Shown: piece after piece, positions 1 through 64,000 of the stretch | Layout: each line of letters starts with the position of its first letter | Position numbering within the stretch: the stretch's first letter is position 1 | Assembly: GCF_030283145.1 (NCBI RefSeq) | Contig: NZ_JASNWE010000001.1 | Coordinates: forward strand, 310,001-374,000 | Direction of reading: 5' to 3' | DNA: 64,000 bases | Origin: Actinomadura xylanilytica | Lineage (GTDB): Bacteria; Actinomycetota; Actinomycetes; Streptosporangiales; Streptosporangiaceae | Notes under the pieces: generated by a model | What the model saw: the letters and a program-made list of their open reading frames with translations, nothing else | What the model was told of the DNA's origin: nothing | Databases searched by the model: none | Made by a program: the position numbers and the translations under genes

Positions 1-372
1 ACCCGCGAGGTGGTGGACGCGATGAACGCCGACTCGGGACTGGCTCTCAAGGCGCTCAAGGTGGACGGCGGGATGACCGCCGACAACCTGCTCATGCAGT
101 TCATCGCCGACGTCCTCAACGTGCCGGTGGTGCGCCCGATGGCCGCCGAGACCGTGTCGCTCGGCGCCGCCTACGCGGCGGGGCTGGCCGTCGGCTACTG
201 GCCCGACCTGGAGGGGCTGCGCCGCAACTGGCACCGGGCGGGCCAGTGGCAACCGGCTATGGACCCCGTGCACCGCGCCAATGAGTACGACAACTGGCGG
301 CGGGCCGTCGAGCGCACCTTCGACTGGATCCGGCCCTCCCGGCAGCACTCCCCGGAGGGCACCGGCGCCTAG
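1..372 (+). CDS. glpK: Glycerol kinase, C-terminal part (cut by window start)
   Basis: The reading frame is open from base 1, so only the last 123 residues are present. Glycerol kinase phosphorylates glycerol to sn-glycerol 3-phosphate in the cytoplasm with ATP. The fragment shows the FGGY-family ATPase end: the KVDGGMTADNLLMQF segment (adenosine-binding GG motif, residues about 21-35 of the fragment) followed by ADVLNVPVVRP and the ETVSLGAAYAAGLAVGYW helix, all typical of GlpK C-termini. Its TAG stop is the first three bases of the repeat element at 370-544. It converges with glpD on the other strand, so the two enzymes of glycerol breakdown are neighbours but not one operon. Identification is firm; the missing N-terminus prevents a full check. 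Confidence 0.95.
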   Translation, partial: TREVVDAMNADSGLALKALKVDGGMTADNLLMQFIADVLNVPVVRPMAAETVSLGAAYAAGLAVGYWPDLEGLRRNWHRAGQWQPAMDPVHRANEYDNWRRAVERTFDWIRPSRQHSPEGTGA

Positions 373-544
373 GCCGTGTTTCAAAGCCCGGCCCGGCGTC
401 CTCGCCTAGGGCTCGGACACCGACCGTGCTTGGGCGAGCGCGACATCGCTCCGCGATCTGACCGGTGGGGCTCGCCTCCGGCTTCGCCCCACCGGCCAGG
501 CAACGCGCTCGCGCGACGACCGAGGCAATTTGAGACAGGACCTA
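370..544. repeat. 175-bp inverted-repeat element filling the glpK/glpD gap
   Basis: The ends are imperfect inverted repeats: 370-386 reads TAGGCCGTGTTTCAAAG, and the complement of 528-544 reads TAGGTCCTGTCTCAAAT, matching at 13 of the first 16 positions. Inside are further paired arms: 434-442 with 504-512, and a perfect 10-bp pair 462-471 (CCGGTGGGGC) with 486-495. The terminal TAG at 370-372 is the glpK stop, and its mirror at 542-544 is the glpD stop. A third copy of the terminus lies at 61160-61176. No gene is inside. It looks like a small non-autonomous (MITE-like) element or a bidirectional terminator; which one cannot be told from a single window. Confidence 0.7.
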
Positions 545-2293
545 GGCGATCTTCTCCGGACGTCCCGTCCTGCCCGCGTCCCCGGCGGCCCGGGGATCCT
601 TGCGGGCGCGCAGCCACACGTTCGCGGCGGCGAGGTCGTCGGGCTGCTCCTGCGCCTCGCGCTCGGCCTCGACCAGCCGGACGTAGGTGGCGGCCTCGCG
701 GGCGGTCCGCTCCGCGTCCCAGCCGAGTACCGGGGCCATCAAGGAGGCCGCCACCACGGCGGACTCGGTGCCCCGGTCCCTGGACTCGATCGAGATCCGG
801 GTCCGCCGCGCCAGCACGTCCTCGACGTCGCGCGCGCCCTCGTGGGTCGCGGCGTACACGACCTCCGCCCGCAGGTAGCCGTCGCCGCTCGGCAGCGGCT
901 CGGCGAGGGACGGGTCGGCCGCGATGAGGTCCAGCACCTCGTCCACCAGCGTCCCGTACCGGCGCAGGAGCTGCGCGACGCGGCGGACGGGCAGCCCGGC
1001 GGCCAGCGCCAGCGCGGACCGGCGGTTCCACAGCGCCCGGTACCCGTCCGCGCCGACGAGCGGCACGTCCTCGGTCACCGACGCCGGGACCGCCGCGCCG
1101 TCCAGGCCGCGGACGGCCTCGTCGACGGCGTCCTCGGCCATCACCCGGTAGGTGGTGTACTTGCCGCCCGCGATGACGACCAGGCCGGGCACCGGCGTCC
1201 CCACCAGGTGCTCGCGGGACAGCTTGGCGGTCTGGTCGGACGCGCCGGACAGCAGCGGGCGCAGCCCCGCGTAGACGCCCTCGACGTCGTCCTTGGCGAG
1301 CGGCTCGGCCAGCACCCGGTTCGCGTGCTCCAGCAGGTAGTCGATGTCGGCGGCGGTGGCCGCGGGGTGGTCCTTGTCGAGGTCCCAGTCGGTGTCGGTG
1401 GTGCCCACGATCCAGTGCCGGCCCCACGGGATGACGAACAGCACGCTCCGCTCGGTGCGCAGGATCAGCCCGCTGGAGGAGTCGATCCGGTCCCGCGGGA
1501 CGAGCAGGTGAACGCCCTTGGACGCGCGGACGCGCACGCTGCTCGCGTCGGCCAGCGCCTGCGTCTCGTCCGTCCAGACACCGGTCGCGGCGACGACCTG
1601 CCGGGCCCGCACCTCGATCTCGGCGCCGGTCTCCTGGTCGGCCACGACCGCGCCGGTGACGCGCTCGCCGTCGCGCAGGTAGCGGACGACCTTGGCCCGG
1701 TTGGCGACCAGGGCGCCGTAGGAGGCGGCGGTGCGCACCAGCGACATGGTGTGCCGGGCGTCGTCGACCTGCGCGTCCCAGTACTGGACCGCCCCGACAA
1801 GCGCGCCCGGCTTGAGGCCGGGCGCGACCTTCAGCGCGCGCCGCTTGGTGAGGTGGCGGTGGTGGGGCAGGCCGCGCGAGGCGCGCCCGGCGGCGCCCAT
1901 CGTGTCGTACAGCAGGACGCCCGCGCCCACGTACGGGCGCTCCCAGACGCGGTGGCTGAGCGGGTAGAGGAACGGGACGGGGCGGACCAGGTGCGGCGCG
2001 AGCCGCCGGACCATCAGGCCGCGCTCGCGCAGCGCCTCGTGCACAAGGCCGAAGTCGAGCATCTCCAGGTAGCGCAGGCCGCCGTGGATGAGCTTGCTGG
2101 CCCGGCTGGACGTGCCCGCCGCCCAGTCCCTGGCCTCGACCAGGCCGACGCTCAGCCCCCGGGTCGCCGCGTCCAGGGCAGCGCCGGCCCCGACCACCCC
2201 GCCGCCGACGACCAGCACGTCGACCTCCCCGCCCGCCGCCAGCTCCCGCAGCGCGCGCGACCGCGCGGCGGGTGAGAGTTCTACCGCTTTCAC
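542..2293 (-). CDS. glpD: Aerobic glycerol-3-phosphate dehydrogenase (FAD)
   Basis: 583 residues. The enzyme oxidises sn-glycerol 3-phosphate to dihydroxyacetone phosphate at the membrane and passes electrons to quinone. The Rossmann FAD motif VLVVGGGVVGAG is at residues 26-37, followed by the GlpD-specific SSRASKLIHGGLRYLE segment. The C-terminal DAO_C region carries the usual arginine/aspartate-rich helices. The GTG start at 2293 is chosen because GAGGAG lies 7 bases upstream; the open frame extends far upstream but has no family similarity there. It is transcribed divergently from the IclR-family gene, with the proposed operators at 2347-2367 between them. It ends inside the right terminus of the repeat element. 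Length and motifs match the family; no oddity in the protein. Confidence 0.95.
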   Translation of the reverse strand: MKAVELSPAARSRALRELAAGGEVDVLVVGGGVVGAGAALDAATRGLSVGLVEARDWAAGTSSRASKLIHGGLRYLEMLDFGLVHEALRERGLMVRRLAPHLVRPVPFLYPLSHRVWERPYVGAGVLLYDTMGAAGRASRGLPHHRHLTKRRALKVAPGLKPGALVGAVQYWDAQVDDARHTMSLVRTAASYGALVANRAKVVRYLRDGERVTGAVVADQETGAEIEVRARQVVAATGVWTDETQALADASSVRVRASKGVHLLVPRDRIDSSSGLILRTERSVLFVIPWGRHWIVGTTDTDWDLDKDHPAATAADIDYLLEHANRVLAEPLAKDDVEGVYAGLRPLLSGASDQTAKLSREHLVGTPVPGLVVIAGGKYTTYRVMAEDAVDEAVRGLDGAAVPASVTEDVPLVGADGYRALWNRRSALALAAGLPVRRVAQLLRRYGTLVDEVLDLIAADPSLAEPLPSGDGYLRAEVVYAATHEGARDVEDVLARRTRISIESRDRGTESAVVAASLMAPVLGWDAERTAREAATYVRLVEAEREAQEQPDDLAAANVWLRARKDPRAAGDAGRTGRPEKIA

Positions 2294-2346
2294 GGACCAG
2301 CTCCTCGTGACGGAGTGACGACCTGACTGCGATTCGGAATGCCGTA

Positions 2347-2367
2347 CGACAATGTCGAACAATGTAC
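2347..2367. promoter_or_regulatory. Tandem IclR/GylR-type operators between glpD and its regulator
   Basis: CGACAATGTCG (2347-2357) is an 11-bp perfect palindrome. A degenerate second copy, GAACAATGTAC (2357-2367), follows exactly 10 bp later, one helical turn. The same palindrome reappears beyond the regulator gene at 3165-3175. Position between divergent glpD and iclR genes fits an autoregulated glycerol operator of the Streptomyces GylR kind; the binding protein is inferred from context. Confidence 0.6.
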
Positions 2368-2383
2368 ACGCTAGGCTGAAGGG

Positions 2384-3151
2384 GTGCCAGGGAGAATCCA
2401 GTCGGTCGAGCGGGCCGCGACGATCCTGCGACTGCTGGCCTCCGGCCCCCGGCAGCTCGGCGTCGTGGAACTCGCCGACGCGTTGCGGCTGCCCAAGGCC
2501 ACGGTGCACGGCATCCTTCAGACGCTCCAGCACGTCGGGTTCGTCGAGCAGGACCGGGCCGGCGGCAAGTACCGCCTCGGCGCCACCCTGCTGCACCTCG
2601 GCAACAGCTACCTCGACGTCAATGAGCTGCGCACCCGGGCGCTCAACTGGGCCGACTCGCTGGCCTCGCGGGCCAGGGAGAGCGTGCGGATCGGATCGCT
2701 GCACGAGGGCCGGGTGCTGGTCGTGCACCACGTCTTCCGCCCCGACGACAGCCTCCAGACCCTCGACGTCGGGGCGCTGCTGCCGATCCACGCGTCCGCG
2801 CTGGGCAAGGCGCTGCTGGCCTTCGACCTCCAGGCCGACACGCTGCTGGCCGACCTCGACACCAAGACCTACACCCGCCACACCATCGCCGCCAAGGACG
2901 ACCTGGTCGCCGACCTCGACCTGGTCCGCGCCCGCGGCTGGGCCTGCGACATCGAGGAGCTGATCGAGGGCGAGGCCGCGATCGCGGCGCCGATCCGCGA
3001 CGACCGCACCGTGGTGGTCGGCGCGATCGGCGTCTCCGGCGCCATCGAGCGGGTCTGCGATCCGGCCGGGCTGCCGCGCACCGACCTGGTGGCGGCCGTC
3101 CGGGACGCGGCCCGCGCGGTGTCCCGCGATCTGGGCGCCCGCCGCTGGTGA
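2384..3151 (+). CDS. IclR-family regulator of glycerol genes (GylR-like)
   Basis: 255 residues. The winged HTH occupies residues about 5-65 (IQSVERAATILRLLASG, then LRLPKATVHGILQTLQHVGF), and the IclR effector domain about 75-250 with the characteristic LGKALLAF and RARGWACDIEE segments. IclR proteins bind as dimers or tetramers to short palindromes and are released or stabilised by small metabolites. The location next to glpD and glpK matches GylR, the glycerol repressor of Streptomyces, so glycerol 3-phosphate is the likely ligand (inference). The GTG start follows GAAGGG closely, and the operators lie 17-37 bases upstream, which supports autoregulation. Confidence 0.88.
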   Translation: MPGRIQSVERAATILRLLASGPRQLGVVELADALRLPKATVHGILQTLQHVGFVEQDRAGGKYRLGATLLHLGNSYLDVNELRTRALNWADSLASRARESVRIGSLHEGRVLVVHHVFRPDDSLQTLDVGALLPIHASALGKALLAFDLQADTLLADLDTKTYTRHTIAAKDDLVADLDLVRARGWACDIEELIEGEAAIAAPIRDDRTVVVGAIGVSGAIERVCDPAGLPRTDLVAAVRDAARAVSRDLGARRW

Positions 3152-3164
3152 TCCCGGCCGCGTT

Positions 3165-3175
3165 CGACATTGTCG
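3165..3175. promoter_or_regulatory. Second copy of the glp palindrome, downstream of the IclR gene
   Basis: CGACATTGTCG is the same palindrome as at 2347-2357 (they are complements of each other); the match extends over 13 bp (3163-3175 against 2347-2359, inverted). It lies 14 bases after the regulator's stop and 139 bases before the methyltransferase start, so it may allow looping or mark a formerly linked glp gene. Confidence 0.5.
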
Positions 3176-3243
3176 ACCCGGTTGCGAAATCCAGGCCCCC
3201 GGCTGAACCCGCCCGATCCTCCGCCCGACAGCCGGACAGTCCG

Positions 3244-3260
3244 GTTCATGATTCATAAAC
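3244..3260. promoter_or_regulatory. Shared palindrome, copy A (upstream of methyltransferase)
   Basis: GTTCATGA-T-TCATAAAC is a 17-bp dyad with 7 of 8 arm positions paired. It aligns centre-to-centre with the stronger copies at 4591-4609 and 5963-5979 (consensus RTYYRTGA-W-TCRYARAY). It ends 53 bases before the methyltransferase ATG, a promoter-proximal position. Confidence 0.55.
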
Positions 3261-3313
3261 TCTGCTGCACAGGTTGCCCGCGCACCACCCCCGCGACGAG
3301 GCGAGGACGCTAC

Positions 3314-4138
3314 ATGAGCGAACCGGAGAACGTCCCGCCGGACGTCGATCTGGACAAGGCGAGCCCGGCCCGGCTGTACGACTACTTCCTGGGCGGCAAG
3401 GACAACTACCCCATCGACCGCGAGGCCGCCGAGCGGATCCGCGCGGTGGTGCCCGAACTGGAGGACATCGCCTGGGCCAACCGCGGATTCCTCCAGCGGG
3501 CCGTGCACCGGCTCGCCGCCCTGGGGATCCGGCAGTTCATCGACGTCGGGGCCGGGCTGCCGACGCAGAACAACACCCATCAGGTCGCCCAGGCCGTCGA
3601 CCCCGCCGCGCGGGTGCTGTACGCCGACAACGACCCGATGGTGCTCGCGCACGCCCGTGCGCTGCTCGCCGGCTCCCCCGACACCGCGGCCATCACCGCC
3701 GACCTCCGCGAACCCGAGGAGCTCCTCGGGCAGCCCGCCGTCCGCGAGCTCATCGACTTCACCCAGCCGGTCGCGCTGCTGCTGGTGGCGGTCCTGCACT
3801 TCATCGGCGACGAGGACGACCCGCGGGGGCTGATCGGCCGCTACCTGGACGCACTGCCCCCCGGCAGCTACCTGGCGCTCTCGCACGGCACCGCCGACCA
3901 CCAGGCGCCGCAGGCGCTCAGGGCGATCGACGGCGTCTACTCCAAGGCCACCGCGAACGCCTTCTTCCGCACCCGGGACGAGATCACCGGATTCTTCGAC
4001 GGCCTCGAGCTCCTGCCCCCGCACGAGGGCTCCGCCCCCGGGGTGGCCTTCTCCGGGGACTGGGGCGCCGACAACCCCGAGAGCTCCGACAACGACGGTT
4101 CCCGCTGGGTGTACTGCGGTGTCGCGAGGGTGCCCTGA
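3314..4138 (+). CDS. SAM-dependent methyltransferase, DUF574 / Methyltransf_19 family
   Basis: 274 residues. The opening residues carry the family hallmark SPARLYDYFLGGKDNYPIDREAAER (split here: SPARLYDYFLGGKDNYPIDR at about 17-36). The Rossmann fold for S-adenosylmethionine starts with FIDVGAGLPTQNNTHQVAQ (about 76-94) and continues with VLYADNDPMVLAHARALL. Substrates of this actinobacterial family are unknown. The ATG at 3314 is preceded by GAGGCGAGGA; the frame is open further upstream but that part lacks family similarity. The following gene is a DUF397 protein on the same strand, 44 bases away. Members often sit near XRE/DUF397 regulators, as here. Function beyond methyl transfer is not known. 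Confidence 0.9.
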   Translation: MSEPENVPPDVDLDKASPARLYDYFLGGKDNYPIDREAAERIRAVVPELEDIAWANRGFLQRAVHRLAALGIRQFIDVGAGLPTQNNTHQVAQAVDPAARVLYADNDPMVLAHARALLAGSPDTAAITADLREPEELLGQPAVRELIDFTQPVALLLVAVLHFIGDEDDPRGLIGRYLDALPPGSYLALSHGTADHQAPQALRAIDGVYSKATANAFFRTRDEITGFFDGLELLPPHEGSAPGVAFSGDWGADNPESSDNDGSRWVYCGVARVP

Positions 4139-4182
4139 ACCGTCCAGGCCGTAACGTCGTACGGCCACGAGAGGAGACCCTG

Positions 4183-4503
4183 ATGACCGAAGACCCCAAG
4201 GCCCGGGGCGTGCCCGCGCGCAAGCCCACCGTCCAGGAGCTGGGCCTCGACCCGGACGCCCTGCACTGGCGGCGGTCCGCTGCCGGGACGGCGGACGGCG
4301 GCACGGCGCCCGATCCCACCTCACCCGATCCCACGGCGTCCGGCGTCGAGGCGTCCGGCGTCGAGGTCGCGTTCGCCGGCGCGTGGGTGCTGCTGCGCAC
4401 CAGCGGCGATCCCGGCGCGCTGATCTCGGTGTTCGACCACCACGAGTGGGACTGCTTCCTCGCCGGGGTGAAGGCGGAGGAGTTCGACCGCGCCGCGTCC
4501 TGA
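4183..4503 (+). CDS. DUF397-like protein with an expanded linker
   Basis: 106 residues. The fold signature is split: LHWRRSA (residues 27-33) and VEV, then VLLRTSGDPGALISVFDHHEWDCF (about 68-91; here quoted in part) and FLAGVKAEEFD, which match the WRKSS...VAVRDS...WxxFLxGVxxGEFD pattern of DUF397. A Pro/Asp/Ser/Thr-rich stretch separates the halves, and it contains a perfect 15-bp tandem repeat (GCGTCCGGCGTCGAG at 4336-4350 and 4351-4365). DUF397 proteins are small partners of XRE regulators of the WhiJ type. GAGGAG precedes the ATG. Probably cotranscribed with the methyltransferase. Confidence 0.8.
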   Translation: MTEDPKARGVPARKPTVQELGLDPDALHWRRSAAGTADGGTAPDPTSPDPTASGVEASGVEVAFAGAWVLLRTSGDPGALISVFDHHEWDCFLAGVKAEEFDRAAS

Positions 4504-4590
4504 CCCGTCCGACCCCGCCCGTCCATCCCCGCCCGTCCGTTCTTGGTCCCTTGCTTCCGCACCATTCGGAACGCCCGACCGGGCCACTGG

Positions 4591-4609
4591 AATTTGTGAT
4601 TCACAAATT
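4591..4609. promoter_or_regulatory. Shared palindrome, copy B (upstream of XRE operon)
   Basis: AATTTGTGATTCACAAATT is a perfect 19-bp palindrome with a single central base, striking because it is A/T-rich in very GC-rich surroundings. It abuts the ribosome-binding site of the 13-codon leader frame at 4620 and is 49 bases before the XRE start. Most likely the operator through which the XRE protein represses its own operon. Confidence 0.75.
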
Positions 4610-4619
4610 GGGAGGCGAT

Positions 4620-4661
4620 ATGCTGGCCAGAGCGCGCTGTCAAGAGGGAGGTGACGCGTGA
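4620..4661 (+). CDS. Possible 13-residue leader peptide coupled to the XRE gene
   Basis: ATG at 4620 follows GGGAGG with 5-6 bases spacing and opens a frame coding MLARARCQEGGDA. Its TGA (4659-4661) overlaps the GTG start of the XRE gene (4658-4660), the geometry of translational coupling. It may be a real upstream frame controlling XRE translation, or chance: the sequence is short and there is no comparative evidence. The XRE gene also has its own good ribosome site (GAGGGAGG), so coupling would not be obligatory. Confidence 0.35.
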   Translation: MLARARCQEGGDA

Positions 4662-5509
4662 CCGAGGACGCCCCCGGATCCACCATCGCCAAGCGGCGGC
4701 TGTCCCGCCTGCTCACCGAACTGCGCCTCGACGCCGGATACACCGCCAACCAGGTCTGCGACCGGCTCAACTGGGGACGCGGCAAGGTCGGCCGGTTCGA
4801 GGCCAACCAGTGGGTCCGCCCCGAGCTCAGCGACATCCGCGACATCGCCCGGCTCTACGGCCAGGTCGACGGCGACCTCGCCGAGCTGGAGAACCTCGCC
4901 GGGCTGGCCCGGCGGCGGGCCTGGTGGCGCGACCACTCCGAGGTGTTCAGCAACGAGTTCTGCGGGTTCGAGGCCGACGCCTCGGCCATCCGCGTGCTGA
5001 TGCCGCTCGTCCTGCCCGGACTGCTCCAGACGCCGGCCTACATCCAGTGCCTGATGGCCTCGGGCACGCGGCCGGCCGAGTGGCAGAGCCAGGCCCGGGA
5101 GGCGCGGCTGCGGCGGCAGGCGATCCTGAACCGCGACGACGGCACCGCGCCCACCCTGACGGCGCTGATCACCGAGGCGTCGCTGATGTACCGGTGGGGC
5201 ACTCCGGCCGACCGGCGCGCGCAGGTCGCGCACCTGGCCGAGATGAGCCGGCGGTCCAACATCGAACTGCGGCTGCTGCGCTTCGACAACGGGCCGCACC
5301 CGGGCATGTCGACGCTGGTCAACATCTTCGACTTCCCCGGGAACGAGCCCGCGATGGTCTATCTGGAGAACGACGCGGCCATCCAGGAGATCAACGAGCC
5401 CAAGAGCGTGGAGGACTATGTAAGGATCTTCAGCCGCGTTCGCGAGGCGGCGCTCTCACCCGAAGCCACCACCGACTACCTCGAAGAACAGACCAACAAG
5501 CTGGAGTAG
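4658..5509 (+). CDS. XRE-family regulator with DUF5753 domain (WhiJ-type)
   Basis: 283 residues. The helix-turn-helix covers about residues 10-66 (LSRLLTELRLDAGYTANQVC, then GRGKVGRFEANQWVRPE). The rest is the DUF5753 domain, from about residue 95, recognisable by ALIRVLMPLVLPGLLQTPAY-like text (AIRVLMPLVLPGLLQTPAY) and VYLENDAAI. This is the architecture of WhiJ and related regulators of Streptomyces that act with a DUF397 partner in development and antibiotic control. The DUF397 gene follows after 2 bases. The GTG start has GAGGGAGG upstream. Autoregulation through the palindrome at 4591-4609 is likely. Confidence 0.9.
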   Translation: MTEDAPGSTIAKRRLSRLLTELRLDAGYTANQVCDRLNWGRGKVGRFEANQWVRPELSDIRDIARLYGQVDGDLAELENLAGLARRRAWWRDHSEVFSNEFCGFEADASAIRVLMPLVLPGLLQTPAYIQCLMASGTRPAEWQSQAREARLRRQAILNRDDGTAPTLTALITEASLMYRWGTPADRRAQVAHLAEMSRRSNIELRLLRFDNGPHPGMSTLVNIFDFPGNEPAMVYLENDAAIQEINEPKSVEDYVRIFSRVREAALSPEATTDYLEEQTNKLE

Positions 5510-5511
5510 AC

Positions 5512-5709
5512 ATGGACCCGTCTCAGGCAAGGTGGTTCAAGGCCACGTCCAGCACCGGCAGCAACGGCGGCTGCGTCGAAGTCGCCGACCTCGGCTCCGC
5601 CACGGGACTCCGTGACAGCAGGACGCCCGAGGCCGGTGCGCACGTCATCGACCGCGGCGCCTTCCGTGCCTTCCTCTCCGATGTGAAGGCCGGACGCTAC
5701 GACCGCTAG
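5512..5709 (+). CDS. DUF397 protein, partner of the XRE regulator
   Basis: 65 residues, the usual DUF397 length. Motifs in order: ARWFKATSSTGSNGGCVEVA (residues 6-25), GLRDSRTPEAG, and FRAFLSDVKAGRYD near the end. It starts 2 bases after the XRE stop, so the two are cotranscribed and probably translationally coupled. In WhiJ-type pairs the small protein modulates the regulator's DNA binding; a toxin/antitoxin-like relation has also been proposed for relatives. The transcript ends at the strong hairpin 5733-5768. Confidence 0.92.
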   Translation: MDPSQARWFKATSSTGSNGGCVEVADLGSATGLRDSRTPEAGAHVIDRGAFRAFLSDVKAGRYDR

Positions 5710-5732
5710 CTGAGTCGCCGGACCACCCACCG

Positions 5733-5768
5733 GACGATCCCCCGGGGCTGCATCCCCGGGGGATCGTC
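5733..5768 (+). terminator. Strong hairpin terminator after XRE-DUF397
   Basis: Perfect 15-bp arms: 5733-5747 (GACGATCCCCCGGGG) pairs with 5754-5768, loop of 6 (CTGCAT). No clear T-run follows, which is common for actinobacterial terminators. It lies 24 bases after the DUF397 stop. Confidence 0.8.
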
Positions 5769-5962
5769 ATGTGCGGCCCGTCTCAGGCGTGCCCCACCGT
5801 ACAGGGACACCCTGACAGACATCCGGCCTCTGACGACAGATGCGGTCAAGACCCCCAAGACTGTGCATTTCGTACCACTTTGCCCGCTCCGGTGCGCATT
5901 ACCGCTGCATCGCGGGCACCTTTCTGCCCGAAGAGCTTGTTCCGTCCCGCCATGGCTCTTAA

Positions 5963-5979
5963 TCTGTGAATCGCAGATA
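5963..5979. promoter_or_regulatory. Shared palindrome, copy C, in the 432-bp gap before the ATPase gene
   Basis: ATCTGTGA-A-TCGCAGAT has 7 of 8 arm positions paired and matches copies A and B. The gap 5710-6141 holds the terminator at 5733-5768, then about 190 bases with lower GC and no convincing gene, then this site, 162 bases before the ATPase start. A 29-codon frame (5999-6087, opening MHMSRMRTGG) follows the site but lacks a ribosome site, so I do not call it. Confidence 0.6.
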
Positions 5980-6141
5980 GCGAGTCACGAACCTTGGATG
6001 CACATGTCGCGAATGAGGACCGGCGGGCCCGCGCTCGGCCCGTCCGGCGCCGGGGCCCTGCTCCGGCGTCCACCCGGAGCCGCCTGACCGATGTGCGGAA
6101 CCCCCCACCCTTCCAGTCCCGTCACGGTCAGGAGCAGCACG

Positions 6142-6705
6142 ATGGCTGTGGTTCCCATCGAACGGCCCATGCGCATGCCCTGCCCGTCCGCCCTCGGTCC
6201 CCGCAGCGACGACCGGCGCCGGCTGCGCGCCACGCTCGAACTGGAGGCGCTGGCCTCGTCGGTGCCCGCCGCGCGCCACTTCGTCGGCGCGACGCTGCGC
6301 GGCTGGCGGCTGGCGGAACTCGCGGACGACGCGACGCTGGTGGTCACCGAGATCGTGACCAACGCCTACCAGGCCCTGATGGAGGCCACCGGGGAACCAC
6401 TCCCGGTCCTGACCGGCGCCCACCCGGCGCCCGCGGGCGGGCATGCGGCGACCGGCGGTCGCGGGGGCGCCGCCGGGCCGCGCCCGCCTGTGATCACGAT
6501 GCGGCTCGGGCTGGCCGGGGCGGTGCTGTCGATCGAGGTCGAGGACGGCATCGCGGCACTCCCCCGGCGGTCGGACGCCGGCGACTACGACGAGAACGGG
6601 CGCGGCCTGCTCCTGGTCGGCGCCCTGGCCGACCGGTGGGGCTGCCGCCGCGCCGAGCGGCATCCCGGCAAGGTCGTCTGGGCCGAGCTGCCTCTTCCGT
6701 CCTGA
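6142..6705 (+). CDS. RsbW-like ATP-binding protein (HATPase_c, anti-sigma-type kinase)
   Basis: 187 residues. Bergerat-fold features: N box LVVTEIVTNAYQAL (about residues 57-70), a degenerate G1 region IEVEDG (about 131-136) and G2 box GRGLLLVGALADRWG (about 153-167). A Gly/Pro/Ala-rich insertion separates N and G1. Stand-alone proteins of this kind in Streptomyces-type organisms are serine kinases or anti-sigma relatives, or lack kinase targets, and they cluster with XRE/DUF397 genes, as here. ATG 6142 is chosen for AGGAGC 6-7 bases upstream. The palindrome at 5963-5979 ties it to the neighbouring operons. The partner is unknown. Confidence 0.85.
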   Translation: MAVVPIERPMRMPCPSALGPRSDDRRRLRATLELEALASSVPAARHFVGATLRGWRLAELADDATLVVTEIVTNAYQALMEATGEPLPVLTGAHPAPAGGHAATGGRGGAAGPRPPVITMRLGLAGAVLSIEVEDGIAALPRRSDAGDYDENGRGLLLVGALADRWGCRRAERHPGKVVWAELPLPS

Positions 6706-6712
6706 AAATCGT

Positions 6713-6725
6713 TCCCATCGTGGGA
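6713..6725. promoter_or_regulatory. Short dyad upstream of the oxidoreductase cluster
   Basis: TCCCA-TCG-TGGGA, 5-bp perfect arms, placed between the ATPase stop and the oxidoreductase GTG (48 bases before it). The local sequence is A/T-richer (GAAAATC before, TAAAG after), as in a promoter. Operator or promoter element; weak on its own. Confidence 0.3.
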
Positions 6726-6772
6726 TAAAGTGTCGTCCGCTCTGCTCGAAGTCACGCTTGGGGGACGTCGCT

Positions 6773-8299
6773 GTGCCCGATGCCCGGCCCTTGGGTGATC
6801 TCTCGCCCGAACTGCTCGGATCGTCGGTCTGGCCCGACCGGGCCGTGCTGGAGGCGGGCATTCCCGTCTACGACGTACCGCTGGTGTCGGTCGGCGGCGG
6901 GCTCGGCTCGTTCACCCTGGTCGACGCGCTCCGGATTCAGGGCGCGCCGGCGTCGTCCCTCCGGGTGCTGTCCAATCTCGACACGCCGTGGCAGACGTGG
7001 GCCTACCTCAGCCGGGTCTCGCAGCTCCCGCCCCGCGAGCGGATCCGCTCCGATGCGGGCGCGCGGCCCGACAACATCTGGGGCTTCCCGTCGTACGCCC
7101 TGCACGAAGCGTGGCGGGACCGGTCTCCCCGGCTGCTGTTCCAGGTGCTGACCGAGCCCGTCCTCACCGACTTCTTCAGCCCGCGCGCCGAGACGGTGTT
7201 CGCCACCCTCGAACGCGAGGCGGCGCGGATCTCCTACGCCGCGATGCTCGCCAAGGGGCAGGTGCGGATGGTGCGCCGCCGGGCCGGCGACGGCTACTTC
7301 ACCATCCTCACCCCGCCGGCGGGCGCGACGCCGACCAAGCGGATCGCGATCCGCTCGCGGTTCGTGCACCTGGCGGTCGGCTACCCCGGGCTGCGGTTCC
7401 TGCCCGACCTCCAGGAGTTCCGCGAGACCCACAACGACTACCACCGCGTGGTCAACGCCTACGAACCGCACGAGCACGTGTACGAGTTCCTCAAGTCGCG
7501 GCCCGGCGTGGTGGTGGTGCGGGGCGCCGGGATCGTGGCGTCCCGGGTGCTGCACCGGCTGATGGACGACCGCGAGCGGTACGGGTCGCAGACGCAGATC
7601 GTGCACATGTTCCGCACGTTCGTGTCAGGGGCGCACGGGCCGGGTCCGTGGATGCGGCGCCGGGGCGGCGACGGCTGGGCCTACCAGGCGTTCACCCTGC
7701 CCAAGTCCGCGTTCGGCGGGCAGCTCAAGGCGCGGATCAGGCGGGCGGACGGCGCCGGACGGGCCGAGCTCATGAAGGTCATCGGCGGTACCACCACACC
7801 CCGGCTGCGGCCGTGGCAGGCGCAGATGCGGGCCGGGCGGGAGGGCGGCTGGTACCACCCGGTCCAGGCCGTCGTGGACCGGGTCGAGCCCACCCCGGAC
7901 GGCCGGCTGGCCAGCCTCACCAGCAGCGACGACGGCACCCGCGCCCGGCACGTCTCCGACTTCGTCATCGACTGCACCGGGCTGGAGGCCGGCGTGCCCG
8001 AGCACCGGGTGCTGGCCGACCTGCTGGAGCACGGCGGCGCCCGGCGCAACGGCGCGGGCCGCCTCATGGTCGGCGAGAACTTCGCGGTGACCGGAACGGA
8101 GAACGGTGACGGGGTGCTCTACGCGTCGGGCGCGGCCACGGCGGGCAACCACTTCCCGGCGGTCGACAGCTTCCTCGGCCTCCAGACCGCCGCGCTGGAC
8201 ATCGCCGCCGACCTCGCCGGGCGCGGGTTCTGCGCGCGGCTCGGCCCGCTCAGGTCGACCGGGCAGTGGCTCCGGTGGGCCTCCGGCCGTCCCGTCTGA
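6773..8299 (+). CDS. Putative FAD/NAD(P)-dependent oxidoreductase, family not recognised
   Basis: 508 residues. There are two nucleotide-binding-like glycine motifs: VSVGGGLGSF (residues 38-47), and VVVRGAGIVASRVL (about 245-258). A late segment, VLYASGAATAGNHFPAVDSF, resembles the FAD-domain end of flavoprotein oxidoreductases. The overall layout recalls N-hydroxylating or Baeyer-Villiger-like flavoproteins, but I cannot assign a family or substrate. GTG 6773 is preferred over TTG 6758 because GGGGGA lies about 8 bases before it. The following genes (membrane protein, FHA protein, MFS transporter) are tightly packed on the same strand, so this is likely the first gene of an operon. Treat the enzymatic role as inference. 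Confidence 0.6.
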   Translation: MPDARPLGDLSPELLGSSVWPDRAVLEAGIPVYDVPLVSVGGGLGSFTLVDALRIQGAPASSLRVLSNLDTPWQTWAYLSRVSQLPPRERIRSDAGARPDNIWGFPSYALHEAWRDRSPRLLFQVLTEPVLTDFFSPRAETVFATLEREAARISYAAMLAKGQVRMVRRRAGDGYFTILTPPAGATPTKRIAIRSRFVHLAVGYPGLRFLPDLQEFRETHNDYHRVVNAYEPHEHVYEFLKSRPGVVVVRGAGIVASRVLHRLMDDRERYGSQTQIVHMFRTFVSGAHGPGPWMRRRGGDGWAYQAFTLPKSAFGGQLKARIRRADGAGRAELMKVIGGTTTPRLRPWQAQMRAGREGGWYHPVQAVVDRVEPTPDGRLASLTSSDDGTRARHVSDFVIDCTGLEAGVPEHRVLADLLEHGGARRNGAGRLMVGENFAVTGTENGDGVLYASGAATAGNHFPAVDSFLGLQTAALDIAADLAGRGFCARLGPLRSTGQWLRWASGRPV

Positions 8300-8314
8300 C
8301 CAAGGAGACGCACC

Positions 8315-8752
8315 GTGATCCCCACCCTCGCCGGACGGTTGCAGACGCGGGTCCTCGTGCTGGCCACCGTCGGCGTGCTGCTGACCGCGGTGATCGTCCC
8401 GGTGCTGCCGGGCACCGCGGGCCCGCTCTCCGGGACGTACCGGACGGCCTACCTGATCCTCCTCGCGGTCGCCGTGGCGGGGCTCGGCTGGGAGCTGCTC
8501 TACCACCTGCTGATGCAGTTCCGGTGGGACAAGGACTGGCCGACGCTGTTCGGGCTGGTGACCGTCGTCCCCGAGGGCCTGCTGATGTGGTTCCTGCTCG
8601 ACGCCGGGCTGGTGCCCAGGGTCCACGGGGTGGCCTTGTCCACGTACGCGACCATGCTCGGTTTCGTGTGGATCGGGCAGTGGCTGTTCGTGAACGGCCC
8701 GATCCGGGTGGTCCTCGTCCAGTGGCGGCTGCGCGGCGGGCGGGTGCTGTGA
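8315..8752 (+). CDS. Four-helix integral membrane protein, unknown function
   Basis: 145 residues with four likely membrane helices: about 13-33 (VLVLATVGVLLTAVIVPVL), 45-68 (AYLILLAVAVAGLGWELLYHL), 76-99 (LFGLVTVVPEGLLMWFLLDAGL) and 109-128. No catalytic motif is seen. The GTG start at 8315 has AAGGAG upstream and is 16 bases after the oxidoreductase stop. The stop codon overlaps the GTG start of the FHA gene by 4 bases, indicating one operon. It may anchor or partner the soluble neighbours. Confidence 0.75.
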   Translation: MIPTLAGRLQTRVLVLATVGVLLTAVIVPVLPGTAGPLSGTYRTAYLILLAVAVAGLGWELLYHLLMQFRWDKDWPTLFGLVTVVPEGLLMWFLLDAGLVPRVHGVALSTYATMLGFVWIGQWLFVNGPIRVVLVQWRLRGGRVL

Positions 8753-10029
8753 ACCGGGCGGAGGGACGCCTGGTACTGCCGCTGCCCGGCGACGGCCTGG
8801 TCGCGCACGAGGCCGGGTTGTCGCTGGTGTGCGCAGTACCCGGCGCGTCCACGGCCCACCTGGTCGACGGGTTGCTCGACGCGCTGGCCGAGGTCGCGGC
8901 GGCGGACGGCGACGGCGAGCGGGCCGGCCGGCTGCTGGTCCGCCGGGCGGCGCGGATCCTCGCGGCCGAGCGCGGCAGCCGGCCGCTGGCGTGCGCGGTC
9001 GCCGGGCCGGCCGGGCACGGCGCGGTCGCGGTGCTGGCCAGTGGTGCCGCGACGGCGCGGGTCGTGCCGGTACGGGACGCGGAGATCCGGATCGGCGGCG
9101 ATCCGGGCGCGTCGGCGGACCGGATCGTCGGCGGGCCGGTGGCCGAACTGGAGCTGATGCTGCCGGGTGCCGGGCCGGCCGATCCGCGGCTGCGGCTCGG
9201 ATCGGGGGTGGTCCGGGGCGGCGGGCTGCGCGAGGTGACCGTCCGAGAACCGGAGGCGACGCCGCGGGCCGAGCCGCGGAACGGGCCGCGGAAGGAGCCG
9301 CGCGCGGAACCGCATGCGAAGCCCCGTACGGGTCCTCGTGCGGAGCCGCTGCGCACCCGGATCGACCTCGTCCGGCCTGAGCCGCCGCCCGCCCCCTCGC
9401 CGCCCGCCCCCTCGCCGCCCGCCCCCTCGCCGCCCGCCCCCTCGCCGCCCGCGCCTTCGCCGGCCGCGGTGGACGGGCCGGGTGCGGAAGAGGGGACCGA
9501 GAGTCCGGACGAGCCGGTCAGCCTGATCCGGCAGCGTCCCAAACGCCGGGCGAGCGGACCGCGGGTCCTCGGCGTCAACTGCAAGAACCACCACTTCAAC
9601 GACCCGCGTGCGGCGTACTGCGCGGTCTGCGGGATCTCGATGCTCCAGATGACGCTCGCCCCCTTCCACGGGCCGAGACCGCCGCTCGGCGTCCTGCTGT
9701 TCGACGACGGGCACACCATCCCGCTCGACGACGACCAGCTCATCGGACGCGAGCCCGCGCGCGCGCAGGAGGTGACCGGGGGGCGGGCGCGTCCGGTCCG
9801 GCTGACCGACCGGGACGGGTCGATCTCGCGGAGGCACGTGCTCGTCGCGCTCCAGGAGTGGCGGGTGAAGGTGGTCGACCTCGGCTCGGTCAACGGCACC
9901 GCGCTCAAGAAACCCGGTGAGCAGGAGTTCCAGCGGCTGCCCCCCGAGTCCGCCGTGGTGCTGCCGCCGGGCTCGACGGTGCGGGTCGGACGGTCGCGCA
10001 CGTTCCGGTTCGAGTCCAACCGGGAGTGA
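8749..10029 (+). CDS. Zinc-ribbon and FHA domain protein with proline-rich linker
   Basis: 426 residues. An N-terminal region of about 160 residues of unknown fold is followed by a charged Arg/Pro/Glu stretch, then five PPAPS repeats (residues about 212-238). A zinc-ribbon-like motif NCKNHHFNDPRAAYCAVC (about 276-293) follows. The C-terminus is an FHA domain, with GREP at 331, SISRRH at about 358 and DLGSVNGT at about 377, the phosphothreonine-binding loops. FHA domains dock phosphorylated partners, usually substrates of Ser/Thr kinases; no such kinase is in the window. GTG at 8749 overlaps the previous stop (GTGA). The role is probably signal-dependent control of the cluster, which is inference. 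Confidence 0.8.
   Translation: MNRAEGRLVLPLPGDGLVAHEAGLSLVCAVPGASTAHLVDGLLDALAEVAAADGDGERAGRLLVRRAARILAAERGSRPLACAVAGPAGHGAVAVLASGAATARVVPVRDAEIRIGGDPGASADRIVGGPVAELELMLPGAGPADPRLRLGSGVVRGGGLREVTVREPEATPRAEPRNGPRKEPRAEPHAKPRTGPRAEPLRTRIDLVRPEPPPAPSPPAPSPPAPSPPAPSPPAPSPAAVDGPGAEEGTESPDEPVSLIRQRPKRRASGPRVLGVNCKNHHFNDPRAAYCAVCGISMLQMTLAPFHGPRPPLGVLLFDDGHTIPLDDDQLIGREPARAQEVTGGRARPVRLTDRDGSISRRHVLVALQEWRVKVVDLGSVNGTALKKPGEQEFQRLPPESAVVLPPGSTVRVGRSRTFRFESNRE
9383..9463 (+). repeat. 15-bp tandem repeat coding PPAPS
   Basis: About five copies of CCGCCCGCCCCCTCG-type units, the last one diverged (GCGCCTTCG). It codes a proline-rich spacer between the N-terminal region and the zinc-ribbon/FHA part. 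Such repeats change copy number by slippage, so linker length may vary among strains. Confidence 0.85.
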
Positions 10030-10099
10030 CCCCGATCCGCACGTTCACCCGATGACACGGCCGCGGTCCTCCCCGAGCCCACCCCCCGAAAGGATTCAC

Positions 10100-11713
10100 A
10101 TGCGAACACGGTCCGTGGGCGGAATCGACTTCGCCCATCCGCTGGCCTTCTGGTCCGGCTTCATCGCCTGCGTCGCCGGTGTGGTCCTGCACCTGCCGAT
10201 GTACCTGGACGCCGCCGACATGCATTACCACATGGCGGACATGCCGATGGACGCCCCGATGATCACCGGGATGGCGCTGATCGTGGTGGGCCTCGCGGCC
10301 ACCACGTACGGGCTGGTCCCGCGCGATCTGAAGGCGGCCCGGCAGGCGGGCGAGGTGCGGATCCGCGGAGCGTGGGACGCGCGGATCCGGCCCGCGCACA
10401 TCGGCCTGATCCTGGTGATGACGACCGCGGTGACCATCGACGCGATGAAGCCGATCACGCTGTCGTTCGTCGCGCCCGGGATGGGCAAGGAGTACGGGCT
10501 CAAGTCGGCCCTGAACCCCGGCGGGGACCTCCCGGTCGCGCTGCTGCCGTTCTTCGGGCTCACCGGGACGGTGATCGGCTCGTTCCTGTGGGGATGGCTG
10601 GGCGACCGGATCGGGCGCCGGTCCTCCATCCTGCTCGCCGGGGTGCTGTTCGTGACCACCGCGGTCTGCGGCGCGATGCCGTCCTTCGCGTGGAACCTGG
10701 CGATGTGCCTGCTGATGGGGCTCGCCGCCGGCGGGATGCTGCCGATCACCTTCTCGCTGCTGGCCGAGATGATCCCGGGCCGGCACCGGGGCTGGGTGAT
10801 GGTGCTGATCGGCGGCGACCTGGCGCTGGCGTACGTGCTCACCAGCTGGCTGTCGTCCTCGCTGGTCCCGCACTACTCGTGGCGGATCCTGTGGCTGGTC
10901 GGGATGCCCTCCGGGGTGCTGCTCATCCTGCTGAACCGGTGGATCCCCGAGTCGCCGCGCTTCCTGCTCGCGCACGGCCGGGAGGCCGAGGCCCGGGAGA
11001 TCATGGTGCGGTACGGCGCGGCGGAGGCGGCGACCGCCGAGGTCGAGGTGGAGGAACGGCCCGCGGCGCACGGCGGCGGATTCGGCCCGCTGTTCCGCGG
11101 GCGGTTCGCCGGGCTGAGCACCGCGGTGGTGGTCCTCGGGCTCGGCATCGGGCTGGTCACCTACGGGTTCCAGCTGTGGATCCCGTCCAACCTCCAGAAG
11201 CTCGGGCTGGCGCAGCAGACCGCCGACCGGGCGCTGCGGGACTCGGCGCTGCTCGGGCTTCCGCTGGTCCTCATCGCCGCCGCGCTGTACGGGCTGTGGA
11301 GCGCGAAGAAGACCATCATCCTGCTGACCGCGCTGGTCGCGGCGGCGCTGACGGCGTTCTCGGTGGCGGGCGACTCGCTCGCGGAGAACCGCGCCTGGCT
11401 GTACGTCCTGCTCGCCGGGCCGATCGTCGGGACCGCCACGATCGGCGCCGTCCTGGCCGCCTACAGCTCGGAGGTCTACCCGACCCGGATCCGGTCCCGC
11501 GGGTCGGGGCTGTCCGCGGGGGTCGGCAAGCTCGGCGGTGTGGTGGTCACGATCGTGCTGGTCGCCGGGGCCACGGTCCCGTCCATCGGGACGACCGCGC
11601 TGCTCGGCGCGATCCCGCTGGCCCTCGCCGTCATCGTGGTGATCCTGTTCGGCGTGGAGACCCGGGACCGGGCGCCGGACGGCGGCGGGGCGCCGGCGGT
11701 CGCGGACGCCTGA
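10100..11713 (+). CDS. MFS transporter (sugar/metabolite porter type) with N-terminal His/Met-rich loop
   Basis: 537 residues. The MFS core begins near residue 95 and shows GDRIGRR (about 171-177) after helix 2 and PESPRFLL (about 285-292) after helix 6, both typical of sugar and aromatic-acid porters. Before the core is an extra two-helix unit, FWSGFIACVAGVVLHLPMYL and MITGMALIVVGLAATTYGLV, joined by a loop with DMHYHMADMPMDAPM (residues about 40-54). That loop is rich in His and Met, as in copper- or other soft-metal-binding segments. ATG 10100 follows GAAAGGA. It is 70 bases after the FHA gene and probably in its operon. Substrate unknown. Confidence 0.85.
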   Translation: MRTRSVGGIDFAHPLAFWSGFIACVAGVVLHLPMYLDAADMHYHMADMPMDAPMITGMALIVVGLAATTYGLVPRDLKAARQAGEVRIRGAWDARIRPAHIGLILVMTTAVTIDAMKPITLSFVAPGMGKEYGLKSALNPGGDLPVALLPFFGLTGTVIGSFLWGWLGDRIGRRSSILLAGVLFVTTAVCGAMPSFAWNLAMCLLMGLAAGGMLPITFSLLAEMIPGRHRGWVMVLIGGDLALAYVLTSWLSSSLVPHYSWRILWLVGMPSGVLLILLNRWIPESPRFLLAHGREAEAREIMVRYGAAEAATAEVEVEERPAAHGGGFGPLFRGRFAGLSTAVVVLGLGIGLVTYGFQLWIPSNLQKLGLAQQTADRALRDSALLGLPLVLIAAALYGLWSAKKTIILLTALVAAALTAFSVAGDSLAENRAWLYVLLAGPIVGTATIGAVLAAYSSEVYPTRIRSRGSGLSAGVGKLGGVVVTIVLVAGATVPSIGTTALLGAIPLALAVIVVILFGVETRDRAPDGGGAPAVADA

Positions 11714-11788
11714 GCCAGGCCGGGCGGCGGCGGGGACGGGGAGCGGCGCGGGGCCGGGTGCGGGGACGCGGCCGGGCGGGGCGGCGGG

Positions 11789-13057
11789 TCAGGAGGGGGA
11801 TCCGCCGCCCGCCTCGGCCGCCTCCGCGACCTCCGCGCCGGGGTCTCCGTCTGCCGCCCGTCCGTCCGTCTCGGCCTGCCTGCGCTCGGCCCGGGCGAGG
11901 TCGTGGTGCCCGGTGCGCAGGATCACCACGCCCGCCAGGATCGCGGCGGCGCCGACGGCGAACGGGACGTGCACGTTGGTGTGCTCGGCGAGCCGGCCGG
12001 CCGCGTACGGGGCCAGGCCGCCGCCGATGAAGCGGACGAAGCCGTAGGCGGCCGAGGCGATGGGACGTTCCACCGGCGCGACCATCATCACCGCCTGCGT
12101 GGTCACGGTGTTGTTGACGCCGATGAACACCCCGGCGACGATCACGGCCAGGATCAGCGTGGTCTGCGAGTCGGTGAAGATCGCGATGACCAGCACGTCC
12201 AGGGCGAACAGCACCAGGTTGCCGTACAGGGTGCGGGCGAGCCCGAACCGGCGTTGCAGCCACGGCGCGCCGAACACCGAGAAGACCGCGACGAGCAGCC
12301 CCCAGCAGGTGAAGACCAGGCCGAGCTGCATGGCCTCCAGGTGCATGGGGAACGGCGCGTACCCGAGCACGGTGAAGAAGCCCCAGTTGTAGCAGAGCGC
12401 GGTGAGGCTCATGATGAGCAGGCCGCGGTGCCGTAGCGCCTTGAGCGGGTCGGCCAGCGAGGTCTTGGCGGCGGGCCGCGGCTGCGGCTTGACGAGCACG
12501 AGGGTGGCGGCGAGCGCGATCGCCATGAGCACGGCGACGCCGTAGAACGGGCCGCGCCAGCTGATCTCGCCGAGGGCGCCGCCGAGCAGCGGGCCGACGG
12601 CGATGCCGAGGCCGAGCGCGGCCTCGTACAGGATGATGGCGCCGGCGAACCCGCCGCTGGCCGAGGCGACGATGACGGCCAGCGAGGTCGCGATGAACAG
12701 CGCGTTGCCGAGCCCCCAGCCGGCCCGGAAGCCGACGATGCCGCCGATGCTGCCCGAGGTCCCGGCCAGCGCGCTGAACACCACGATCAGCACCAGCCCG
12801 GCGACCAGGGTGCGCTTGGCGCCGATCCGGCTGGACACCCAGCCGGTCACCAGCATCGCGACCGCGGTGACCACCAGGTAGCTGGTGAACAGCAGCGTCA
12901 CCTGGCTCGGCGAGGCGTCCAGGTCGGCCGAGATCGCGGGCAGGATCGGGTCGACCAGCCCGATGCCCATGAACGAGATCACGCACGCGAACGCGACCGC
13001 CCACACGGCCTTGGGCTGGCGGAAGGGGCTCTGCGCCGCCCCGGGGGTCTGGTTCAT
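11789..13057 (-). CDS. MFS drug-efflux-type transporter
   Basis: 422 residues, 12 predicted helices. Helix 1 carries GIGLVDPILPAISADL and the 2-3 loop GWVSSRIGAKRTL. The motif-C-like GPLLGGALG sits in helix 5, the mark of drug/proton antiporters. The C-terminal cytoplasmic tail is acidic and alanine-rich. The start ATG at 13057 overlaps the stop of the upstream marR gene by 4 bases, so the two form an operon read right to left; the MarR protein most likely represses it. The exported compound is unknown. Confidence 0.9.
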   Translation of the reverse strand: MNQTPGAAQSPFRQPKAVWAVAFACVISFMGIGLVDPILPAISADLDASPSQVTLLFTSYLVVTAVAMLVTGWVSSRIGAKRTLVAGLVLIVVFSALAGTSGSIGGIVGFRAGWGLGNALFIATSLAVIVASASGGFAGAIILYEAALGLGIAVGPLLGGALGEISWRGPFYGVAVLMAIALAATLVLVKPQPRPAAKTSLADPLKALRHRGLLIMSLTALCYNWGFFTVLGYAPFPMHLEAMQLGLVFTCWGLLVAVFSVFGAPWLQRRFGLARTLYGNLVLFALDVLVIAIFTDSQTTLILAVIVAGVFIGVNNTVTTQAVMMVAPVERPIASAAYGFVRFIGGGLAPYAAGRLAEHTNVHVPFAVGAAAILAGVVILRTGHHDLARAERRQAETDGRAADGDPGAEVAEAAEAGGGSPS

Positions 13058-13536
13058 CCATCGCTCCTGGAGGTCGGGGGGTCCGCGGGCGGTCTCGCCC
13101 CCGGGCCGTGGGTGAGGCCGGTGAGCCGGTTCAGCGCCGGCAGTGCGGCGGCGATGGCCTCGCGGTCGCCGGCCGGCAGTCCGGCCAGCAGTGCGGCCAG
13201 GTCCCGGGCCTGGGCGGCGCGGCGGCCCGCCAGCTCCGCGCGGCCGGCCGTGGTGACGCGGACGACCACGGCGCGGCCGTCGGCGGGCAGCGGGCCGCGT
13301 TCGGCGAGCCCCTCCCGTTCCAGCCGGGACACGAGCTGGGTCATGGCCGGTTGGGTGACGCCCTCGAACACGGCCAGCTCGGTCACCCGTCGGGGGCCGA
13401 ACCGCTCCAGGGTCGCCAGGGTGGACACTGCCGTCATCGACCGGTCGCGGGGAAGCGCGAGGGAGCGCATCAGCGAGACCACCCGGCCGAGGCCCGCGGC
13501 CAGCTCCAGCTCGTCGATCTCCGGCGATTGATCCAT
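13054..13536 (-). CDS. MarR-family transcriptional regulator
   Basis: 160 residues. The winged helix is at about 35-110: TLATLERFGPRRVTELAVFE, VTQPAMTQLVSRLEREGLAE (recognition helix), then the wing RGPLPADGRAVVVRVT with the conserved DxR-like tip. MarR proteins repress efflux and resistance genes and are released by phenolic ligands or oxidation. It is first in the operon with the MFS exporter. The proposed operators 13535-13573 overlap its start codon, so autorepression is expected. Confidence 0.9.
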   Translation of the reverse strand: MDQSPEIDELELAAGLGRVVSLMRSLALPRDRSMTAVSTLATLERFGPRRVTELAVFEGVTQPAMTQLVSRLEREGLAERGPLPADGRAVVVRVTTAGRAELAGRRAAQARDLAALLAGLPAGDREAIAAALPALNRLTGLTHGPGARPPADPPTSRSDG

Positions 13537-13573
13537 AAGTTCCTTATATCAGCGACTTGTATAAGTTGCCTAT
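13535..13573. promoter_or_regulatory. Two MarR-type operators over the marR start
   Basis: ATAAG-TTC-CTTAT (13535-13547) is a perfect dyad overlapping the marR ATG. ATAAG-TTG-CCTAT (13561-13573) is a second copy with one mismatch, 26 bp away. Both are A/T-rich in GC-rich DNA. Binding by the adjacent MarR protein is inferred from position. Confidence 0.6.
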
Positions 13574-13715
13574 GCTTCATCCGTAGACAATCCAGAACGC
13601 CCCGACGCATCCCTGCACGTCCCTGCACGTCCCTGACCGCCGGCGGTCTTTCTTTGTCCGCCGCTGAGTTTTCGGTCGGCCCCGCCCGGCTAGGACTGCC
13701 CAGGTGGGAGACCCG

Positions 13716-14606
13716 ATGGAGGCCGAGGGCCCGGACGGCGCGCCCGCGCCGGTGACGGTGGGGACCGACGGCTCCCCCGAGGCCGACGAGGCCGTCGCGT
13801 GGGCGGCCGACGAGGCGGCGCGATGGCGCCGCCCGCTTCGGATCGTGTTCGCGCTGGACACCTGGCCGTTCAACGACGAGTACGCCTCGCCCGAGCTGAA
13901 GGCCGAGGCGGCCGGGCTGGGGCAGGAGGAGCTGAGGCTGGCGCGTCGCGTCGCGCAGGCCAGGCAGCCGGACGTCCCGGTGACCTCCGCGGTCCTGCAC
14001 GGCGCCCCGCTCCACGTGCTGCAACTCGAGGCGGAGCGGGCCTCCACCCTGGTCGTCGGGCACAAGGGGGCGGGCGGGTTCGGCGGGATGCTGGTCGGCT
14101 CGACCGCCGCCTTCCTCGCCGGCCGGACGGCGGGCCCGCTCGTCGTCGTCCGCGGCGTCCACGACGGGGCCGCCGGGACCGGGCACGACGAGGTCCTCGC
14201 CGGGACCGACCTGTCGGACGCCTCGCTCGACGCCCTGCGGTACGCCGCCGAGGCCGCCGCGCAGCGCGGGGCGCGGCTGCGCGTCGTGCACGCCTACCGG
14301 GTCCCGCCCGCGCTCGTCCGGATCGTGTCGCCGCTGGACCTGGCGGGCGTGGAGGAGCGCGCGCGGGCCGCGCTGAAGGCGGCGTGCGCCCCCGTCCGGA
14401 CGCGGCACCCCGACCTCGCGGTGACCGAGACGGTCGTCCGCGACCATCCGGTGAGCGCGCTCTCGGCCGCCTCGGCGACCGCCGACCTGGTCGTGCTCGG
14501 CTCGCGCGGCCGCGGCACCATCACCGCGGCGCTGCTGGGCTCGGTCGGCCACGGCGTGCTGCGCCACGGCGGCTGCCCCGTCGCCATCATCGGCGCCCGC
14601 CCCTGA
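13716..14606 (+). CDS. Universal stress protein with two Usp domains
   Basis: 296 residues. Domain 1 (about 10-145) starts PVTVGTDGSPEADEAVAWAA. Domain 2 (about 152-294) starts VLAGTDLSDASLDALRYAAE and ends with the ATP-binding pattern LGSRGRGTITAALLGSVGHG (G-2x-G-9x-G-S/T type) and CPVAII. Tandem Usp proteins in actinobacteria are induced by starvation, hypoxia and stationary phase. ATG 13716 is preferred over GTG 13704 because GGGAG precedes it by 6 bases. It stands alone, with no operon partner. Confidence 0.9.
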   Translation: MEAEGPDGAPAPVTVGTDGSPEADEAVAWAADEAARWRRPLRIVFALDTWPFNDEYASPELKAEAAGLGQEELRLARRVAQARQPDVPVTSAVLHGAPLHVLQLEAERASTLVVGHKGAGGFGGMLVGSTAAFLAGRTAGPLVVVRGVHDGAAGTGHDEVLAGTDLSDASLDALRYAAEAAAQRGARLRVVHAYRVPPALVRIVSPLDLAGVEERARAALKAACAPVRTRHPDLAVTETVVRDHPVSALSAASATADLVVLGSRGRGTITAALLGSVGHGVLRHGGCPVAIIGARP

Positions 14607-14646
14607 CGCCCCCCTCCCTCACGGCCTTCCTCAAAGCCGCCGCGTC

Positions 14647-14681
14647 GGCGTCGACACCGGTGGGTAGGGTGCGTCGACGCC
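14647..14681. promoter_or_regulatory. Dyad framing a promoter upstream of the crotonase gene
   Basis: GGCGTCGAC (14647-14655) and GTCGACGCC (14673-14681) are perfect 9-bp arms. The 17-bp centre contains TAGGGT (14665-14670), a plausible actinobacterial -10 box, 36 bases before the crotonase ATG. This arrangement suggests an operator overlapping the promoter; the regulator is not apparent. Confidence 0.45.
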
Positions 14682-14705
14682 CCCGACGCGAGGAGAGCGA
14701 ACGCG

Positions 14706-15482
14706 ATGAGCACCGAGACGGTCCTGGTCCAGCGCGACGGCCCGGTCACCCTGGTCGGCATCGACCGTCCCGAGCGCCGCAACGCCGTCGACGGCCCGAC
14801 CGCCGCCGCGCTCGCGGACGCCTTCCGCGCGTTCGACGCCGACCCGGACGCGGCGGTGGCCGTCCTGTACGGGACGGGCGGGACGTTCTGCGCGGGCGCC
14901 GACCTCCGGGCCCTCGGCACCGACCGGGGCAACCGGGCCGCGCCGGACGGCGACGGCCCGATGGGGCCGACCCGGATGCGGCTGTCCAAGCCGGTGATCG
15001 CGGCGGTCGAGGGCCACGCGGTGGCGGGCGGCCTGGAGCTGGCGATCTGGGCCGACCTGCGGGTCGCGGCGCAGGACGCGGTGTTCGGGGTCTTCTGCCG
15101 CCGGTGGGGCGTCCCGCTGATCGACGGCGGCACGGTGCGGCTGCCCCGGCTGATCGGGGAGAGCCGCGCGATGGACCTCATCCTCACCGGCCGCCCCGTG
15201 GACGCCGACGAGGCGCACCGGATCGGCCTCGCCAACCGGGTCGTGCCGACCGGGCGGGCGGTGGAGGCTGCGCGGGAGCTCGCCGCGCACCTCGCCGCGT
15301 TCCCCCAGACGTGCCTGCGCGAGGACCGCGCCTCAGTGCTGGACCAGCACGCTCTGGACGAGGGCGGCGCGCTGGCGTCGGAGTTCCGGCACGGCGAGAT
15401 CTCGCTCGCCGCGGGCGCCCTCGACGGGGCGGCGCGCTTCGCCTCCGGCGCGGGCCGGCACGGCTCGTTCGACCGGTCCTGA
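14706..15482 (+). CDS. Crotonase-fold protein (enoyl-CoA hydratase/isomerase family)
   Basis: 258 residues. The oxyanion-hole segments are present: GGTFCAGADLRALG (about 58-71) and AAVEGHAVAGGLELAIWADL (about 99-118). At the place of the first catalytic Glu of classical enoyl-CoA hydratases there is VFCRRWGVPLIDGGT, with Cys instead of Glu, and the second Glu position reads Asp (SRAMDLILTG). It is therefore probably not a simple hydratase; it may be an isomerase, thioesterase-like or other acyl-CoA enzyme. GAGGAG precedes the ATG. The gene is monocistronic as far as can be seen. Confidence 0.88.
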   Translation: MSTETVLVQRDGPVTLVGIDRPERRNAVDGPTAAALADAFRAFDADPDAAVAVLYGTGGTFCAGADLRALGTDRGNRAAPDGDGPMGPTRMRLSKPVIAAVEGHAVAGGLELAIWADLRVAAQDAVFGVFCRRWGVPLIDGGTVRLPRLIGESRAMDLILTGRPVDADEAHRIGLANRVVPTGRAVEAARELAAHLAAFPQTCLREDRASVLDQHALDEGGALASEFRHGEISLAAGALDGAARFASGAGRHGSFDRS

Positions 15483-15508
15483 CGCCGGCGCCCCCGCCCC
15501 CGCCCGCG

Positions 15509-15832
15509 TCACCGCTCGAACGCCTCGGCGACCGCGAGGCTGTCCTCGTACATGTGGTGCCGTGTGAGCAGGCCGTTCTCGACGGTGAGGTGTAGCGCGA
15601 ACGTCATGGCGAACTCCCTGCCTGTGGTCGTGACGTGCTGCGTGCTCGTCCCGGTCAGGACGGCGTCGGACCCGTCGACCAGGATCTCGCCGACCGTCAC
15701 CGCGCCCTTGCCGGGCGGGCAGACGTCGCCGAAGACGCGGTGGTGCGCGGCGACCTCCTCGGGGTCGCCGCCCGCGCTGACGCGGAGGAACTCCTCGACG
15801 ACGGCCCTGGTGGCTACGGCGCCGGTGGGCAC
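15509..15832 (-). CDS. SnoaL-like small protein (NTF2 fold)
   Basis: 107 residues. It has the pattern of SnoaL/limonene-epoxide-hydrolase-like folds: TRAVVEEFLRVSAGGDPEEV (helix), AHHRVFGDV, then strands ending FALHLTVENGLLTRHHMYED. Such proteins are cyclases, hydrolases or binding proteins, and the substrate cannot be read from sequence. GTG 15832 is the best in-frame start, though its ribosome site is weak. It is downstream of the hydroxyacid dehydrogenase on the same strand, with a 77-base gap. Confidence 0.72.
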   Translation of the reverse strand: MPTGAVATRAVVEEFLRVSAGGDPEEVAAHHRVFGDVCPPGKGAVTVGEILVDGSDAVLTGTSTQHVTTTGREFAMTFALHLTVENGLLTRHHMYEDSLAVAEAFER

Positions 15833-15909
15833 GTCCGGCTGTGGCGGGGAGCCAGGCGGCGCGAGCGCGCTCGCGCACGGCGCTCGGGCCGGTCGGGCAC
15901 GGGCCGGCC

Positions 15910-16857
15910 TCAGGGGACCAGGTTGCGGAGCGGCTCCCCTGAGGCCAGGCGGCGGGTGTTGTCGGCGGCGATGTCCACGCAGCGGTCCATGGTCTCGGCG
16001 GTGAGCCAGGCGACGTGCGGGAGCGCCACCACGTTGTCGAGCCCGAGCAGCGGGTTGGCCGGGTCGATGGGCTCGGCGGCGAACACGTCCAGCCCGGCGG
16101 CGCCGAGCCGGGTGCGCAGCGCCTCCACCAGCGCCGGCTCGTCGACGACCCCGCCGCGCGAGGTGTTGACCAGCACCGCGCCGGGCCTCATCAGCGCGAG
16201 CCGCCGCGCGTCGATGAGCCGTTCGGTGGACGCCGTCAGCGGCAGGTGCAGCGAGACGATGTCGGACTCGGCGAGCAGCGCGTCCAGCGGGCGCCAGCCG
16301 GGGTCGGCGGCGGACCCGGACGGGCTGTGCCAGACCACCGCGGCGCCGAGCGCGACCAGCGGCGCCTCCAGCCGCCGCGCGATGGCGCCGTGGCCGACCA
16401 GGCCAACCGTCCGCCCGCCGATCTCGCCGACCCGCTCGGGCAGCGTGGTGTCGATCGGCCAGCCCGCGCCGCGCCGGGTGGCGGCGTCGAGCGGCACCAC
16501 CCGGCGCAGCGCGGCCAGCATCAGCGTGAGCGCCGCCTCGGCGACGGCGGGCGCGTTGGCGCCGGGCATGTTGGCGACCGCGATCCCGGCGGCGCGGGCC
16601 CGGTCCAGGTCGATGGTGTTCACCCCGGATCCGAGCTTCTGGATCAGCCCGAGCCGCGGGGCGCGGGCCAGGTCGGCTGCGGTGATCGGGCGCAGCACGT
16701 GCCAGAGCGCGTCGGTCTCGGGCAGCAGCGCGGCGAAGCGCTCCTCGTCGTGCTCGGCGCACCACCGCACGTCGAGTCCGTCCAGGCGGGGCTCGAGGCG
16801 GGCGCGCAGGACGTCGGTGGGCGCGAAGTGGAACAGCACCCTCGGCGCGGCGGTCAC
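15910..16857 (-). CDS. D-2-hydroxyacid dehydrogenase family protein
   Basis: 315 residues. The NAD domain has VGLVGHGAIARRL (about 144-156). The catalytic triad is recognisable as Arg in VNTSRGGVVDEPALVEAL, Glu in GLDVFAAEPIDPANPLL and His in NVVALPHVAWLTAET. It reduces 2-oxo acids or oxidises D-2-hydroxy acids, like phosphoglycerate or glyoxylate reductases; the substrate is not defined. GTG 16857 (the second of two adjacent GTGs) has GGGGG at suitable spacing. It is likely cotranscribed with the SnoaL gene. Confidence 0.88.
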   Translation of the reverse strand: MTAAPRVLFHFAPTDVLRARLEPRLDGLDVRWCAEHDEERFAALLPETDALWHVLRPITAADLARAPRLGLIQKLGSGVNTIDLDRARAAGIAVANMPGANAPAVAEAALTLMLAALRRVVPLDAATRRGAGWPIDTTLPERVGEIGGRTVGLVGHGAIARRLEAPLVALGAAVVWHSPSGSAADPGWRPLDALLAESDIVSLHLPLTASTERLIDARRLALMRPGAVLVNTSRGGVVDEPALVEALRTRLGAAGLDVFAAEPIDPANPLLGLDNVVALPHVAWLTAETMDRCVDIAADNTRRLASGEPLRNLVP

Positions 16858-17023
16858 CACTGCCCCCAGGGTCCGAGCCCGGCGGTGCGCCCGCACCCGT
16901 CGCTTTCTCGTTCGAACACACCTGAACCTAACATTCGGTTCGTTTCGGCCAGGGCGTCGGCCGTCGGGATGGGCGCGGCGCCGACCGGCAGTACCCCTGG
17001 AGCCCCCGGAGCCGTCTTCAGAC

Positions 17024-17611
17024 TCACGGGAAGGCGAGATCGATGAACTCGTCCACCATCCAGTCGACCTCGGCGCGCTCGCCCGTGGCCAGCAGGTCGA
17101 GCAGCGCTCCGCGCGCGAAGGCCAGCAGCGCACGTGCGCGGGCCCGGGCGCGCGGATCCCCGGGCGGCAGCCCGCGGGCGACCAGCTCGGTGCCGGGCTC
17201 CAGCCAGGTATCCACGATCCCGTCCAGCAGCGGCGCGGCGCCGGACCGCCCGGCGAGCGCCGCGCCGTACAGCTCGAAGAACAGCCGTTCGTGCGGGGCG
17301 AGGGCGGGGTCGCTGAGCAGCCGCCAGAAGGCGCGGGCCACGTCGGCCGGCTCGGTCGCCTCACCTGCCTCGCCCGCCACCTCCTCCTCCAGCCGGGCCA
17401 GCGCCGTCCGCTGCCGCCGCTCGACGGCCCGCACGACCTCGACCAGCAGCCGCTCCTTGGAGCCGAAGTGGTAGATCAGCATGCGGTGGCTGGTGCCCGC
17501 GCCCGCGGCGATGCCGCGCAGGCTGCGGTCGCCGACGCCCGCCTCGGCCAGGTGCTCGACCACCCGCTCCAGCAGCGCCGCCTTCGCCTCGGGCCGGGTC
17601 GATTCGATCAT
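17024..17611 (-). CDS. TetR-family regulator
   Basis: 195 residues. The HTH covers about 10-55, with SLRGIAAGAGTSHRMLIYHF as the recognition part, followed by GSKERLLVEVV. The C-terminal ligand domain is helical. It is divergent from the SRPBCC gene, and both of its putative operators (17611-17642) occupy the 51-base gap, one touching its own ATG. It should repress itself and the SRPBCC gene, and perhaps the oxygenase that follows. The ligand is unknown. Confidence 0.9.
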   Translation of the reverse strand: MIESTRPEAKAALLERVVEHLAEAGVGDRSLRGIAAGAGTSHRMLIYHFGSKERLLVEVVRAVERRQRTALARLEEEVAGEAGEATEPADVARAFWRLLSDPALAPHERLFFELYGAALAGRSGAAPLLDGIVDTWLEPGTELVARGLPPGDPRARARARALLAFARGALLDLLATGERAEVDWMVDEFIDLAFP

Positions 17612-17642
17612 GTACCGTATGGTACATGTACCACACGGTACA
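17611..17642. promoter_or_regulatory. Two back-to-back TetR operators (TGTACC-N4-GGTACA)
   Basis: TGTACCGTATGGTACA (17611-17626) and TGTACCACACGGTACA (17627-17642) are two perfect-arm palindromes with a 16-bp period, lying exactly between the divergent tetR and SRPBCC starts. Identical arms in both copies make a specific operator for the adjacent TetR protein very likely. Confidence 0.8.
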
Positions 17643-17662
17643 GACTGACGGAGGAGGGCGGG

Positions 17663-18097
17663 ATGCAGGAGATCGAGGTGACCGCGCGCTCGGCGGCGGA
17701 CCCCGGCGCGGTGTACCGGCTGCTGCTCGACGGGGCGCGCTGGCCCGAGTGCTCCCCGCTCGGCTCGTTCGAGCTGGAACGGCCCGGCGAGACCGAGCGC
17801 GAGGGCATCGGCGCGATCCGCGTGTTCACCACCGGGACGGTCAAGAGCCGCGAGCAGGTCGTCGAGGCCGTCCCCGGGCGGCGGTTCGGGTACGTGCTGC
17901 TGTCCGGCCTGCCACTGGTGGGCTATCGCGCCGACCTCCTCCTCACCCCCGACGGCGACGGCACCGTCATCTCCTGGCGCTCCCGGTTCCGGCCCAGGTA
18001 CACCGGCACCGGCTGGCTCTTCCGGCTGTTCCTCGGCGGCGTCATCCGGCGGCTCGTCGCCGGGCTCGCCGCGACCGCGGGCGCCCCGCGAACGTGA
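17663..18097 (+). CDS. SRPBCC-family protein (polyketide cyclase/dehydrase-like)
   Basis: 144 residues with the START-like layout: an N-terminal strand IEVTARSAADPGAVYRLLLD, then WPECSPLGSFELERPGETE, GAIRVFTTGTVKSREQVVEA, and the long C-terminal helix WLFRLFLGGVIRRLVAGLAA. These proteins bind hydrophobic ligands; some are cyclases or lipid carriers. GAGGAGG precedes the ATG. It is controlled, by position, through the paired TetR operators directly upstream. Confidence 0.88.
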   Translation: MQEIEVTARSAADPGAVYRLLLDGARWPECSPLGSFELERPGETEREGIGAIRVFTTGTVKSREQVVEAVPGRRFGYVLLSGLPLVGYRADLLLTPDGDGTVISWRSRFRPRYTGTGWLFRLFLGGVIRRLVAGLAATAGAPRT

Positions 18098-18162
18098 CGT
18101 CGGATTTCCGCCAAGCGTTCGCGGCCCGTCCGGTGTTCTCCAGGGAGACGGAAGGAGACACC

Positions 18163-18888
18163 ATGACCACCGTGATGGCGGCCGACCCGGGCGAGCGGGT
18201 CGAGGGGGCCGACTGGGCCGCGCTCGCAGGCGAGGTGAACGAGCACGGGTGCGCGCTCACGCCCCCGGTCCTCACCCCGGACGAGTGCCGTGAGATCGCC
18301 GCGCTCTACGACGACGCGGGGCGGTTCCGCTCGACGGTCGACATGGCCCGCCACCGGTTCGGGCAGGGCCAGTACCGCTACTTCGCCCGCCCGTTCCCCG
18401 AGCCGGTCCAGCGGCTGCGGGAGGCGTTCTACCCGCGCCTGCTGCCGATCGCCCGCGACTGGGCGGCCAAGCTCGGACGCCCCGCGCCGTGGCCGGACAC
18501 CCTCGCCGAATGGCTGGAGATGTGCCACGCCGCCGGGCAGGCCAGGCCGACCCCGATCCTGCTGCGCTACGGCGCGGGCGACTGGAACGCACTGCACCGC
18601 GACCTGTACGGCGAGCTGGTGTTCCCGCTCCAGGTGGTGATCGGCCTGGACGTCCCGCGCGCCGACTACACCGGCGGCGAGTTCCTGCTGGTCGAGCAGC
18701 GTCCACGAGCCCAGTCGCGGGGCACGGTCACGGCCCTGGAGCAGGGCCGCGGGCTCGTCTTCACCACCCGGGACCGCCCGGTGCGCTCGACGCGCGGATG
18801 GTCGGCGGCACCGGTCCGGCACGGCGTCAGCACGGTCCGGTCCGGGCGGCGGCGCACCCTGGGCCTCGTCCTGCACGACGCGTCCTGA
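18163..18888 (+). CDS. 2OG-Fe(II) oxygenase, Oxygenase-NA family
   Basis: 241 residues. It carries the features of the bacterial 2OG-Fe(II) oxygenase family Pfam PF09859: GAGDWNALHRDLYGELVFPL with the iron-binding His-x-Asp (HRD, about residues 146-148), TGGEFLLVEQRPRAQSR, VRHGVSTVRSG containing the distal His, and the closing RTLGLVLHDA. The reaction would couple 2-oxoglutarate decarboxylation to oxidation of an unknown substrate. GAAGGAG precedes the ATG. It is probably cotranscribed with the SRPBCC gene (65-base gap) and with the small gene that follows 8 bases later. Confidence 0.9.
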   Translation: MTTVMAADPGERVEGADWAALAGEVNEHGCALTPPVLTPDECREIAALYDDAGRFRSTVDMARHRFGQGQYRYFARPFPEPVQRLREAFYPRLLPIARDWAAKLGRPAPWPDTLAEWLEMCHAAGQARPTPILLRYGAGDWNALHRDLYGELVFPLQVVIGLDVPRADYTGGEFLLVEQRPRAQSRGTVTALEQGRGLVFTTRDRPVRSTRGWSAAPVRHGVSTVRSGRRRTLGLVLHDAS

Positions 18889-18896
18889 GGAGGGAC

Positions 18897-19424
18897 ATGC
18901 CCTCGAGAACACCGCTGGTCCGGCACGCCGGGACCGGCACGGGGCCGGCGCCCGAACCGCACACCGCCGCCGAGCTCGCCACGCTGCTCGAGCTGCTCGC
19001 CGGACGGCGGCGTCCCCGTATGGAGGCCGTCACCATCGGCCACGGCCGCGACGCGGCGTCCCGCGGCGCGGCGGACGCCTTCGGCGACGCGTGGCACGCC
19101 CGGGGCGGGCACGTCCTGGCCGTGGTCGACTGGCCGGAGACCGCCGCGTCGTGGCTACGGCCCGCGCGGCGGTTCTGCGCGGGCGAGCCCGACGCGTGGG
19201 TGGTGGCGGGCGCCGCGCCGGGCTGGGCCCAGATGAGCCGCCGCCTGCGGCACAGCACCGCGTGGGACCCGGACCGCACCTACGGGTTCGCGTCCCTGGG
19301 CCTCGCCGCGCTGGTGACGCTCGCGGGACCCGGCACGCTGGACGGGCTGCGCGGCGCCGCGGCGGACGGCGGAACCTGGCGGATCGGCGGCGGTCTCATC
19401 GTGCACCGCCCGAACCCCGGCTGA
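18897..19424 (+). CDS. Hypothetical protein next to 2OG oxygenase
   Basis: 175 residues, no recognised domain. The sequence has alternating alpha/beta character (HVLAVVDWPETAASWL, AWVVAGAAPGWAQMSRRLRH, YGFASLGLAALVTLAGPGTL), so a Rossmann-like or periplasmic-binding-like fold is possible, but there is no signal peptide. It starts 8 bases after the oxygenase stop with AGGAGGG as ribosome site, so it is part of the same operon. Function unknown. Confidence 0.75.
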   Translation: MPSRTPLVRHAGTGTGPAPEPHTAAELATLLELLAGRRRPRMEAVTIGHGRDAASRGAADAFGDAWHARGGHVLAVVDWPETAASWLRPARRFCAGEPDAWVVAGAAPGWAQMSRRLRHSTAWDPDRTYGFASLGLAALVTLAGPGTLDGLRGAAADGGTWRIGGGLIVHRPNPG

Positions 19425-19461
19425 TCCGGCCCGAGGCGGTGCCGCCCGCCGGCGCCCTCCT

Positions 19462-20619
19462 TCACACCCGCCAGGAGGTGACCAGGTCGTCGAGCGCCGC
19501 CTGGTCGTAGACGATCCCGCGGGAGGCGAGCTCCTGGGCGACCAGCTCGCCGTCGCCGTCGTGCCGGGCGAGCAGCCGGTACACCGCGTACGGGAACCAG
19601 TGGTTGTCGCTGATCCGCCGGATCTCGGCCTCGTCGCAGCGGTAGCCGTCGGCGGTGACGTCGGCGAGCGTGGCGGCGACGTCGCCCTGGTGCCGCTCGA
19701 GGATCTCGATCACGATGGCGCGCAGGTTCTCGGGGCTGATCTCGCGCAGCGCCGAGGAGACCGGCTCGTCCAGCGCGGTGGCGCCCAGGCCGCCGTGGCC
19801 GTTGAGCCCGGACGCCGCCGCCGCGGCGACGACCGCGGGCCCGGGGGCCGGCGCGACAGGCGCGGGAGCCGAGGCGGCCGGAACGGGCTCGGGCTCGGGC
19901 GGCGCGGCGGGCGCCGCGGGAGCGGCCTGGGCCGCTTGGGCGGCCTTGGCGGCGGCCCGCGACTTGGCCCGCGCGGTCCCGGCGGCGGCCTCGGCCAGCG
20001 ACTGGGCGGCGGCGCCGTTCAGCCGTCCGGACTCGATCGCCTTGTCGGGACGGAGCGGCACCTGCGGGAACGGCCCGGTGGACCGCAGCGGCATCAGCGT
20101 GACCTGGTGCAGCGTCACCGGCGGCGCGATGGCGCGCTGCTCGGCGACATCCTCCTTCGCCTCGGCCTCCTCGTCCATCGACACGTAGCGGTGCAGGGTG
20201 CGCAGCAGGACGAACAGGCCGAGCATCGACACGATCGGCGGCACCGCGGCCGTCGCCTGGTAGGAGAACTGCCGCTGGCCGACGTGCCCGACATTGAAGA
20301 TGAGGCTCGCGGTCCAGCCGGCGAGCGCGATGGTCAGCGGCAGGCAGAAGTCCAGCCAGCTGAGCAGGTGCTTGCGGCGCAGCACGAAGGCGTCGATCGC
20401 CAGCAGGAACAGGCCGAGCTCGCCGACGATGATGAACAGGTCGACCAGGAGGGGGAACGACTCGGCCTTCCAGCCCCTGAGGCCGTGTTCGAGCGCCCAG
20501 TGGTACAGCCCGGCGTAGGACTGGGCGAAGCCACCCGCCGTAGCGGTCAGAACCGCGGTGGCCATGAGCGCGATGGCGCCCCAGCGGGTTATCGCCTGTG
20601 CCCGGTTCGCGACGGTCAT
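19462..20619 (-). CDS. DUF2637 membrane protein with a long Ala/Pro-rich and HTH-like tail
   Basis: 385 residues. Four membrane helices in the first 150 residues (starting WGAIALMATAVLTATAGGFA; then LLVDLFIIVGELGLFLLAI, ICLPLTIALAGWTASLIFNVG-like, and VPPIVSMLGLFVLLRTLH) define DUF2637, a family related to SpdB-type proteins of actinobacterial plasmid transfer. An Ala/Pro linker (about 215-275) follows. The C-terminus (about 290-385) is helical, with AIVIEILERHQGDVAATLAD and EIRRISDNHWFPYAVYRLLA, possibly a DNA- or protein-binding unit. The gene stands alone, divergent from the lsr2 genes across an 840-bp gap. Role not established. Confidence 0.82.
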   Translation of the reverse strand: MTVANRAQAITRWGAIALMATAVLTATAGGFAQSYAGLYHWALEHGLRGWKAESFPLLVDLFIIVGELGLFLLAIDAFVLRRKHLLSWLDFCLPLTIALAGWTASLIFNVGHVGQRQFSYQATAAVPPIVSMLGLFVLLRTLHRYVSMDEEAEAKEDVAEQRAIAPPVTLHQVTLMPLRSTGPFPQVPLRPDKAIESGRLNGAAAQSLAEAAAGTARAKSRAAAKAAQAAQAAPAAPAAPPEPEPVPAASAPAPVAPAPGPAVVAAAAASGLNGHGGLGATALDEPVSSALREISPENLRAIVIEILERHQGDVAATLADVTADGYRCDEAEIRRISDNHWFPYAVYRLLARHDGDGELVAQELASRGIVYDQAALDDLVTSWRV

Positions 20620-21461
20620 ACGGGGTTGCTCCCAGAGTCTGAATTCGTATGGTCGGCGGATTAGCAGACGAGACTATCGATTCTTCCGCTCTCGGGTGAC
20701 GAGAATGCTGGAGAGAGCGGTGTGACCGCCTCCAAGCCGCCGAAGGGTGGGTTCACCCGGCCTGGTCGCGGGCGCGCCGCCGGTGGTGACGGACCGGAAT
20801 CGGATCGATACGGCATCGGCATCCGATTCGGCCCTCGCCGCCGACGCACCGCACGACGGGCCGCGCCGGGCGGTTCGATGGGCCCGGCGGCGGGCCGGCG
20901 CTGCTGACATCGCGTCAAACAGTAGTCCGGCACAATCCGGAGAGGGGATCCGGCGGTATCGCCCGCCCTCCGGCCGCGCCGGGCGTCCCGGATTACCGGG
21001 CCGCTGCGCCTGACGCAACAACCGATTGTGCCGCACATAGTTCTGTCCCCGCGACCGCAAGTCGGCGGGCCCGCTTCTCTCCGGCGGGCGGCTCAATGCC
21101 CGCCGCGTCCGCCCGGCCGGCCCGCCCCGGCGCGGCAACGGCGGGAAACCGGAACACGGCACCGCGAAAACGTCGCCACCGGCATCGGAGCCTGACATCG
21201 GGCAGGCGAACCCGAAACGGTTCATACTCGAACACCTTCACCGATGCGGGCGGCGGCGGCGCCGTCCGCCGTCAATTTCGCGCGCCGCGGCGCGCCCCGC
21301 GGACTTCGCCCGGGAACGCGCCGGGCGCCCGCGCACGGCGGGACGCGCGGAACGCATGGGCGGGGACGGGCCGGCCGCGCCGCCCCATGGCCTCACCAGC
21401 GCCCGGAATCCGCTACGGTCAAGGTCGCCGCGTTGGCCACGGGAAGGAAGACACAGTACAC
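20620..21461. other. 842-bp stretch without a convincing gene
   Basis: Several frames are open on both strands, as expected at this GC content, but none has a ribosome site plus family similarity. The DUF2637 promoter region should be at about 20620-20700, which is A/T-richer. The lsr2 leader occupies about 21400-21461, with a possible -10 box TACGGT near 21414 and GGGAAGGA as ribosome site. The middle (20700-21400) is very GC-rich and unexplained; it could hold a long leader, a small RNA or gene debris. Confidence 0.5.
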
Positions 21462-21821
21462 ATGGCCGAGAAGGTCATTCGCGTGGACGACATCGACGGC
21501 TCCGAAGCGAGCGATGTCGCAAAGCGAGACTTCGAAGTCTTGGGTCGGACGTTCACGATCGACTTGAGCGATGACAACCACAAGCGTCTACATGAGATGC
21601 TCGACACTCTGGCGCCGTTCATCGAGAACGCCGCCGAGGTGAAGCCCGCCGGGAAGGGCCGTAAGTCCGGCCGAACGGCGAAGATCAAGGGCTACACCAA
21701 CGGCGACGTCCGGGAGTGGGCATTGAACGAAGGCGTCGAACTCTCCGAACGTGGCAAGATATCCGATGAGGTCTATGCTGCATTCATCGAGACCCATCCG
21801 GACGCCAAGCCGGACGCATAG
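21462..21821 (+). CDS. Lsr2-family nucleoid protein, divergent paralogue
   Basis: 119 residues. The N-terminal oligomerisation domain matches Lsr2 (KVIRVDDIDGSEASDVAKRD, FTIDLSDDNHKRLHEMLDTL). The C-terminal DNA-binding helix pair is VREWALNEGVELSERGKISD, with ERGK where canonical Lsr2 has the RGR AT-hook-like motif. Third codon positions are much less GC-biased than in the neighbours. Lsr2 silences A/T-rich and foreign DNA by filament formation; the changed minor-groove residue suggests altered binding (inference). It is followed after 15 bases by a canonical-looking lsr2, probably on one transcript. GGAAGGA precedes the ATG. Confidence 0.85.
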   Translation: MAEKVIRVDDIDGSEASDVAKRDFEVLGRTFTIDLSDDNHKRLHEMLDTLAPFIENAAEVKPAGKGRKSGRTAKIKGYTNGDVREWALNEGVELSERGKISDEVYAAFIETHPDAKPDA

Positions 21822-21836
21822 CTAGGGAGTCCCCGC

Positions 21837-22166
21837 ATGGCACAGAAGGTCGAAGTCCTACTCGTCGACGACATCGACGGTGGAGAAGCTGATGAGACGG
21901 TCAGTTTTTCCCTCGATGGCACCACTTACGAGATCGATCTGAGCAAGAAGAACGCCGCCAAGCTCCGTGAGGGACTCGGCCCGTTCGTGTCCAGCGCGCG
22001 CAAGGCCCGCAAGACCCCCGCCCGGGGCGCCCGGGGCGCGCGCACGACCAACAGCCGCGAGCGCTCGGCCGAGATCCGCGAGTGGGCCAAGAACCACGGC
22101 ATCAAGGTCAATGAGCGCGGGCGCATTCCCGCCCATGTGATCGAGCAGTACGACGCCGCGCACTAG
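21837..22166 (+). CDS. lsr2: Lsr2 nucleoid-associated protein
   Basis: 109 residues, the standard Lsr2 length. N-terminal dimer/oligomer domain: KVEVLLVDDIDGGEADETVS and TYEIDLSKKNAAKLREGLGPF. A basic Arg/Lys-rich linker leads to the DNA-binding tail AEIREWAKNHGIKVNERGRI, which has the RGR motif that enters the minor groove of A/T-rich DNA. It lies directly downstream of a divergent paralogue (15-base gap). The transcript probably ends at the hairpins 22173-22222. Acts as xenogeneic silencer. Confidence 0.92.
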   Translation: MAQKVEVLLVDDIDGGEADETVSFSLDGTTYEIDLSKKNAAKLREGLGPFVSSARKARKTPARGARGARTTNSRERSAEIREWAKNHGIKVNERGRIPAHVIEQYDAAH

Positions 22167-22172
22167 CGGGAA

Positions 22173-22222
22173 CAGGGGATACCCCTGGACGGAGGGGCCT
22201 GGTGGGTCGTCCACCCGGCCCC
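22173..22222 (+). terminator. Two hairpins after the lsr2 pair
   Basis: CAGGGG-ATA-CCCCTG (22173-22187), then a longer stem, 22194-22205 with 22211-22222 (GGGGCCTGGTGG / CCACCCGGCCCC, 11 of 12 paired, 5-base loop). They are placed between lsr2 and the convergent M56 gene, so they may serve both strands. Confidence 0.65.
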
Positions 22223-22235
22223 TTCGCGCGCCCGC

Positions 22236-23123
22236 TCACAGGAACGGGAAGGTCAGCCCGAGGGCCTTGTCGATCTGAAGGGCGGTCGAGGCCAGCACGC
22301 TGGTGACCAGGCCCGCGCAGACCACCACGACCGGTCCGGAGACCGTGTTCTTGGGGGGCGGCTCCCCGAGCAGGGCCTGGACCCGCTGCACGACGCCCGA
22401 GCCCGTGACCCCGGCGAACGGGCCGTACGCCGGGAACTCCCCCGGCGGGCGGGTGAGCGCCACCCGCGCGATGGTGCGCGCCACCAGGCCGCGGTCGCCG
22501 ACGCACTCGGCGGTGTCCTCGTCGGCCCAGCGCTCGACGGCGAAGCGCAGCCGCTCGTCCAGCCGGCCGAGCGGCAGCACCGCCGCGGCGAGCGACCCCG
22601 CGGCCAGGTAGCGGTGGTGGGAGTGCCGCAGGTGCGAGCGCTCGTGCTGGAAGACCACGCGCAGCTCCTCGGGTGTGAGCATCGCCAGCAGCCCGCGCGA
22701 CACCACCACCCCGCCGCCGCGTCCGGGCACCGCCAGGGCGATCGGGGCGTCGGTGTCCAGCGGGCGCCGCGTCGCCGCCCGTGCCGAGCGCAGGTCAGCC
22801 GTCCAGCCGGCCACCAGCCGCCAGACCAGCACCGCGCCGCCGGCGGCGAGGGTCAGCGCGGGCAGCCCCACCGCGCTCGGCAGCGGCCGGTCGTCGCCGA
22901 ACAGCGCCCATTCGGGCAGCCAGGTGGTGAAGCCGGGCGCGAGGCCGGCCAGGTAGTTGACGCCGACGAACACCACCGTGCCCGCGACGGCCAGCACCGT
23001 GGTCACCGCGACGGTCACCAGCAGCCGGGCCGACCAGGCCGGATGCAGCGGCGGCGCCGCGTGCCCGAGCGCGGTCGCGAGGGCCAAAGTCACGGCGGCC
23101 GGCAGGAACGTGATCCAGTTCAT
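22236..23123 (-). CDS. M56-family membrane zinc peptidase (BlaR1/MecR1-type)
   Basis: 295 residues. Four membrane segments flank a gluzincin site: VVFQHERSHLRHSHH (about 155-169) contains HExxH (HERSH), followed downstream by DEDTAECVGD with the third ligand region (about residues 205-210). It lacks the extracellular beta-lactam sensor domain of BlaR1, as in the many short actinobacterial M56 proteins. The ATG overlaps the stop of the upstream BlaI-type repressor (4 bases), giving the classic repressor/protease pair in which the protease inactivates the repressor upon a signal. The signal is unknown. Confidence 0.9.
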   Translation of the reverse strand: MNWITFLPAAVTLALATALGHAAPPLHPAWSARLLVTVAVTTVLAVAGTVVFVGVNYLAGLAPGFTTWLPEWALFGDDRPLPSAVGLPALTLAAGGAVLVWRLVAGWTADLRSARAATRRPLDTDAPIALAVPGRGGGVVVSRGLLAMLTPEELRVVFQHERSHLRHSHHRYLAAGSLAAAVLPLGRLDERLRFAVERWADEDTAECVGDRGLVARTIARVALTRPPGEFPAYGPFAGVTGSGVVQRVQALLGEPPPKNTVSGPVVVVCAGLVTSVLASTALQIDKALGLTFPFL

Positions 23124-23488
23124 GCGCCCGGTCCCAGGCCGTCCCGCCCGAGGATCGACCGCAGCAGCCGTTCCTCCTCGCTGCTGAGCGTCTGGACGAA
23201 CCGGCTCAGCACGCCGGACGGGTCGCTGGCGTAGCGGAGGTGGTCGTGCATCCGGTCGGCGACCAGGCGGGACTCGTCGACCGCGAGCCGGTAGGTGAAG
23301 AAGCGGCCCTGCCGCTCGCGGGTGACCAGCCGCTTGTCGTACAGGCGGAAGAGCACCGTGTTGACGGTGGTGTAGGCGGGCTCGCCGTCGAGGCGGGCGC
23401 GGATCTCGGCGGGGGACAGATGGCCGTCCGCCGCGGCCAGCGCGGCCAGGACCTCGGCCTCCAGTTGGCCGAGCTGTCGTCGAACCAC
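23120..23488 (-). CDS. BlaI/MecI/CopY-family repressor
   Basis: 122 residues. The winged helix begins LGQLEAEVLAALAAADGHLS, with AYTTVNTVLFRLYDKRLVTR as recognition helix and wing. The C-terminal dimerisation helices follow (SGVLSRFVQTLSSEEERLL). GTG 23488 is chosen because it starts the family alignment; AAGG lies 9 bases upstream. It forms an operon with the M56 peptidase and should bind the dyad at 23554-23571 upstream of itself. Confidence 0.9.
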   Translation of the reverse strand: MVRRQLGQLEAEVLAALAAADGHLSPAEIRARLDGEPAYTTVNTVLFRLYDKRLVTRERQGRFFTYRLAVDESRLVADRMHDHLRYASDPSGVLSRFVQTLSSEEERLLRSILGRDGLGPGA

Positions 23489-23553
23489 AGGAGCAGCCTT
23501 CGCTGATTCGGGGACGGCGGACGCCGATGGGTGCACCACCCTACCCGGACCCT

Positions 23554-23571
23554 CTATTACAACCGTAGTAG
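23554..23571. promoter_or_regulatory. BlaI-type operator
   Basis: CTATTAC-AACC-GTAGTAG is an 18-bp dyad with 6 of 7 arm positions paired, close to the TACTAC/GTAGTA pattern recognised by BlaI relatives of actinobacteria. It lies 66 bases upstream of the blaI GTG start. Confidence 0.65.
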
Positions 23572-23634
23572 AACGGCCGCCGGCAGCCGTGACCCGCCAT
23601 CTGTGCGCGCCGTCCGCGGCGGTGGGCCGGCCGG

Positions 23635-24642
23635 TCAGTCGGCGGCGAGCTCCAGGTCGTGGCCCGCGCGCACGGCGCCGGCGACGCGGTCGCGCAGGGC
23701 CGTCTCGGCGCGGCGGGCGTCGTCGGCCAGGCCCTGGATCTCGGCGCCGGCCAGATCGTCCCCCGCGGTCCCGGCCAGCAGCTCGCGGTAGCGGGCGTTC
23801 TGCTCGGGCAGCCGTTGCAGGACGAGCGACTCGTGGAAGGCGTCGTCGGCCTCGCGCGCCCGCTGCGCGTACGCCTCCAGCGCCTCGATCCGCCGGGTGA
23901 CCGAGCGGACCGACGTCTCCAGGGCGCGGTCCTGCGGTCTCAGCAGGGCGCGGACGGCCGGGGTGAGCCGTTCGGGCTGCTGCGCGCGGCGTTCCCGGCG
24001 CAGCCGCGTGTGCTCGGCCAGCGCCCGCGCGATCGCCCACTCCTCGCGCGGCAGCACCACGGTGTTGTTGACGCCGTCGAGCAGGCCGGCGGCCTGCGCC
24101 TCGGAGCCGAGGACGCTCTCGACCGCGCGCTGCGCCCGGACCAGGAGGCGGGTGGCGGGCCGGTCGAAGTCGCCGGGCAGCAGGTAGCGGCCGTGGTGCT
24201 CGCGGGCGGCGCGGGCCGGGGCGGGCTCGCCCATGTGCCGCAGCGCCCCGATCCCCCAGCCGGTGAAGCCGGCGGCGGCCAGCAGCGCGGCGGCCTCGAC
24301 CTGGCCGAGCAGCAGCAGCGCGATCTGCACCGCCGGGGTGAGCATCATCGTCAGCACCGGCAGCCTGCCCCACCGCAGGACGCCGCCCATCAGGTCCTCC
24401 TCGTCGAGCGACGCGGCGAAGAACACCCTGATCCAGCCGCCGGGGAGCACGCCGTAGAAGAACGCGAACGTCGGGACCCAGACGAGGCGTCCGGCGAGCG
24501 CGGCGGCGCCGAGGGCGGGCGGGGACGGCGGCGGCAGGCAGGCCGCCACCAGCCCTTCGGGGGGCCGGCCTTCGAGCAGCTCGCGGTCGCCTGCGGGGAG
24601 TTCGGGGTCGAGGACGAAACGGGGGTGGTCCTGGTCGTTCAC
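23635..24642 (-). CDS. Hypothetical protein with membrane segment and helical C-terminus
   Basis: 335 residues, no recognised family. Two or three hydrophobic stretches (about 49-78, including VWVPTFAFFYGVLPGGWIRV, and about 93-125, VLTMMLTPAVQIALLLLG) suggest membrane association. Residues 180-335 are long, charged and probably coiled helices (AIARALAEHTRLRRERRAQQ, VTRRIEALEAYAQRAREADD). GTG 24642 is the likely start. It is divergent from the EamA transporter. Function unknown. Confidence 0.72.
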   Translation of the reverse strand: MNDQDHPRFVLDPELPAGDRELLEGRPPEGLVAACLPPPSPPALGAAALAGRLVWVPTFAFFYGVLPGGWIRVFFAASLDEEDLMGGVLRWGRLPVLTMMLTPAVQIALLLLGQVEAAALLAAAGFTGWGIGALRHMGEPAPARAAREHHGRYLLPGDFDRPATRLLVRAQRAVESVLGSEAQAAGLLDGVNNTVVLPREEWAIARALAEHTRLRRERRAQQPERLTPAVRALLRPQDRALETSVRSVTRRIEALEAYAQRAREADDAFHESLVLQRLPEQNARYRELLAGTAGDDLAGAEIQGLADDARRAETALRDRVAGAVRAGHDLELAAD

Positions 24643-24818
24643 ACGTGCCCTCCCACCTGTCGGGGTGTACGCCGGCCCGTGACTCCGTCCCTATCACGGC
24701 GGACGGGACCGGCTCCAGGGACGTCACGAACTCCGGTCAAGGGACCGGTCGCGGAACGTCCTTTCGAGTTCGCCTAAATCCATGGACGTCCCGCCCGGTT
24801 TCAGGTGAAGTGCCGGAC

Positions 24819-25652
24819 ATGACCGTCGCACTCGCCGTGATCCTCGCCGGAGTCCTGCACGCCACCTGGAACGCCATCGCGAAGGGCGCCGCCGACCACG
24901 CCGTGTCGTTCGCGGTGATCGCGCTGACGCAGACGCTGCTGACCCTGCCCGTGCTGCCGTTCACCGGCCTGCCCGACGCGGGCGCGTGGCCGTGGCTGAC
25001 GGCGTCGATCGTCGTGCACGTGGTCTACATGGGGCTGCTGCTGAAGTCGTACGAGCTGGGCGACTTCAGCCAGGTCTACCCGCTCGCCCGGGGCAGCGCG
25101 CCTCTGGTGGTCGCGCTGGTGGCGGCGACGCTCTTCGGCGAGCGGCTGTCGTGGCCGCAGTTCGCCGGCGTGGCGGCGGTCTGCGGCGGGCTCGGCGTGC
25201 TGGCCTTCGCGGCGGGCGGACGGCGCGACCCGCGCGCGATCACCGCGGCGCTGCTGACCGGCGCGTCGATCGCGGCGTACACGGTGCTGGACGGGGTCGG
25301 GGTCCGCGAGGCCGGGGGCGCGCTGCCGTACACGACGCTGCTGTTCGCGGTGCAGGCCCCGATCACCGTCGCGATCGTCGCGGCGATGCGCGGCCGGCGG
25401 CTGGTCACCGCGCTGGACCGGCGCCAGTGGCTGCTCGGCCTCGGCGGCGGGGTGTTCGCGATGGCGGGGTACGGGATCGTGCTGTGGGCGCAGACCCGCG
25501 GGACGCTGGCGTCGGTGGCGGCGCTGCGCGAGACCGGGGTGATCTCGGGCGCGGTCATCGGGGCGGTGTTCTTCTCCGAGCGGCTCGGCGCCCGCCGCGT
25601 CGCCGCCGCCTGTGTCGTCGCCGCGGGCGTCGTCCTCATCACCGCGCACTGA
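24819..25652 (+). CDS. EamA-family (DMT) transporter
   Basis: 277 residues, ten membrane helices in two EamA repeats: the first starts VALAVILAGVLHATWNAIAK, and the second is after RRDPRAITAALLTGASIAAY. The end AACVVAAGVVLITAH is typical. DMT transporters export or import small metabolites; the substrate is not predictable. The ATG at 24819 opens the family alignment. No operon partner. Confidence 0.88.
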   Translation: MTVALAVILAGVLHATWNAIAKGAADHAVSFAVIALTQTLLTLPVLPFTGLPDAGAWPWLTASIVVHVVYMGLLLKSYELGDFSQVYPLARGSAPLVVALVAATLFGERLSWPQFAGVAAVCGGLGVLAFAAGGRRDPRAITAALLTGASIAAYTVLDGVGVREAGGALPYTTLLFAVQAPITVAIVAAMRGRRLVTALDRRQWLLGLGGGVFAMAGYGIVLWAQTRGTLASVAALRETGVISGAVIGAVFFSERLGARRVAAACVVAAGVVLITAH

Positions 25653-25657
25653 ACGGG

Positions 25658-26008
25658 TCAGCCGCTCGAGGTGCAGCCGTATTGCAGCAGTCTTCCCTCC
25701 ACCCGCACGGGGTGGCCGGCGGGAAGGGGTGTTCCCTCCAGCGCGGGGATGTCATCGGCGGCGTCCGCGCGGATGAGGCCGCCGCGTTCCTCGCCCTCAC
25801 GCAGATCGCGCGTCTGGGCGAGGTGTCCGTCCTGGTAGACGCGGAGTTCGAGGACGTCGGCGCCGTACTCGGCTGCGGCGTCCTCGGCGGCGATCTCGGC
25901 CAGGGCGCGCGCGAGGTCGTCCGGCGCGTTCAGCACGTAGGAGCGGCTGACCATGTCGCCGTTGTTGTTGACCATGTCCGCCCGGTGCAGGAAGTAGAAG
26001 CTGTACAT
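25658..26008 (-). CDS. Small hypothetical protein (116 residues)
   Basis: It begins MYSFYFLHRADMVNNNGDMV and contains an acidic helix ALAEIAAEDAAAEYGADVLE, then LRVYQDGHLAQTRDL. This could be a small alpha/beta fold with no catalytic motif. It is divergent from the TPR gene at 26063 (54-base gap) and convergent with the EamA gene (5-base gap). The ATG at 26008 has only a weak ribosome site. Unknown function. Confidence 0.65.
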   Translation of the reverse strand: MYSFYFLHRADMVNNNGDMVSRSYVLNAPDDLARALAEIAAEDAAAEYGADVLELRVYQDGHLAQTRDLREGEERGGLIRADAADDIPALEGTPLPAGHPVRVEGRLLQYGCTSSG

Positions 26009-26062
26009 GCCCGGGGACCATAGCGGCCCCGTCCGTCGGTGCCGGATGGCATGATCCCCGCC

Positions 26063-26692
26063 ATGGCAGCCGAGAAGACCGAGACGGTCCCGTCCGACGA
26101 GCTGGAGCGGTGGGCGCGAGCGGGACGGCCCGGAGCCGCGCGCAGGCTCGGGCACCGCCTCTGCGTGCAGGTGGACGCGACGATCCTGATCAGCCCCGAC
26201 ACGACGCCGGACGGCGAGCGCTGGCTCCGGCGGGCGCTGGATCTGGACCCCCACGACGGCCTCGCGGCGGTGCTCCTCGGCGGGCTGCTGCACCGGCAGT
26301 GCGATACGGCCATGCGGGACGGCGTGTGGCTCGAGGAGCCCGGCGACGACGACGAGCAGGCGGCGCTCTGGCTGGCCGCGCTGCGCGAGCGGTGGACGGA
26401 GGCCGAGCAGTGGTACCAGCACGCCCTGGCGCTGGAACCCGGCGACGGGGCCGCCGCGGCGGGGCTGGCCCACATGCTCACCGACCGGCTGACGGCCCTG
26501 GAGGACTACCGTTCGGAGTTCATCGGCGATGACGTGTTCGGGGCCGACGACATGCTCGACGCGAGGATCCTCTTCGAGGACGCGGGCGAGGACGCCGAGG
26601 CCGCCGTGCGGGACGAGGCGGCGCATTGGGCCCGGCGCGCGCTGCTGGCCTTCGCGCTCGGCGACGCCGCGGGCGGGGCCGCGCGGCAGTAG
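26063..26692 (+). CDS. TPR/Sel1-like protein, first part of a gene interrupted by one stop
   Basis: 209 residues of helical repeats resembling tetratricopeptides: GERWLRRALDLDPHDGLAAV, RWTEAEQWYQHALALEPGDG. TPR proteins mediate protein-protein contact. The frame stops at TAG 26690-26692 in ...GGAARQ and continues without shift into the next ORF (LRVVEFAPQDYWS...), so this may be one 390-residue protein broken by a nonsense change, or two adjacent genes. The ATG at 26063 is a choice among 26039, 26051 and 26063; no strong ribosome site decides. Confidence 0.6.
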   Translation: MAAEKTETVPSDELERWARAGRPGAARRLGHRLCVQVDATILISPDTTPDGERWLRRALDLDPHDGLAAVLLGGLLHRQCDTAMRDGVWLEEPGDDDEQAALWLAALRERWTEAEQWYQHALALEPGDGAAAAGLAHMLTDRLTALEDYRSEFIGDDVFGADDMLDARILFEDAGEDAEAAVRDEAAHWARRALLAFALGDAAGGAARQ

Positions 26693-26701
26693 CTGCGCGT
26701 C

Positions 26702-27253
26702 GTGGAGTTCGCGCCGCAGGACTACTGGTCGGCGGTCCAGGCCGTGACGTCCCCCCTGGCGGGCGTCGATCTGGAGCCGGCGGAGCGCGCGTGCCGGGAG
26801 GCGGCCGAGGCCGGGGACCCGGAGGCCGTCTACAGCCTGGCCCTGATCCTGGACGCCACCGGACGGGAGGCCGAGGCCGACGACTGGCTGGCGCGTCCCG
26901 CCGCACGCCCCGTCCCGGCCGAGCTGGTGGCTGAGGGTGGCGACGGTCCCGAACACGTGTCGCTGCCCGCGCTGCGCCTGGCCAAGCGGCTCAGCGGGCA
27001 GGCGGCACGCCGCTGGGCGACCCGCGCGGTCCTGCTCGCGAAGGACCGGATGCTCTACCGCTGCATGGATCGCTACACCAAGCTGCTGGACGGCCCGGAC
27101 GACGGCGCCGACGTCCGCGCCGAACTGGAGCGCTGGCTCGCCGCCGGGCACTCCGAGGCGGGTTTCGCGCTGATGCTCCTGCACCGGGTGCAGGGCCGTC
27201 CCGAGGAGGCCGAGCGCTGCCGCGTGCGGGCCGTGGAGCTGCGCGGGGAGTGA
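26702..27253 (+). CDS. TPR/Sel1-like protein, second part (same frame)
   Basis: 183 residues: GVDLEPAERACREAAEAGDP, EAVYSLALILDATGREAEAD and HSEAGFALMLLHRVQGRPEE are Sel1/TPR-type helical pairs. It begins at GTG 26702, three codons after the previous stop and in the same frame, with no clear ribosome site of its own. That makes translation as a separate gene less likely than a recent split. It converges with the DUF4132 gene, 11 bases away. Confidence 0.55.
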   Translation: MEFAPQDYWSAVQAVTSPLAGVDLEPAERACREAAEAGDPEAVYSLALILDATGREAEADDWLARPAARPVPAELVAEGGDGPEHVSLPALRLAKRLSGQAARRWATRAVLLAKDRMLYRCMDRYTKLLDGPDDGADVRAELERWLAAGHSEAGFALMLLHRVQGRPEEAERCRVRAVELRGE

Positions 27254-27264
27254 CCGCCCATCGG

Positions 27265-28716
27265 TCAGCGGCGGCGGAGCTGGGCGGTGATCGTGGGGTC
27301 GGTGATCGCCGCGTCGTCGGCGAGCAGCAGCGCCTTCGACAGGATCAGCGAGAGCCTCCGGTCGCCGTCGGACGGCAGGAACCCGGGGTCGTCGCGGCTC
27401 CGGGAGGCGACCACGCACAGGTACGTGTCGTCGGGCCGCATCCGGATGTTCCCCGAACCGAGGTGGATGTCGTAGGTGCGCAACGTCCCGCGCACCCGCA
27501 GGAACCGGTCGGTCAGCTCCATCCGGTCGGCGGCGCGCAGCCCCGGCAGCAGCCCGGCGAGGACCTCGCGGCGGCGTTCGGCGGTCTCGGTCAGGTCGCC
27601 GAACGCCGCCGCCCGCCACGCTCCGGCCGGACGGCGCTCGGCGCCCGTGTCGCTCCAGCCGGGGTCGGCCGCCACCGAGCACGCGGCGACCCACGTCTCG
27701 ACGTCCCGCATGGCGTCGGAGAAGACGCGCGGTGGGACGGTCTCGAGGTCCACGTGGTGCCAGTCGGCGTCCTCTCGCCGGTAGAAGCGGACCTGGTCGG
27801 TGGCGAAGTGGCCGTCCTCGATCTCGTCGACGTAGAAGCGGGCCTGCCAGCCGCCGTCGGCGAACGCGCCGGAGAGCTCGTCGCGTTCGATCCACGACTC
27901 GGCGCGGCCGTCGGAGGTCCAGGCCCAGCGGCCGGCACGGACCAGCGGCCCCAGCGCCGGCTCGCTCAGCAGGTGGGCGGCGAAGCGGTTGGAGTACGAG
28001 CGGGTCTCGCGCTCGGCCGGTGCGATCAGGTGCACGGACCGGAACACCTGGTCGAACGGCTGCCTGGCCGGGTCGGCGCCCAGCGCGGCACGCCAAGCGC
28101 GGACCTCGTCCGACCCGGCGTCGACCGGGTGCCAGAGCCGCGCCGTCGCCCCGCCGGCCAGGGCCACGCGAGTGCCGTCGACGGTGGTCAGCGCCCAGCC
28201 GTCGCCGTCCCGTGCGGGAAGCCCGGTGAGGGTGGCCCCCTCCCCTGTCTCGACCTCCCAGACGAGCCCGCAGGCGACCGCGGCGGACAGCGGATGCGCC
28301 AGGATCTCGTCCCGCCACCGCGCGAGCGGCCAGCGGTGACCGGCCGGCAGCATCGCCTCGAAGGCGGCCCGCTCCCTGTTTAGGGCCGCGGTCACATGCC
28401 GGACGAGGAAGTCCCAGTCGAACGGACCGCAGCGAAGCGAGGACCGCCCGACGACCCGACGGGGGTCTGGGGGTCGCCCCCCAGGAGAATCGGAGTCGAA
28501 CGGACCGCAGCGAAGCGAGGACCGCCCGACGGGTCGACCGGGGTCCGGCGGTCGCTCGGCGGTGGTGGAGTGGTTGACGGTCACGGTGCCAGGTGGGGCG
28601 ACGGTGATGGTGGCGGTGACGCCGTCGCCGAGGTCGCGGTCGAGTCGGCCGGTGCGGTCGAGGCCGAAGGTGGGCATGGAGCGCCGCGGGGCCGGGACCG
28701 GTTCGCGCGGTGTCAT
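27265..28716 (-). CDS. DUF4132 (MolR-type) domain protein with an internal repeat insertion
   Basis: 483 residues. The C-terminal 370 residues match the DUF4132 end region: WPLARWRDEILAHPLSAAVA, LVWEVETG, RLWHPVDAGSDEVRAWRAAL, QPFDQVFRSVHLIAPAERET and YSNRFAAHLL. The N-terminus (MTPREPVPAPRRSMPTFGLD...) is separated from the domain by two copies of GRSSLRCGPFD coded by the duplicated repeat 28416-28531. The ATG at 28716 overlaps the stop of the upstream gene (ATGA). DUF4132 proteins often neighbour WGR or MoxR/VWA-type genes; the biochemical role is unclear. Confidence 0.82.
   Translation of the reverse strand: MTPREPVPAPRRSMPTFGLDRTGRLDRDLGDGVTATITVAPPGTVTVNHSTTAERPPDPGRPVGRSSLRCGPFDSDSPGGRPPDPRRVVGRSSLRCGPFDWDFLVRHVTAALNRERAAFEAMLPAGHRWPLARWRDEILAHPLSAAVACGLVWEVETGEGATLTGLPARDGDGWALTTVDGTRVALAGGATARLWHPVDAGSDEVRAWRAALGADPARQPFDQVFRSVHLIAPAERETRSYSNRFAAHLLSEPALGPLVRAGRWAWTSDGRAESWIERDELSGAFADGGWQARFYVDEIEDGHFATDQVRFYRREDADWHHVDLETVPPRVFSDAMRDVETWVAACSVAADPGWSDTGAERRPAGAWRAAAFGDLTETAERRREVLAGLLPGLRAADRMELTDRFLRVRGTLRTYDIHLGSGNIRMRPDDTYLCVVASRSRDDPGFLPSDGDRRLSLILSKALLLADDAAITDPTITAQLRRR
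28416..28531. repeat. Duplicated 38-bp repeat inside the DUF4132 gene
   Basis: The 38-bp unit at 28416-28453 recurs identically at 28494-28531, period 78 bp. It contains GGACCGCAGCGAAGCGAGG, and the spacer carries GGGGGTCTGGGGGTCGCCCC. Sequence of this style is common as dispersed intergenic repeats in actinobacterial genomes (general knowledge). Here both copies lie in frame in a coding region and leave it open. They code GRSSLRCGPFD twice on the minus strand. Confidence 0.8.
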
Positions 28717-29102
28717 CCGCCGACCAGCTGGACGAGCTTGATGAAGACCACGTCGGGGTCGCCGGCCAGGTCGATCTCGTCGTCGAGCCCGTCGAGCTGG
28801 CAGCCCCCGACCAGGACGAAGAAGCCGTTGCGGGTGAAGGCGCGGCAGGCGGCCTCGGCATGCGGCTCCCATGCGACCGGCCCGGTGCGCGGCAGGCCGC
28901 GCCGCAGTGCCCGTTCGGCCGCGGGCGGCTCGACCAGGGGGCTGACGTCGGCGGTGCGGCCCGCGTTGAACCGCGCGACCTCCTCTCTGACCCGCAGCGT
29001 GATCAGCTCGCGCAGGGTGAGGCGGGTGGGGACGTCCGGGAGGCCCATCGTCTCCCGTGCCGGGGACGCCCCCCGCTGGTCGCTGATCGTCAAGGTGCCC
29101 AT
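28713..29102 (-). CDS. Hypothetical protein coupled to DUF4132
   Basis: 129 residues, no recognised domain. Notable segments: LTLRELITLRVREEVARFNA (helix), PHAEAACRAFTRNGFFVLVGG and the closing DLAGDPDVVFIKLVQLVGG. Start codon and spacing are consistent with a real gene. The stop overlaps the DUF4132 start by 4 bases, so the two are translationally coupled and probably functionally linked. Confidence 0.78.
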   Translation of the reverse strand: MGTLTISDQRGASPARETMGLPDVPTRLTLRELITLRVREEVARFNAGRTADVSPLVEPPAAERALRRGLPRTGPVAWEPHAEAACRAFTRNGFFVLVGGCQLDGLDDEIDLAGDPDVVFIKLVQLVGG

Positions 29103-29133
29103 GGACGGAGACGGTAGAGGACGCCTCCGACAC

Positions 29134-30705
29134 TCAGCCAGTGGGTCCGGTGGAACCGAGCGCGGTGCGGAGGGCGGCGGTCACCGCGTCCGGCGCCGGG
29201 CCGGGCAGGATCGCGGCCAGGTGCGCGTCGGGCCTGATCAGCCAGCCCTCGCCGGGCCGCAGGCCGATCGCCGAGGCCAGTTCGCCCGACGGGTCGAGGT
29301 CGGACGCGTTCAGGACGTTCAGCGGCACGTCGGCGGCGGGGGCGAACCCGCCGGACGCGAGGAGGAGGGTGAAGCCGTCGCGCAGCAGCCGCCGCAGCCG
29401 GGTGACACCGAGGCGGCCCGGGACCCGCAGCGGCGCGTCCGGGACGATCACACCGGGGGCGGCCGGCATGAGCGCGCCCCTGGCCGGGCGGCCGGTGGGC
29501 GGGCGGGTGGGCTCGGGGGTGGTCAGCGGCGACGCGGTGTACCAGAACGGCTCGGCGAAGCGTCCGGAGTCGATGTCGCCGGCGGCGGCGGGGTCGGCGG
29601 CGGCCCGTTCCAGCACGGTCCGCCGCCGGGCCCGCTCGGCCCCGGTCCGCGGCACGAGGAACCGCATCGTCGCCGCCGTGACCTCCAGGTTCTCCAGCGC
29701 CGCCGCGTGCCGTTCGGCGTGGTAGGACTCCAGCAGCGCGGGCGGCGCCCAGCCGCGCAGCACGAACGCGATCTTCCAGGCGGCGTTCTCGGCGTCGGCC
29801 ACCCCGGAGTTGAGGCCGCGCGCGCCGAACGGGGCGAACAGGTGGGCGGCGTCGCCCGCGAGCAGCACCCGGCCGGTGCGCATCCGCTCGGCGACGCGGG
29901 AGTGGAAGCGGTAGACCGAGCTCCAGTCCGTCTGGTACGGGCGGTTCCCGATGACCTGCCGGATCCGCCGGTCGAGGCCGCCGTCGGCGCGCTCGTCGGC
30001 GAGGGAGAAGCCGGGCGGCACCTGCCAGTCGATGCGGTACCGCGAGCCGGGGCAGGGGTGGATCAGCACCTGCCGGCCCGGGTTCCAGGGCGGGTCGAAG
30101 TAGAAGCGGCGCTCGTGCTCCCAGCCGGGCAGGTCGGCGCGGAGGTCGACGATCAGGAACCGGTCGTCGAAGCTCTCCCCCGGGAAGCGGACGCCGAGCG
30201 CGCCGCGGATGCCGGGCCGCGCCCCCGAGCACGCGACCACGTACGACGCACGGTATGTCTCGCCCGTCCGGCAGCGCACCGTGACGCCGTCGACGTCCTG
30301 GGCCAGTCCGGTGACCTCGCGGCCCCGGCGGACCTCGATGAGGGGGTTGGCGGCGACGCGCTCGTCGAGGATCTCCTCGGTGCGGGTCTGGGAGAGGTTG
30401 ACGCACGGCGGCAGCGTGCCGGGGCCCGCGAACCGCCACGAGAACAGCTCGCGCTCGCGGTGGTAGGTGCGGGCGGTGGTCCAGGCCAGGCCCTCGTCGG
30501 CGATGGCGTGCGCGCCGACGGCGGCCCAGATGTCCAGGACGTCGCGCTGCTGGCAGATCGACCGGGATCCGACCGGGTCGCGGGCCGGGAGCTGTTCCAG
30601 CACGAGTACCCGCACGCCCCAGCGGGCCAGCAGCAGCGCGGCGGTCTGCCCGACCGGGCCAGCGCCGATCACCACGACCGGCGCGGCGGTCCTCGCCCCG
30701 TCCAT
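29134..30705 (-). CDS. FAD-dependent aromatic monooxygenase (PheA/TfdB-type)
   Basis: 523 residues. Three flavoprotein hydroxylase motifs are present: VVVIGAGPVGQTAALLLARW (GxGxxG, about 10-29), CSGARPGIRGALG (DG-like region, about 155-167), and VLLAGDAAHLFAPFGARGLN (GD motif, about 273-292). This class hydroxylates phenolic or aromatic substrates with NAD(P)H and O2; MhpA is the nearest type I recognise. It directly follows the metallo-hydrolase gene (2-base gap), suggesting a hydroxylase/hydrolase pair acting on the same pathway. The ATG at 30705 has AGGA upstream. Substrate unknown. Confidence 0.9.
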   Translation of the reverse strand: MDGARTAAPVVVIGAGPVGQTAALLLARWGVRVLVLEQLPARDPVGSRSICQQRDVLDIWAAVGAHAIADEGLAWTTARTYHRERELFSWRFAGPGTLPPCVNLSQTRTEEILDERVAANPLIEVRRGREVTGLAQDVDGVTVRCRTGETYRASYVVACSGARPGIRGALGVRFPGESFDDRFLIVDLRADLPGWEHERRFYFDPPWNPGRQVLIHPCPGSRYRIDWQVPPGFSLADERADGGLDRRIRQVIGNRPYQTDWSSVYRFHSRVAERMRTGRVLLAGDAAHLFAPFGARGLNSGVADAENAAWKIAFVLRGWAPPALLESYHAERHAAALENLEVTAATMRFLVPRTGAERARRRTVLERAAADPAAAGDIDSGRFAEPFWYTASPLTTPEPTRPPTGRPARGALMPAAPGVIVPDAPLRVPGRLGVTRLRRLLRDGFTLLLASGGFAPAADVPLNVLNASDLDPSGELASAIGLRPGEGWLIRPDAHLAAILPGPAPDAVTAALRTALGSTGPTG

Positions 30706-30707
30706 GC

Positions 30708-31670
30708 TCAGTCCTGCAACTCGGCCCAGACCCGCCGGTCGCGTTCGGCGGTCCAGATCCGGGGCCGTTCGACGCCGTCGAGCTCGTCCCAGAGGCGGGA
30801 GACGTCGAACGGCAGGCAGTGCTCGAAGATGGGCCAGCCGCCGTAGCCGGGGGCGAGCGCGGCGTGCACGGCGGCGAAGGCGTCCTTGAGCGCGCCGCCC
30901 CGCGCGCGGACGCCGCGCACCTCGCGGATCATCACCTCGAGGAAGTCGCGGGTCTGCGCGACGGCGGCGCCGACCGCGTCCCGCCCGTGCGCGACGGCGC
31001 CGCGCCCGCCGACGAGGGTCTCGGCGCCGAACGCGCCGACGCGGTCGAGCGTCCCGGCGGCCCAGTCGCGGTGGAAGGCGTCGCCGGTGTAGAGGGCGGC
31101 CTCGGTCTCCACCAGGTCGCCGGCGAACAGCACCCGGTGCCGGGGCAGCCAGGCCACGATGTCGCCCTCGGTGTGGCCGCGCCCGCAGTAGGCCAGGTCG
31201 AGGTCGCCGCGGTCGCCGCCGAGGTCGATGGTGAGGGTGTCGGAGAACGTCAGGGTCGGCCGGGTCAGGCCGGGGATCGTCTCGGGCCGCTTGAACAGCC
31301 GGGGCATCCGCGCGTGCTCGGACTCCCAGTCCTGCGCACCGCGCTCCTCGACGAGCGCCCGGGTCCGGTCGTGCGCGATGATCACCGGGGCGCCGAACGC
31401 GCTCGCGCCGAGGGTCCGTACCGCGTGGTAGTGCGACAGCACCAGGTAGCGGATCGGCTTGTCGGTGTGCGCGCGCAGCACCGCCAGCCAGTCGCGGGCC
31501 GCCGCCGGGGTCGCCAGCGCCTCGAAGCAGACCAGGAAGTCCTCGCCCTCGACGGCCCCGATGTTCGGGTCGCCCTCGGCGGTGAGCGCGTAGACCCCGT
31601 CGGCGAGGACCTCCAGGGTCTTCGGCTTGTCGGCCAGGTCGGCGGACGACGCGAACGGTCTGGACATCAT
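30708..31670 (-). CDS. Metallo-beta-lactamase-fold hydrolase with altered HxHxD motif
   Basis: 320 residues. The fold is clear: GDPNIGAVEGEDFLVCFEAL, LVLSHYHAVRTLGASAF (about 76-92), YCGRGHTEGDIVAWLP (about 160-175) and HRVLFAGDLVE. The usual HxHxDH zinc motif reads HYHAVR here, so the second-site Asp and His are missing, leaving a probable single-metal site. Either of two ATGs (31670, 31667) may start; AAGGGGGA suits the second slightly better. It precedes the FAD monooxygenase on one operon. Hydrolysis of an ester, lactone or thioester product is the likely role (inference). Confidence 0.87.
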   Translation of the reverse strand: MMSRPFASSADLADKPKTLEVLADGVYALTAEGDPNIGAVEGEDFLVCFEALATPAAARDWLAVLRAHTDKPIRYLVLSHYHAVRTLGASAFGAPVIIAHDRTRALVEERGAQDWESEHARMPRLFKRPETIPGLTRPTLTFSDTLTIDLGGDRGDLDLAYCGRGHTEGDIVAWLPRHRVLFAGDLVETEAALYTGDAFHRDWAAGTLDRVGAFGAETLVGGRGAVAHGRDAVGAAVAQTRDFLEVMIREVRGVRARGGALKDAFAAVHAALAPGYGGWPIFEHCLPFDVSRLWDELDGVERPRIWTAERDRRVWAELQD

Positions 31671-31915
31671 CGTCCCCCTTGATCGTGGACGCGGCGGCGC
31701 CGCCGTCCCCTCCCATTGGAGCATCGCCGGGCGGGACGATCCAGGTCTGGCGCGGGCGCGCAGGCTCTCCCGGGTTCCGGGGTAGGAAGGATCTTGGGTG
31801 GGAAGGTAGGGAGCGCACCCGTGCGCGCGGCGGGACCGCGCGGAAGGAGAATCGTGCCCGGGGACACCCCGAACGACCATCGCGGCGCCCGGACGACCGC
31901 CGGGCCGCGACCGCG

Positions 31916-33325
31916 GTGAACGCGGTGCTGGGCCTGGTGGCCGTCCTGCTGCTGACCGCCGCGACCGGCTACTTCGTCGCGCAGGAGTTCGCCTTCGTCA
32001 CCGCCGACCGGCTCGCCCTGGACGAGCAGGCCCGGGGCGGCGACCGCGGCGCCGCCCGCGCGGTGCGGGTGATGGAGCGGTTGTCGTTCATGCTGTCGGG
32101 CGCGCAGCTCGGCATCACCGTGACGGCCCTGGTGGTGGGGTTCATCGCCAAGCCCGCACTGGCCGACCTGATCGCCCCGCCGCTGCGCGCGGCCGGGGTG
32201 CCGGGCGGCGCGGCGGGCGGGATCGCGGTCACGCTCGGGTTCGCGCTGGCCACCGTCGTCCAGATGGTGTTCGGCGAGCTGTTCCCCAAGAACCTGGCGC
32301 TGGTCAAGGCCGAGTCGATGGCCCGCGCGCTGGCCTCGTCCACGCTGGTGTACATGACGGTGACCGCGCCGCTGATCAGGATGTTCGACGCGTCGGCGAA
32401 CCGGCTGCTGCGGGCCGCCGGGATCGAGCCGGTGGAGGAGCTGCACCACGGCGCGACGCTGGAGGAGCTCGGGCTCATCATCGGCGAGTCCGGCGAGGAG
32501 CTCCAGGCCGGGCACGCCGACCTGCTGGAGCGGGCGCTGGTGTTCTCCGAGCGCACCGCCGAGGAGGTGATGGTGCCGCGCGTCGACGTGGTGACGGTCG
32601 CCGCCGACTCCCCCGCGAGCGCGCTGAGCGAGGTCATCACCGCGAGCGGCCACTCCCGGTACCCGGTGGTCGGCGCGGGCGTCGACGACGTGATCGGCGT
32701 GGTCGGGCTGGACGAGCTGGTGCTGCTCACCCCCGAGGTGGCCGAGAGCACCCTGGTGCGGGAGATCGCCCGGACGGCGACGCTGCTGCCGTCCACGCTG
32801 CCGCTGCCGGACGTGGTGGCGCGGCTCCAGTCCGGCGGGGTGCCGCTGGCCCTGGTGGTGGACGAGTACGGCGGCTTCGCCGGACTCGTCACCTGGGAGG
32901 ACGTCGCCGAGGAGCTGGTCGGTGAGATCACCGACGAGAACGAGGCGGGCGAGGACCTGGCGATCCGCCGGGGCGAGTGGTGGACCACCGACGCGGGGCT
33001 GCGGATGGACGAGGTCGCGCACGAGACCGGGATCTCGCTCCCCGAGGGCGACTACGAGACGGTGGCCGGGCTGCTGCTCCAGCGGCTCGGCCGGGTCGCC
33101 GAGCCGGGCGACGTGGTCGCGGTGGACCTGGCCCCGGCCCGGCTGGACGAGCCGGCGCGCAGGGCCGTGGTGGAGGTGCTGTCGGTGCACCGGCACGTGC
33201 CCGAGCTGATCAGGATCCGCACCGTCGAGGACGACGAGCCGGACGGCGACGGCTCCAGCGGGAGCGGCTCCGGCGGGAGCGGCTCTGCCGGGAGCGGCTC
33301 CGGCGGCGCGGGGAACGGGAGGTGA
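31916..33325 (+). CDS. CNNM/CorC-type hemolysin-family membrane protein, first of pair
   Basis: 469 residues. The DUF21/CNNM transmembrane domain (1-190) starts VLGLVAVLLLTAATGYFVAQEFAFV and holds MVFGELFPKNLAL. Two CBS domains (about 215-345) include MVPRVDVVTVAADS and VDEYGGFAGLVTWEDVAEEL. The CorC_HlyC transporter-associated domain (about 355-440) ends before a Gly/Ser-rich tail. Family members are linked to Mg2+ or other divalent cation efflux. The GTG at 31916 is the family start, but the ribosome site is weak. Its stop overlaps the start of the second copy by 4 bases. Confidence 0.9.
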   Translation: MNAVLGLVAVLLLTAATGYFVAQEFAFVTADRLALDEQARGGDRGAARAVRVMERLSFMLSGAQLGITVTALVVGFIAKPALADLIAPPLRAAGVPGGAAGGIAVTLGFALATVVQMVFGELFPKNLALVKAESMARALASSTLVYMTVTAPLIRMFDASANRLLRAAGIEPVEELHHGATLEELGLIIGESGEELQAGHADLLERALVFSERTAEEVMVPRVDVVTVAADSPASALSEVITASGHSRYPVVGAGVDDVIGVVGLDELVLLTPEVAESTLVREIARTATLLPSTLPLPDVVARLQSGGVPLALVVDEYGGFAGLVTWEDVAEELVGEITDENEAGEDLAIRRGEWWTTDAGLRMDEVAHETGISLPEGDYETVAGLLLQRLGRVAEPGDVVAVDLAPARLDEPARRAVVEVLSVHRHVPELIRIRTVEDDEPDGDGSSGSGSGGSGSAGSGSGGAGNGR

Positions 33326-34341
33326 ACCTGTCGGTGGGGGCGCCGCTCACGCTGGCGCTGCTGGCGGGCAACGGATTCTTCGTCGCCTCGGAGTTCGCGC
33401 TGGTGGCGGCCAAGCGGCCCCGGCTGGAGCGGGCCGCCGCCGAGGGCAGCCGGGCGGCGGCGTCCGCGGTGGCCGGGATCGGCGAGCTGTCGCTGATGCT
33501 GGCCGGGGCGCAGCTCGGCATCACGATGTGCTCGCTCGGCCTCGGCCTGGTCTCCGAGCCGGTGATCGCCGAGACGCTGGCGCCGGCGTTCCACGCGGTC
33601 GGGCTGCCCGGCGCCGGGGCGCACGCGGTGGCCTTCGTGCTGGCGCTGGCGCTGGTGACGTTCCTGCACATGGTGGTCGGGGAGATGGCGCCCAAGTCGT
33701 GGGCGATCGCCCGGCCGGAGCGGTCGGCGATGATCCTGGCGCCGCCGTTCCGCGCGTTCACCGCCGTCGTCCGGCCCCTGCTGGCGGCGCTGAACTCGAC
33801 CACCAACCTGCTGCTGCGCATGGTGGGGGTGCATCCGCGCGACTCGGCCCAGGTGTCGCGGACCCCTGAGCAGCTCCGGCTGCTCGCGGTGGAGTCGCGG
33901 CGGCTCGGGCTGATCGAGGAGACCGATCTCAACCTGCTCACCGCCGCGCTGGACGCGCCGCGCGCGCCGCTCGCCGATCTGGTGATCCCGCTCGGCGACA
34001 TCGTCTCGGTCGCGGCGTCGGCGACCCCGCAGGAGGTGATCGACACCGCCGCGCGGACCGGCCGCACCCGGATGATGCTGCGCGGTCCCGGGAACGGCGG
34101 CCCGGCGCGGATGGTGCACGTCCGGGACGCCTACCTGGCCCGCGCCCGGGACCGCCGGACGCCGGCCGGGGCGCTCGCGCACCCGGTCCCGACGCTGCCG
34201 ATCGGCGCGCCGGTCGGCGACGCGGTGACGACGCTGCGCGCCCACCACAGCCATCTCGGCCTGGTGCAGGGCACCGACGGCCGTCCCGCCGGACTGATCA
34301 GCCTGGACGACCTGCTGACCACCCTACTCACCCCGGCCTGA
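33322..34341 (+). CDS. CNNM/CorC-type membrane protein, second of pair
   Basis: 339 residues. The CNNM domain (LLAGNGFFVASEFALVAAKR, VVGEMAPKSWAIARPER) and two CBS domains are present, but the C-terminal CorC_HlyC domain is absent. This short-plus-long tandem arrangement is common in actinobacteria and suggests a heteromer. GTG at 33322 overlaps the preceding TGA (GTGA), so synthesis is coupled to the first protein. Cation transport is the inferred role. Confidence 0.9.
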   Translation: MNLSVGAPLTLALLAGNGFFVASEFALVAAKRPRLERAAAEGSRAAASAVAGIGELSLMLAGAQLGITMCSLGLGLVSEPVIAETLAPAFHAVGLPGAGAHAVAFVLALALVTFLHMVVGEMAPKSWAIARPERSAMILAPPFRAFTAVVRPLLAALNSTTNLLLRMVGVHPRDSAQVSRTPEQLRLLAVESRRLGLIEETDLNLLTAALDAPRAPLADLVIPLGDIVSVAASATPQEVIDTAARTGRTRMMLRGPGNGGPARMVHVRDAYLARARDRRTPAGALAHPVPTLPIGAPVGDAVTTLRAHHSHLGLVQGTDGRPAGLISLDDLLTTLLTPA

Positions 34342-34353
34342 CCACCCATTGGC

Positions 34354-34398
34354 GTCAACCATTGTTGACACGCTCGCCGTGTCAACTTATATTGACAC
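34354..34398 (+). promoter_or_regulatory. Leaderless promoter covered by two operators
   Basis: TTGACA (34365-34370), 17 bases, then TATATT (34388-34393): a near-consensus sigma-70 promoter, whose start point would fall at about 34400, the A of the HTH gene's ATG, so the message is leaderless. Two dyads overlay it: GTCAAC-CATT-GTTGAC (34354-34369, perfect) across the -35, and GTGTCAACTTATATTGACAC (34379-34398, 7-bp arms) across the -10. Autorepression by the small HTH protein is likely. Confidence 0.75.
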
Positions 34399-34399
34399 C

Positions 34400-34633
34400 A
34401 TGAGCGATGGAGTGACGCTCGCCCAGGAGGCGGGCAGCCAGGATCCCGCGGTCGGACTGCGGGCCGTGCGGGCGCTGCGGGAGCTGGCCGAGCGGCTGGA
34501 GGCCCTCCAGGTCGCCCGCGCCCGCGACCGGGGCTGGTCCTGGCAGGAGATCGCGGTCTGCCTCGGTGTGAGCAGGCAGGCCGTCCACAAGAAGCACGGC
34601 GGCGGCCGGCGGATCCTCAAGAAGGAGCGGTAG
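34400..34633 (+). CDS. Small HTH protein paired with Clp-N gene
   Basis: 77 residues. The only domain is a C-terminal helix-turn-helix, ARDRGWSWQEIAVCLGVSRQ AVHKK (residues about 46-69), resembling sigma-70 region 4 or resolvase HTH, followed by a basic tail GGGRRILKKER. The ATG at 34400 coincides with the predicted transcription start. The gene is followed after 4 bases by a Clp N-terminal domain protein. This pair is frequent in actinobacteria; the regulator probably controls the pair itself. Confidence 0.85.
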   Translation: MSDGVTLAQEAGSQDPAVGLRAVRALRELAERLEALQVARARDRGWSWQEIAVCLGVSRQAVHKKHGGGRRILKKER

Positions 34634-34637
34634 CGCG

Positions 34638-35192
34638 ATGTTCGAACGCTTCACCACCGACGCCCGGAACGCGGTCACCGGTGCCCAGCACGTGTCCCGC
34701 GAGCTCGGCGACCGGCACATCGGCACCGAGCACGTCCTGCTCGCACTGCTGGAGGGCTCCGGTCCGGCCGCCCGCGCGCTGAGCGGCCGGGGCGTGGACG
34801 CCGCCGGGCTGCGCGTCCACCTGGCCCGTACCCGGGGGCGCGGCGGCGACCCGCTCGACCCCGCGGCACTGAAGGCCATCGGCATCGACCTGGAGGCCGT
34901 GCGGGAGGCCGCCGAGGACAGCTTCGGCGAGGGCGCGCTCGACACCCCCGCCGGGTCCCGTCCCGGACGCAAGGGCCACACGCCCTTCACCCCCGACGCC
35001 AAGAAGTCGCTGGAGCTGAGCCTGCGGCACGCGCTCCGGCTCAAGCACCGGCATATCGGCAGCGGGCACGTCCTGCTCGGGCTGCTGCACGACCCTGGCT
35101 TCCTGTCCGTCCGGCTGCTGGCCGAGGCGGGCGTGGACGTGGCCGGGCTCCGCGCCGACGTCACCCGGCTGACCACCGCCAACGCCGCCTGA
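34638..35192 (+). CDS. Clp N-terminal (Clp_N repeat) domain protein
   Basis: 184 residues with two Clp_N repeats: FERFTTDARNAVTGAQHVSRE...HIGTEHVLLALLEGSGPAAR (1-60) and FTPDAKKSLELSLRHALRLK...HIGSGHVLLGLLHDPGF (about 117-165). There is no AAA+ module, so it is an adaptor or stand-alone substrate-binding protein for ClpC-type machines. It is coexpressed with the HTH gene in front (4-base gap), and the hairpin 35219-35244 ends the unit. Confidence 0.9.
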   Translation: MFERFTTDARNAVTGAQHVSRELGDRHIGTEHVLLALLEGSGPAARALSGRGVDAAGLRVHLARTRGRGGDPLDPAALKAIGIDLEAVREAAEDSFGEGALDTPAGSRPGRKGHTPFTPDAKKSLELSLRHALRLKHRHIGSGHVLLGLLHDPGFLSVRLLAEAGVDVAGLRADVTRLTTANAA

Positions 35193-35218
35193 CCCGCCCC
35201 TCCCCCGCGCCGGACCGG

Positions 35219-35244
35219 GCGGCCCCGGGCATGCTCGGGGCCGC
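35219..35244 (+). terminator. Hairpin terminator after Clp-N gene
   Basis: GCGGCCCCG (35219-35227) pairs perfectly with CGGGGCCGC (35236-35244), loop of 8 bases. Located 27 bases downstream of the Clp-N stop and before the convergent gene at 35286. Confidence 0.65.
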
Positions 35245-35285
35245 GTGGTGCCGCGAAATCACTCGGGGAGGGGGAGCTCCCGCGG

Positions 35286-35894
35286 TCATCCGCCGAGCTG
35301 CCGGGTGAGGGCCGCGACGCACGCGCCCCTCCGGCCGGGGTCGCCGGGGAAGCGCCGGCGGCATTCCGGGCCGATCCAGCCGGGTGCCTGCGCGGGCGGA
35401 CGGGCCGCGGTCTCGCGCGGCGGATGCTGCCGGGGCCGGGGAGCACGGGACACCGGACGGTGCCGCGGGCGGTGACGCGGCTGGGCCCGGCTCGCCGGCG
35501 GCGAGCGGCGCCCGGTAGCGGGCACCCGGGTGGGCGCCCTCGTGGACGGGACGGCCCGCGCCGGGGCGTTCCCTCGCGCCGGTCCCGAGCCGGCCGGCAC
35601 CGGGCCGGCCGGCATCGGGCGAACCCGCCGGGGCGCGGCCGTCGGCCCTCGCTGCTCCGGCGACGCGGTCGCCTCGGCGACGCTCGGGGTGGCGGCGGGA
35701 GGCACCGGCGCGGTCCGGGACGCCGCCCAGCTCACGCCCAGACCGAAGGCCCCGGCGACCAGTGTCAGGCCGGTTCCGAGCAGGAGCCTGCGGCCCCTGC
35801 GGCGCCCGGCCGGTCTGGGAGCGGAACGCAGGTAGCCGGCCGGCGGGAGGCCGCGAGGATCGGACGCTCCGTCGTCATCACCGTCCGTGCGCAT
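35286..35894 (-). CDS. Pro/Arg-rich membrane-anchored protein, unknown
   Basis: 202 residues. A short cytoplasmic N-terminus with RRRGRR precedes one membrane helix (LLLGTGLTLVAGAFGLGVSW, about 38-57). The rest is a low-complexity Pro/Arg/Ala exoplasmic region ending in a compact Cys-containing tail (IGPECRRRFPGDPGRRGACV). The two cysteines could form a disulfide. ATG 35894 is chosen because a -10-like TATCGT lies just upstream, though ATG 35912 is also possible. Anti-sense open frames here are composition artefacts. Function unknown. Confidence 0.6.
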   Translation of the reverse strand: MRTDGDDDGASDPRGLPPAGYLRSAPRPAGRRRGRRLLLGTGLTLVAGAFGLGVSWAASRTAPVPPAATPSVAEATASPEQRGPTAAPRRVRPMPAGPVPAGSGPARGNAPARAVPSTRAPTRVPATGRRSPPASRAQPRHRPRHRPVSRAPRPRQHPPRETAARPPAQAPGWIGPECRRRFPGDPGRRGACVAALTRQLGG

Positions 35895-35942
35895 CCGGGC
35901 ACGATATGGCATCGGCCCGCGCGCCCGGGCCAACTCGCGCCA

Positions 35943-36785
35943 TCAGCGCCCGGCGAGTCGCTCAACGACCGGGGCGAGGCGCCCGGCGAACGCCGACGGG
36001 ACCGTGACGTAGGAGATGCCCAGCTCATCGCGCCTGCGCTCCAGCCGGTCGGCCATCTCCCGGGGCGTCCCGGCCAGCAGCGCGATCGAGCCGGCCTCCG
36101 CCAGCTCCGCGAAGCCGACGCCCATCCGGGCGGCCAGCCAGTCCGGCACCTCGTCGCCGACCACGTGCACGCTGGTGCACAGCTCGACCCGGCCGAACCG
36201 CTCGCCCGCCGCGTCCCGGACGGTCCGCACCAGCCGGGCCAGGCCGGCCTCGCCGGTGAGCGGCGGGACGCCGAAGGCGACCGTGTCGGCGCGGGCGGCG
36301 GCGAGTTCGAGCATCCGGGGCCGGGACGCGGCGACGAGCACGCGCGGCGGGCGCCCCGTCCCGGCGAAGGCCCCCGGCGGCGGGGCGGCGACCGCGTCGA
36401 TCACCCGCCCCACCCGGGCGACGCGCTCGGCGGCGCCGCCGTACGGGACGCCGAGCAGCTCGGCGTCGGCCTCGCCGCCCGGCCGCCCGGCGCCGACGCC
36501 GAGCTCGAAGCGGTCGCCGGTGGCGAAGGCGAGCGAGGCGGCCTCCCAGGCCACCAGGTTCACCGGGCGGGCCGCGGCGGACAGCACGAAGGTGCCGACG
36601 CGCAGCGTGGTCGTGGCGGCGGCAGCGGCGGCGAGCGCGATCGCGGGCGCCGGGGTCGCGACGGTGTCGGCGGTGAGGAACGTGGCGTAGCCGAGGTCCT
36701 CGGCATGGCGGGCGAGCGCGGCCCAGGCGGCGCCGTCGCGGGCGCCGCCGGCCATCACCCCGAAACGGAACGGGCGGTCGGACAT
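35943..36785 (-). CDS. F420-dependent LLM-class oxidoreductase
   Basis: 280 residues, luciferase-like barrel: FRFGVMAGGARDGAAWAALA, AEDLGYATFLTADTV, LRVGTFVLSAAARPVNLVAW and DRFELGVGAGRPGGEADAEL. This matches the actinobacterial TIGR03621-type LLM proteins, which use coenzyme F420 rather than FMN (family knowledge). The substrate is unknown. ATG 36785 has a perfect AGGAGG. The promoter contains an 18-bp palindrome at 36813-36830 of TetR type, but no TetR gene is adjacent. Confidence 0.9.
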   Translation of the reverse strand: MSDRPFRFGVMAGGARDGAAWAALARHAEDLGYATFLTADTVATPAPAIALAAAAAATTTLRVGTFVLSAAARPVNLVAWEAASLAFATGDRFELGVGAGRPGGEADAELLGVPYGGAAERVARVGRVIDAVAAPPPGAFAGTGRPPRVLVAASRPRMLELAAARADTVAFGVPPLTGEAGLARLVRTVRDAAGERFGRVELCTSVHVVGDEVPDWLAARMGVGFAELAEAGSIALLAGTPREMADRLERRRDELGISYVTVPSAFAGRLAPVVERLAGR

Positions 36786-36812
36786 GGGGACCTCCTTGTC
36801 GGGGACTCCATT

Positions 36813-36830
36813 TGAGTGAGTACTCACTCA
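36813..36830. promoter_or_regulatory. Perfect 18-bp TetR-type palindrome before the LLM gene
   Basis: TGAGTGAGTACTCACTCA has 9-bp perfect arms with no spacer. It sits 28 bases upstream of the LLM ATG, where it would block transcription. No regulator gene flanks it, so a TetR protein encoded elsewhere is expected to bind. Confidence 0.75.
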
Positions 36831-36908
36831 TTTGTCAAGCCGGACCCGCGCCGGGCACCGCCCGGAGGCGGCACGGCGGGGATCGGGAGGGGAGCCGGGG
36901 AACGCGGG

Positions 36909-39413
36909 TCAGAGCCGGTCGACCGCGACCACCCGCACGAGGGCCTCGCCCGCCTGGTCGGAGCCGGCCAGGTCGACCTCGGCCCGGATCCCCCAGTCGT
37001 GGTCGCCCGCCGGGTCGTCGAAGACCTGCCGGACCCGCCACAGCGCGTCCTCGGGGACCTCCTCGATCTGGAGCAGCTTCGGGCCGCGCGCGTCGGGGCC
37101 GGTGAACAGCTCGTCGTGCTCGGCGAAGTAGCCCTCCATCGCCTCCCGCCAGCCGTCCGCGCCGAGCTCGGGGTCGAGCTCGCCGAGGTCCCAGTAGCGG
37201 CCGAGCGCGGCCAGCTCGACGCGGCGGAACAGCGCGTTGCGCACCAGGACGCGGAAGGCGCGCCCGTTGGCGGTGACCCGGGTGACCCGCTCCTCGATGA
37301 CCGCGTCCGGGTCGTCGGAGGGGTGCGCGAGCTGCTCCCACTCGTCCAGCAGGCTGGAGTCGACCTGCCGGACCAGCTCGCCGAGCCACTCGATCATGTC
37401 GATCAGGTCGTCGGTCTTGATCGACTCGGGCACCGTCTGGCCGAGCGCCTTGTAGGCCCCCGACAGGTAGCGCAGCACCAGGCCCTCACCGCGGGCCAGC
37501 TCGTAGTAGCCGATGTACTCGACGAACGTCATCGCCCGCTCGTACATGTCGCGGACGATCGACTTGGGCCGCAGCGGGTGGTCGCCGACCCACGGGTGCC
37601 CGGCCCGGTAGATCTCGTACGCGGCGTCCAGCTCCTCCTCCAGCGGCTTGGGGTAGTCGACGTCCTGGAGCAGCTCCATCCGCTCCTCGTACTCGATCCC
37701 CTCGGACTTCATCTCCTGGACGGCCTCGCCGCGCGCCTTGTTGAGCTGGGCCGCCAGGATCTGCCGCGGGTCGTCCAGCGTCGCCTCGATCACCGACAGC
37801 ACGTCCAGCGCGTACGAGGGCGAGGACGGGTCGAGGATCTCGAAGGTGGCCAGCGCGAAGGTGGACAGCGGCTGGTTGAGCGCGAAGTCCTCCTGGAGGT
37901 CGACGGTGATCCGCGCGTACCGGCCCTGCTCGTCGGGCTCGTCCATCGTCTCCACCACGCCGCCGGCCAGCAGCGACCGGTAGATGGCGATGGCCCGGGA
38001 GATGTGCCGGCGACGCGCGGCCGGCTCCTCGTGGTTGTCGGTGAGCAGCCGCTTCAGCGCCTGGTAGGCGTTGCCCGGCCGGGCGATCACCGACAGCAGC
38101 ATCGCGTGGCTGACGGTGAACCGGGACCGCAGCATCTCGGGCTCGGCGGTCTGGAGCTTGACGAAGGTCTCCTCGTCCCAGCCGACGAACCCCTCGGGCG
38201 CCTTCTTGCGCTGGACCTTGCGCCGCTTCTTCGGGTCGTCGCCCGCCTTGGCGAGCGCCTTCTCGTTCTCGACCACGTGCTCGGGGGCCTGCGCCACCAC
38301 GAACCCCACCGTGTCGTACCCGGCGCGGCCCGCCCGCCCGGCGATCTGGTGGAACTCGCGCGCCCGCAGCCGCCGCACCCGGTGCCCGTCGTACTTGCTC
38401 AGCGCGGTGAACACCACGGTGCGGATCGGCACGTTGACGCCGACTCCGAGCGTGTCGGTACCGCAGATGACCTTCAGCAGCCCGGCCTGCGCCAGCCGCT
38501 CGACCAGCCGCCGGTACTTGGGCAGCATCCCCGCGTGGTGCACGCCGATGCCGTGCCGGACGAACCGGGACAGGTTGCGGCCGAACTTGGTGGTGAACCG
38601 GAACCCGCCGATCAGCTCGGCGATCCGCGCCTTCTCCTCCTTGGTGCACACGTTGATGCTCATCAGCGCCTGCGCCCGCTCGATCGCCGCCGCCTGGGTG
38701 AAGTGCACCAGGTAGATCGGCGCCTTCCGCTCGGCCAGCAGCTCCTCGATCGTCTCGTGCAGCGGGGTGACCCGGTAATCGTAGATCAGCGGGACGGGCC
38801 GTTCGGCCGAGGTCACCAGCGCCGTCGGACGCCCCGTCCGGCGGGTCAGGTCCTTCTGGAAGAAGCCGACGTCGCCGAGCGTCGCCGACATCAGCAGGAA
38901 CTGCGCCCGCGGCAGCTCCAGCAGCGGGATCTGCCACGCCCACCCCCGCTCGGGCTCGGCGTAGAAGTGGAACTCGTCCATCACCACCACGCCGACGTCG
39001 CTGTCGGCGCCGTCGCGCAGCGCCATGCTCGCCAGCACCTCGGCGGTGCAGCACACGATCGGCGCATCGGCGTTGACGCTGGCGTCGCCGGTCATCATTC
39101 CGACGTTCTCGCGGCCGAACATGTCGCACAGGTCGAAGAACTTCTCCGACACCAGCGCCTTGATCGGCGCGGTGTAGAACCCGACCTGGTCCTTGCCGAG
39201 CGCGGCGAACAGCGCCCCGGCCGCCACCAGGCTCTTGCCCGACCCGGTCGGCGTCGAGAGGATCACGTTGGCGCCCGACACCACCTCGATGAGCGCCTCC
39301 TCCTGCGCGGGGTACAGCGTGATGCCGCGGCCGGTCACCCACCGTTCGAACGCCTCGAACAGCGAATCGGGGCCGACGTCGTCACCGGAGGGAAGCTCAT
39401 CGATAAGGCTCAC
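36909..39413 (-). CDS. DExH-box helicase with DUF3516 C-terminus
   Basis: 834 residues. Helicase motifs in order: ILSTPTGSGKS (Walker A, about 50-60), TAPIKALVSEKFFDL (Ia), VVVMDEFHF (II, DEFH, about 141-149), LLMSATLGD (III), VHHAGMLPKYRRLVERL and VICGTDTLGVGVNVPIRTVV (V), QIAGRAGRAGYD (VI). The last third is DUF3516, found in a Ski2-like RNA helicase group of actinobacteria. Likely an RNA- (or DNA-) unwinding ATPase in RNA turnover. The N-terminal start at ATG 39413 fits the Q-motif position (LYPAQEEAL). It stands alone. Confidence 0.93.
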   Translation of the reverse strand: MSLIDELPSGDDVGPDSLFEAFERWVTGRGITLYPAQEEALIEVVSGANVILSTPTGSGKSLVAAGALFAALGKDQVGFYTAPIKALVSEKFFDLCDMFGRENVGMMTGDASVNADAPIVCCTAEVLASMALRDGADSDVGVVVMDEFHFYAEPERGWAWQIPLLELPRAQFLLMSATLGDVGFFQKDLTRRTGRPTALVTSAERPVPLIYDYRVTPLHETIEELLAERKAPIYLVHFTQAAAIERAQALMSINVCTKEEKARIAELIGGFRFTTKFGRNLSRFVRHGIGVHHAGMLPKYRRLVERLAQAGLLKVICGTDTLGVGVNVPIRTVVFTALSKYDGHRVRRLRAREFHQIAGRAGRAGYDTVGFVVAQAPEHVVENEKALAKAGDDPKKRRKVQRKKAPEGFVGWDEETFVKLQTAEPEMLRSRFTVSHAMLLSVIARPGNAYQALKRLLTDNHEEPAARRRHISRAIAIYRSLLAGGVVETMDEPDEQGRYARITVDLQEDFALNQPLSTFALATFEILDPSSPSYALDVLSVIEATLDDPRQILAAQLNKARGEAVQEMKSEGIEYEERMELLQDVDYPKPLEEELDAAYEIYRAGHPWVGDHPLRPKSIVRDMYERAMTFVEYIGYYELARGEGLVLRYLSGAYKALGQTVPESIKTDDLIDMIEWLGELVRQVDSSLLDEWEQLAHPSDDPDAVIEERVTRVTANGRAFRVLVRNALFRRVELAALGRYWDLGELDPELGADGWREAMEGYFAEHDELFTGPDARGPKLLQIEEVPEDALWRVRQVFDDPAGDHDWGIRAEVDLAGSDQAGEALVRVVAVDRL

Positions 39414-39586
39414 CCCTCCATCCTGCCCGTGTTCGCCGGGTGCGTGGACCAGGGAGCCCCCGACGCCCAGAGACCGCTCCGGATGACCGCGCGGCCGGAC
39501 CTGGCCGGGCCCGGGAAGGGCAGCGCCTTATGTCCTTTCTGTCGGCTATAAGTACGACACCGAATTGATCACCTGGAAGGACCCGC

Positions 39587-40465
39587 ATGGCCGCTGACGA
39601 CGACCGCGACGCCCACCCGTCCCAGAACGGCCACGCCTGGGCGCCGCCCGACCCCGCCGAGCAGCCCGCGGTTCGGCCCGCGCGGCCCGACGGACGGCCC
39701 GTGCACGACGCACAGCCCGGATGGCCGCCCATGGACGGCGCACAGCCCGGGTGGCCGCCCATGGCGGGCGCCGTACCGCCCGCGCCGGCGACGTCGGCCG
39801 CGCGCTCCCCCGGGCTGCTCATCGGCCTGTCGGCCGCGGGCTCCGTGCTGATGGCGGGCGTGCTGCTCACGGGCGCGATCGTGCTGTATCCGGGTGAGGC
39901 GCCGCCCCTCCGCCCGGCGGCGGCCCCTCCGTCGCCGTCGCCGTTGGCGCCGCCGATCAACGAGCCGAGGCGCACGCTGGAGCCACCGCGGGCCGTCTCC
40001 GGCTACGAACGGCAGACCGGCAAGAAGGACCGCCGGGCCGCCGCGGAGCTGCGCGCGACGATCGAGGACGTGGAGGTGCCGGGCCAGGAGGTGAGGACCT
40101 TCGGCGCGGCCGGCGCCAAAGCGATCAAGTCGGAGCTCTACTCGAACGGCGCGGGCCGGACGCTGCACCTGCTCGGGCTCGACTTCGTCGCGCTCGGCCG
40201 GACCGGGGTGGGCGGCTTCTACGATCCGCCCTCCGATGTCGACCAGATGCTCGGCGTCTTCGGCGCCACCACTCCCGTCGACCGCCCGGCCGGGCGGTAC
40301 GGCGGCGTGCTGCGCTGTAGCAAGGGGCTCCAGCAGGGCAGGCAGTGGGCCGCGGTCTGCATCTGGTCGGACCGCTCGGTGATGGGCATCGTGATCGCCC
40401 CGCTGCTGCCGCCGGACCGGCTCGCCCCGATCGCACTGCGGCTCCGCGAGGCCGCCGAGCACTGA
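39587..40465 (+). CDS. Single-pass membrane protein with Pro-rich cytoplasmic N-terminus
   Basis: 292 residues. It has a Pro/Ala/Gln-rich cytoplasmic part with a repeated QPGWPPM (residues 43-59), one membrane helix (LLIGLSAAGSVLMAGVLLTGAIVLYP, about 77-102), a Pro-rich stalk, then a folded extracytoplasmic domain (about 145-292) ending VCIWSDRSVMGIVIAPLLPP and LRLREAAEH. Two cysteines (in LRCSKG and AVCIWS) may form a disulfide. Architecture matches many actinobacterial surface proteins of unknown role. GGAAGGA precedes the ATG. Confidence 0.8.
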   Translation: MAADDDRDAHPSQNGHAWAPPDPAEQPAVRPARPDGRPVHDAQPGWPPMDGAQPGWPPMAGAVPPAPATSAARSPGLLIGLSAAGSVLMAGVLLTGAIVLYPGEAPPLRPAAAPPSPSPLAPPINEPRRTLEPPRAVSGYERQTGKKDRRAAAELRATIEDVEVPGQEVRTFGAAGAKAIKSELYSNGAGRTLHLLGLDFVALGRTGVGGFYDPPSDVDQMLGVFGATTPVDRPAGRYGGVLRCSKGLQQGRQWAAVCIWSDRSVMGIVIAPLLPPDRLAPIALRLREAAEH

Positions 40466-40595
40466 GCGCCCCGCGCCGGAACCGGACCTCCGGCCGGCAC
40501 GAACTGCTCGCCGGATCGAGGGGCGGCCCGGCTCACCCTGTCGCCCGCGCGGACCGCCCCGTCCCGCCCCGTCCTGTCGGCCCGGCCGGGCCGGG

Positions 40596-42020
40596 TTAGG
40601 CCTCGACTTCGGTGCGGTCGCCGCCCCAGAGGGTGTGGAAGGAGCCGTCGCGGTCGACGCGGCGGTAGGTGTGGGCGCCGAAGAAGTCGCGCTGGCCCTG
40701 GGTGAGCGCGGCGGGCAGCCGGCCGGCGCGCAGCGAGTCGTAGTAGGCGAGCGCGGTGGAGAACCCCGGAACGGGGATGCCGAGCCGGGCGGCGGTGGCG
40801 ACCACGTTCCGCCAGGCGTCCTGGGCATCGGCGAGGGCCTCGGCGAAGTGCGCGTCGGTCAGCAGCGTCGGCGTGGACGGGTCGGCCTCGTAGGCGGCGC
40901 GGATCCGGTCGAGGAAGCGGGCCCTGATGATGCAGCCGCCGCGCCAGATGACGGCCATCGCGCCGGCGTCGATGTTCCAGCCGTACTCGGCGCTCCCCGC
41001 CTGGATCTGGTGGAACCCCTGTGCGTAGGCGACGATCTTGGACGCGTACAGCGCCCGCTCGACCTGGTCGGCGAAGCCCGGCTCGGCCGCCGTGGCGCGC
41101 TCCGGGCCGGGCAGCCCCTGGGCCGCCTCGCGCAGGTCGGCGTGGCCGGACACGGACCGGGCGAAGACCGCCTCGGCGATGCCGCCGACCGGGACGCCGA
41201 GGTCCAGCGCCGTCTGCACCGTCCAGCGGCCGGTGCCCTTCTGCTCGGCCTGGTCCAGCACGACGTCCACGAACGGCTTGCCGGTCGCGGCATCGGTGTG
41301 CGCGAGCACCTCGGCGGTGATCTCGATGAGGTACGACTCGAGCCGGCCGGTGTTCCAGGTGGTGAAGACGTCGGCGATCTCGGCGGGGGCCAGGCCCGCG
41401 CCGTGCCTGAGCAGGTCGTAGGACTCGGCGATGAGCTGCATGTCGGCGTACTCGATGCCGTTGTGCACCATCTTGACGAAGTGCCCGGCGCCGTCCGGCC
41501 CGACGTGGGTGCAGCAGGGCGTGCCGTCGACCTTGGCCGCGATGTCCTCCAGCAGCGGCCCGAGGGCCCGGTAGGACTCGGCGGAGCCGCCCGGCATGAT
41601 GCTCGGCCCGTTCAGCGCGCCCTCCTCACCGCCCGAGATGCCGGCGCCGACGAAGTGGATGCCCTGGTCGCGGAGCGCGGCCTCGCGGCGGCGGGTGTCG
41701 GCGAAGTGCGCGTTGCCGCCGTCGACGATCATGTCGCCGCGGTCCAGCAGCGGCGCGAACTCCTCGATCACCGCGTCGGTCGGCGCGCCCGCCTTCACCA
41801 TGATCACCAGCCGGCGGGGCCGTTCCAGCGACGCCACGAACGCCTCGGCCGTCTCCGCGGGCAGGAAGGTGCCCTCGTGGCCGAACTCCTCCACCAGGGC
41901 CTTGGTGCGGGCCGCGGTGCGGTTGTGCACGGCGACGGGATGCCCGTGCCGGGCCAGGTTCCGGGCCAGGTTCCGGCCCATGACCGCCAGCCCGGTGACC
42001 CCTATGCGCGCCTTGTCCAT
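40596..42020 (-). CDS. gnd: 6-phosphogluconate dehydrogenase, NADP-dependent decarboxylating
   Basis: 474 residues, the length of the long (gnd/GndA) form. Motifs: GLAVMGRNLARNLARHG (NADP loop, 10-26), NRTAARTK (phosphate-binding Arg/Thr typical for NADP), GISGGEEGALNGPSIMPGG (about 127-145, family signature), and KMVHNGIEYADMQLIAE (about 182-198, catalytic Lys and Asn). It converts 6-phosphogluconate to ribulose 5-phosphate, CO2 and NADPH in the pentose phosphate pathway. ATG 42020 has AGGAGGAG. It is divergent from the beta-phosphoglucomutase/GH65 operon across 154 bases. Confidence 0.96.
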   Translation of the reverse strand: MDKARIGVTGLAVMGRNLARNLARHGHPVAVHNRTAARTKALVEEFGHEGTFLPAETAEAFVASLERPRRLVIMVKAGAPTDAVIEEFAPLLDRGDMIVDGGNAHFADTRRREAALRDQGIHFVGAGISGGEEGALNGPSIMPGGSAESYRALGPLLEDIAAKVDGTPCCTHVGPDGAGHFVKMVHNGIEYADMQLIAESYDLLRHGAGLAPAEIADVFTTWNTGRLESYLIEITAEVLAHTDAATGKPFVDVVLDQAEQKGTGRWTVQTALDLGVPVGGIAEAVFARSVSGHADLREAAQGLPGPERATAAEPGFADQVERALYASKIVAYAQGFHQIQAGSAEYGWNIDAGAMAVIWRGGCIIRARFLDRIRAAYEADPSTPTLLTDAHFAEALADAQDAWRNVVATAARLGIPVPGFSTALAYYDSLRAGRLPAALTQGQRDFFGAHTYRRVDRDGSFHTLWGGDRTEVEA

Positions 42021-42174
42021 TGGATCTCCTCCTCGTGTACGCCGTACCCAGCTTCTTCGCCGGTCAGCGCCCGGCTGTTGGTTGAACTGGGGGGCGCATG
42101 TACTTGTTCCGGAAGGGAACGGACCTCCATGGTGGAGATCGGACAACGAAGTCGATCACACCCGGGGGGACGCG

Positions 42175-42933
42175 ATGCTTGGACTGCCGGACGGGGCCAC
42201 GGCCTGCCTGTTCGATCTCGACGGGGTGCTGACCCGTACCGCCGCGGTGCACGCCGCCGCCTGGAAGAAGATGTTCGACGGCTTCCTGCGTGACCGGGCG
42301 GACCGCGAGGGCGTCCCGTTCGTCCCGTTCGACCCGGTCAAGGACTACGGGCGGTACGTCGACGGCAAGCGCCGCGAGGACGGCACCCGCTCGTTCCTGG
42401 AGTCGCGCGGCATCACGCTGCCCCCGGGCGGCCCGGACGATCCACCGGAGGCCGAGACCGTGCGCGGGCTCGGCGGTCGCAAGAACCGGCTGGTCCTGAA
42501 GATCATCCAGGACCGCGGCGTGGACATGTACGAGGGCTCGATCGGCTACGTGCGGGCCGCCCGGGAAGCCGGGCTGAAGACCGCGGTGGTGTCCTCCAGC
42601 GCCAACACCGTCCAGGTGCTGGAGACCGTCGGCATCACCGGGCTGTTCGACGCCCGCGTGGACGGCGTGGTGGCGGCCGAGCGGAGCCTGCCCGGCAAGC
42701 CCGCCCCGGACATGTTCCTGGCGGGCGCCCGTGAGCTGGGCGTCCCCGCCGCCGCGGCCGTCGTCTTCGAGGACGCCCTCGCGGGCGTCGAGGCGGGCCG
42801 AGCGGGCGGCTTCGCGTATGTGGTGGGCGTCAACAGGGTCGACGGGGACCATGCCGCCGCGCTCGCCGAGCACGGCGCGGACGTGGTGGTGGCCGACCTC
42901 TCCGAACTGCTTGGGGGATCAGAAGGTGAGTGA
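42175..42933 (+). CDS. Beta-phosphoglucomutase-family HAD hydrolase
   Basis: 252 residues. HAD motif I is FDLDGVLTRTAAVHAAAWKK (nucleophile and acid/base Asp, about 13-32), motif II VVSSSANT (about 138-145), motif III GKPAPDMFL (about 174-182), motif IV VVFEDALAGVEAG. It converts beta-glucose 1-phosphate to glucose 6-phosphate. It precedes, with an 8-base overlap, a GH65 phosphorylase, the enzyme that makes beta-glucose 1-phosphate, so the two constitute a two-step disaccharide-using pathway. GGGGGA ribosome site before ATG 42175. Confidence 0.93.
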   Translation: MLGLPDGATACLFDLDGVLTRTAAVHAAAWKKMFDGFLRDRADREGVPFVPFDPVKDYGRYVDGKRREDGTRSFLESRGITLPPGGPDDPPEAETVRGLGGRKNRLVLKIIQDRGVDMYEGSIGYVRAAREAGLKTAVVSSSANTVQVLETVGITGLFDARVDGVVAAERSLPGKPAPDMFLAGARELGVPAAAAVVFEDALAGVEAGRAGGFAYVVGVNRVDGDHAAALAEHGADVVVADLSELLGGSEGE

Positions 42934-45331
42934 AGCAGAGAGTCCGGCCCCGAGCGACCGGCCCGTCTACCAGGTCGAACCGTGGTGCGTGCGGGAGCCG
43001 GAGCTGCGGCTCGACCGGCTGGCGCAGAGCGAGTCGGTGTTCGCGCTGTCCAACGGGCACCTCGGGCTGCGCGGCAACCTCGACGAGGGCGAGCCGCACG
43101 GGCTGCCCGGCAGCTACCTGAACTCGTTCTACGAGCTGCGCCCGCTGCCGCACGCCGAGTCCGCCTACGGGCTGCCCGAATCAGGCCAGACCGTCATCAA
43201 CGTGACCAACGGCAAGCTGATCCGGCTGCTGGTCGACGACGAGCCGCTCGACGTCCGCTACGGCCGGGTGCACCACCACGAGCGCGTCCTGGACTTCCAG
43301 GACGGGACGCTGACCCGGACCGTCGAGTGGACCTCGCCCGCCGACCGCAGGGTGAAGGTGACCTCGGAGCGGATGGTCTCGCTCACCCAGCGCGCGATCG
43401 CGGCGATCTGCTACGACGTCGAGCCGGTCGACCAGCCGATCCGGGTGGTCGTGCAGTCCGAGCTGGTCGCCAACGAGGAGCTGCCGCACCTCGGCAAGGA
43501 CCCCAGGGTCTCGGCGACGCTGGAGTCCCCGCTGGTCAGCGAGGAGAACGTGGCCAACGGCACCAAGGTGCTGCTGCTGCACCGCACCCGCAACAGCGGG
43601 CTGCGGATGGCGGCCGGGATGTCGCACCACATCGAGGGCCCGGAATCGCTGGCGGTCGACACCGAGAGCTCCGACGACGTCGGCCGGCTGACCGTCGCGA
43701 CCCGGCTGGAGCCCGGCCAGCGGCTGCGGATCGTGAAGTACCTGGCCTACGGCTGGTCCAGCCAGCGGTCCCGCCCCGCGATGCACGACCAGGTGGTGGG
43801 GGCGCTCGCGGGCGCCCGGCAGACCGGCTGGGACGGGCTGCTGGAGGAGCAGCGCCAGTACCTCGACGACTTCTGGTGCGGCGCCGACGTCGAGGTCGAC
43901 GGCGACGCCGAGGTGCAGCAGGCGGTGCGGTTCGGGCTGTTCCACATCCTCCAGGCCGGTGCCCGCGCGGAACGCCGCATGATCCCGGCCAAGGGCCTCA
44001 CCGGGCCCGGCTACGACGGGCACACGTTCTGGGACACCGAGACGTTCGTCCTGCCGGTGCTCACCTTCACCCAGCCCGACGCCGCCGCCGACGCGCTGGC
44101 GTGGCGGCACATGACGCTGCCGCTGGCCCGCGAGCGCGCCACGCAGCTCGGGCTGGCCGGCGCCGCGTTCCCCTGGCGGACGATCCGCGGGCAGGAGTGC
44201 TCGGGCTACTGGCCGGCCGGCACCGCGGCGTTCCACATCAACTCCGACATCTCCGACGCCGTGGTCCGGTACGTGGACGCCACCGAGGACATCCGGTTCG
44301 AGCGCGAGGTCGGCCTGGAGATCCTGGTGGAGACCGCGCGGCTGTGGCGCGGCCTCGGCCACCACGACGTCGAGGGCGTCTTCCGCATCGACGGCGTGAC
44401 CGGGCCCGACGAGTACAGCGCGGTGGGCGACAACAACGTCTACACCAACCTGATGGCGCGCCGGAACCTCCAGGAGGCCGCGGCGATGGCGATGCGCCAC
44501 CCCGACCTCGCCGAGCGGCTGGAGGTGACCACCGAGGAGGCCGCGTCGTGGCGGGACGCGGCGGCGGGGATGCTGATCCCCTACGACGAGCGGATGGAGG
44601 TACACCCGCAGAACGAGGGGTTCACCAACCACGCCCGCTGGGACTTCGCGGCGACCAAGCCCGAGCACTACCCGCTGCTGCTGAACTACCCGTACTTCGA
44701 CCTGTACCGCAAGCAGGTCGTCAAGCAGGCCGATCTGGTGCTGGCGCTGCACCTGTGCGGGGAGGCGTTCACCGCCGAGCAGAAGGCCCGCAACTTCGAG
44801 TACTACGAGTCGCTGACGGTGCGCGACTCCTCGCTGTCGGCGCAGACCCAGGCGGTGGTCGCCGCCGAGGTGGGGCAGCTCGAGCTGGCGCACGACTACC
44901 TCGGCGAGACCGCGCTCCTGGACCTGCACGACATCAACGGCAACACCCGCGACGGGCTGCACATCGCCTCGATGGCCGGGGGGTGGAGCGGCCTGGTCGC
45001 CGGGTTCGGCGGCATGCGGGCGGGCGGCGGGCGGCTGCGGTTCGCGCCGCGGCTGCCCGGCGGGATCACCCGGCTGGCCTTCCGGCTCCGCTACCGCGGC
45101 AACCGGGTGAAGGTCACCGTGACCGCCGAGTCGGCGGTCTACGAGCTGCTGGACGGGCCGGGCCTGGAGCTCCGGCACCACGGGGAGGAGTTCATGCTGG
45201 CCGACAAGCCGGTCGAGCTGCCAATCCCGCAGCCGACCAGCGGGCCGCCGCTGTCCCAGCCGGCCGGCCGCGAACCGGCGCCGCGCCGCATCGACCCGCA
45301 TGGCGGCGACGCCCGCCACCGCTCCCGCTGA
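42926..45331 (+). CDS. Glycoside hydrolase family 65 disaccharide phosphorylase
   Basis: 801 residues. The N-terminal beta-sandwich begins ESVFALSNGHLGLRGNLDEG. The (alpha/alpha)6 barrel contains FWDTETFVLPVLTF, and the general acid Glu in GVTGPDEYSAVGDNNVYTNL (about 490-509). The phosphate-binding end is HIASMAGGWSGLVAGFGGMR. GH65 enzymes split trehalose, maltose, kojibiose or nigerose with phosphate, giving beta-glucose 1-phosphate and glucose. The exact sugar cannot be decided, but maltose or trehalose is most common. GTG at 42926 overlaps the beta-phosphoglucomutase gene by 8 bases. Confidence 0.93.
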   Translation: MSEAESPAPSDRPVYQVEPWCVREPELRLDRLAQSESVFALSNGHLGLRGNLDEGEPHGLPGSYLNSFYELRPLPHAESAYGLPESGQTVINVTNGKLIRLLVDDEPLDVRYGRVHHHERVLDFQDGTLTRTVEWTSPADRRVKVTSERMVSLTQRAIAAICYDVEPVDQPIRVVVQSELVANEELPHLGKDPRVSATLESPLVSEENVANGTKVLLLHRTRNSGLRMAAGMSHHIEGPESLAVDTESSDDVGRLTVATRLEPGQRLRIVKYLAYGWSSQRSRPAMHDQVVGALAGARQTGWDGLLEEQRQYLDDFWCGADVEVDGDAEVQQAVRFGLFHILQAGARAERRMIPAKGLTGPGYDGHTFWDTETFVLPVLTFTQPDAAADALAWRHMTLPLARERATQLGLAGAAFPWRTIRGQECSGYWPAGTAAFHINSDISDAVVRYVDATEDIRFEREVGLEILVETARLWRGLGHHDVEGVFRIDGVTGPDEYSAVGDNNVYTNLMARRNLQEAAAMAMRHPDLAERLEVTTEEAASWRDAAAGMLIPYDERMEVHPQNEGFTNHARWDFAATKPEHYPLLLNYPYFDLYRKQVVKQADLVLALHLCGEAFTAEQKARNFEYYESLTVRDSSLSAQTQAVVAAEVGQLELAHDYLGETALLDLHDINGNTRDGLHIASMAGGWSGLVAGFGGMRAGGGRLRFAPRLPGGITRLAFRLRYRGNRVKVTVTAESAVYELLDGPGLELRHHGEEFMLADKPVELPIPQPTSGPPLSQPAGREPAPRRIDPHGGDARHRSR

Positions 45332-45409
45332 CCCGTCCCGAGGCCCCGCCGCGGGCCCCCGCCGCGTCATGGCGGCGGCCCGGTGCGCGGACCCGACGGG
45401 CGAGCGGGG

Positions 45410-45970
45410 TCAGCCTGGTGCGCCGCAGTCAATGTCGCAGGCGAGGGCCTGCGACTCGGTGGCGGTGGCGGTGGCGGCGACGGGGACGGGGGCCGGGCCC
45501 GATCGGCCGAGCGCGCGGTTGACCAGCAGCCGGCGCGGGCCGGGGCCCTCGTCGCCGAGCCGGTCGTAGGGGTTGGCGAGCGCGCACTTGCTGATGGACA
45601 GGCAGCCGCACCCGATGCAGTCGGTGAGGCTGTCGCGCAGGCGTTCGAGCTGGGCGATGCGGTCGTCCAGGGCGCTGCGCCAGTTCTCCGACAGGTGCGC
45701 CCAGTCCTGCACGGTCGGGGTCCGCTCCTCGGGAAGGGCGTCCAGCGCCTCCCGGATCTCGCTCAGCGGGATACCGACCCGCTGCGAGACCCGGATGAAC
45801 GAGACGCGGCGCAGGGTGTCGCGGGTGAAGCGGCGCTGGTTGCCCACCGTCCGCCGGCTGCTGATCAGTCCCTTGGACTCGTAGAAGTGCAGCGCGGACA
45901 CCGCAACGCCGCTCCGCTCGGCGAGCTGGCCCACGGTCAGTTCGTGAACGCGATGCTCCAGGCGTGTCAT
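45410..45970 (-). CDS. soxR: Redox-sensing MerR-family regulator SoxR
   Basis: 186 residues. The MerR winged HTH is at about 10-75 (LTVGQLAERSGVAVSALHFY, QRRFTRDTLRRVSFIRVSQR), then the dimer helix. The [2Fe-2S] cluster loop CIGCGCLSISKC (CX2CXCX5C, about 126-137) is intact. A longer C-terminal tail with ACDIDCGAPG follows, as in Streptomyces SoxR. In actinobacteria SoxR responds to redox-active secondary metabolites rather than general superoxide. ATG 45970. A SoxR box lies 20 bases upstream of its own start. Confidence 0.95.
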   Translation of the reverse strand: MTRLEHRVHELTVGQLAERSGVAVSALHFYESKGLISSRRTVGNQRRFTRDTLRRVSFIRVSQRVGIPLSEIREALDALPEERTPTVQDWAHLSENWRSALDDRIAQLERLRDSLTDCIGCGCLSISKCALANPYDRLGDEGPGPRRLLVNRALGRSGPAPVPVAATATATESQALACDIDCGAPG

Positions 45971-45989
45971 AGGGGCATCCTATTCACAC

Positions 45990-46007
45990 CTCAACTCTCA
46001 TTGAGGT
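45990..46007. promoter_or_regulatory. SoxR box in the soxR promoter
   Basis: CCTCAA-CTCTCA-TTGAGG: 6-bp perfect arms with 6-base spacer, the canonical SoxR-binding layout (CCTCAA-N6-TTGAGG). It is upstream of soxR itself, implying autoregulation. The next gene upstream is co-directional, so no divergent target is visible. Confidence 0.88.
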
Positions 46008-46080
46008 TTCGGGGTGCGGACGGAGCCTCTGACCGTGCCCCGGAATACCCCGGGAACCGTCCCCCGGACCACCCCGGGAG

Positions 46081-46122
46081 CCGTCCCCGGGACCTCCCCA
46101 GGACGGGGCGTCCCGGGGACGG
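46081..46122 (-). terminator. Hairpin after the HdeD gene
   Basis: CCGTCCCCGGGA (46081-46092) and TCCCGGGGACGG (46111-46122) are perfect 12-bp arms with an 18-base loop that itself contains CCCC/GGGG. It is placed 10 bases beyond the HdeD stop on the minus strand. The surrounding 46030-46080 contains two more CCCGGGA-rich stretches. Confidence 0.6.
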
Positions 46123-46131
46123 ACCCGGCGG

Positions 46132-46719
46132 TCAGGAGTGGGTCGGCGTGGCGCCGCCCATCCCCCGCTCGGCCTCGCGCCGGCGGTCGCCGCCCAGCCG
46201 GCGCAGCCGGAACGCGGCGCCGATCAGCACCGCGCCGAACAGGATCGAGAAGAGGCCGATCAGCCAGACGACGGCGAGGGCGCCCGACACCGGCCAGGCG
46301 AACAGCAGCACGCCGAACACGACCGAGATCACGCCGGTGACCGCGTACAGCCACTCGCCGTGGACCTCCTTGCGCAGCGCGATCGCCGCGATGATCTCCA
46401 TCACGCCGGTGATCACCGCCCAGGCGGCGATCAGCATCAGCAGCGCCAGGCCGGTGATGCCCGGCCACACCAGCGCCGCGATACCGAGCACGACGCCCGC
46501 CACGCCGGACACCGCGCGCCAGGCACGGGACGCGCCGGGACCGCCGCGGACCGCCTCCGCCAGCGCCATCACCCCGTCCACCAGCGCATACGCGCCGAAC
46601 AGGACGACCAGGGCCAGCACCGTGATACCCGGCCAGACCCAGGCGACGACGCCGAACAGCACGGCGAACGCGCCGCGCAGCGCCAGCACCCACCAGTGCC
46701 GGGTGATCTGATCAAACAT
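46132..46719 (-). CDS. HdeD-family (DUF308) membrane protein
   Basis: 195 residues, six membrane helices in three repeats of the HdeD pattern: WWVLALRGAFAVLFGVVAWVWPGIT, then VSGVAGVVLGIAALVWPGIT and VTGVISVVFGVLLFAWPVSG (each a helix ending WPxxx). HdeD is an acid-stress membrane protein in enterobacteria. ATG 46719 overlaps the end of the Clp gene by 8 bases and has GGGAGG before it, so it is expressed with the chaperone, consistent with an envelope or proteotoxic stress operon. Confidence 0.9.
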   Translation of the reverse strand: MFDQITRHWWVLALRGAFAVLFGVVAWVWPGITVLALVVLFGAYALVDGVMALAEAVRGGPGASRAWRAVSGVAGVVLGIAALVWPGITGLALLMLIAAWAVITGVMEIIAAIALRKEVHGEWLYAVTGVISVVFGVLLFAWPVSGALAVVWLIGLFSILFGAVLIGAAFRLRRLGGDRRREAERGMGGATPTHS

Positions 46720-49261
46720 CACTGCCTCCCGAGGACTCGTCGGCGCCGCCGCCCGTGGCGGCGCCGCTGCGGACATCGATCTCCAGCACGTCCCCGGACC
46801 GGTCGGCGACGACGGTGTCGCCCTCGTCGATCCGGCCGTCCAGCAGCATGCGGGAGAGCCTGTTGTCCAGCTCCCGCTGGATGGTGCGGCGCAGCGGGCG
46901 GGCGCCGAACTCGGGCCGGTGGCCCTTCTCGGCGAGCCAGTCCTTGGCCGCCTCGCTGACCTCCAGGCCGACGTCCTGGCCGTGCAGCCGGCGCCTGGTC
47001 CGGTCCAGCAGCAGGTCGACGATCCGGCGGAGCTGCTCGCGGTCCAGCCGGGTGAAGATGATCGTCTCGTCGATCCGGTTGAGCAGTTCGGGCCGCAGCG
47101 TGTGCAGCAGCAGGTCCATGACCTCCTCGCGCAGCTCGGGGCTGTCGCCGCCGGACTCCAGGATCATCTGCGCGCCGATGTTGCTGGTCATGATGATCAC
47201 GCAGTTGCCGAAGTCGACGGTGCGGCCCTGCCCGTCGGTGAGGCGTCCGTCGTCCAGCATCTGGAGCAGGATGTTCATCACGTCCGGGTGGGCCTTCTCG
47301 ATCTCGTCGAGCAGCACCACCGAGTGCGGGCGGCGGCGCACGGCCTCGGTGAGGTGGCCGGCCTCCTCGTAGCCGACATATCCGGGCGGGGCCCCGATGA
47401 GGCGGCTGACGGTGTGCTTCTCCTGGAACTCGCTCATGTCGATGCGGATCATGTGGTCGGTGCCGCCGAACAGCACGTCGGCCAGCACCCGGGCGAGCTC
47501 GGTCTTGCCGACGCCGGTCGGGCCGAGGAACAGGAAGCTGCCCTGCGGCCGGTCCGGGTCGGCGAGGCCCGCGCGGGCGCGGCGCACGGCCTCGGCGACC
47601 GCGTCGACCGCCTCGTCCTGGCCGACGACCCGCTCGTGCAGGTGCTCCTCCAGCCGCAGCAGCCGGTCGCGCTCCTCCTCGGTGAGCTGGGCGACCGGGA
47701 TGCCGGTGCGCCGCGACACCACCTCGGCGACGTCGACCGCGGTCACCTCCGGGACGTCGTCGTGGCCGCCACGGGCCGACTCCAGCTCGGGCCGGAGCCG
47801 CTCGATCTCCTCGCGGATCGCGCCGGCGCGGGCGAAGTCCTCGCTCGCGACCGCCTGGTCCTTGTCGCGGTGCAGGCCCTCCAGGCGCTGCTCCAGCTCG
47901 CGGGCGTCGTCGGCGGGCGACAGCGAGCGCAGCCGCACCCGGGCGGCGGCCTGGTCCATCAGGTCGATCGCCTTGTCGGGCAGGAACCGGTCGGAGACGT
48001 AGCGGTCGGACATGCGCGCCGCGGCGTCGACGGCGTCGTCGGTGATGCGGAGCTGGTGGTGCGCCTCGTAGGTGTCGCGCAGCCCGGCGAGGATCTCCAC
48101 GGTGTCCTCGACGCTCGGCTCGGGCACCAGCACGGGCTGGAAGCGCCGTTCGAGCGCGGCGTCCTTCTCGATGTTCTTGCGGTACTCGTCGATCGTGGTG
48201 GCCGCGACGACGTGCAGCTCGCCGCGGGCCAGCGCGGGCTTGAGGATGTTGGCGGCGTCCATGCCGCCCTCGGCGGACCCGGCGCCGACCAGGGTGTGCA
48301 CCTCGTCGATGAAGATGATCAGCTCGTCGGAGTGCGCGCGGATCTCGTCCACGACCTTCTTGACCCGCTCCTCGAACTCACCGCGGTACTTGGACCCGGC
48401 GACCATGCCGGTCAGGTCCAGCGCGACGACCCGCTTCTCCTTGAGCGGCTCGGGGACGGCGCCGTTGACGATCCGCTGGGCGATGCCCTCGACGATCGCG
48501 GTCTTGCCGACGCCCGGCTCGCCGATCAGGCACGGGTTGTTCTTGGTGCGGCGGGTCAGCACCTCGATGGCCTGCTCGATCACCTCCTCGCGGCCGACGA
48601 CCGGGTCCAGCCGGCCGTCCCTGGCCTCCTCGTTGAGGTCGCGGCCGTACTCGTCCAGCGTCGGGGTCTCGCTCTGGCCGCCGCCGCGGGCCGGGCCGGA
48701 CGCCACGCCGGGCTGGTCGGGGCGGCGCAGCACCGCCTCCTGGATCTCGTTCGCGGACACGCCCTGCGCGGCCAGCAGCCGGGAGGCCGCCGAGTCCTGG
48801 TTGGCGGCCAGGGCGAGCAGCACGTGCTCGGGCCCGATGTAACTGGCCTCCAGCGCCCGCGACACGCGCTGCGCGTCCAGCAGCGCCCGCTTGGCGGCCG
48901 GGGTGAGGGTGGACGGCGTCTCCCCCGGCCCCCGGTCGCTCGCCAGGTCGGCGATCCGGGCCAGCAGCCCGTCGGGCTCGGCGCCGGCCGCGCTCAGCAG
49001 GCCCCGCGCCGGGTCGGTCTGCGCGGCGGCGCCGAGCAGGTCGACCACGTCCAGGTCGGGGGCGCCGCGCTCGCCGGCGCGGTGCAGCGCCTGGCCGAGC
49101 AGCTCGCGGCCGGTCTCGCTCAGCAGGCGGCCGATGTCGACCCGCTCGACGCCGCCCGAGCGGGGCGGCCACGATTCCGGGGCGCCGAACATGCGCCCCT
49201 TCAGGTACTCGAATCCGCGGAACGGGTCGTCGAACATCGAGCCGAACGGCGTGCTGGCCAC
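46712..49261 (-). CDS. Clp/Hsp100 AAA+ ATPase with short middle domain
   Basis: 849 residues. Clp_N repeats span about 45-180 ([20 protein letters not shown]). AAA-1 has Walker A GEPGVGKT (about 245) and [12 protein letters not shown] short ClpC-like middle region with a UVR motif [16 protein letters not shown] (about 470-486) replaces the long ClpB M-domain. AAA-2 has GPTGVGKT (about 580), [20 protein letters not shown] and [12 protein letters not shown]. After MTSNIGAQ the ClpP-docking LGF/IGF-type loop of ClpC is not seen, so it may act as a chaperone without protease. GTG 49261 with GGGGGA. First gene of an operon with HdeD. Confidence 0.9.
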
Positions 49262-49403
49262 AATGGTCCCCCCGAGGTCGGTCCGTCCCCCGGCGTCGCG
49301 GCCCGGAGAACCTCTACCCCACTGCTAGCCGCGCGCCGCTCCCGGCAAGACCACGACCACCCCCAAACTGGGCAAATTTCCCCCAGATTGGGGCATCCAC
49401 GGG

Positions 49404-49976
49404 TCAGTCGCGGCGGGCGGCGAGGGCCTCGAGGTGCCGCTCGATCCGGTCCAGCCGGTCCCGCAGGTCGGTGATGTCGCCGTACGAGGCGGACTGCTCC
49501 AGGCGGGTCAGCCGCACCAGCAGGGCGCCGCCGGGTTCGAGGGTGACCAGCCGGGTGTCGTTGACGTGGTCGCCGCCCTGCTCCTGGATGGCCTGGTCGA
49601 CGTTCTCCTGGAGCATCCCGAGGCGGGTCAGCACCTTGTGGTCGTACTCGCCGTCCCGCGCCAGGACGCTCGGCCGGCCGCGCACCACCCGGCCGAGCGC
49701 GGGCATCCACGCGGCCACCCGGACGGTGATCGAGTTGGCCGCGACCAGCACCGCGGCGCCGAGGACGCCGCCCCACAGCGAGTTGTCCGGGCCGATGATC
49801 GCGTTCTGCACGACGTTGGAGAGCAGCAGCATGACCACGAAGTCGAACCCGTTGAGCTGGGCGAGCTCCCGCTTGCCCGCCAGCCGCAGCAGCACCACCA
49901 TCGCCAGGAAGACCCCGACCGTGCGGACGATCTTCTCGTCGACCGGGATGCCCATCGAGAACAGGTCATGCCACAT
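49404..49976 (-). CDS. DUF421 (YetF-like) membrane protein
   Basis: 190 residues. Three membrane helices in the first 90 residues (VRTVGVFLAMVVLLRLAGKR, FDFVVMLLLSNVVQNAIIGP, VLGAAVLVAANSITVRVAAW) are followed by the cytoplasmic DUF421 domain with GRPSVLARDGEYDHKVL, a frequent GxPxxLxxxG pattern. The tail is a coiled helix. The family includes YetF/YdfS proteins implicated in spore germinant or membrane processes; the role here is unknown. ATG 49976 is favoured over GTG 49985 by GGTGAGG spacing. Confidence 0.88.
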   Translation of the reverse strand: MWHDLFSMGIPVDEKIVRTVGVFLAMVVLLRLAGKRELAQLNGFDFVVMLLLSNVVQNAIIGPDNSLWGGVLGAAVLVAANSITVRVAAWMPALGRVVRGRPSVLARDGEYDHKVLTRLGMLQENVDQAIQEQGGDHVNDTRLVTLEPGGALLVRLTRLEQSASYGDITDLRDRLDRIERHLEALAARRD

Positions 49977-50070
49977 CGCCCGCACCTCACCGTCGCGTCG
50001 CCGCCGTCACCGCGGCGGCCGAACCCGCCGCCGCACGCCGACACAGTGCCAGTCCCGGGCCGGAACGGCG

Positions 50071-50102
50071 GCGGGACCACGCCGCGCACGGCGTGGTCCC
50101 GC
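50071..50102 (-). terminator. Strong hairpin terminator of pckG
   Basis: Perfect 14-bp arms: GCGGGACCACGCCG (50071-50084) and CGGCGTGGTCCCGC (50089-50102), loop CGCA. It begins 30 bases beyond the pckG stop on the minus strand. Confidence 0.85.
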
Positions 50103-50131
50103 TGTCGTCCCTGCGGCCCGTGGCCCCCGGG

Positions 50132-51949
50132 TCAGTGCCCCAGGCGGTTCACCAGGGCGTTGTACTCGTCCCACAGCTCGCTCGGCAGGTGGTCGCCGAA
50201 GGTGTCGAAGTGGCCGGGTACCAGGGCGGCCTCCTGCTTCCACACCTCGGTGTCGACCGACAGCAGCGTGTCCAGGTCGGCCGGGGCGATCTCCAGGCCG
50301 TCGGTGTCCAGCGCCGCCTTGGTCGGCAGCTGCCCGATCGGGGACTTGACCGCGTCGGCCTGCCCGTTCAGGCGCTCGACGATCCACTTGAGCACGCGGC
50401 TGTTCTCGCCGAAGCCGGGCCAGATGAACTTGCCGTCGGCGTTCTTGCGGAACCAGTTGACGTAGTAGATCCGCGGCAGCTTCTCCGCGTCGGTGGACCT
50501 GCCGATCTTCAGCCAGTGGCCGAAGTAGTCGCCCATGTTGTAGCCGCAGAACGGCAGCATCGCGAACGGGTCGCGGCGCAGCTCGCCGACCGTGCCCTCG
50601 GCCGCCGCGGTCTTCTCCGAGGCGATGTTGGCGCCGAGGAACACGCCCTGCTGCCAGTCGAACGACTCGGTGACCAGCGGCACCGCGCTGGCCCGGCGCC
50701 CCCCGAACAGGATCGCCGAGATCGGCACGCCCCGGGGGTCCTCCCACTCGGGCGCGATGATCGGGCACTGCCCGGCCGGGGTGGTGAACCGGGCGTTCGG
50801 GTGCGCGGCGGGGGTGCCGGTCCCGGGCGTCCAGTCGTTGCCCTTCCAGTCGGTCAGGTGCGCCGGCGCCTCGTCGGTCAGGCCCTCCCACCACACGTCG
50901 CCGTCGTCGGTGAGCGCGACGTTGGTGAAGATGCTGTTGCCCCACAGCGTCTTGACCGCGTTGGCGTTGGTGCTCTCGCCGGTGCCGGGCGCGACGCCGA
51001 AGAAGCCGGCCTCGGGGTTGATCGCGTAGAGCCGGCCGTCCTCGCCGAACCGCATCCACGCGATGTCGTCGCCGATCGTCTCGACCTTCCAGCCCGGGAT
51101 GGTCGGCTCCAGCATCGCCAGGTTGGTCTTGCCGCACGCGGACGGGAACGCCGCGGCCACGTAGCGGGTCTCGCCCTCCGGCGGGGTCAGCTTCAGGATG
51201 AGCATGTGCTCGGCCATCCAGCCCTCGTCACGGGCCATGGTCGAGGCGATGCGCAGCGCGTAGCACTTCTTGCCCAGCAGGGCGTTGCCGCCGTAGCCGG
51301 ACCCGTAGGACCAGATCTCCCTGGTCTCGGGGAAGTGGGTGATGTACTTGGTGGAGTTGCACGGCCACGGCACGTCGGCCCGGCCCTGCTCCAGCGGGGC
51401 ACCGACCGAGTGCACGGCCTTGACGAACGAGCCGCGCTCCTCGATCAGCCGCAGCGCGCCCGCGCCCATCCGGGTCATGATCTTCATCGAGACCGCGACG
51501 TAGGCCGAGTCGGTGATCTCCACGCCGAGCTGCGAGATCGAGCCGCCGAGCGGGCCCATGCAGAACGGCACCACGTACATGGTGCGGCCCTTCATGCAGC
51601 CCTCGAACAGCTCGCCGAGGGTCGTCCGCATCTCGGCGGGCGCGACCCAGTTGTTGGTCGGCCCGGCGTCCTCGGACTTCTCCGAGCAGATGAACGTCCG
51701 GTCCTCGACCCGCGCGACGTCGGTCGGGTCGGAGGCGGCGTAGAAGCTGTTGGGGCGCTTGGCGGGGTCGAGCCGTTTGAACGTGCCCTGCTCGACCAGG
51801 AGGCCGGTGAGGCGCTCCCATTCGGCGTCCGAGCCGTCACACCACTCGACGCGGTCGGGCTGGGTCAGCTCGGCGATCCCACGCACCCAGTCAGTCAGGT
51901 CGGTGTGACTGGTCGGGGCCTGGTCGAGGCCGGGGATCCGGTTGGACAC
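50132..51949 (-). CDS. pckG: Phosphoenolpyruvate carboxykinase (GTP)
   Basis: 605 residues, the length of GTP-type PEPCK. The P-loop (kinase-1) is [17 protein letters not shown] (about 264-280) with the hyper-reactive Cys of GTP enzymes. Mn2+ and substrate residues lie in [20 protein letters not shown] and [20 protein letters not shown]. The omega-loop lid region is [20 protein letters not shown]. It converts oxaloacetate to phosphoenolpyruvate for gluconeogenesis. GTG 51949 has AAGGAG. The upstream region carries a DasR-like site (52015-52028) and a Crp-like site (52062-52077), suggesting sugar- and cAMP-linked control. Confidence 0.96.
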
Positions 51950-52014
51950 GGGGCAACTCCTTCAGCGATTCGCAGGATCTTTGCATGATGAACAAGACCG
52001 TGCGTTTTTGCCAT

Positions 52015-52028
52015 TTGGTCTGGACCAA
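52015..52028. promoter_or_regulatory. DasR-like operator upstream of pckG
   Basis: TTGGTCTGGACCAA has perfect 6-bp arms around TG. The 12-bp core TGGTCTGGACCA differs at one base from the dre consensus TGGTCTAGACCA of DasR, the GntR-family regulator of N-acetylglucosamine use. It ends 66 bases upstream of the pckG start. Confidence 0.65.
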
Positions 52029-52061
52029 TCGCGCCCTCTTTTGGGCCTTCCCGAAGGGTTT

Positions 52062-52077
52062 TGTGATTGATATCACT
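52062..52077. promoter_or_regulatory. Crp/GlxR-like site upstream of pckG
   Basis: TGTGA-TTGATA-TCACT: 15 positions fit TGTGA-N6-TCACA with one mismatch. It is 113 bases upstream of the pckG start, between that gene and the end of modC. Crp-type activation of gluconeogenic genes would be consistent. Confidence 0.6.
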
Positions 52078-52127
52078 TGGATACCGGGCCCTGACCCCGG
52101 ACACGGCCCATCCGGGCCCGCAGCCTT

Positions 52128-53171
52128 TCAAGCTGGGTAAACATGCGTCTCGGTGGCCTTGACAGCTGCCCATACCAGGCTGCCCTCCGCCAATCCGAGC
52201 TCCGCCACCGCTCCCGGCGTCACATCGGCGGACGCCGCGAAGGGCGGCCCGTCCAACTGGACCCGGACCCGATCCCCCTGCCGTTCGATCGCTGCCACCC
52301 GGGCCCGCCACAGATTGCGCGGGCTGCCGTCGGGCCGGGTCCGGTACAGCGCGACCGCCGATGGCGCGAAGGCCAGGAAAACGTCACCAGTCAGAGAGTC
52401 CACGGTGTCGAGCTTGCCGGCGCCGTCCTCGATCGCGACGGTCCCGCCGTCGGCCCGGCCCCGGTACAGGTTCAGCCCGACCAGGCGCGCGACGTAGTCG
52501 GTGCGCGGACGGCGGGCGACCTCGGCGGGCGTGCCCCGCTGCACCAACCGTCCCCGCTCCAGCACCACCAACCGGTCGGCGAGCACCATCGCGTCCAGCG
52601 GATCATGCGTCACCAGCACGGCCGCGCCCTCGAACCCGGCGAGGTGGCGGCGCAGCGCGGCGCGGATCTCCAGCCGGGTGTGCGCGTCCAGCGCCGCGAG
52701 CGGCTCGTCGAGCAGCAGCAGCCCCGGCCGCACCGCGAGCGCGCGGGCCAGCGCGACCCGCTGCGCCTGCCCGCCCGACAGCGCCCGCGGACGGGACGCG
52801 GCGTGCCCGGCGAGGCCGACCCGGTCCAGCCACTCGGCGGCGATGCGGCGCGCGTCGCGGCGGCCCGTCCCCTGGCAGCGCGGCCCGAAGGCGACGTTGT
52901 CGAGCGCGCTGAGATGCGGGAAGAGCAGGTAGTCCTGGAACACCATGCCGATCCCGCGCCGCTCGGCCGGCAGCGGGCGCAGATCGGCGCCGTCCACCCG
53001 GATGTGCCCGCCCGCCATCGCGACCAGGCCCGCCAGGGCGCGCAGCGCGGTGCTCTTGCCCGCGCCGTTCGGCCCGAGCAGCGCCACCACCTCGCCGGGG
53101 GCCGCAGCGAGTTCGAGGTCGAGGTCGAACGCGCCGCGCCGCACCACCAGCCGCGCGTCCAGCCCGCTCAC
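52128..53171 (-). CDS. modC: Molybdate ABC transporter ATPase
   Basis: 347 residues. Walker A GPNGAGKS (about 34-41), signature ALSGGQAQRVALARALA (about 128-144), Walker B LLLLDEPLAALD (about 150-161), H-loop VLVTHDPLDAM. The C-terminal TOBE/Mop-like domain (about 285-345) includes VRVQLDGPPFAASADVTPGA, as in ModC. GTG 53171 overlaps the modB stop (GTGA). It energises molybdate uptake with ModA and ModB. Confidence 0.92.
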   Translation of the reverse strand: MSGLDARLVVRRGAFDLDLELAAAPGEVVALLGPNGAGKSTALRALAGLVAMAGGHIRVDGADLRPLPAERRGIGMVFQDYLLFPHLSALDNVAFGPRCQGTGRRDARRIAAEWLDRVGLAGHAASRPRALSGGQAQRVALARALAVRPGLLLLDEPLAALDAHTRLEIRAALRRHLAGFEGAAVLVTHDPLDAMVLADRLVVLERGRLVQRGTPAEVARRPRTDYVARLVGLNLYRGRADGGTVAIEDGAGKLDTVDSLTGDVFLAFAPSAVALYRTRPDGSPRNLWRARVAAIERQGDRVRVQLDGPPFAASADVTPGAVAELGLAEGSLVWAAVKATETHVYPA

Positions 53172-54040
53172 GAGGCGCTCACCCACCGGTCGCGGAGCGC
53201 GGCGAGCACCACCACCGAGACGGCGAGCAGCACCAGGCTGAGCACGATGGCGGCCTGCGGGTCGGTCTCCAGCGCGAGGTAGACGGCCAGCGGCATGGTC
53301 TGCGTCCGGCCCGGGAAGTTGCCCGCGAACGTGATCGTCGCGCCGAACTCGCCGAGCGCGCGGGCCCAGCACAGGATCGCCCCGGCCGCGACGCCCGGCG
53401 CGACCAGCGGCAGGGTGACCCGGCGGAAGATCGTCCAGCGGGTCGCGCCGAGCGTGGCGGCGGCCTCCTCGAACCGCAGGTCGGCGGCGCGGAGCGCGCC
53501 CTCGACGCTGATCACCAGGAACGGCATCGCCACGAACGTCTCGGCCAGCACCACACCCGCCGTGGTGAACGGCAGCGTCAGGCCGAACGCCGAGTCCAGC
53601 CATCCGCCGACCAGGCCGCGGCGCCCGAGCACCAGCAGCAGCGCCACGCCGCCGACCACCGGCGGCAGCACCAGCGGGACGGTGACCAGTGCCCGCACCA
53701 CCCGCGCGCCGGGGAACGGGACGCGTGCCAGCAGCCACGCCAGCGGCACCCCGAGCAGCAGGCACAGCACGGTCGCCAGGGTGGCGCTCACCAGTGACAG
53801 CCTCAGCGCCTCCAGCACCTGCGGCTCGGCCAGCCGCGTCCCGAGGGTCGACCAGGGGGCGCGCACCAGCAGGCCCACGAGAGGCAGCACCAGGAACGCC
53901 AGGCCCGCCAGAGCGGGCAGGAGCAGCATCCACGGCGGGCGTCCCGGCAGCCGGTCGGCGCCCGCACCGGCGCGCCGCTCCCGCCGCTCGGGCCGCTCCC
54001 CCCGCTCAGGGCGGCCCGGACGGCCCGGCCACCGGCTCAC
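53168..54040 (-). CDS. modB: Molybdate ABC transporter permease
   Basis: 290 residues. After a basic N-terminal stretch (GRPERGERPERRERR) there are six helices, with the ABC permease EAA-type loop EEAAATLGATRWTIFRRVTL (about 210-229), followed by LPLVAPGVAAGAILCWARAL and GEFGATITFAGNFPGRTQTM, the ModB hallmark. GTG 54040 overlaps the modA stop by 4 bases. An internal Met before the first helix is an alternative start. Confidence 0.92.
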   Translation of the reverse strand: MSRWPGRPGRPERGERPERRERRAGAGADRLPGRPPWMLLLPALAGLAFLVLPLVGLLVRAPWSTLGTRLAEPQVLEALRLSLVSATLATVLCLLLGVPLAWLLARVPFPGARVVRALVTVPLVLPPVVGGVALLLVLGRRGLVGGWLDSAFGLTLPFTTAGVVLAETFVAMPFLVISVEGALRAADLRFEEAAATLGATRWTIFRRVTLPLVAPGVAAGAILCWARALGEFGATITFAGNFPGRTQTMPLAVYLALETDPQAAIVLSLVLLAVSVVVLAALRDRWVSAS

Positions 54041-54810
54041 GGCGACTCGAAGCCCGCCCCAGTCAGCACCGTCCGCCCCTGCTGGGACAGCACCAGCCGG
54101 ACGAACTCCCCGGCCGGCCCCGGCTGGGGCGCCTTGGCGAGCGCGGCGATCGGATAGTCGTTGATCGCCTTGGCCGACTCGGCAAACTCGATGCCCTTGA
54201 CCTGCGGCGACGCGGCCTTCACATCGCTGCGGTAGACCAGGCCGGCGTCGGCCTCGCCGAGCCTGACCTTGGTGAGCACCGCCTTGACATCCTGCTCCTG
54301 CGACACCGGGCGGATCGTGACGCCGGCCGCGGCGGCGGCCTTCTTGGCGGCGGCCCCGCACGGGACCTGTTCGGCGCACAGCACCACCTTGAGCGTGGGC
54401 CCGGTCAGGTCCGGCAGCCCGTGGATCTTGCCGGGGTCGTCCTTGGGGACGGCGATGACCAGGCGGTTGCGCGCGAACACCCGGGGCGGCCCGGACGCGG
54501 CGCCGTCATCGGTCACCGGCTTCATCGTGGCCGGACTCGCGGCGGCGAACACGTCGGCGGGGGCGCCCTCGGTGATCTGCTTGGCGAGGGTGGAGCTGCC
54601 GCCGAAGTTGAACCTGACCTTCAGCCCCGGGTGCGAGCCCTCGAACGCCGCGCCGAGGGCGGTGAAGGTCTCGGTGAGGGACGCGGCGGCGAACACGGTC
54701 AGGGTCCTGCCGCCCGATGCCGGCGACGCCTCGCCGTCGCCGGTGTCGCCGCAACCGGTCACGGACGCCAGGGACAGTGCGGTGACGGCCACCGCGATGC
54801 GCTTCAGCAC
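54037..54810 (-). CDS. modA: Molybdate-binding lipoprotein
   Basis: 257 residues. Lipoprotein signal: KRIAVAVTALSLASVTGC with lipobox ending in Cys about residue 20. The mature domain starts LTVFAAASLTETFTALGAAF, has the ModA marks GGSSTLAKQITEGAPADVF and NRLVIAVPKDDP, and ends VRLVLSQQGRTVLTGAGF. It captures molybdate outside the membrane. GTG 54810 is chosen for GAGGAG 6 bases upstream. First of modABC; the HTH-TOBE gene lies 26 bases upstream. Confidence 0.93.
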   Translation of the reverse strand: MLKRIAVAVTALSLASVTGCGDTGDGEASPASGGRTLTVFAAASLTETFTALGAAFEGSHPGLKVRFNFGGSSTLAKQITEGAPADVFAAASPATMKPVTDDGAASGPPRVFARNRLVIAVPKDDPGKIHGLPDLTGPTLKVVLCAEQVPCGAAAKKAAAAAGVTIRPVSQEQDVKAVLTKVRLGEADAGLVYRSDVKAASPQVKGIEFAESAKAINDYPIAALAKAPQPGPAGEFVRLVLSQQGRTVLTGAGFESP

Positions 54811-54836
54811 GGTTCTCCTCTGGGGGGCGGGGGGGA

Positions 54837-55244
54837 TCACCCGGGATCGGACACCTCGACGACGACGTTGGTGGACTTCACGACCGCCTCGGCGACCACG
54901 CCGACCTCCAGCCCGAGCTCGTCGGCGGCCTCCCGGCTCATCAGCGACACCACCCGGAACGGGCCGGCCTGGATCTCCACCTGGGCCATCACCCCGTCGC
55001 GGACCACGTCGGTCACGATGCCGCGCATCCGGTTGCGCGCGGAGGAGAACCGTTCGGCCTGGTCGGACGCGGCGCCGGCGCGCGCCTGGGCGCGGACGAA
55101 GGCGGCGAGGTCGGCCCCGGGGACGCGGCGGTGCCCGTGCCCGTCGCGGGCGGCGGTGAGCCGTCCGCCGTCCACCCAGCGGCGGACGGTGTCGGCGCTG
55201 ACCCCGAGCAGGGCCGCGGCCTCACTGATCCTGAACGTCGTCAC
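54837..55244 (-). CDS. HTH-TOBE molybdenum-responsive protein
   Basis: 135 residues. N-terminal excisionase/MerR-like HTH: FRISEAAALLGVSADTVRRW (3-22), then DGHGHRRVPGADLAAF. C-terminal Mop/TOBE molybdate-binding unit: RNRMRGIVTDVVRDGVMAQV and VSLMSREAADELGLEVGVVA, closing VVKSTNVVVEV. Such fusions act as molybdate sensors or storage proteins next to mod operons. GTG 55244 may be leaderless: a -10-like TATGCT sits 8 bases upstream and no ribosome site is seen. Operon leader of modABC. Confidence 0.9.
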   Translation of the reverse strand: MTTFRISEAAALLGVSADTVRRWVDGGRLTAARDGHGHRRVPGADLAAFVRAQARAGAASDQAERFSSARNRMRGIVTDVVRDGVMAQVEIQAGPFRVVSLMSREAADELGLEVGVVAEAVVKSTNVVVEVSDPG

Positions 55245-55422
55245 GGAGCAGAAGCATAGACCTTCGCAGATTCGAGGCACACACCGCCATCCGTCCCAGA
55301 TTTGCTAGGCATAACGGCCCGACACCCTGGCGAACACGGCAACAGAATCAGGTTCGGTTCAGCCCTTCCGGTCCCGCCGGACCGATGCCACCATCGTGGG
55401 AGGACGACCGGAAGGCGGAACC

Positions 55423-56427
55423 GTGACCCGAGCACAGCCGACGACGACCCTGGTGATCGACCGGCGCGGAACCGCGAGCCTGCGCTCGCGCGCCGTCTCG
55501 GCGGGCGTCCGCCGGCTCGTCCGGCCGCGGCTGACCAAGGTCGCCGGACTGCCGATCGACGAGCGGGCGCTGCGTCGCGCCGCCGCCCTCGACAGGCTGG
55601 CCGCGCGGGCCCGCCCGGCCCGCGGCACCCACTGCGAGAAGGTGCGCTTCGACGGCTTCGGCGCCGAATGGGTGCACGGCCCGGGGGTGCCGCCCGGACG
55701 CGGCAAGGTCATCCTCTACCTGCACGGCGGGGGCTGGATCTGCTGCGGCCTGAACACCCACCGCCGGATGGTCTCGCGGTTCAGCGCCGCCGCGGGCGTG
55801 CCGGCCCTCTCGGTCGACTACCGGATGATCCCCGCCGTCCCGTTCGAGAAGGAGGTCGACGACTGCGTCACCGCCTACCGCTGGCTGCTGGAGGAGCGGG
55901 GGATCCCGGCCGGGAACATCGTGGTGATGGGCGACTCGGCGGGCGGCCACCTCACCTTCGCGACCGCGCTGCGCGCCCGGGACGAAGGGCTCCCGCTGCC
56001 GGCCGCGCTGGTCGCCCTGTCCCCCATGCTCGACATGGACCTCACCGCCAAGCTCGCGCACGCCAACATGGCACTGGACCCGTCCGCGCCGGGCCCGCTG
56101 CTGGAACGCCTCGTCGAGGGCTTCCTCGGCCATCTCGACCTCGCCGACCCGGCGATCTCACCGGTCCGCGCCGACCTGGGCGGCCTGCCCCCGGTGCTGC
56201 TCACCGCCGGCTCGACCGAGCTGCTCTACTGCGACTCCGAGCTGATGGCGCGGCGGCTGGCCGAGGCCGGCGTGCCCACCACCCTCCAGGTCTGGGACCG
56301 CCAGATCCACGTCTTCCAGATGTTCGGCCCCCTGCTGCCGGAGTCCCGCGCGGCCATCGACGAACTGGGCGCGTTCGTCCGCGGCGCCTACCCGCCCGCC
56401 TCCGGCCAGGCCGCCGTGGACGACTGA
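55423..56427 (+). CDS. HSL-type alpha/beta hydrolase (esterase/lipase)
   Basis: 334 residues. Oxyanion motif YLHGGGWI (about 98-105), nucleophile elbow GDSAGGH (about 169-175), acid Asp region LLTAGSTELLYCDS (about 260-273) and His in DRQIHVFQMF (about 295-304): the HGGG/GDSAG signature of the hormone-sensitive lipase (family IV) esterases. It hydrolyses short-chain esters; the native substrate is unknown. GTG 55423 is preferred to 55396 for GAAGGCGG upstream. No operon partner; the 178-base gap in front holds only the HTH-TOBE promoter. Confidence 0.92.
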   Translation: MTRAQPTTTLVIDRRGTASLRSRAVSAGVRRLVRPRLTKVAGLPIDERALRRAAALDRLAARARPARGTHCEKVRFDGFGAEWVHGPGVPPGRGKVILYLHGGGWICCGLNTHRRMVSRFSAAAGVPALSVDYRMIPAVPFEKEVDDCVTAYRWLLEERGIPAGNIVVMGDSAGGHLTFATALRARDEGLPLPAALVALSPMLDMDLTAKLAHANMALDPSAPGPLLERLVEGFLGHLDLADPAISPVRADLGGLPPVLLTAGSTELLYCDSELMARRLAEAGVPTTLQVWDRQIHVFQMFGPLLPESRAAIDELGAFVRGAYPPASGQAAVDD

Positions 56428-56543
56428 CCCCAGGCGAATTCATTACTCATGCCCCATTCCTCCTGATGTGTGCTTGGAGCGATCCGCTCCGGGTAAAGGG
56501 GACTCCAAAACGGCGACACGTTCGCCGGGCGGGAGGACCGATC

Positions 56544-57215
56544 ATGACTGGGAGCAGGCGAGTACCGCGTACCCGGGGCGCCGTCAGCGGGACCCTGCTG
56601 GTGCTGCTCGGGCTGTGGGGCGGGCTGCTGCCCTTCGCCGGGCCCTACTTCGGCTTCGGCTTCGCCCCCGACCGGACCTGGGTCTACGACACCGACCGCC
56701 TCCAGCTCAGCGTGGCCCCCGCGGTCGCGGCCGGGCTGGGCGGGCTGATCGTGCTGTTCGCCGCCGGCCGCGCGCTCGCGATGCTCGGCGCGTGGGCGGC
56801 AGTGCTCGGCGGCGTCTGGTTCGTGGTCGGCGGCCCCGTGGCCACCCTCTGGGACGTGCCCGGTGTCGGCGGCCCGCTCGGCACCGGAGAGGAACGGCAT
56901 CTGGCCGAGCAGCTCTCCGGCTTCGCCGGGCTCGGCGTCGTCGTGGTGTTCTTCGGCGCGCTCGCGCTCGGGCGCTTCAGCGTCGCCGGCGCACCGGAGC
57001 CGGAGGGGTACCACACGGGCCCGTGGGAGGAACGCCCGCCCGGAGACGCCGCGCGCCCGTCCGGTACCACCCAGCCGATCGCCCCGGTGCACGGACGGTA
57101 CGGGCGCACCTCACAGCAGGACCCGCAGCCGGGCGGTCCCTTCGGGACGCCGCCCGGCACGAGCGGGCCGCCCGACCAGCGTGTGGCGGGCGAGCACGGC
57201 GGCCAGCACCGGTGA
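56544..57215 (+). CDS. Four-helix membrane protein with Pro/Gly-rich tail, unknown
   Basis: 223 residues. Four hydrophobic segments: VSGTLLVLLGLWGGLLPFAG (about 14-34), LSVAPAVAAGLGGLIVLFAA, ALAMLGAWAAVLGGVWFVVG and AGLGVVVVFFGALALGRF. A cytoplasmic, low-complexity tail of 70 residues follows (PGDAARPSGTTQPIAPVHGR). No catalytic motif. GGGAGGA precedes ATG 56544. It resembles small actinobacterial stress-linked membrane proteins, but I cannot name a family. Confidence 0.75.
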   Translation: MTGSRRVPRTRGAVSGTLLVLLGLWGGLLPFAGPYFGFGFAPDRTWVYDTDRLQLSVAPAVAAGLGGLIVLFAAGRALAMLGAWAAVLGGVWFVVGGPVATLWDVPGVGGPLGTGEERHLAEQLSGFAGLGVVVVFFGALALGRFSVAGAPEPEGYHTGPWEERPPGDAARPSGTTQPIAPVHGRYGRTSQQDPQPGGPFGTPPGTSGPPDQRVAGEHGGQHR

Positions 57216-57310
57216 CCGCGCAACTCCTCGGCGGCCTCTGACGGCCTCTGACGGCCACGGCGGCCCCGACAGCTCGGCCGGGGGCGTCCAAGCGGCTCGC
57301 CCGCGGCGGC

Positions 57311-57514
57311 CTATCGGTTCCGGCCGCGCATGTTCCGGACGCTCTTGGTGGTCTCGTAGCTGCCCTTCTCGTCGTCCAGGCGGACGTCGTCGCGGTCGGT
57401 GAACATCGCGACGAAGCCGATCAGCAGGCCCACGCCGCCGATCCACGGCTCGCGCCAGACGAAGCTGAGGGCCAGGCAGGCCACCGCAGCGGAGATGAAC
57501 AGCAAGAGCTTCAC
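57311..57514 (-). CDS. Small two-helix membrane protein (67 residues)
   Basis: VKLLLFISAAVACLALSFVW and IGGVGLLIGFVAMFT form two helices, followed by a charged tail (DRDDVRLDDEKGSYETTKSV) ending MRGRNR. GTG 57514 has GAGGGG at 7 bases, which decides the start over a longer open frame. No known family. The upstream region is A/T-richer (GATAAGC, TATAACC on the complementary strand), consistent with a promoter. Confidence 0.65.
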   Translation of the reverse strand: MKLLLFISAAVACLALSFVWREPWIGGVGLLIGFVAMFTDRDDVRLDDEKGSYETTKSVRNMRGRNR

Positions 57515-57614
57515 GTCGCACCCCTCGACCCGGACCGTCCGTGCACTCGTTGCTCGGGCAACAAGCAAGCGATAGCTTATAACCATCGCCGTGGACAGCA
57601 TCCTGACATGCGGC

Positions 57615-57645
57615 GGCCCGCCCGGGAAAGACTCCCGGACGGGCC
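57615..57645 (-). terminator. Hairpin terminator after der
   Basis: GGCCCGCCCGGGA (57615-57627) pairs with TCCCGGACGGGCC (57633-57645) at 12 of 13 positions, loop AAGAC. It lies 20 bases beyond the der stop on the minus strand and ends the scpA-der gene string. Confidence 0.75.
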
Positions 57646-57664
57646 GTCCACCGCGACGCCGCGG

Positions 57665-59059
57665 CTACTTGCGCTTGCCGCGCTTCTCGCGGATCTTCAT
57701 CGTGATGTCCAGCGGAGTGCCCTCGAAGCCGAAGTCCTCGCGGAGCCGCCGCTCGATGAACCGCCGGTAGCCCTCCTCCAGGAACCCGGAGGTGAACAGC
57801 ACGAACCGCGGCGGACGCACCCCCGCCTGGGTGGCGAACAGCACCCGCGGCTGCTTGCCACCGCGCACCGGGTGCGGATGCGAGTTGACCAGGTCGGCGA
57901 AGAACTGGTTGAGCTTGGCGGTCGGCACCCGGTGGCCCCAGCCGTCCAGGGCCGTCTCCAGGCCCGGCACCAGCTTCTCCATGTGCCGCCCGGTCTTGGC
58001 CGAGATGTTGACCCGCGGCGCCCACCGCGCGTTGTGGAGCTGCCGGTCGATCTCGCGGTCGAGGTAGTGCCGGCGCTCCTCGTCGAGCAGGTCCCACTTG
58101 TTGTAGGCCATCACCAGCGCCCGGCCCGAGTCGATCACCATCGAGATGATCCGCAGGTCCTGCTCGGCCAGCGGCTCGTCGGCGTCGACCAGCACCACCG
58201 CGACCTCGGCGCGCTCCAGCGCCGACTGGGTGCGCAGCGTCGCGTAGAAGTCGGCGCCCTGGTTCTCGCGGTGCCGCCGCCGGATCCCGGCGGTGTCGAT
58301 GAACCGCCAGACCTTGCCGCCGAGCTCGATCTCCTCGTCGACCGGGTCGCGGGTGGTGCCCGCGACCGAGTCGACCACCGCGCGGTTCTCCCCCGCGAGC
58401 TTGTTGAGCAGGCTCGACTTGCCGACGTTGGGCCGGCCGAGCAGCGCCACCCGGCGAGGACCGCCCACCTCGCCGAACGTCTCGGGCGGCGCCTCCACCG
58501 GCAGCGCCTCCAGCACCGCGTCGAGCAGGTCGCCGCTGCCGCGGCCGTGCAGCGCGCTGACCGGGTGCGGCTCGCCGATGCCGAGCGACCACAGCCCGGC
58601 CGCGTCGGCCTCGGTGCCGGCGTCGTCGACCTTGTTGGCCACCAGCACCACCGGCTTGCCCGAGCGCCGCAGGATCTCCACCACGGCCTCGTCGACATCG
58701 GTGGCGCCCACGGTCGCGTCGACCACGAACATCACCACCTCCGCCAGGTCGACCGCCAGCCGCGCCTGCTCGGCGATGGCCGCGGCCAGCCCGGTGGCCT
58801 CGGGCAGCCAGCCGCCGGTGTCGACCACCGTGAACCGCCGCCCGCTCCAGTCGGCGTCGTAGGCGACCCGGTCCCGGGTCACCCCCGGCACGTCCTCCAC
58901 GACCGCCTCACGGCGGCCGAGGATCCGGTTGACCAGCGTCGACTTGCCCACGTTGGGCCGTCCCACCACCGCCACCACCGGCGCCGGCGGCAGGTCCCGC
59001 TCCAGGCCGTCCGCGTCGTCGAACGCGCCGGCCGCCATCTCGATCTCGTTTTCGCTCAC
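57665..59059 (-). CDS. der: GTPase Der (EngA), two G domains
   Basis: 464 residues. The first G domain has [20 protein letters not shown] (about 28-47), VVDTGGW and NKVDD. The second has [20 protein letters not shown] (about 201-220), IDTAGIRRR and NKWDLL. The C-terminal KH-like domain ends [14 protein letters not shown]. Der is essential for 50S ribosome subunit assembly. GTG 59059. It is the last gene of the run from scpA, 140 bases after cmk. Confidence 0.97.
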
Positions 59060-59199
59060 GTGTTCCCCGCGTGCTTCCGGGGCGCTTTCAGGCGCCGTCT
59101 TCCCTCGTCGCTCGTCGCTCGCTCGTCAGTCCAGACGACGCCGCGCCCCTCCAGCCCGCTCGAGCCCGGCACGCCCCGGCTCGGGGACGGCCCGCATGC

Positions 59200-59862
59200 T
59201 CACGTCCGCTCTTTCGCGAGGCGGACGACCGCCTCGACGACCTCGCCGAGCCCGAGCTCGGTCGAGTCGATCTCGTGCGCGTCCGCGGCCTTGGCCAGCG
59301 GCGACGCCGTCCGGGTCGAGTCGAGCCGGTCGCGGCGCGCCTGCTCGGTGCGGGTCACGGTGACCGTGACGCCCGGGTCGGCGGCCAGGTCCTTGGCCCG
59401 CCGCTGGGCGCGCGTCTCCTCGCTGGCGGTCAGGTAGACCTTGACCGGGGCGCCGGGCACGACGACGGTGCCGATGTCGCGGCCCTCGACCACGATGCCG
59501 CCGGCACCGATGATCTCGCGCTGGAGCTCGACCAGCCGGGCCCGGACCGCCGGGACGGAGCTGACCGCGCTGACCGCGTTGGTGACCTCGCGGGTGCGGA
59601 TCGGCTCGGCCACGTCGGTGCCGTCGACCGTGATCGTGGGGCCGTCGGGGTCGGTGCCGGAGGCGATGACCGGCTCGGCGGCGCGGGCGGCGACCGCCTC
59701 GGCGTCCTCGACCGCGACATCCTGCCGCAGCATCCACCAGGTCATGGCCCGGTACATGGCGCCGGTGTCGAGGTACCGCAGTCCGAGCGCGCGGGCCACG
59801 CCCTTGGACGCGCTGGACTTGCCCGACCCGGAGGGGCCGTCCATGGCGATGACGAGCGTCAC
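59200..59862 (-). CDS. cmk: Cytidylate kinase
   Basis: 220 residues. P-loop AMDGPSGSGKSSASKGVA (5-22), then YLDTGAMYRAMTWWML, and the CMP-binding FVVVEGRDIGTVV-type text (VVEGRDIGTVVVPGAPVKVY). The lid DPGVTVTVTRTEQARRD and the end segment DSTELGLGEVVEAVVRL are typical. It phosphorylates CMP and dCMP. GTG 59862 with AGGGAA. It is placed, as usual in actinobacteria, between tyrA and der. Confidence 0.96.
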   Translation of the reverse strand: MTLVIAMDGPSGSGKSSASKGVARALGLRYLDTGAMYRAMTWWMLRQDVAVEDAEAVAARAAEPVIASGTDPDGPTITVDGTDVAEPIRTREVTNAVSAVSSVPAVRARLVELQREIIGAGGIVVEGRDIGTVVVPGAPVKVYLTASEETRAQRRAKDLAADPGVTVTVTRTEQARRDRLDSTRTASPLAKAADAHEIDSTELGLGEVVEAVVRLAKERT

Positions 59863-60057
59863 GATCGCTTTTCCCTTCGCATGTTCGAATGCCCGCGAAC
59901 CGGCCGGCGGGCGCGCGGGCCCGCGGCCCCGGACGCGCCGGTGACCGCGTGTCCCCCGATACGAGCCCCAACGTGCCAGGTTACCGGCCCCCGGCCACCG
60001 CCACGGCCGAACGACCCCAAGATCACCGGTACCGGACGGGGCCGGGCCGGGCCCGGC

Positions 60058-61149
60058 TCAGCCGGGGACCGACCAGCCGCGGGCGCGCAGCTCGCCGGCG
60101 AGCCGCTCGGCCGCCGCGGGCTCGACCGCCAGCTCCAGCACGCCGAGCGGGCGGCCGGGCGAGTGCTCGATCGTCACGTCCTCGATGTTGACCCCGGCGA
60201 TGCCCGCCGCCTGGAAGATCATCGCCAGCTCGCCGGGACGGTCCGGGATGACCACCGGGACCACCGCGTAGGGCGACGGGTCGCCGCCGTGCTTGCCGGG
60301 GATCCGCGAGTGCCCGGCGTTGCCGCGCAGCAGCAGGTCGGCGACGTGGGTCGCGGCCTCCTCGCTGCCGTCGCGCAGCAGCGACGCCGCGACCGCGAGG
60401 TCGGTGGCGACGGCCTCCAGCACGTCGGCGACCGGCTCGGAGTTGGCCGACAGGATGCCGATCCACAGCCGGGGGTCGCTGGCGGCGATCCGGGTGACGT
60501 CCCGGACGCCCTGCCCGGCCAGGCCGAGCGCGACGTCGCCGGCACCGGTCAGCCGGGCCGCGACGGCGGCCGAGACCACGTGCGGGCCGTGCGAGACGAG
60601 CGCGACGGCCCGGTCGTGCTCGCCGGCCTCGACCACGGCGGGCTCGGCCCCGCAGGCCCGCGCGAGCGCGGTGACCGCGGTGACCGCGGCGTCCGACGTC
60701 TCGGCGGCCGGGCACAGCGCCCAGGGCCGGCCGAGGAACAGATCGGGACGGGCCGCGGCGGGTCCCGACCGCTCGCTGCCGGCGAGGGGGTGGCCCGCGA
60801 CGAACGTGGCGAGGTCGCAGCCGAGACCGGCCGCCTGCTCGAGCGGCAACGCCTTGACGCTGGCGACGTCGGTGTAGACGGCGGCGAGACGGCGCTTCTG
60901 CGCGTCCAGCAGGGTGACGGCGACGGCGGCGGGAGGGACGGCCAGCACAGCCAGGTCGGCGGGAGTCCCCGGGCCGCCGTCCGGCAGCGCCTCACCCGCG
61001 CCGAGCTCGACCGCCAGCCGCAGCGCGGCCTCATCGCGGTCGCTCAGCAGCACCTCGGCGCCGCGCTCGCGCATGGCCAGCGCGATCGAGGTCCCGATCA
61101 GCCCGGTCCCGACGACGATGATCCGCCCTGGAATGCCCTGTTCAGCCAC
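60058..61149 (-). CDS. tyrA: Prephenate dehydrogenase with ACT domain
   Basis: 363 residues. NAD-binding GRIIVVGTGLIGTSIALAMR (8-27), the substrate-region HPLAGSERSGPAAARPDLF (about 118-136; SGP.. motif), ALVSHGPHVVSAAVA (His of the active site), and a C-terminal ACT domain VVIPDRPGELAMIFQAAGIA (about 288-307) for tyrosine feedback. It converts prephenate to 4-hydroxyphenylpyruvate. GTG 61149. Directly downstream of aroH, the enzyme that makes prephenate, with 52 bases between. Confidence 0.95.
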   Translation of the reverse strand: MAEQGIPGRIIVVGTGLIGTSIALAMRERGAEVLLSDRDEAALRLAVELGAGEALPDGGPGTPADLAVLAVPPAAVAVTLLDAQKRRLAAVYTDVASVKALPLEQAAGLGCDLATFVAGHPLAGSERSGPAAARPDLFLGRPWALCPAAETSDAAVTAVTALARACGAEPAVVEAGEHDRAVALVSHGPHVVSAAVAARLTGAGDVALGLAGQGVRDVTRIAASDPRLWIGILSANSEPVADVLEAVATDLAVAASLLRDGSEEAATHVADLLLRGNAGHSRIPGKHGGDPSPYAVVPVVIPDRPGELAMIFQAAGIAGVNIEDVTIEHSPGRPLGVLELAVEPAAAERLAGELRARGWSVPG

Positions 61150-61159
61150 CCGGCAAGCC

Positions 61160-61176
61160 TAGGGCCTGTCTCAAAG
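61160..61176. repeat. Third copy of the glpK/glpD element terminus
   Basis: TAGGGCCTGTCTCAAAG matches the right terminus of the element at 370-544 at 15 of 16 positions. It lies in the 52-base gap between tyrA and aroH with no opposite end visible nearby, so it is a solo terminus or remnant. Confidence 0.6.
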
Positions 61177-61201
61177 TGCCGCAGCCGCCGCGCGGGTCCC
61201 G

Positions 61202-61564
61202 CTACTGGGCGATGTCGATACGCAGCGCGGTCGCGCCGCGCAGGTAGACGTGCTGGACGTCCGCGCGCGGCAGGTCGGTCTCGATGTGGGCCATCAGCCG
61301 GATCACCCGGGGCAGCGCGTGCGGCACGGCGATCTCGCTCGCGCACAGCAGCGGCACCTCGTGGAAGCCGAGCTTGCGGGCGGCCAGCGCCGGGAACTCC
61401 GCCGTCAGATCGGGGGTGGCGGTGAACAGCACGCTGATCACGTCGTCGGTGGTCAGCCCGTTGCGGCCCATCACCTCGCTGACCAGCTCGGTCGTCGCCG
61501 CCAGGATCTGCTCCCGGTCGTCGGCCTCAGTCTGGGTCGCTCCCCGTACCGCACGTACCGCCAC
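61202..61564 (-). CDS. aroH: Monofunctional chorismate mutase (AroH type)
   Basis: 120 residues. AroH-fold residues are recognisable: Arg in VRGATQTEADDREQI (N-terminal active-site Arg), Glu in LLCASEIAVPHALPRVIRLM, with the second active-site Arg in the same segment, and VYLRGATALRIDI at the end. It converts chorismate to prephenate. GTG 61564 is chosen for GGGAGGGA at 8 bases. First enzyme of the aroH-tyrA pair. Confidence 0.95.
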   Translation of the reverse strand: MAVRAVRGATQTEADDREQILAATTELVSEVMGRNGLTTDDVISVLFTATPDLTAEFPALAARKLGFHEVPLLCASEIAVPHALPRVIRLMAHIETDLPRADVQHVYLRGATALRIDIAQ

Positions 61565-61599
61565 TGTCGTCCCTCCCACGCTCTCCGACCACACCGAAA

Positions 61600-61630
61600 C
61601 GGCCCGCCGGTCAGGTCCCCCGGCGGGCCG
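61600..61630 (-). terminator. Hairpin between rluB and aroH
   Basis: CGGCCCGCCGG (61600-61610) and CCGGCGGGCCG (61620-61630) pair perfectly over 11 bp, loop of 9. It lies 50-80 bases downstream of the rluB stop and may end or attenuate the scpA-scpB-rluB transcript before aroH. Confidence 0.7.
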
Positions 61631-61688
61631 GTGCCCTACAGGCCGTGCCCTACAAGCCGTGCCTCTACAGGCGGTGCCTCTACAGTCC
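61631..61688 (-). repeat. Tandem repeat of the rluB 3' end, including its stop codon
   Basis: Four units of 14-15 bp follow one another: GTGCCCTACAGGCC (61631), GTGCCCTACAAGCC (61645), GTGCCTCTACAGGCG (61659), GTGCCTCTACAGTCC (61674). The last overlaps the rluB terminus (stop at 61680-61682). On the minus strand each unit carries a TGTAG, so the stop codon region has been multiplied. Confidence 0.8.
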
Positions 61689-62411
61689 CACCGCCTTGTA
61701 CAGCGCGCCGATCTCCTTCACGTTCAGCGCACGCATGCCGCCCGGCTTCAGCGACGCGAGCTTGATCGGCCCGAACTGGATCCGGGCGAGCTGCTGCACC
61801 GGGAAGCCGACCTCCTTGAGCAGCCGCCGCACGATGTGCTTGCGGCCCTCGTGCAGGGTGATCTCCACCAGCACCCGGCGGCCGACCTGATCGAAGATCT
61901 TGAAGTCGTCGGCCTTGGCAGGGCCGTCCTCCAGCTCCACGCCCATCCGCAGCCGGCGGCTGAGGTCGCGCGGGATCGGGCCGTGCACCTCGGCCAGGTA
62001 GGTCTTGAACACGCCGTAGCTCGGGTGGGTGAGCCGGTGCGCGAGCTCACCGTCGTTGGTGAGCAGGATCAGGCCCTCGGTGTCGGTGTCGAGGCGGCCG
62101 ACGTGGAACAGCCGCTCGGGCACGTCCACGAAGTCGGCGAGGGACTTGCGGCCCCGCTCGTCGGACATGGTGCTGACCACGCCGAGCGGCTTGTTGATCG
62201 CGTAGTAGCGCATCTCGGAGCGGGTCTCGACCCGCTGGCCGTCCACGTGGATCACGGCGGTCTGCGGATCGACCCGCTCGCCGAACCGGAAGATGGTGTT
62301 GCCGTTCACCGTGACCCGGCCCTCGCCGATCAGTTCCTCGCAGTGCCGGCGGCTGCCGATCCCGGCCTCGGCCAGGACCTTCTGGAGCCGTACGCCCTCT
62401 TTGTCGTTCAC
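61680..62411 (-). CDS. rluB: 23S rRNA pseudouridine synthase (RluB/RsuA family)
   Basis: 243 residues. N-terminal S4 domain GIGSRRHCEELIGEGRVTVN (about 16-35). Catalytic Asp in HVGRLDTDTEGLILLTNDGE (about 100-119), KTYLAEVHG, and EGRKHIVRRLLKEVGFPVQQ near the end are the RluB signature. It isomerises uridine to pseudouridine in the large ribosomal subunit rRNA. GTG 62411 overlaps the scpB stop. The 3' end is duplicated in tandem repeats. Confidence 0.95.
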   Translation of the reverse strand: MNDKEGVRLQKVLAEAGIGSRRHCEELIGEGRVTVNGNTIFRFGERVDPQTAVIHVDGQRVETRSEMRYYAINKPLGVVSTMSDERGRKSLADFVDVPERLFHVGRLDTDTEGLILLTNDGELAHRLTHPSYGVFKTYLAEVHGPIPRDLSRRLRMGVELEDGPAKADDFKIFDQVGRRVLVEITLHEGRKHIVRRLLKEVGFPVQQLARIQFGPIKLASLKPGGMRALNVKEIGALYKAVGL

Positions 62412-63013
62412 TTTTCCTCGATGATGTCGTCGGGCAGGTCGTCGGGCAGGTAGGGGGCGAGGTCGGGCAGCTCGTCCAGGTCGCGCAGCCCCAGCCGCTC
62501 CAGGAAGTACCCGGTGGTGCGGTAGAGGTGCGCCTGTGACTCGGGGTCCTGGCCGGCGTCCTCGATGAGGCCGCGCAGCGTCAGGGTGCGCATCACCCCG
62601 TCGCTGTTGACCCCGCGGACCGCCGAGACCCTGGCCCGGCTCACCGGCTGGCGGTAGGCCACCACGGCGAGCGTCTCCAGCGCGGCCTGGGTCAGCCGCG
62701 CCTGCTGGCCGTCGGTGACGAACCGCTCCACCACCGGGGCGCAGACGTCCCGAGTGTAGAACCGCCAGCCACCGGCGACCTCCCTCAGATCAAACCCCCG
62801 GCCCTGCCCGGTGTATTCCTCGGCCAGCTCGCGCAGGGTGGCGGCCACCTCGCGGCGGGGCCGGTCGAGCAGTTGGGCGAGGGTGATCTCGGCCACCGGC
62901 TCGTCCACCACGAGCAGGATCGCCTCGATCGAGGCGCGCAGCCCGGGGCCCTCGTCCTGCGGGACGTCCGCCTCCGTCCGGACGGGCTCGTCCTCGCCGG
63001 GTCGTTCAGTCAT
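62408..63013 (-). CDS. scpB: Segregation and condensation protein B
   Basis: 201 residues with the two winged-helix units of ScpB: RASIEAILLVVDEPVAEITL (about 27-46) and ETLAVVAYRQPVSRARVSAV (about 112-131), then RGLIEDAGQDPESQAHLYRTT and the tail LAPYLPDDLPDDIIEEK. With ScpA and SMC it forms the condensin that compacts and separates chromosomes. ATG 63013 overlaps scpA by 8 bases. Confidence 0.96.
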   Translation of the reverse strand: MTERPGEDEPVRTEADVPQDEGPGLRASIEAILLVVDEPVAEITLAQLLDRPRREVAATLRELAEEYTGQGRGFDLREVAGGWRFYTRDVCAPVVERFVTDGQQARLTQAALETLAVVAYRQPVSRARVSAVRGVNSDGVMRTLTLRGLIEDAGQDPESQAHLYRTTGYFLERLGLRDLDELPDLAPYLPDDLPDDIIEEK

Positions 63014-63971
63014 CGTCCTCGTCTTCCTGCGGGTCGCGGCGCGGCTCGCGCTCGCCCGTGCCCTCGTAGTCGTCGCCGACCTCGATGTCGCCGTCGTCGG
63101 TGCCGGTCCAGGTGATGTGCAGCTCGCCGAGGGGCTCGGGCTGCTCGAACACGACGGCCTGCTCGCGGTAGAGCTCCAGCAGCGCCAGGAACCGCGCGAC
63201 GACCTCGTAGGTGCCCTCGGCGTCCGCGGCCAGCACCCGGAAGGTGGTCACCCGCAGCCGGCGCAGCCGCTCGATCACCAGGGCGGCCTGCTCCTTGACG
63301 CTGGCCTTCGGCTGGTACATGTGCTCGACCGACACCGACGGCGGCTCCCGCGGCGTGAACGCCTTGCCGGCCAGCCGGGCGAACTCCTCGGGGCCGAGGC
63401 CGAGCAGCACCTCGGGCAGCAGCCCGGCGAACCGCGGCTCCATCGGCACGATGCGGGGGAACCGGCGGCCCTGCTCGGCCATCCGCCCGGCGAGGTACTG
63501 CGCGACCTCCTTGTAGGCGCGGTACTGGAGCAGCCGCGCGAACAGCAGGTCGCGGGCCTCCAGCAGCGCCAGGTCGTCCTCGTCGTCGACCTCGCCGGAC
63601 GGCAGCAGCCGCGCCGCCTTGAGGTCGAGCAGCGTCGCGGCGACCAGCAGGAAGTGGCTGGCCTGGTCGAGGTCCCATTCCTTGCCGTAGGAGCGGATGT
63701 GCGCGATGAAGTCGTCGGTGACCTTGTGCAGCGACACCTCGGTGATGTCGAGCTTGTGCTTGGAGATCAGCCCCAGCAGCAGGTCGAACGGGCCCTCGAA
63801 GTTGTCGAGGTGGACCCGGAAGCCGCGGCCCTCCTCGGCGCCGGGCTCCTCGGCGCCGGGCTCGCCGCCGGACGGGGTCCCGGCCCCGGGCGGGGCCTGG
63901 TCCGCGTCACTCTCGCCGGCGGAGGACGTCCCCCGTCCCGCCTCATCGGGCACTGTGCTCACCGGCCACAT
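63006..63971 (-). CDS. scpA: Segregation and condensation protein A
   Basis: 321 residues. A disordered acidic/Gly-rich N-terminus (about 45 residues) precedes the ScpA domain: FRVHLDNFEGPFDLLLGLIS (SMC-binding helix), KLDITEVSLHKVTDDFIAHI, and the winged-helix end. The C-terminal tail is very acidic (QEDEDDD). ATG 63971 is the favoured start; GTG 63962 is also possible. It begins only 29 bases from the window edge, so the usual upstream parA is outside. Confidence 0.94.
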   Translation of the reverse strand: MWPVSTVPDEAGRGTSSAGESDADQAPPGAGTPSGGEPGAEEPGAEEGRGFRVHLDNFEGPFDLLLGLISKHKLDITEVSLHKVTDDFIAHIRSYGKEWDLDQASHFLLVAATLLDLKAARLLPSGEVDDEDDLALLEARDLLFARLLQYRAYKEVAQYLAGRMAEQGRRFPRIVPMEPRFAGLLPEVLLGLGPEEFARLAGKAFTPREPPSVSVEHMYQPKASVKEQAALVIERLRRLRVTTFRVLAADAEGTYEVVARFLALLELYREQAVVFEQPEPLGELHITWTGTDDGDIEVGDDYEGTGEREPRRDPQEDEDDD

Positions 63972-64000
63972 GGTCCCACGTCCCGGGGCCGCTCGCACCG

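Follow-up and report, generated by a model that had tools for sequence, protein, structure and literature searches.

What controls the three neighbouring transcription units that lie near the start of a 64,000-nucleotide stretch (the window) of the Actinomadura xylanilytica genome? The same 17-bp palindrome stands 5′ of a methyltransferase unit, of an XRE regulator unit and of an ATPase gene. This raises the question of whether the single XRE protein encoded between them governs all three, and in which direction.

A shared palindrome and its genes

The original prediction placed three dyads, each in front of a different unit, and the exact 17-mers are found at 3244, 4592 and 5962 (Table 1), with 7/8, 8/8 and 7/8 complementary arm pairs in dyads 1, 2 and 3, respectively. 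The gene identities read from the sequence (methyltransferase, two DUF397 proteins, XRE and RsbW-like ATPase) are likewise confirmed by Pfam matches above cut-off. The motif first proposed, RTYYRTGA-W-TCRYARAY, allowing up to two mismatches, gave six strand matches in the window, all at the three dyads, compared with a mean of 0.19 and a maximum of 3 in 100 shuffles. Across all 8,166,681 bases of the genome, 0–1 mismatch is seen at the three dyads and nowhere else, exact matches expected from base composition numbering about 0.01; at exactly two mismatches, 11 further places appear. As the pattern itself was derived from the sites in the window, other genomes provide the independent test. Dyad 1 is weaker than the other two sites.

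Table 1. Genes, dyads and predicted promoter elements of the locus (positions in the window).
Feature	Position	Strand	Description
Dyad 1, GTTCATGATTCATAAAC	3244..3260	no strand	predicted operator, methyltransferase unit
SAM-dependent methyltransferase, Methyltransf_19/DUF574	3314..4138	+	274 aa; PF04672 318.6 bits, cut-off 26
DUF397 protein a	4183..4503	+	106 aa; gene 2 of methyltransferase unit; PF04149 29.7 bits, cut-off 24
Dyad 2, ATTTGTGATTCACAAAT	4592..4608	no strand	perfect palindrome; predicted autoregulatory operator, XRE unit
Predicted −10 TATGCT, XRE unit	4619..4624	+	19 bases from dyad 2 centre
XRE regulator	4658..5509	+	283 aa; HTH_31 44 bits, DUF5753 156.5 bits, each exceeding its cut-off
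DUF397 protein b, BldB-like partner	5512..5709	+	65 aa; PF04149 55.4 bits; adjoins XRE
Predicted −35 TTGTTC, ATPase unit	5937..5942	+	17-base spacer to −10
Predicted −10 TAATCT, ATPase unit	5960..5965	+	overlaps left arm of dyad 3
Dyad 3, ATCTGTGAATCGCAGAT	5962..5978	no strand	predicted operator, ATPase unit
RsbW/AbaA-like ATPase, HATPase_c_2	6091..6705	+	29.8 bits, cut-off 27.4; start uncertain, 6091 or 6142

The methyltransferase belongs to the same family as its PDB relatives 3giw/3go4 and 2qe6. Against the Sco1979 family regulator model NF058600, the XRE protein scores 136.1 bits, below the curated cut-off of 350. DUF397b shows 48–80% identity over 21 aligned orthologous rows, a conservation about equal to that of the XRE protein, and a fold search with DUF397 gave no significant match. 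We infer that the three units are separate; no terminator is predicted between them on the + strand. Six proteins gave no PADLOC (defence) match. A mobile origin was rejected, as no relative was found on plasmids at E 1e-40 and none in viral contigs, and the class-wide search returned 0/393 other genomes at E 1e-70 (six candidates scored per genome listed). The genome contains 54 DUF397, 40 DUF5753 and 21 Methyltransf_19 matches.

Conservation of the dyads with one XRE clade

Absence of the motif from orthologous loci had been named as the finding that would speak against the original prediction; the motif is found there. With the window pattern at up to two mismatches, a site lies 5′ of the methyltransferase in 28/50 loci and 5′ of the XRE gene in 55/66 loci of other genomes, and 3′ of DUF397b and 5′ of the ATPase in 52/63 loci, with a shuffle control of 0.6–0.8% for the three positions. 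The totals differ because a locus was counted only if the gene itself or enough flanking sequence was available; the near-identical loci L079 and L080 were left out. At two mismatches no site was found in 22/50, 11/66 and 11/63 loci for units 1, 2 and 3, respectively; at least one of the unit 1 misses (L050) is an artefact, a remote methyltransferase having been chosen, and locus L091 carries no site at any of the three positions. An ATPase homologue follows site 3 in 48/52 loci with a called ORF, as scored by a profile built from 10 of these loci and with the 6/58 loci lacking a called ORF set aside.

The recognition helix of the XRE protein, WGRGKVGRFEAN, is near-invariant across the orthologues, and the paralogues whose helix was displayed (3 in one comparison, 10 in another) have different ones. 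None of 20 paralogous XRE genes carries the site 5′ or 3′, and it is missing upstream in all five further loci (L110–L113 and L117), which rules out a family-wide motif. In the tree, which omits L134, the orthologues together with L110 and L111 are separated from 22 paralogues by a branch with an SH-aLRT of 100; L110 and L111 encode related XRE proteins (44–48% identity) with a similar helix, but lack the dyad. The XRE alignment omits L075 (a split gene) and L103. An unsupervised search for matching dyad pairs succeeded in the window, in 0/25 paralogous loci and in 22/61 orthologous loci; with this recovery among the orthologues the search is insensitive and cannot show that paralogues are without palindromes of their own.

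In the genus, 33 of the 65 genomes analysed carry an XRE orthologue; two-strand dyads are present in 32/33 of these and in 2/32 of the others (Fisher 5e-15, a value that ignores shared ancestry). Of the latter two genomes, one is apparently that of Actinomadura madurae, whose orthologue (L075) is split. The 32/33 were read by hand, 30 from places among the matches listed and two (G174 and G249) from counts of two forward and two reverse matches, and G230 has a site on one strand only. Outside the genus, a 1-mismatch site adjoins the orthologue in 9/12 orthologue-bearing genomes. The sites of G174 are also present in L078. Two-strand dyads away from the locus were seen in G214, G240 and G186, and two-strand dyads without an orthologue at the thresholds used in G201, G058 and G197.

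Predicted promoters and direction of control

The original prediction left the direction of control open. Across loci, CATAAT occurs at −12 in 24/36 unit 1 sites, TANNNT at +18 to +20 in 40/60 unit 2 sites, and TANNNT at −10 in 22/58 unit 3 sites, 20/22 of which also have TTG at −35 to −32; the remaining 36/58 unit 3 sites are without TANNNT at −10. In the window itself, unit 1 has no clear −10, and a consensus sigma-70 scan of 3150–6800 gave no promoter. Four letters of the unit 3 −10 hexamer are part of the dyad. In many loci the dyads thus lie over the predicted −10 or start (units 1 and 3) or over the −35 (unit 2), a placement that suits a repressor, and this predicted promoter geometry points to repression.

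On the basis of these patterns, we propose that the XRE protein encoded at 4658 probably binds the 17-bp palindrome as a dimer and represses all three units. That one XRE controls three units, including that of the DUF574 methyltransferase, is the best reading, since the dyad follows the XRE clade in position, across genomes and in the recognition helix, and is missing at 20 paralogues; this tracking of the clade by the motif, a matter of sequence comparison, lends support to the control originally suggested. We infer the XRE protein as the dyad binder, as well as the following roles of the DUF397 proteins, the ATPase and the methyltransferase. The dimer would occupy the same palindrome 5′ of its own XRE–DUF397 operon, of the methyltransferase–DUF397 operon and of the anti-sigma-like ATPase gene, and, judging from the predicted promoters, may thereby block RNA polymerase. 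Repression would be lifted by a signal, perhaps one relayed by the DUF397 partners or binding to the C-terminal domain of the XRE protein, so that methyltransferase, ATPase and more XRE and DUF397 protein would be released together. The ATPase might then act on a sigma-factor partner.

Alternatively, the XRE protein could bind the three dyads to activate the methyltransferase and ATPase units and repress only itself. In Streptomyces venezuelae, WhiJ9 is required to activate iosA, and the whiJ9 transcript rises 2-fold in its mutant, which fits autorepression (PMC10294661); as WhiJ9 activates from direct repeats, a relative can act as an activator. Scr1/Scr2, too, acts positively on antibiotic production (PMC6262351). 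However, dyads that overlap the predicted −10 or start of units 1 and 3 in many loci would be unusual for an activator, WhiJ9 works from 113 bp upstream, unlike these dyads (PMC10294661), and WhiJ itself has been proposed to be a repressor (PMC4255298). We consider activation of the two units unlikely, if still a serious contender.

It is considerably less probable that another regulator, encoded elsewhere or one of the DUF397 proteins, binds the dyads and that the XRE gene is merely one target. The comparable conservation of DUF397b and XRE and the dyads of the three genomes without an orthologue at the thresholds used would agree with such a binder, but the dyads adjoin this XRE gene, track its presence across the 65 genomes and are missing at paralogues with other recognition helices; moreover, BldB is reported not to bind DNA (PMC10294661). 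That the palindromes reflect chance or RNA hairpins without any regulator is hardly credible. Although the window holds 87 17-mers with 7/8 arm pairs and eight with 8/8, here one sequence is common to three sites and kept in other genera, with shuffles below 1%, and the dyad counts in the 65 genus genomes likewise contradict this reading. Chance is ruled out by the window and genome counts and by the recurrence at orthologous loci; for an RNA element, 2300–8300 gave no Rfam match at gathering score.

Relation to WhiJ-type loci

The label 'WhiJ-type' given to this locus holds for the gene set, namely XRE, adjoining DUF397 and AbaA-like HATPase, and fails for the predicted operator, which is a palindrome and not direct repeats. 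The WhiJ9-type repeat CGXXCTCAAC, a feature known from one member only, has six exact matches in the window and none in 3244–6705. In the WhiJ9–BldB9–iosA system of S. venezuelae, as here, WhiJ adjoins BldB and controls a neighbouring unit, with signs of autorepression; its activating site consists of three direct repeats of this motif located 113 bp 5′ of where iosA starts (PMC10294661). The locus studied here instead has a palindrome at three predicted promoters, and an ATPase and a methyltransferase in place of iosA. The whiJ locus of Streptomyces coelicolor (SCO4542–4544) similarly combines WhiJ with a small DUF397-type partner and an antisigma-like protein, and repression by WhiJ, relieved by the small partner, has been proposed (PMC4255298, citing Ainsa 2010); in the available part of that review, WhiJ targets are called unknown and a methyltransferase unit is not mentioned. 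Scr1/Scr2 and 14 other S. coelicolor pairs share the XRE–DUF397 pair as regulator and were approached by overexpression (PMC6262351, PMC10364602); the available main texts of both papers do not contain 'palindrom', nor does that of PMC10364602 contain 'operator'. This palindrome is not described for an XRE–DUF397 gene among the literature matches listed. XRE–DUF397 has also been proposed as a type II toxin–antitoxin (PMC2701414). For DUF574, the ligand in 3giw suggested a small-amine or catechol methyltransferase, and the accessible part of that structure paper, unlike the present analysis, does not cover regulation (PMC2954221).

From its sequence, the locus would work like WhiJ–BldB–AbaA loci, but with a palindromic operator and an added methyltransferase unit. 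More speculatively, and on balance improbably, the circuit might be closed: the methyltransferase would make or modify a small molecule that is bound by a putative phospholipase-D-like sensor domain of the XRE repressor or by its DUF397 complex, and the private palindrome would link enzyme, sensor, partner proteins and anti-sigma-like ATPase in a self-resetting switch for development or secondary metabolism.

XRE–DUF397 pairs number dozens per actinomycete, and in the literature, as far as the available parts of these sources go, we located a mapped binding site for one, WhiJ9. The palindrome here is short and conserved and, at up to one mismatch, confined to this locus within the genome; together with the three predicted promoters, it opens the interplay of XRE, DUF397 and ATPase to reporter experiments, and DUF574 methyltransferases gain a regulatory context.

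Dyads and gene order at the XRE locus and its orthologues

The three dyads proposed in the original prediction are present in the window where it had placed them (see the table), and its gene calls are upheld: Methyltransf_19, DUF397, XRE (HTH_31 plus DUF5753), DUF397 and HATPase_c_2 proteins are encoded in this order, with an IclR regulator gene upstream of the Methyltransf_19 gene. The start of the ATPase gene is uncertain in the window because a short frame ahead of it begins much like the ATPase gene start region of several relatives.

A search of 200 family genomes and named genome contigs yielded XRE orthologues of 53-71% identity in Actinomadura, Actinopolymorpha, Micromonospora, a Dactylosporangium MAG, an Acidothermales MAG and many further family members; 66 orthologous loci were kept after removal of two near-copies. 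Many of these loci share the order methyltransferase, DUF397, XRE, DUF397, ATPase. In Actinopolymorpha pittospori (locus L053) the methyltransferase unit is inverted and a dyad sits between it and XRE. Of 52 loci in which an ORF was called after the third site, the window among them, 48 have a homologue of the window's ATPase there; 10 of these supplied the profile, leaving 38/42 as the independent count. Of 10 proteins encoded after this site, 7 contain the ATPase domain according to Pfam, one of them above the cut-off.

The motif, whose absence from orthologous loci would have spoken against a shared regulon, is present there. With at most 2 mismatches, the pattern derived from the window dyads occurs upstream of the methyltransferase in 28/50 loci (dinucleotide shuffles, 0.8%), upstream of XRE in 55/66 (0.6%) and after the second DUF397 gene in 52/63 (0.6%). 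Counting against the shared-operator reading, no site was found at 2 mismatches in 22/50, 11/66 and 11/63 loci, respectively, and one locus (L091) has none of the sites. At least one unit 1 miss is an artefact, a remote methyltransferase having been chosen in L050. Moreover, the unit 1 site has an Actinomadura form of its own, mostly ATTCGTGCATCACAAGT, which is one to three mismatches off the pattern.

Features of the window and of compared loci (L) and genomes (G)
Feature	Position	Remark
Dyad 1	3244-3260	
Dyad 2	4592-4608	
Dyad 3	5962-5978	
TATGCT (TANNNT match), XRE unit (unit 2)	4619	
Predicted ATPase unit promoter	TTGTTC 5937, TAATCT 5960	among the TANNNT plus TTG sites
Short reading frame (MSRMRTGG...)	6004-6087	between dyad 3 and ATPase
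513-aa protein	6758-8299	52 bases past ATPase; no Pfam or NCBIfam match; no tblastn match in related loci
XRE orthologue, Actinomadura madurae DSM 43067	L075 6248-7080	two tblastn pieces; flanking dyads kept
Two overlapping dyads, 14 bases apart, ahead of methyltransferase	L071 1019-1049, L073 6751-6781, L098 7038-7068	no site within 2 mismatches ahead of XRE
Second DUF574-family methyltransferase	L138 (G000:C2:451000-457000)	adjoins a further XRE-DUF5753 gene (27% identity over part); no DUF397 match or matching dyad pair
Two-strand dyads	G201:C5:169224-169240, G058:C8:242618-242634, G197:C1:6841309-6841325	no XRE orthologue found there at thresholds used

Association of the motif with one XRE clade

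Across the 8.17 Mb genome, the pattern at 0 or 1 mismatch marks only the three window places, in a genome with 54 DUF397, 40 DUF5753 and 21 Methyltransf_19 matches. None of 20 paralogous XRE loci has a site at 2 mismatches (300 bases upstream, 900 downstream), and 19 of these 20 have a DUF397 match. Among 65 genomes of the genus, two-strand dyads (at most 1 mismatch) occur in 32/33 with an XRE orthologue versus 2/32 without (Fisher 5e-15, uncorrected for shared ancestry). Of the two exceptions, G221 is taken to be A. madurae, its orthologue probably in two pieces, because its site equals that of L075 in contig position and letters; G201 is unexplained. Outside the genus (30 family genomes, 1 mismatch), the site adjoins the orthologue in 9 of 12 orthologue-bearing genomes. 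The other 18 include two with a two-strand dyad elsewhere (G058, G197), one with an exact one-strand match (G022) and several with single one-strand matches. One further two-strand dyad lies distant from the locus in each of G214, G240 and, outside the genus, G186. In view of these stray dyads, there are genomes in which the motif is not strictly confined to the locus.

Within the XRE alignment, conservation is highest in the HTH. Its recognition helix, WGRGKVGRFEAN in the window, is nearly identical in orthologues and differs in all 13 paralogues for which the helix is shown; a search expression fitting the clade's helix found no match in 10 of the 20 paralogues. Paralogues share 33-40% identity, and two intermediates, L111 (44%) and L110 (48%), fall outside the orthologue group. 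A tree built from 89 XRE proteins contains a branch (SH-aLRT 100) that separates the 65 orthologues plus L110 and L111 from the remaining proteins. These two, which lack dyads, lie inside the orthologue side on a long branch, and the tree tool warns of long branches.

Promoter geometry and relation to known systems

For geometry, sites with at most 3 mismatches were aligned on the dyad centre. In the ATPase unit, TANNNT stands at -10 in 22/58 sites; in 20 of the 22 it is accompanied by TTG at -35 to -32, giving a 16-19-base spacer. Since four letters of the -10 come from the dyad itself, TTG is the promoter part with the greater independence. The methyltransferase unit has CATAAT at -12 to -7 in 24/36 sites, and the XRE unit TANNNT at +18 to +20 in 40/60. 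Unit 1 of the window has no clear -10, and a consensus scan found no sigma-70 promoter in the region. From these aligned positions, the dyad would overlie the -10 and start in unit 1 (methyltransferase) and unit 3 (ATPase), but the -35 in unit 2 (XRE). WhiJ9, an XRE relative in Streptomyces venezuelae, is an activator (PMC10294661), which counts against a predicted repressor role of the XRE.

The gene set is of the WhiJ-BldB-AbaA kind, and among the open-access literature matches listed no description of the palindromic operator was found. Measured against these matches, what appears to be new is a predicted palindromic operator common to three units, its probable tie to one XRE clade over several actinobacterial genera, and a methyltransferase unit that would stand under this operator.
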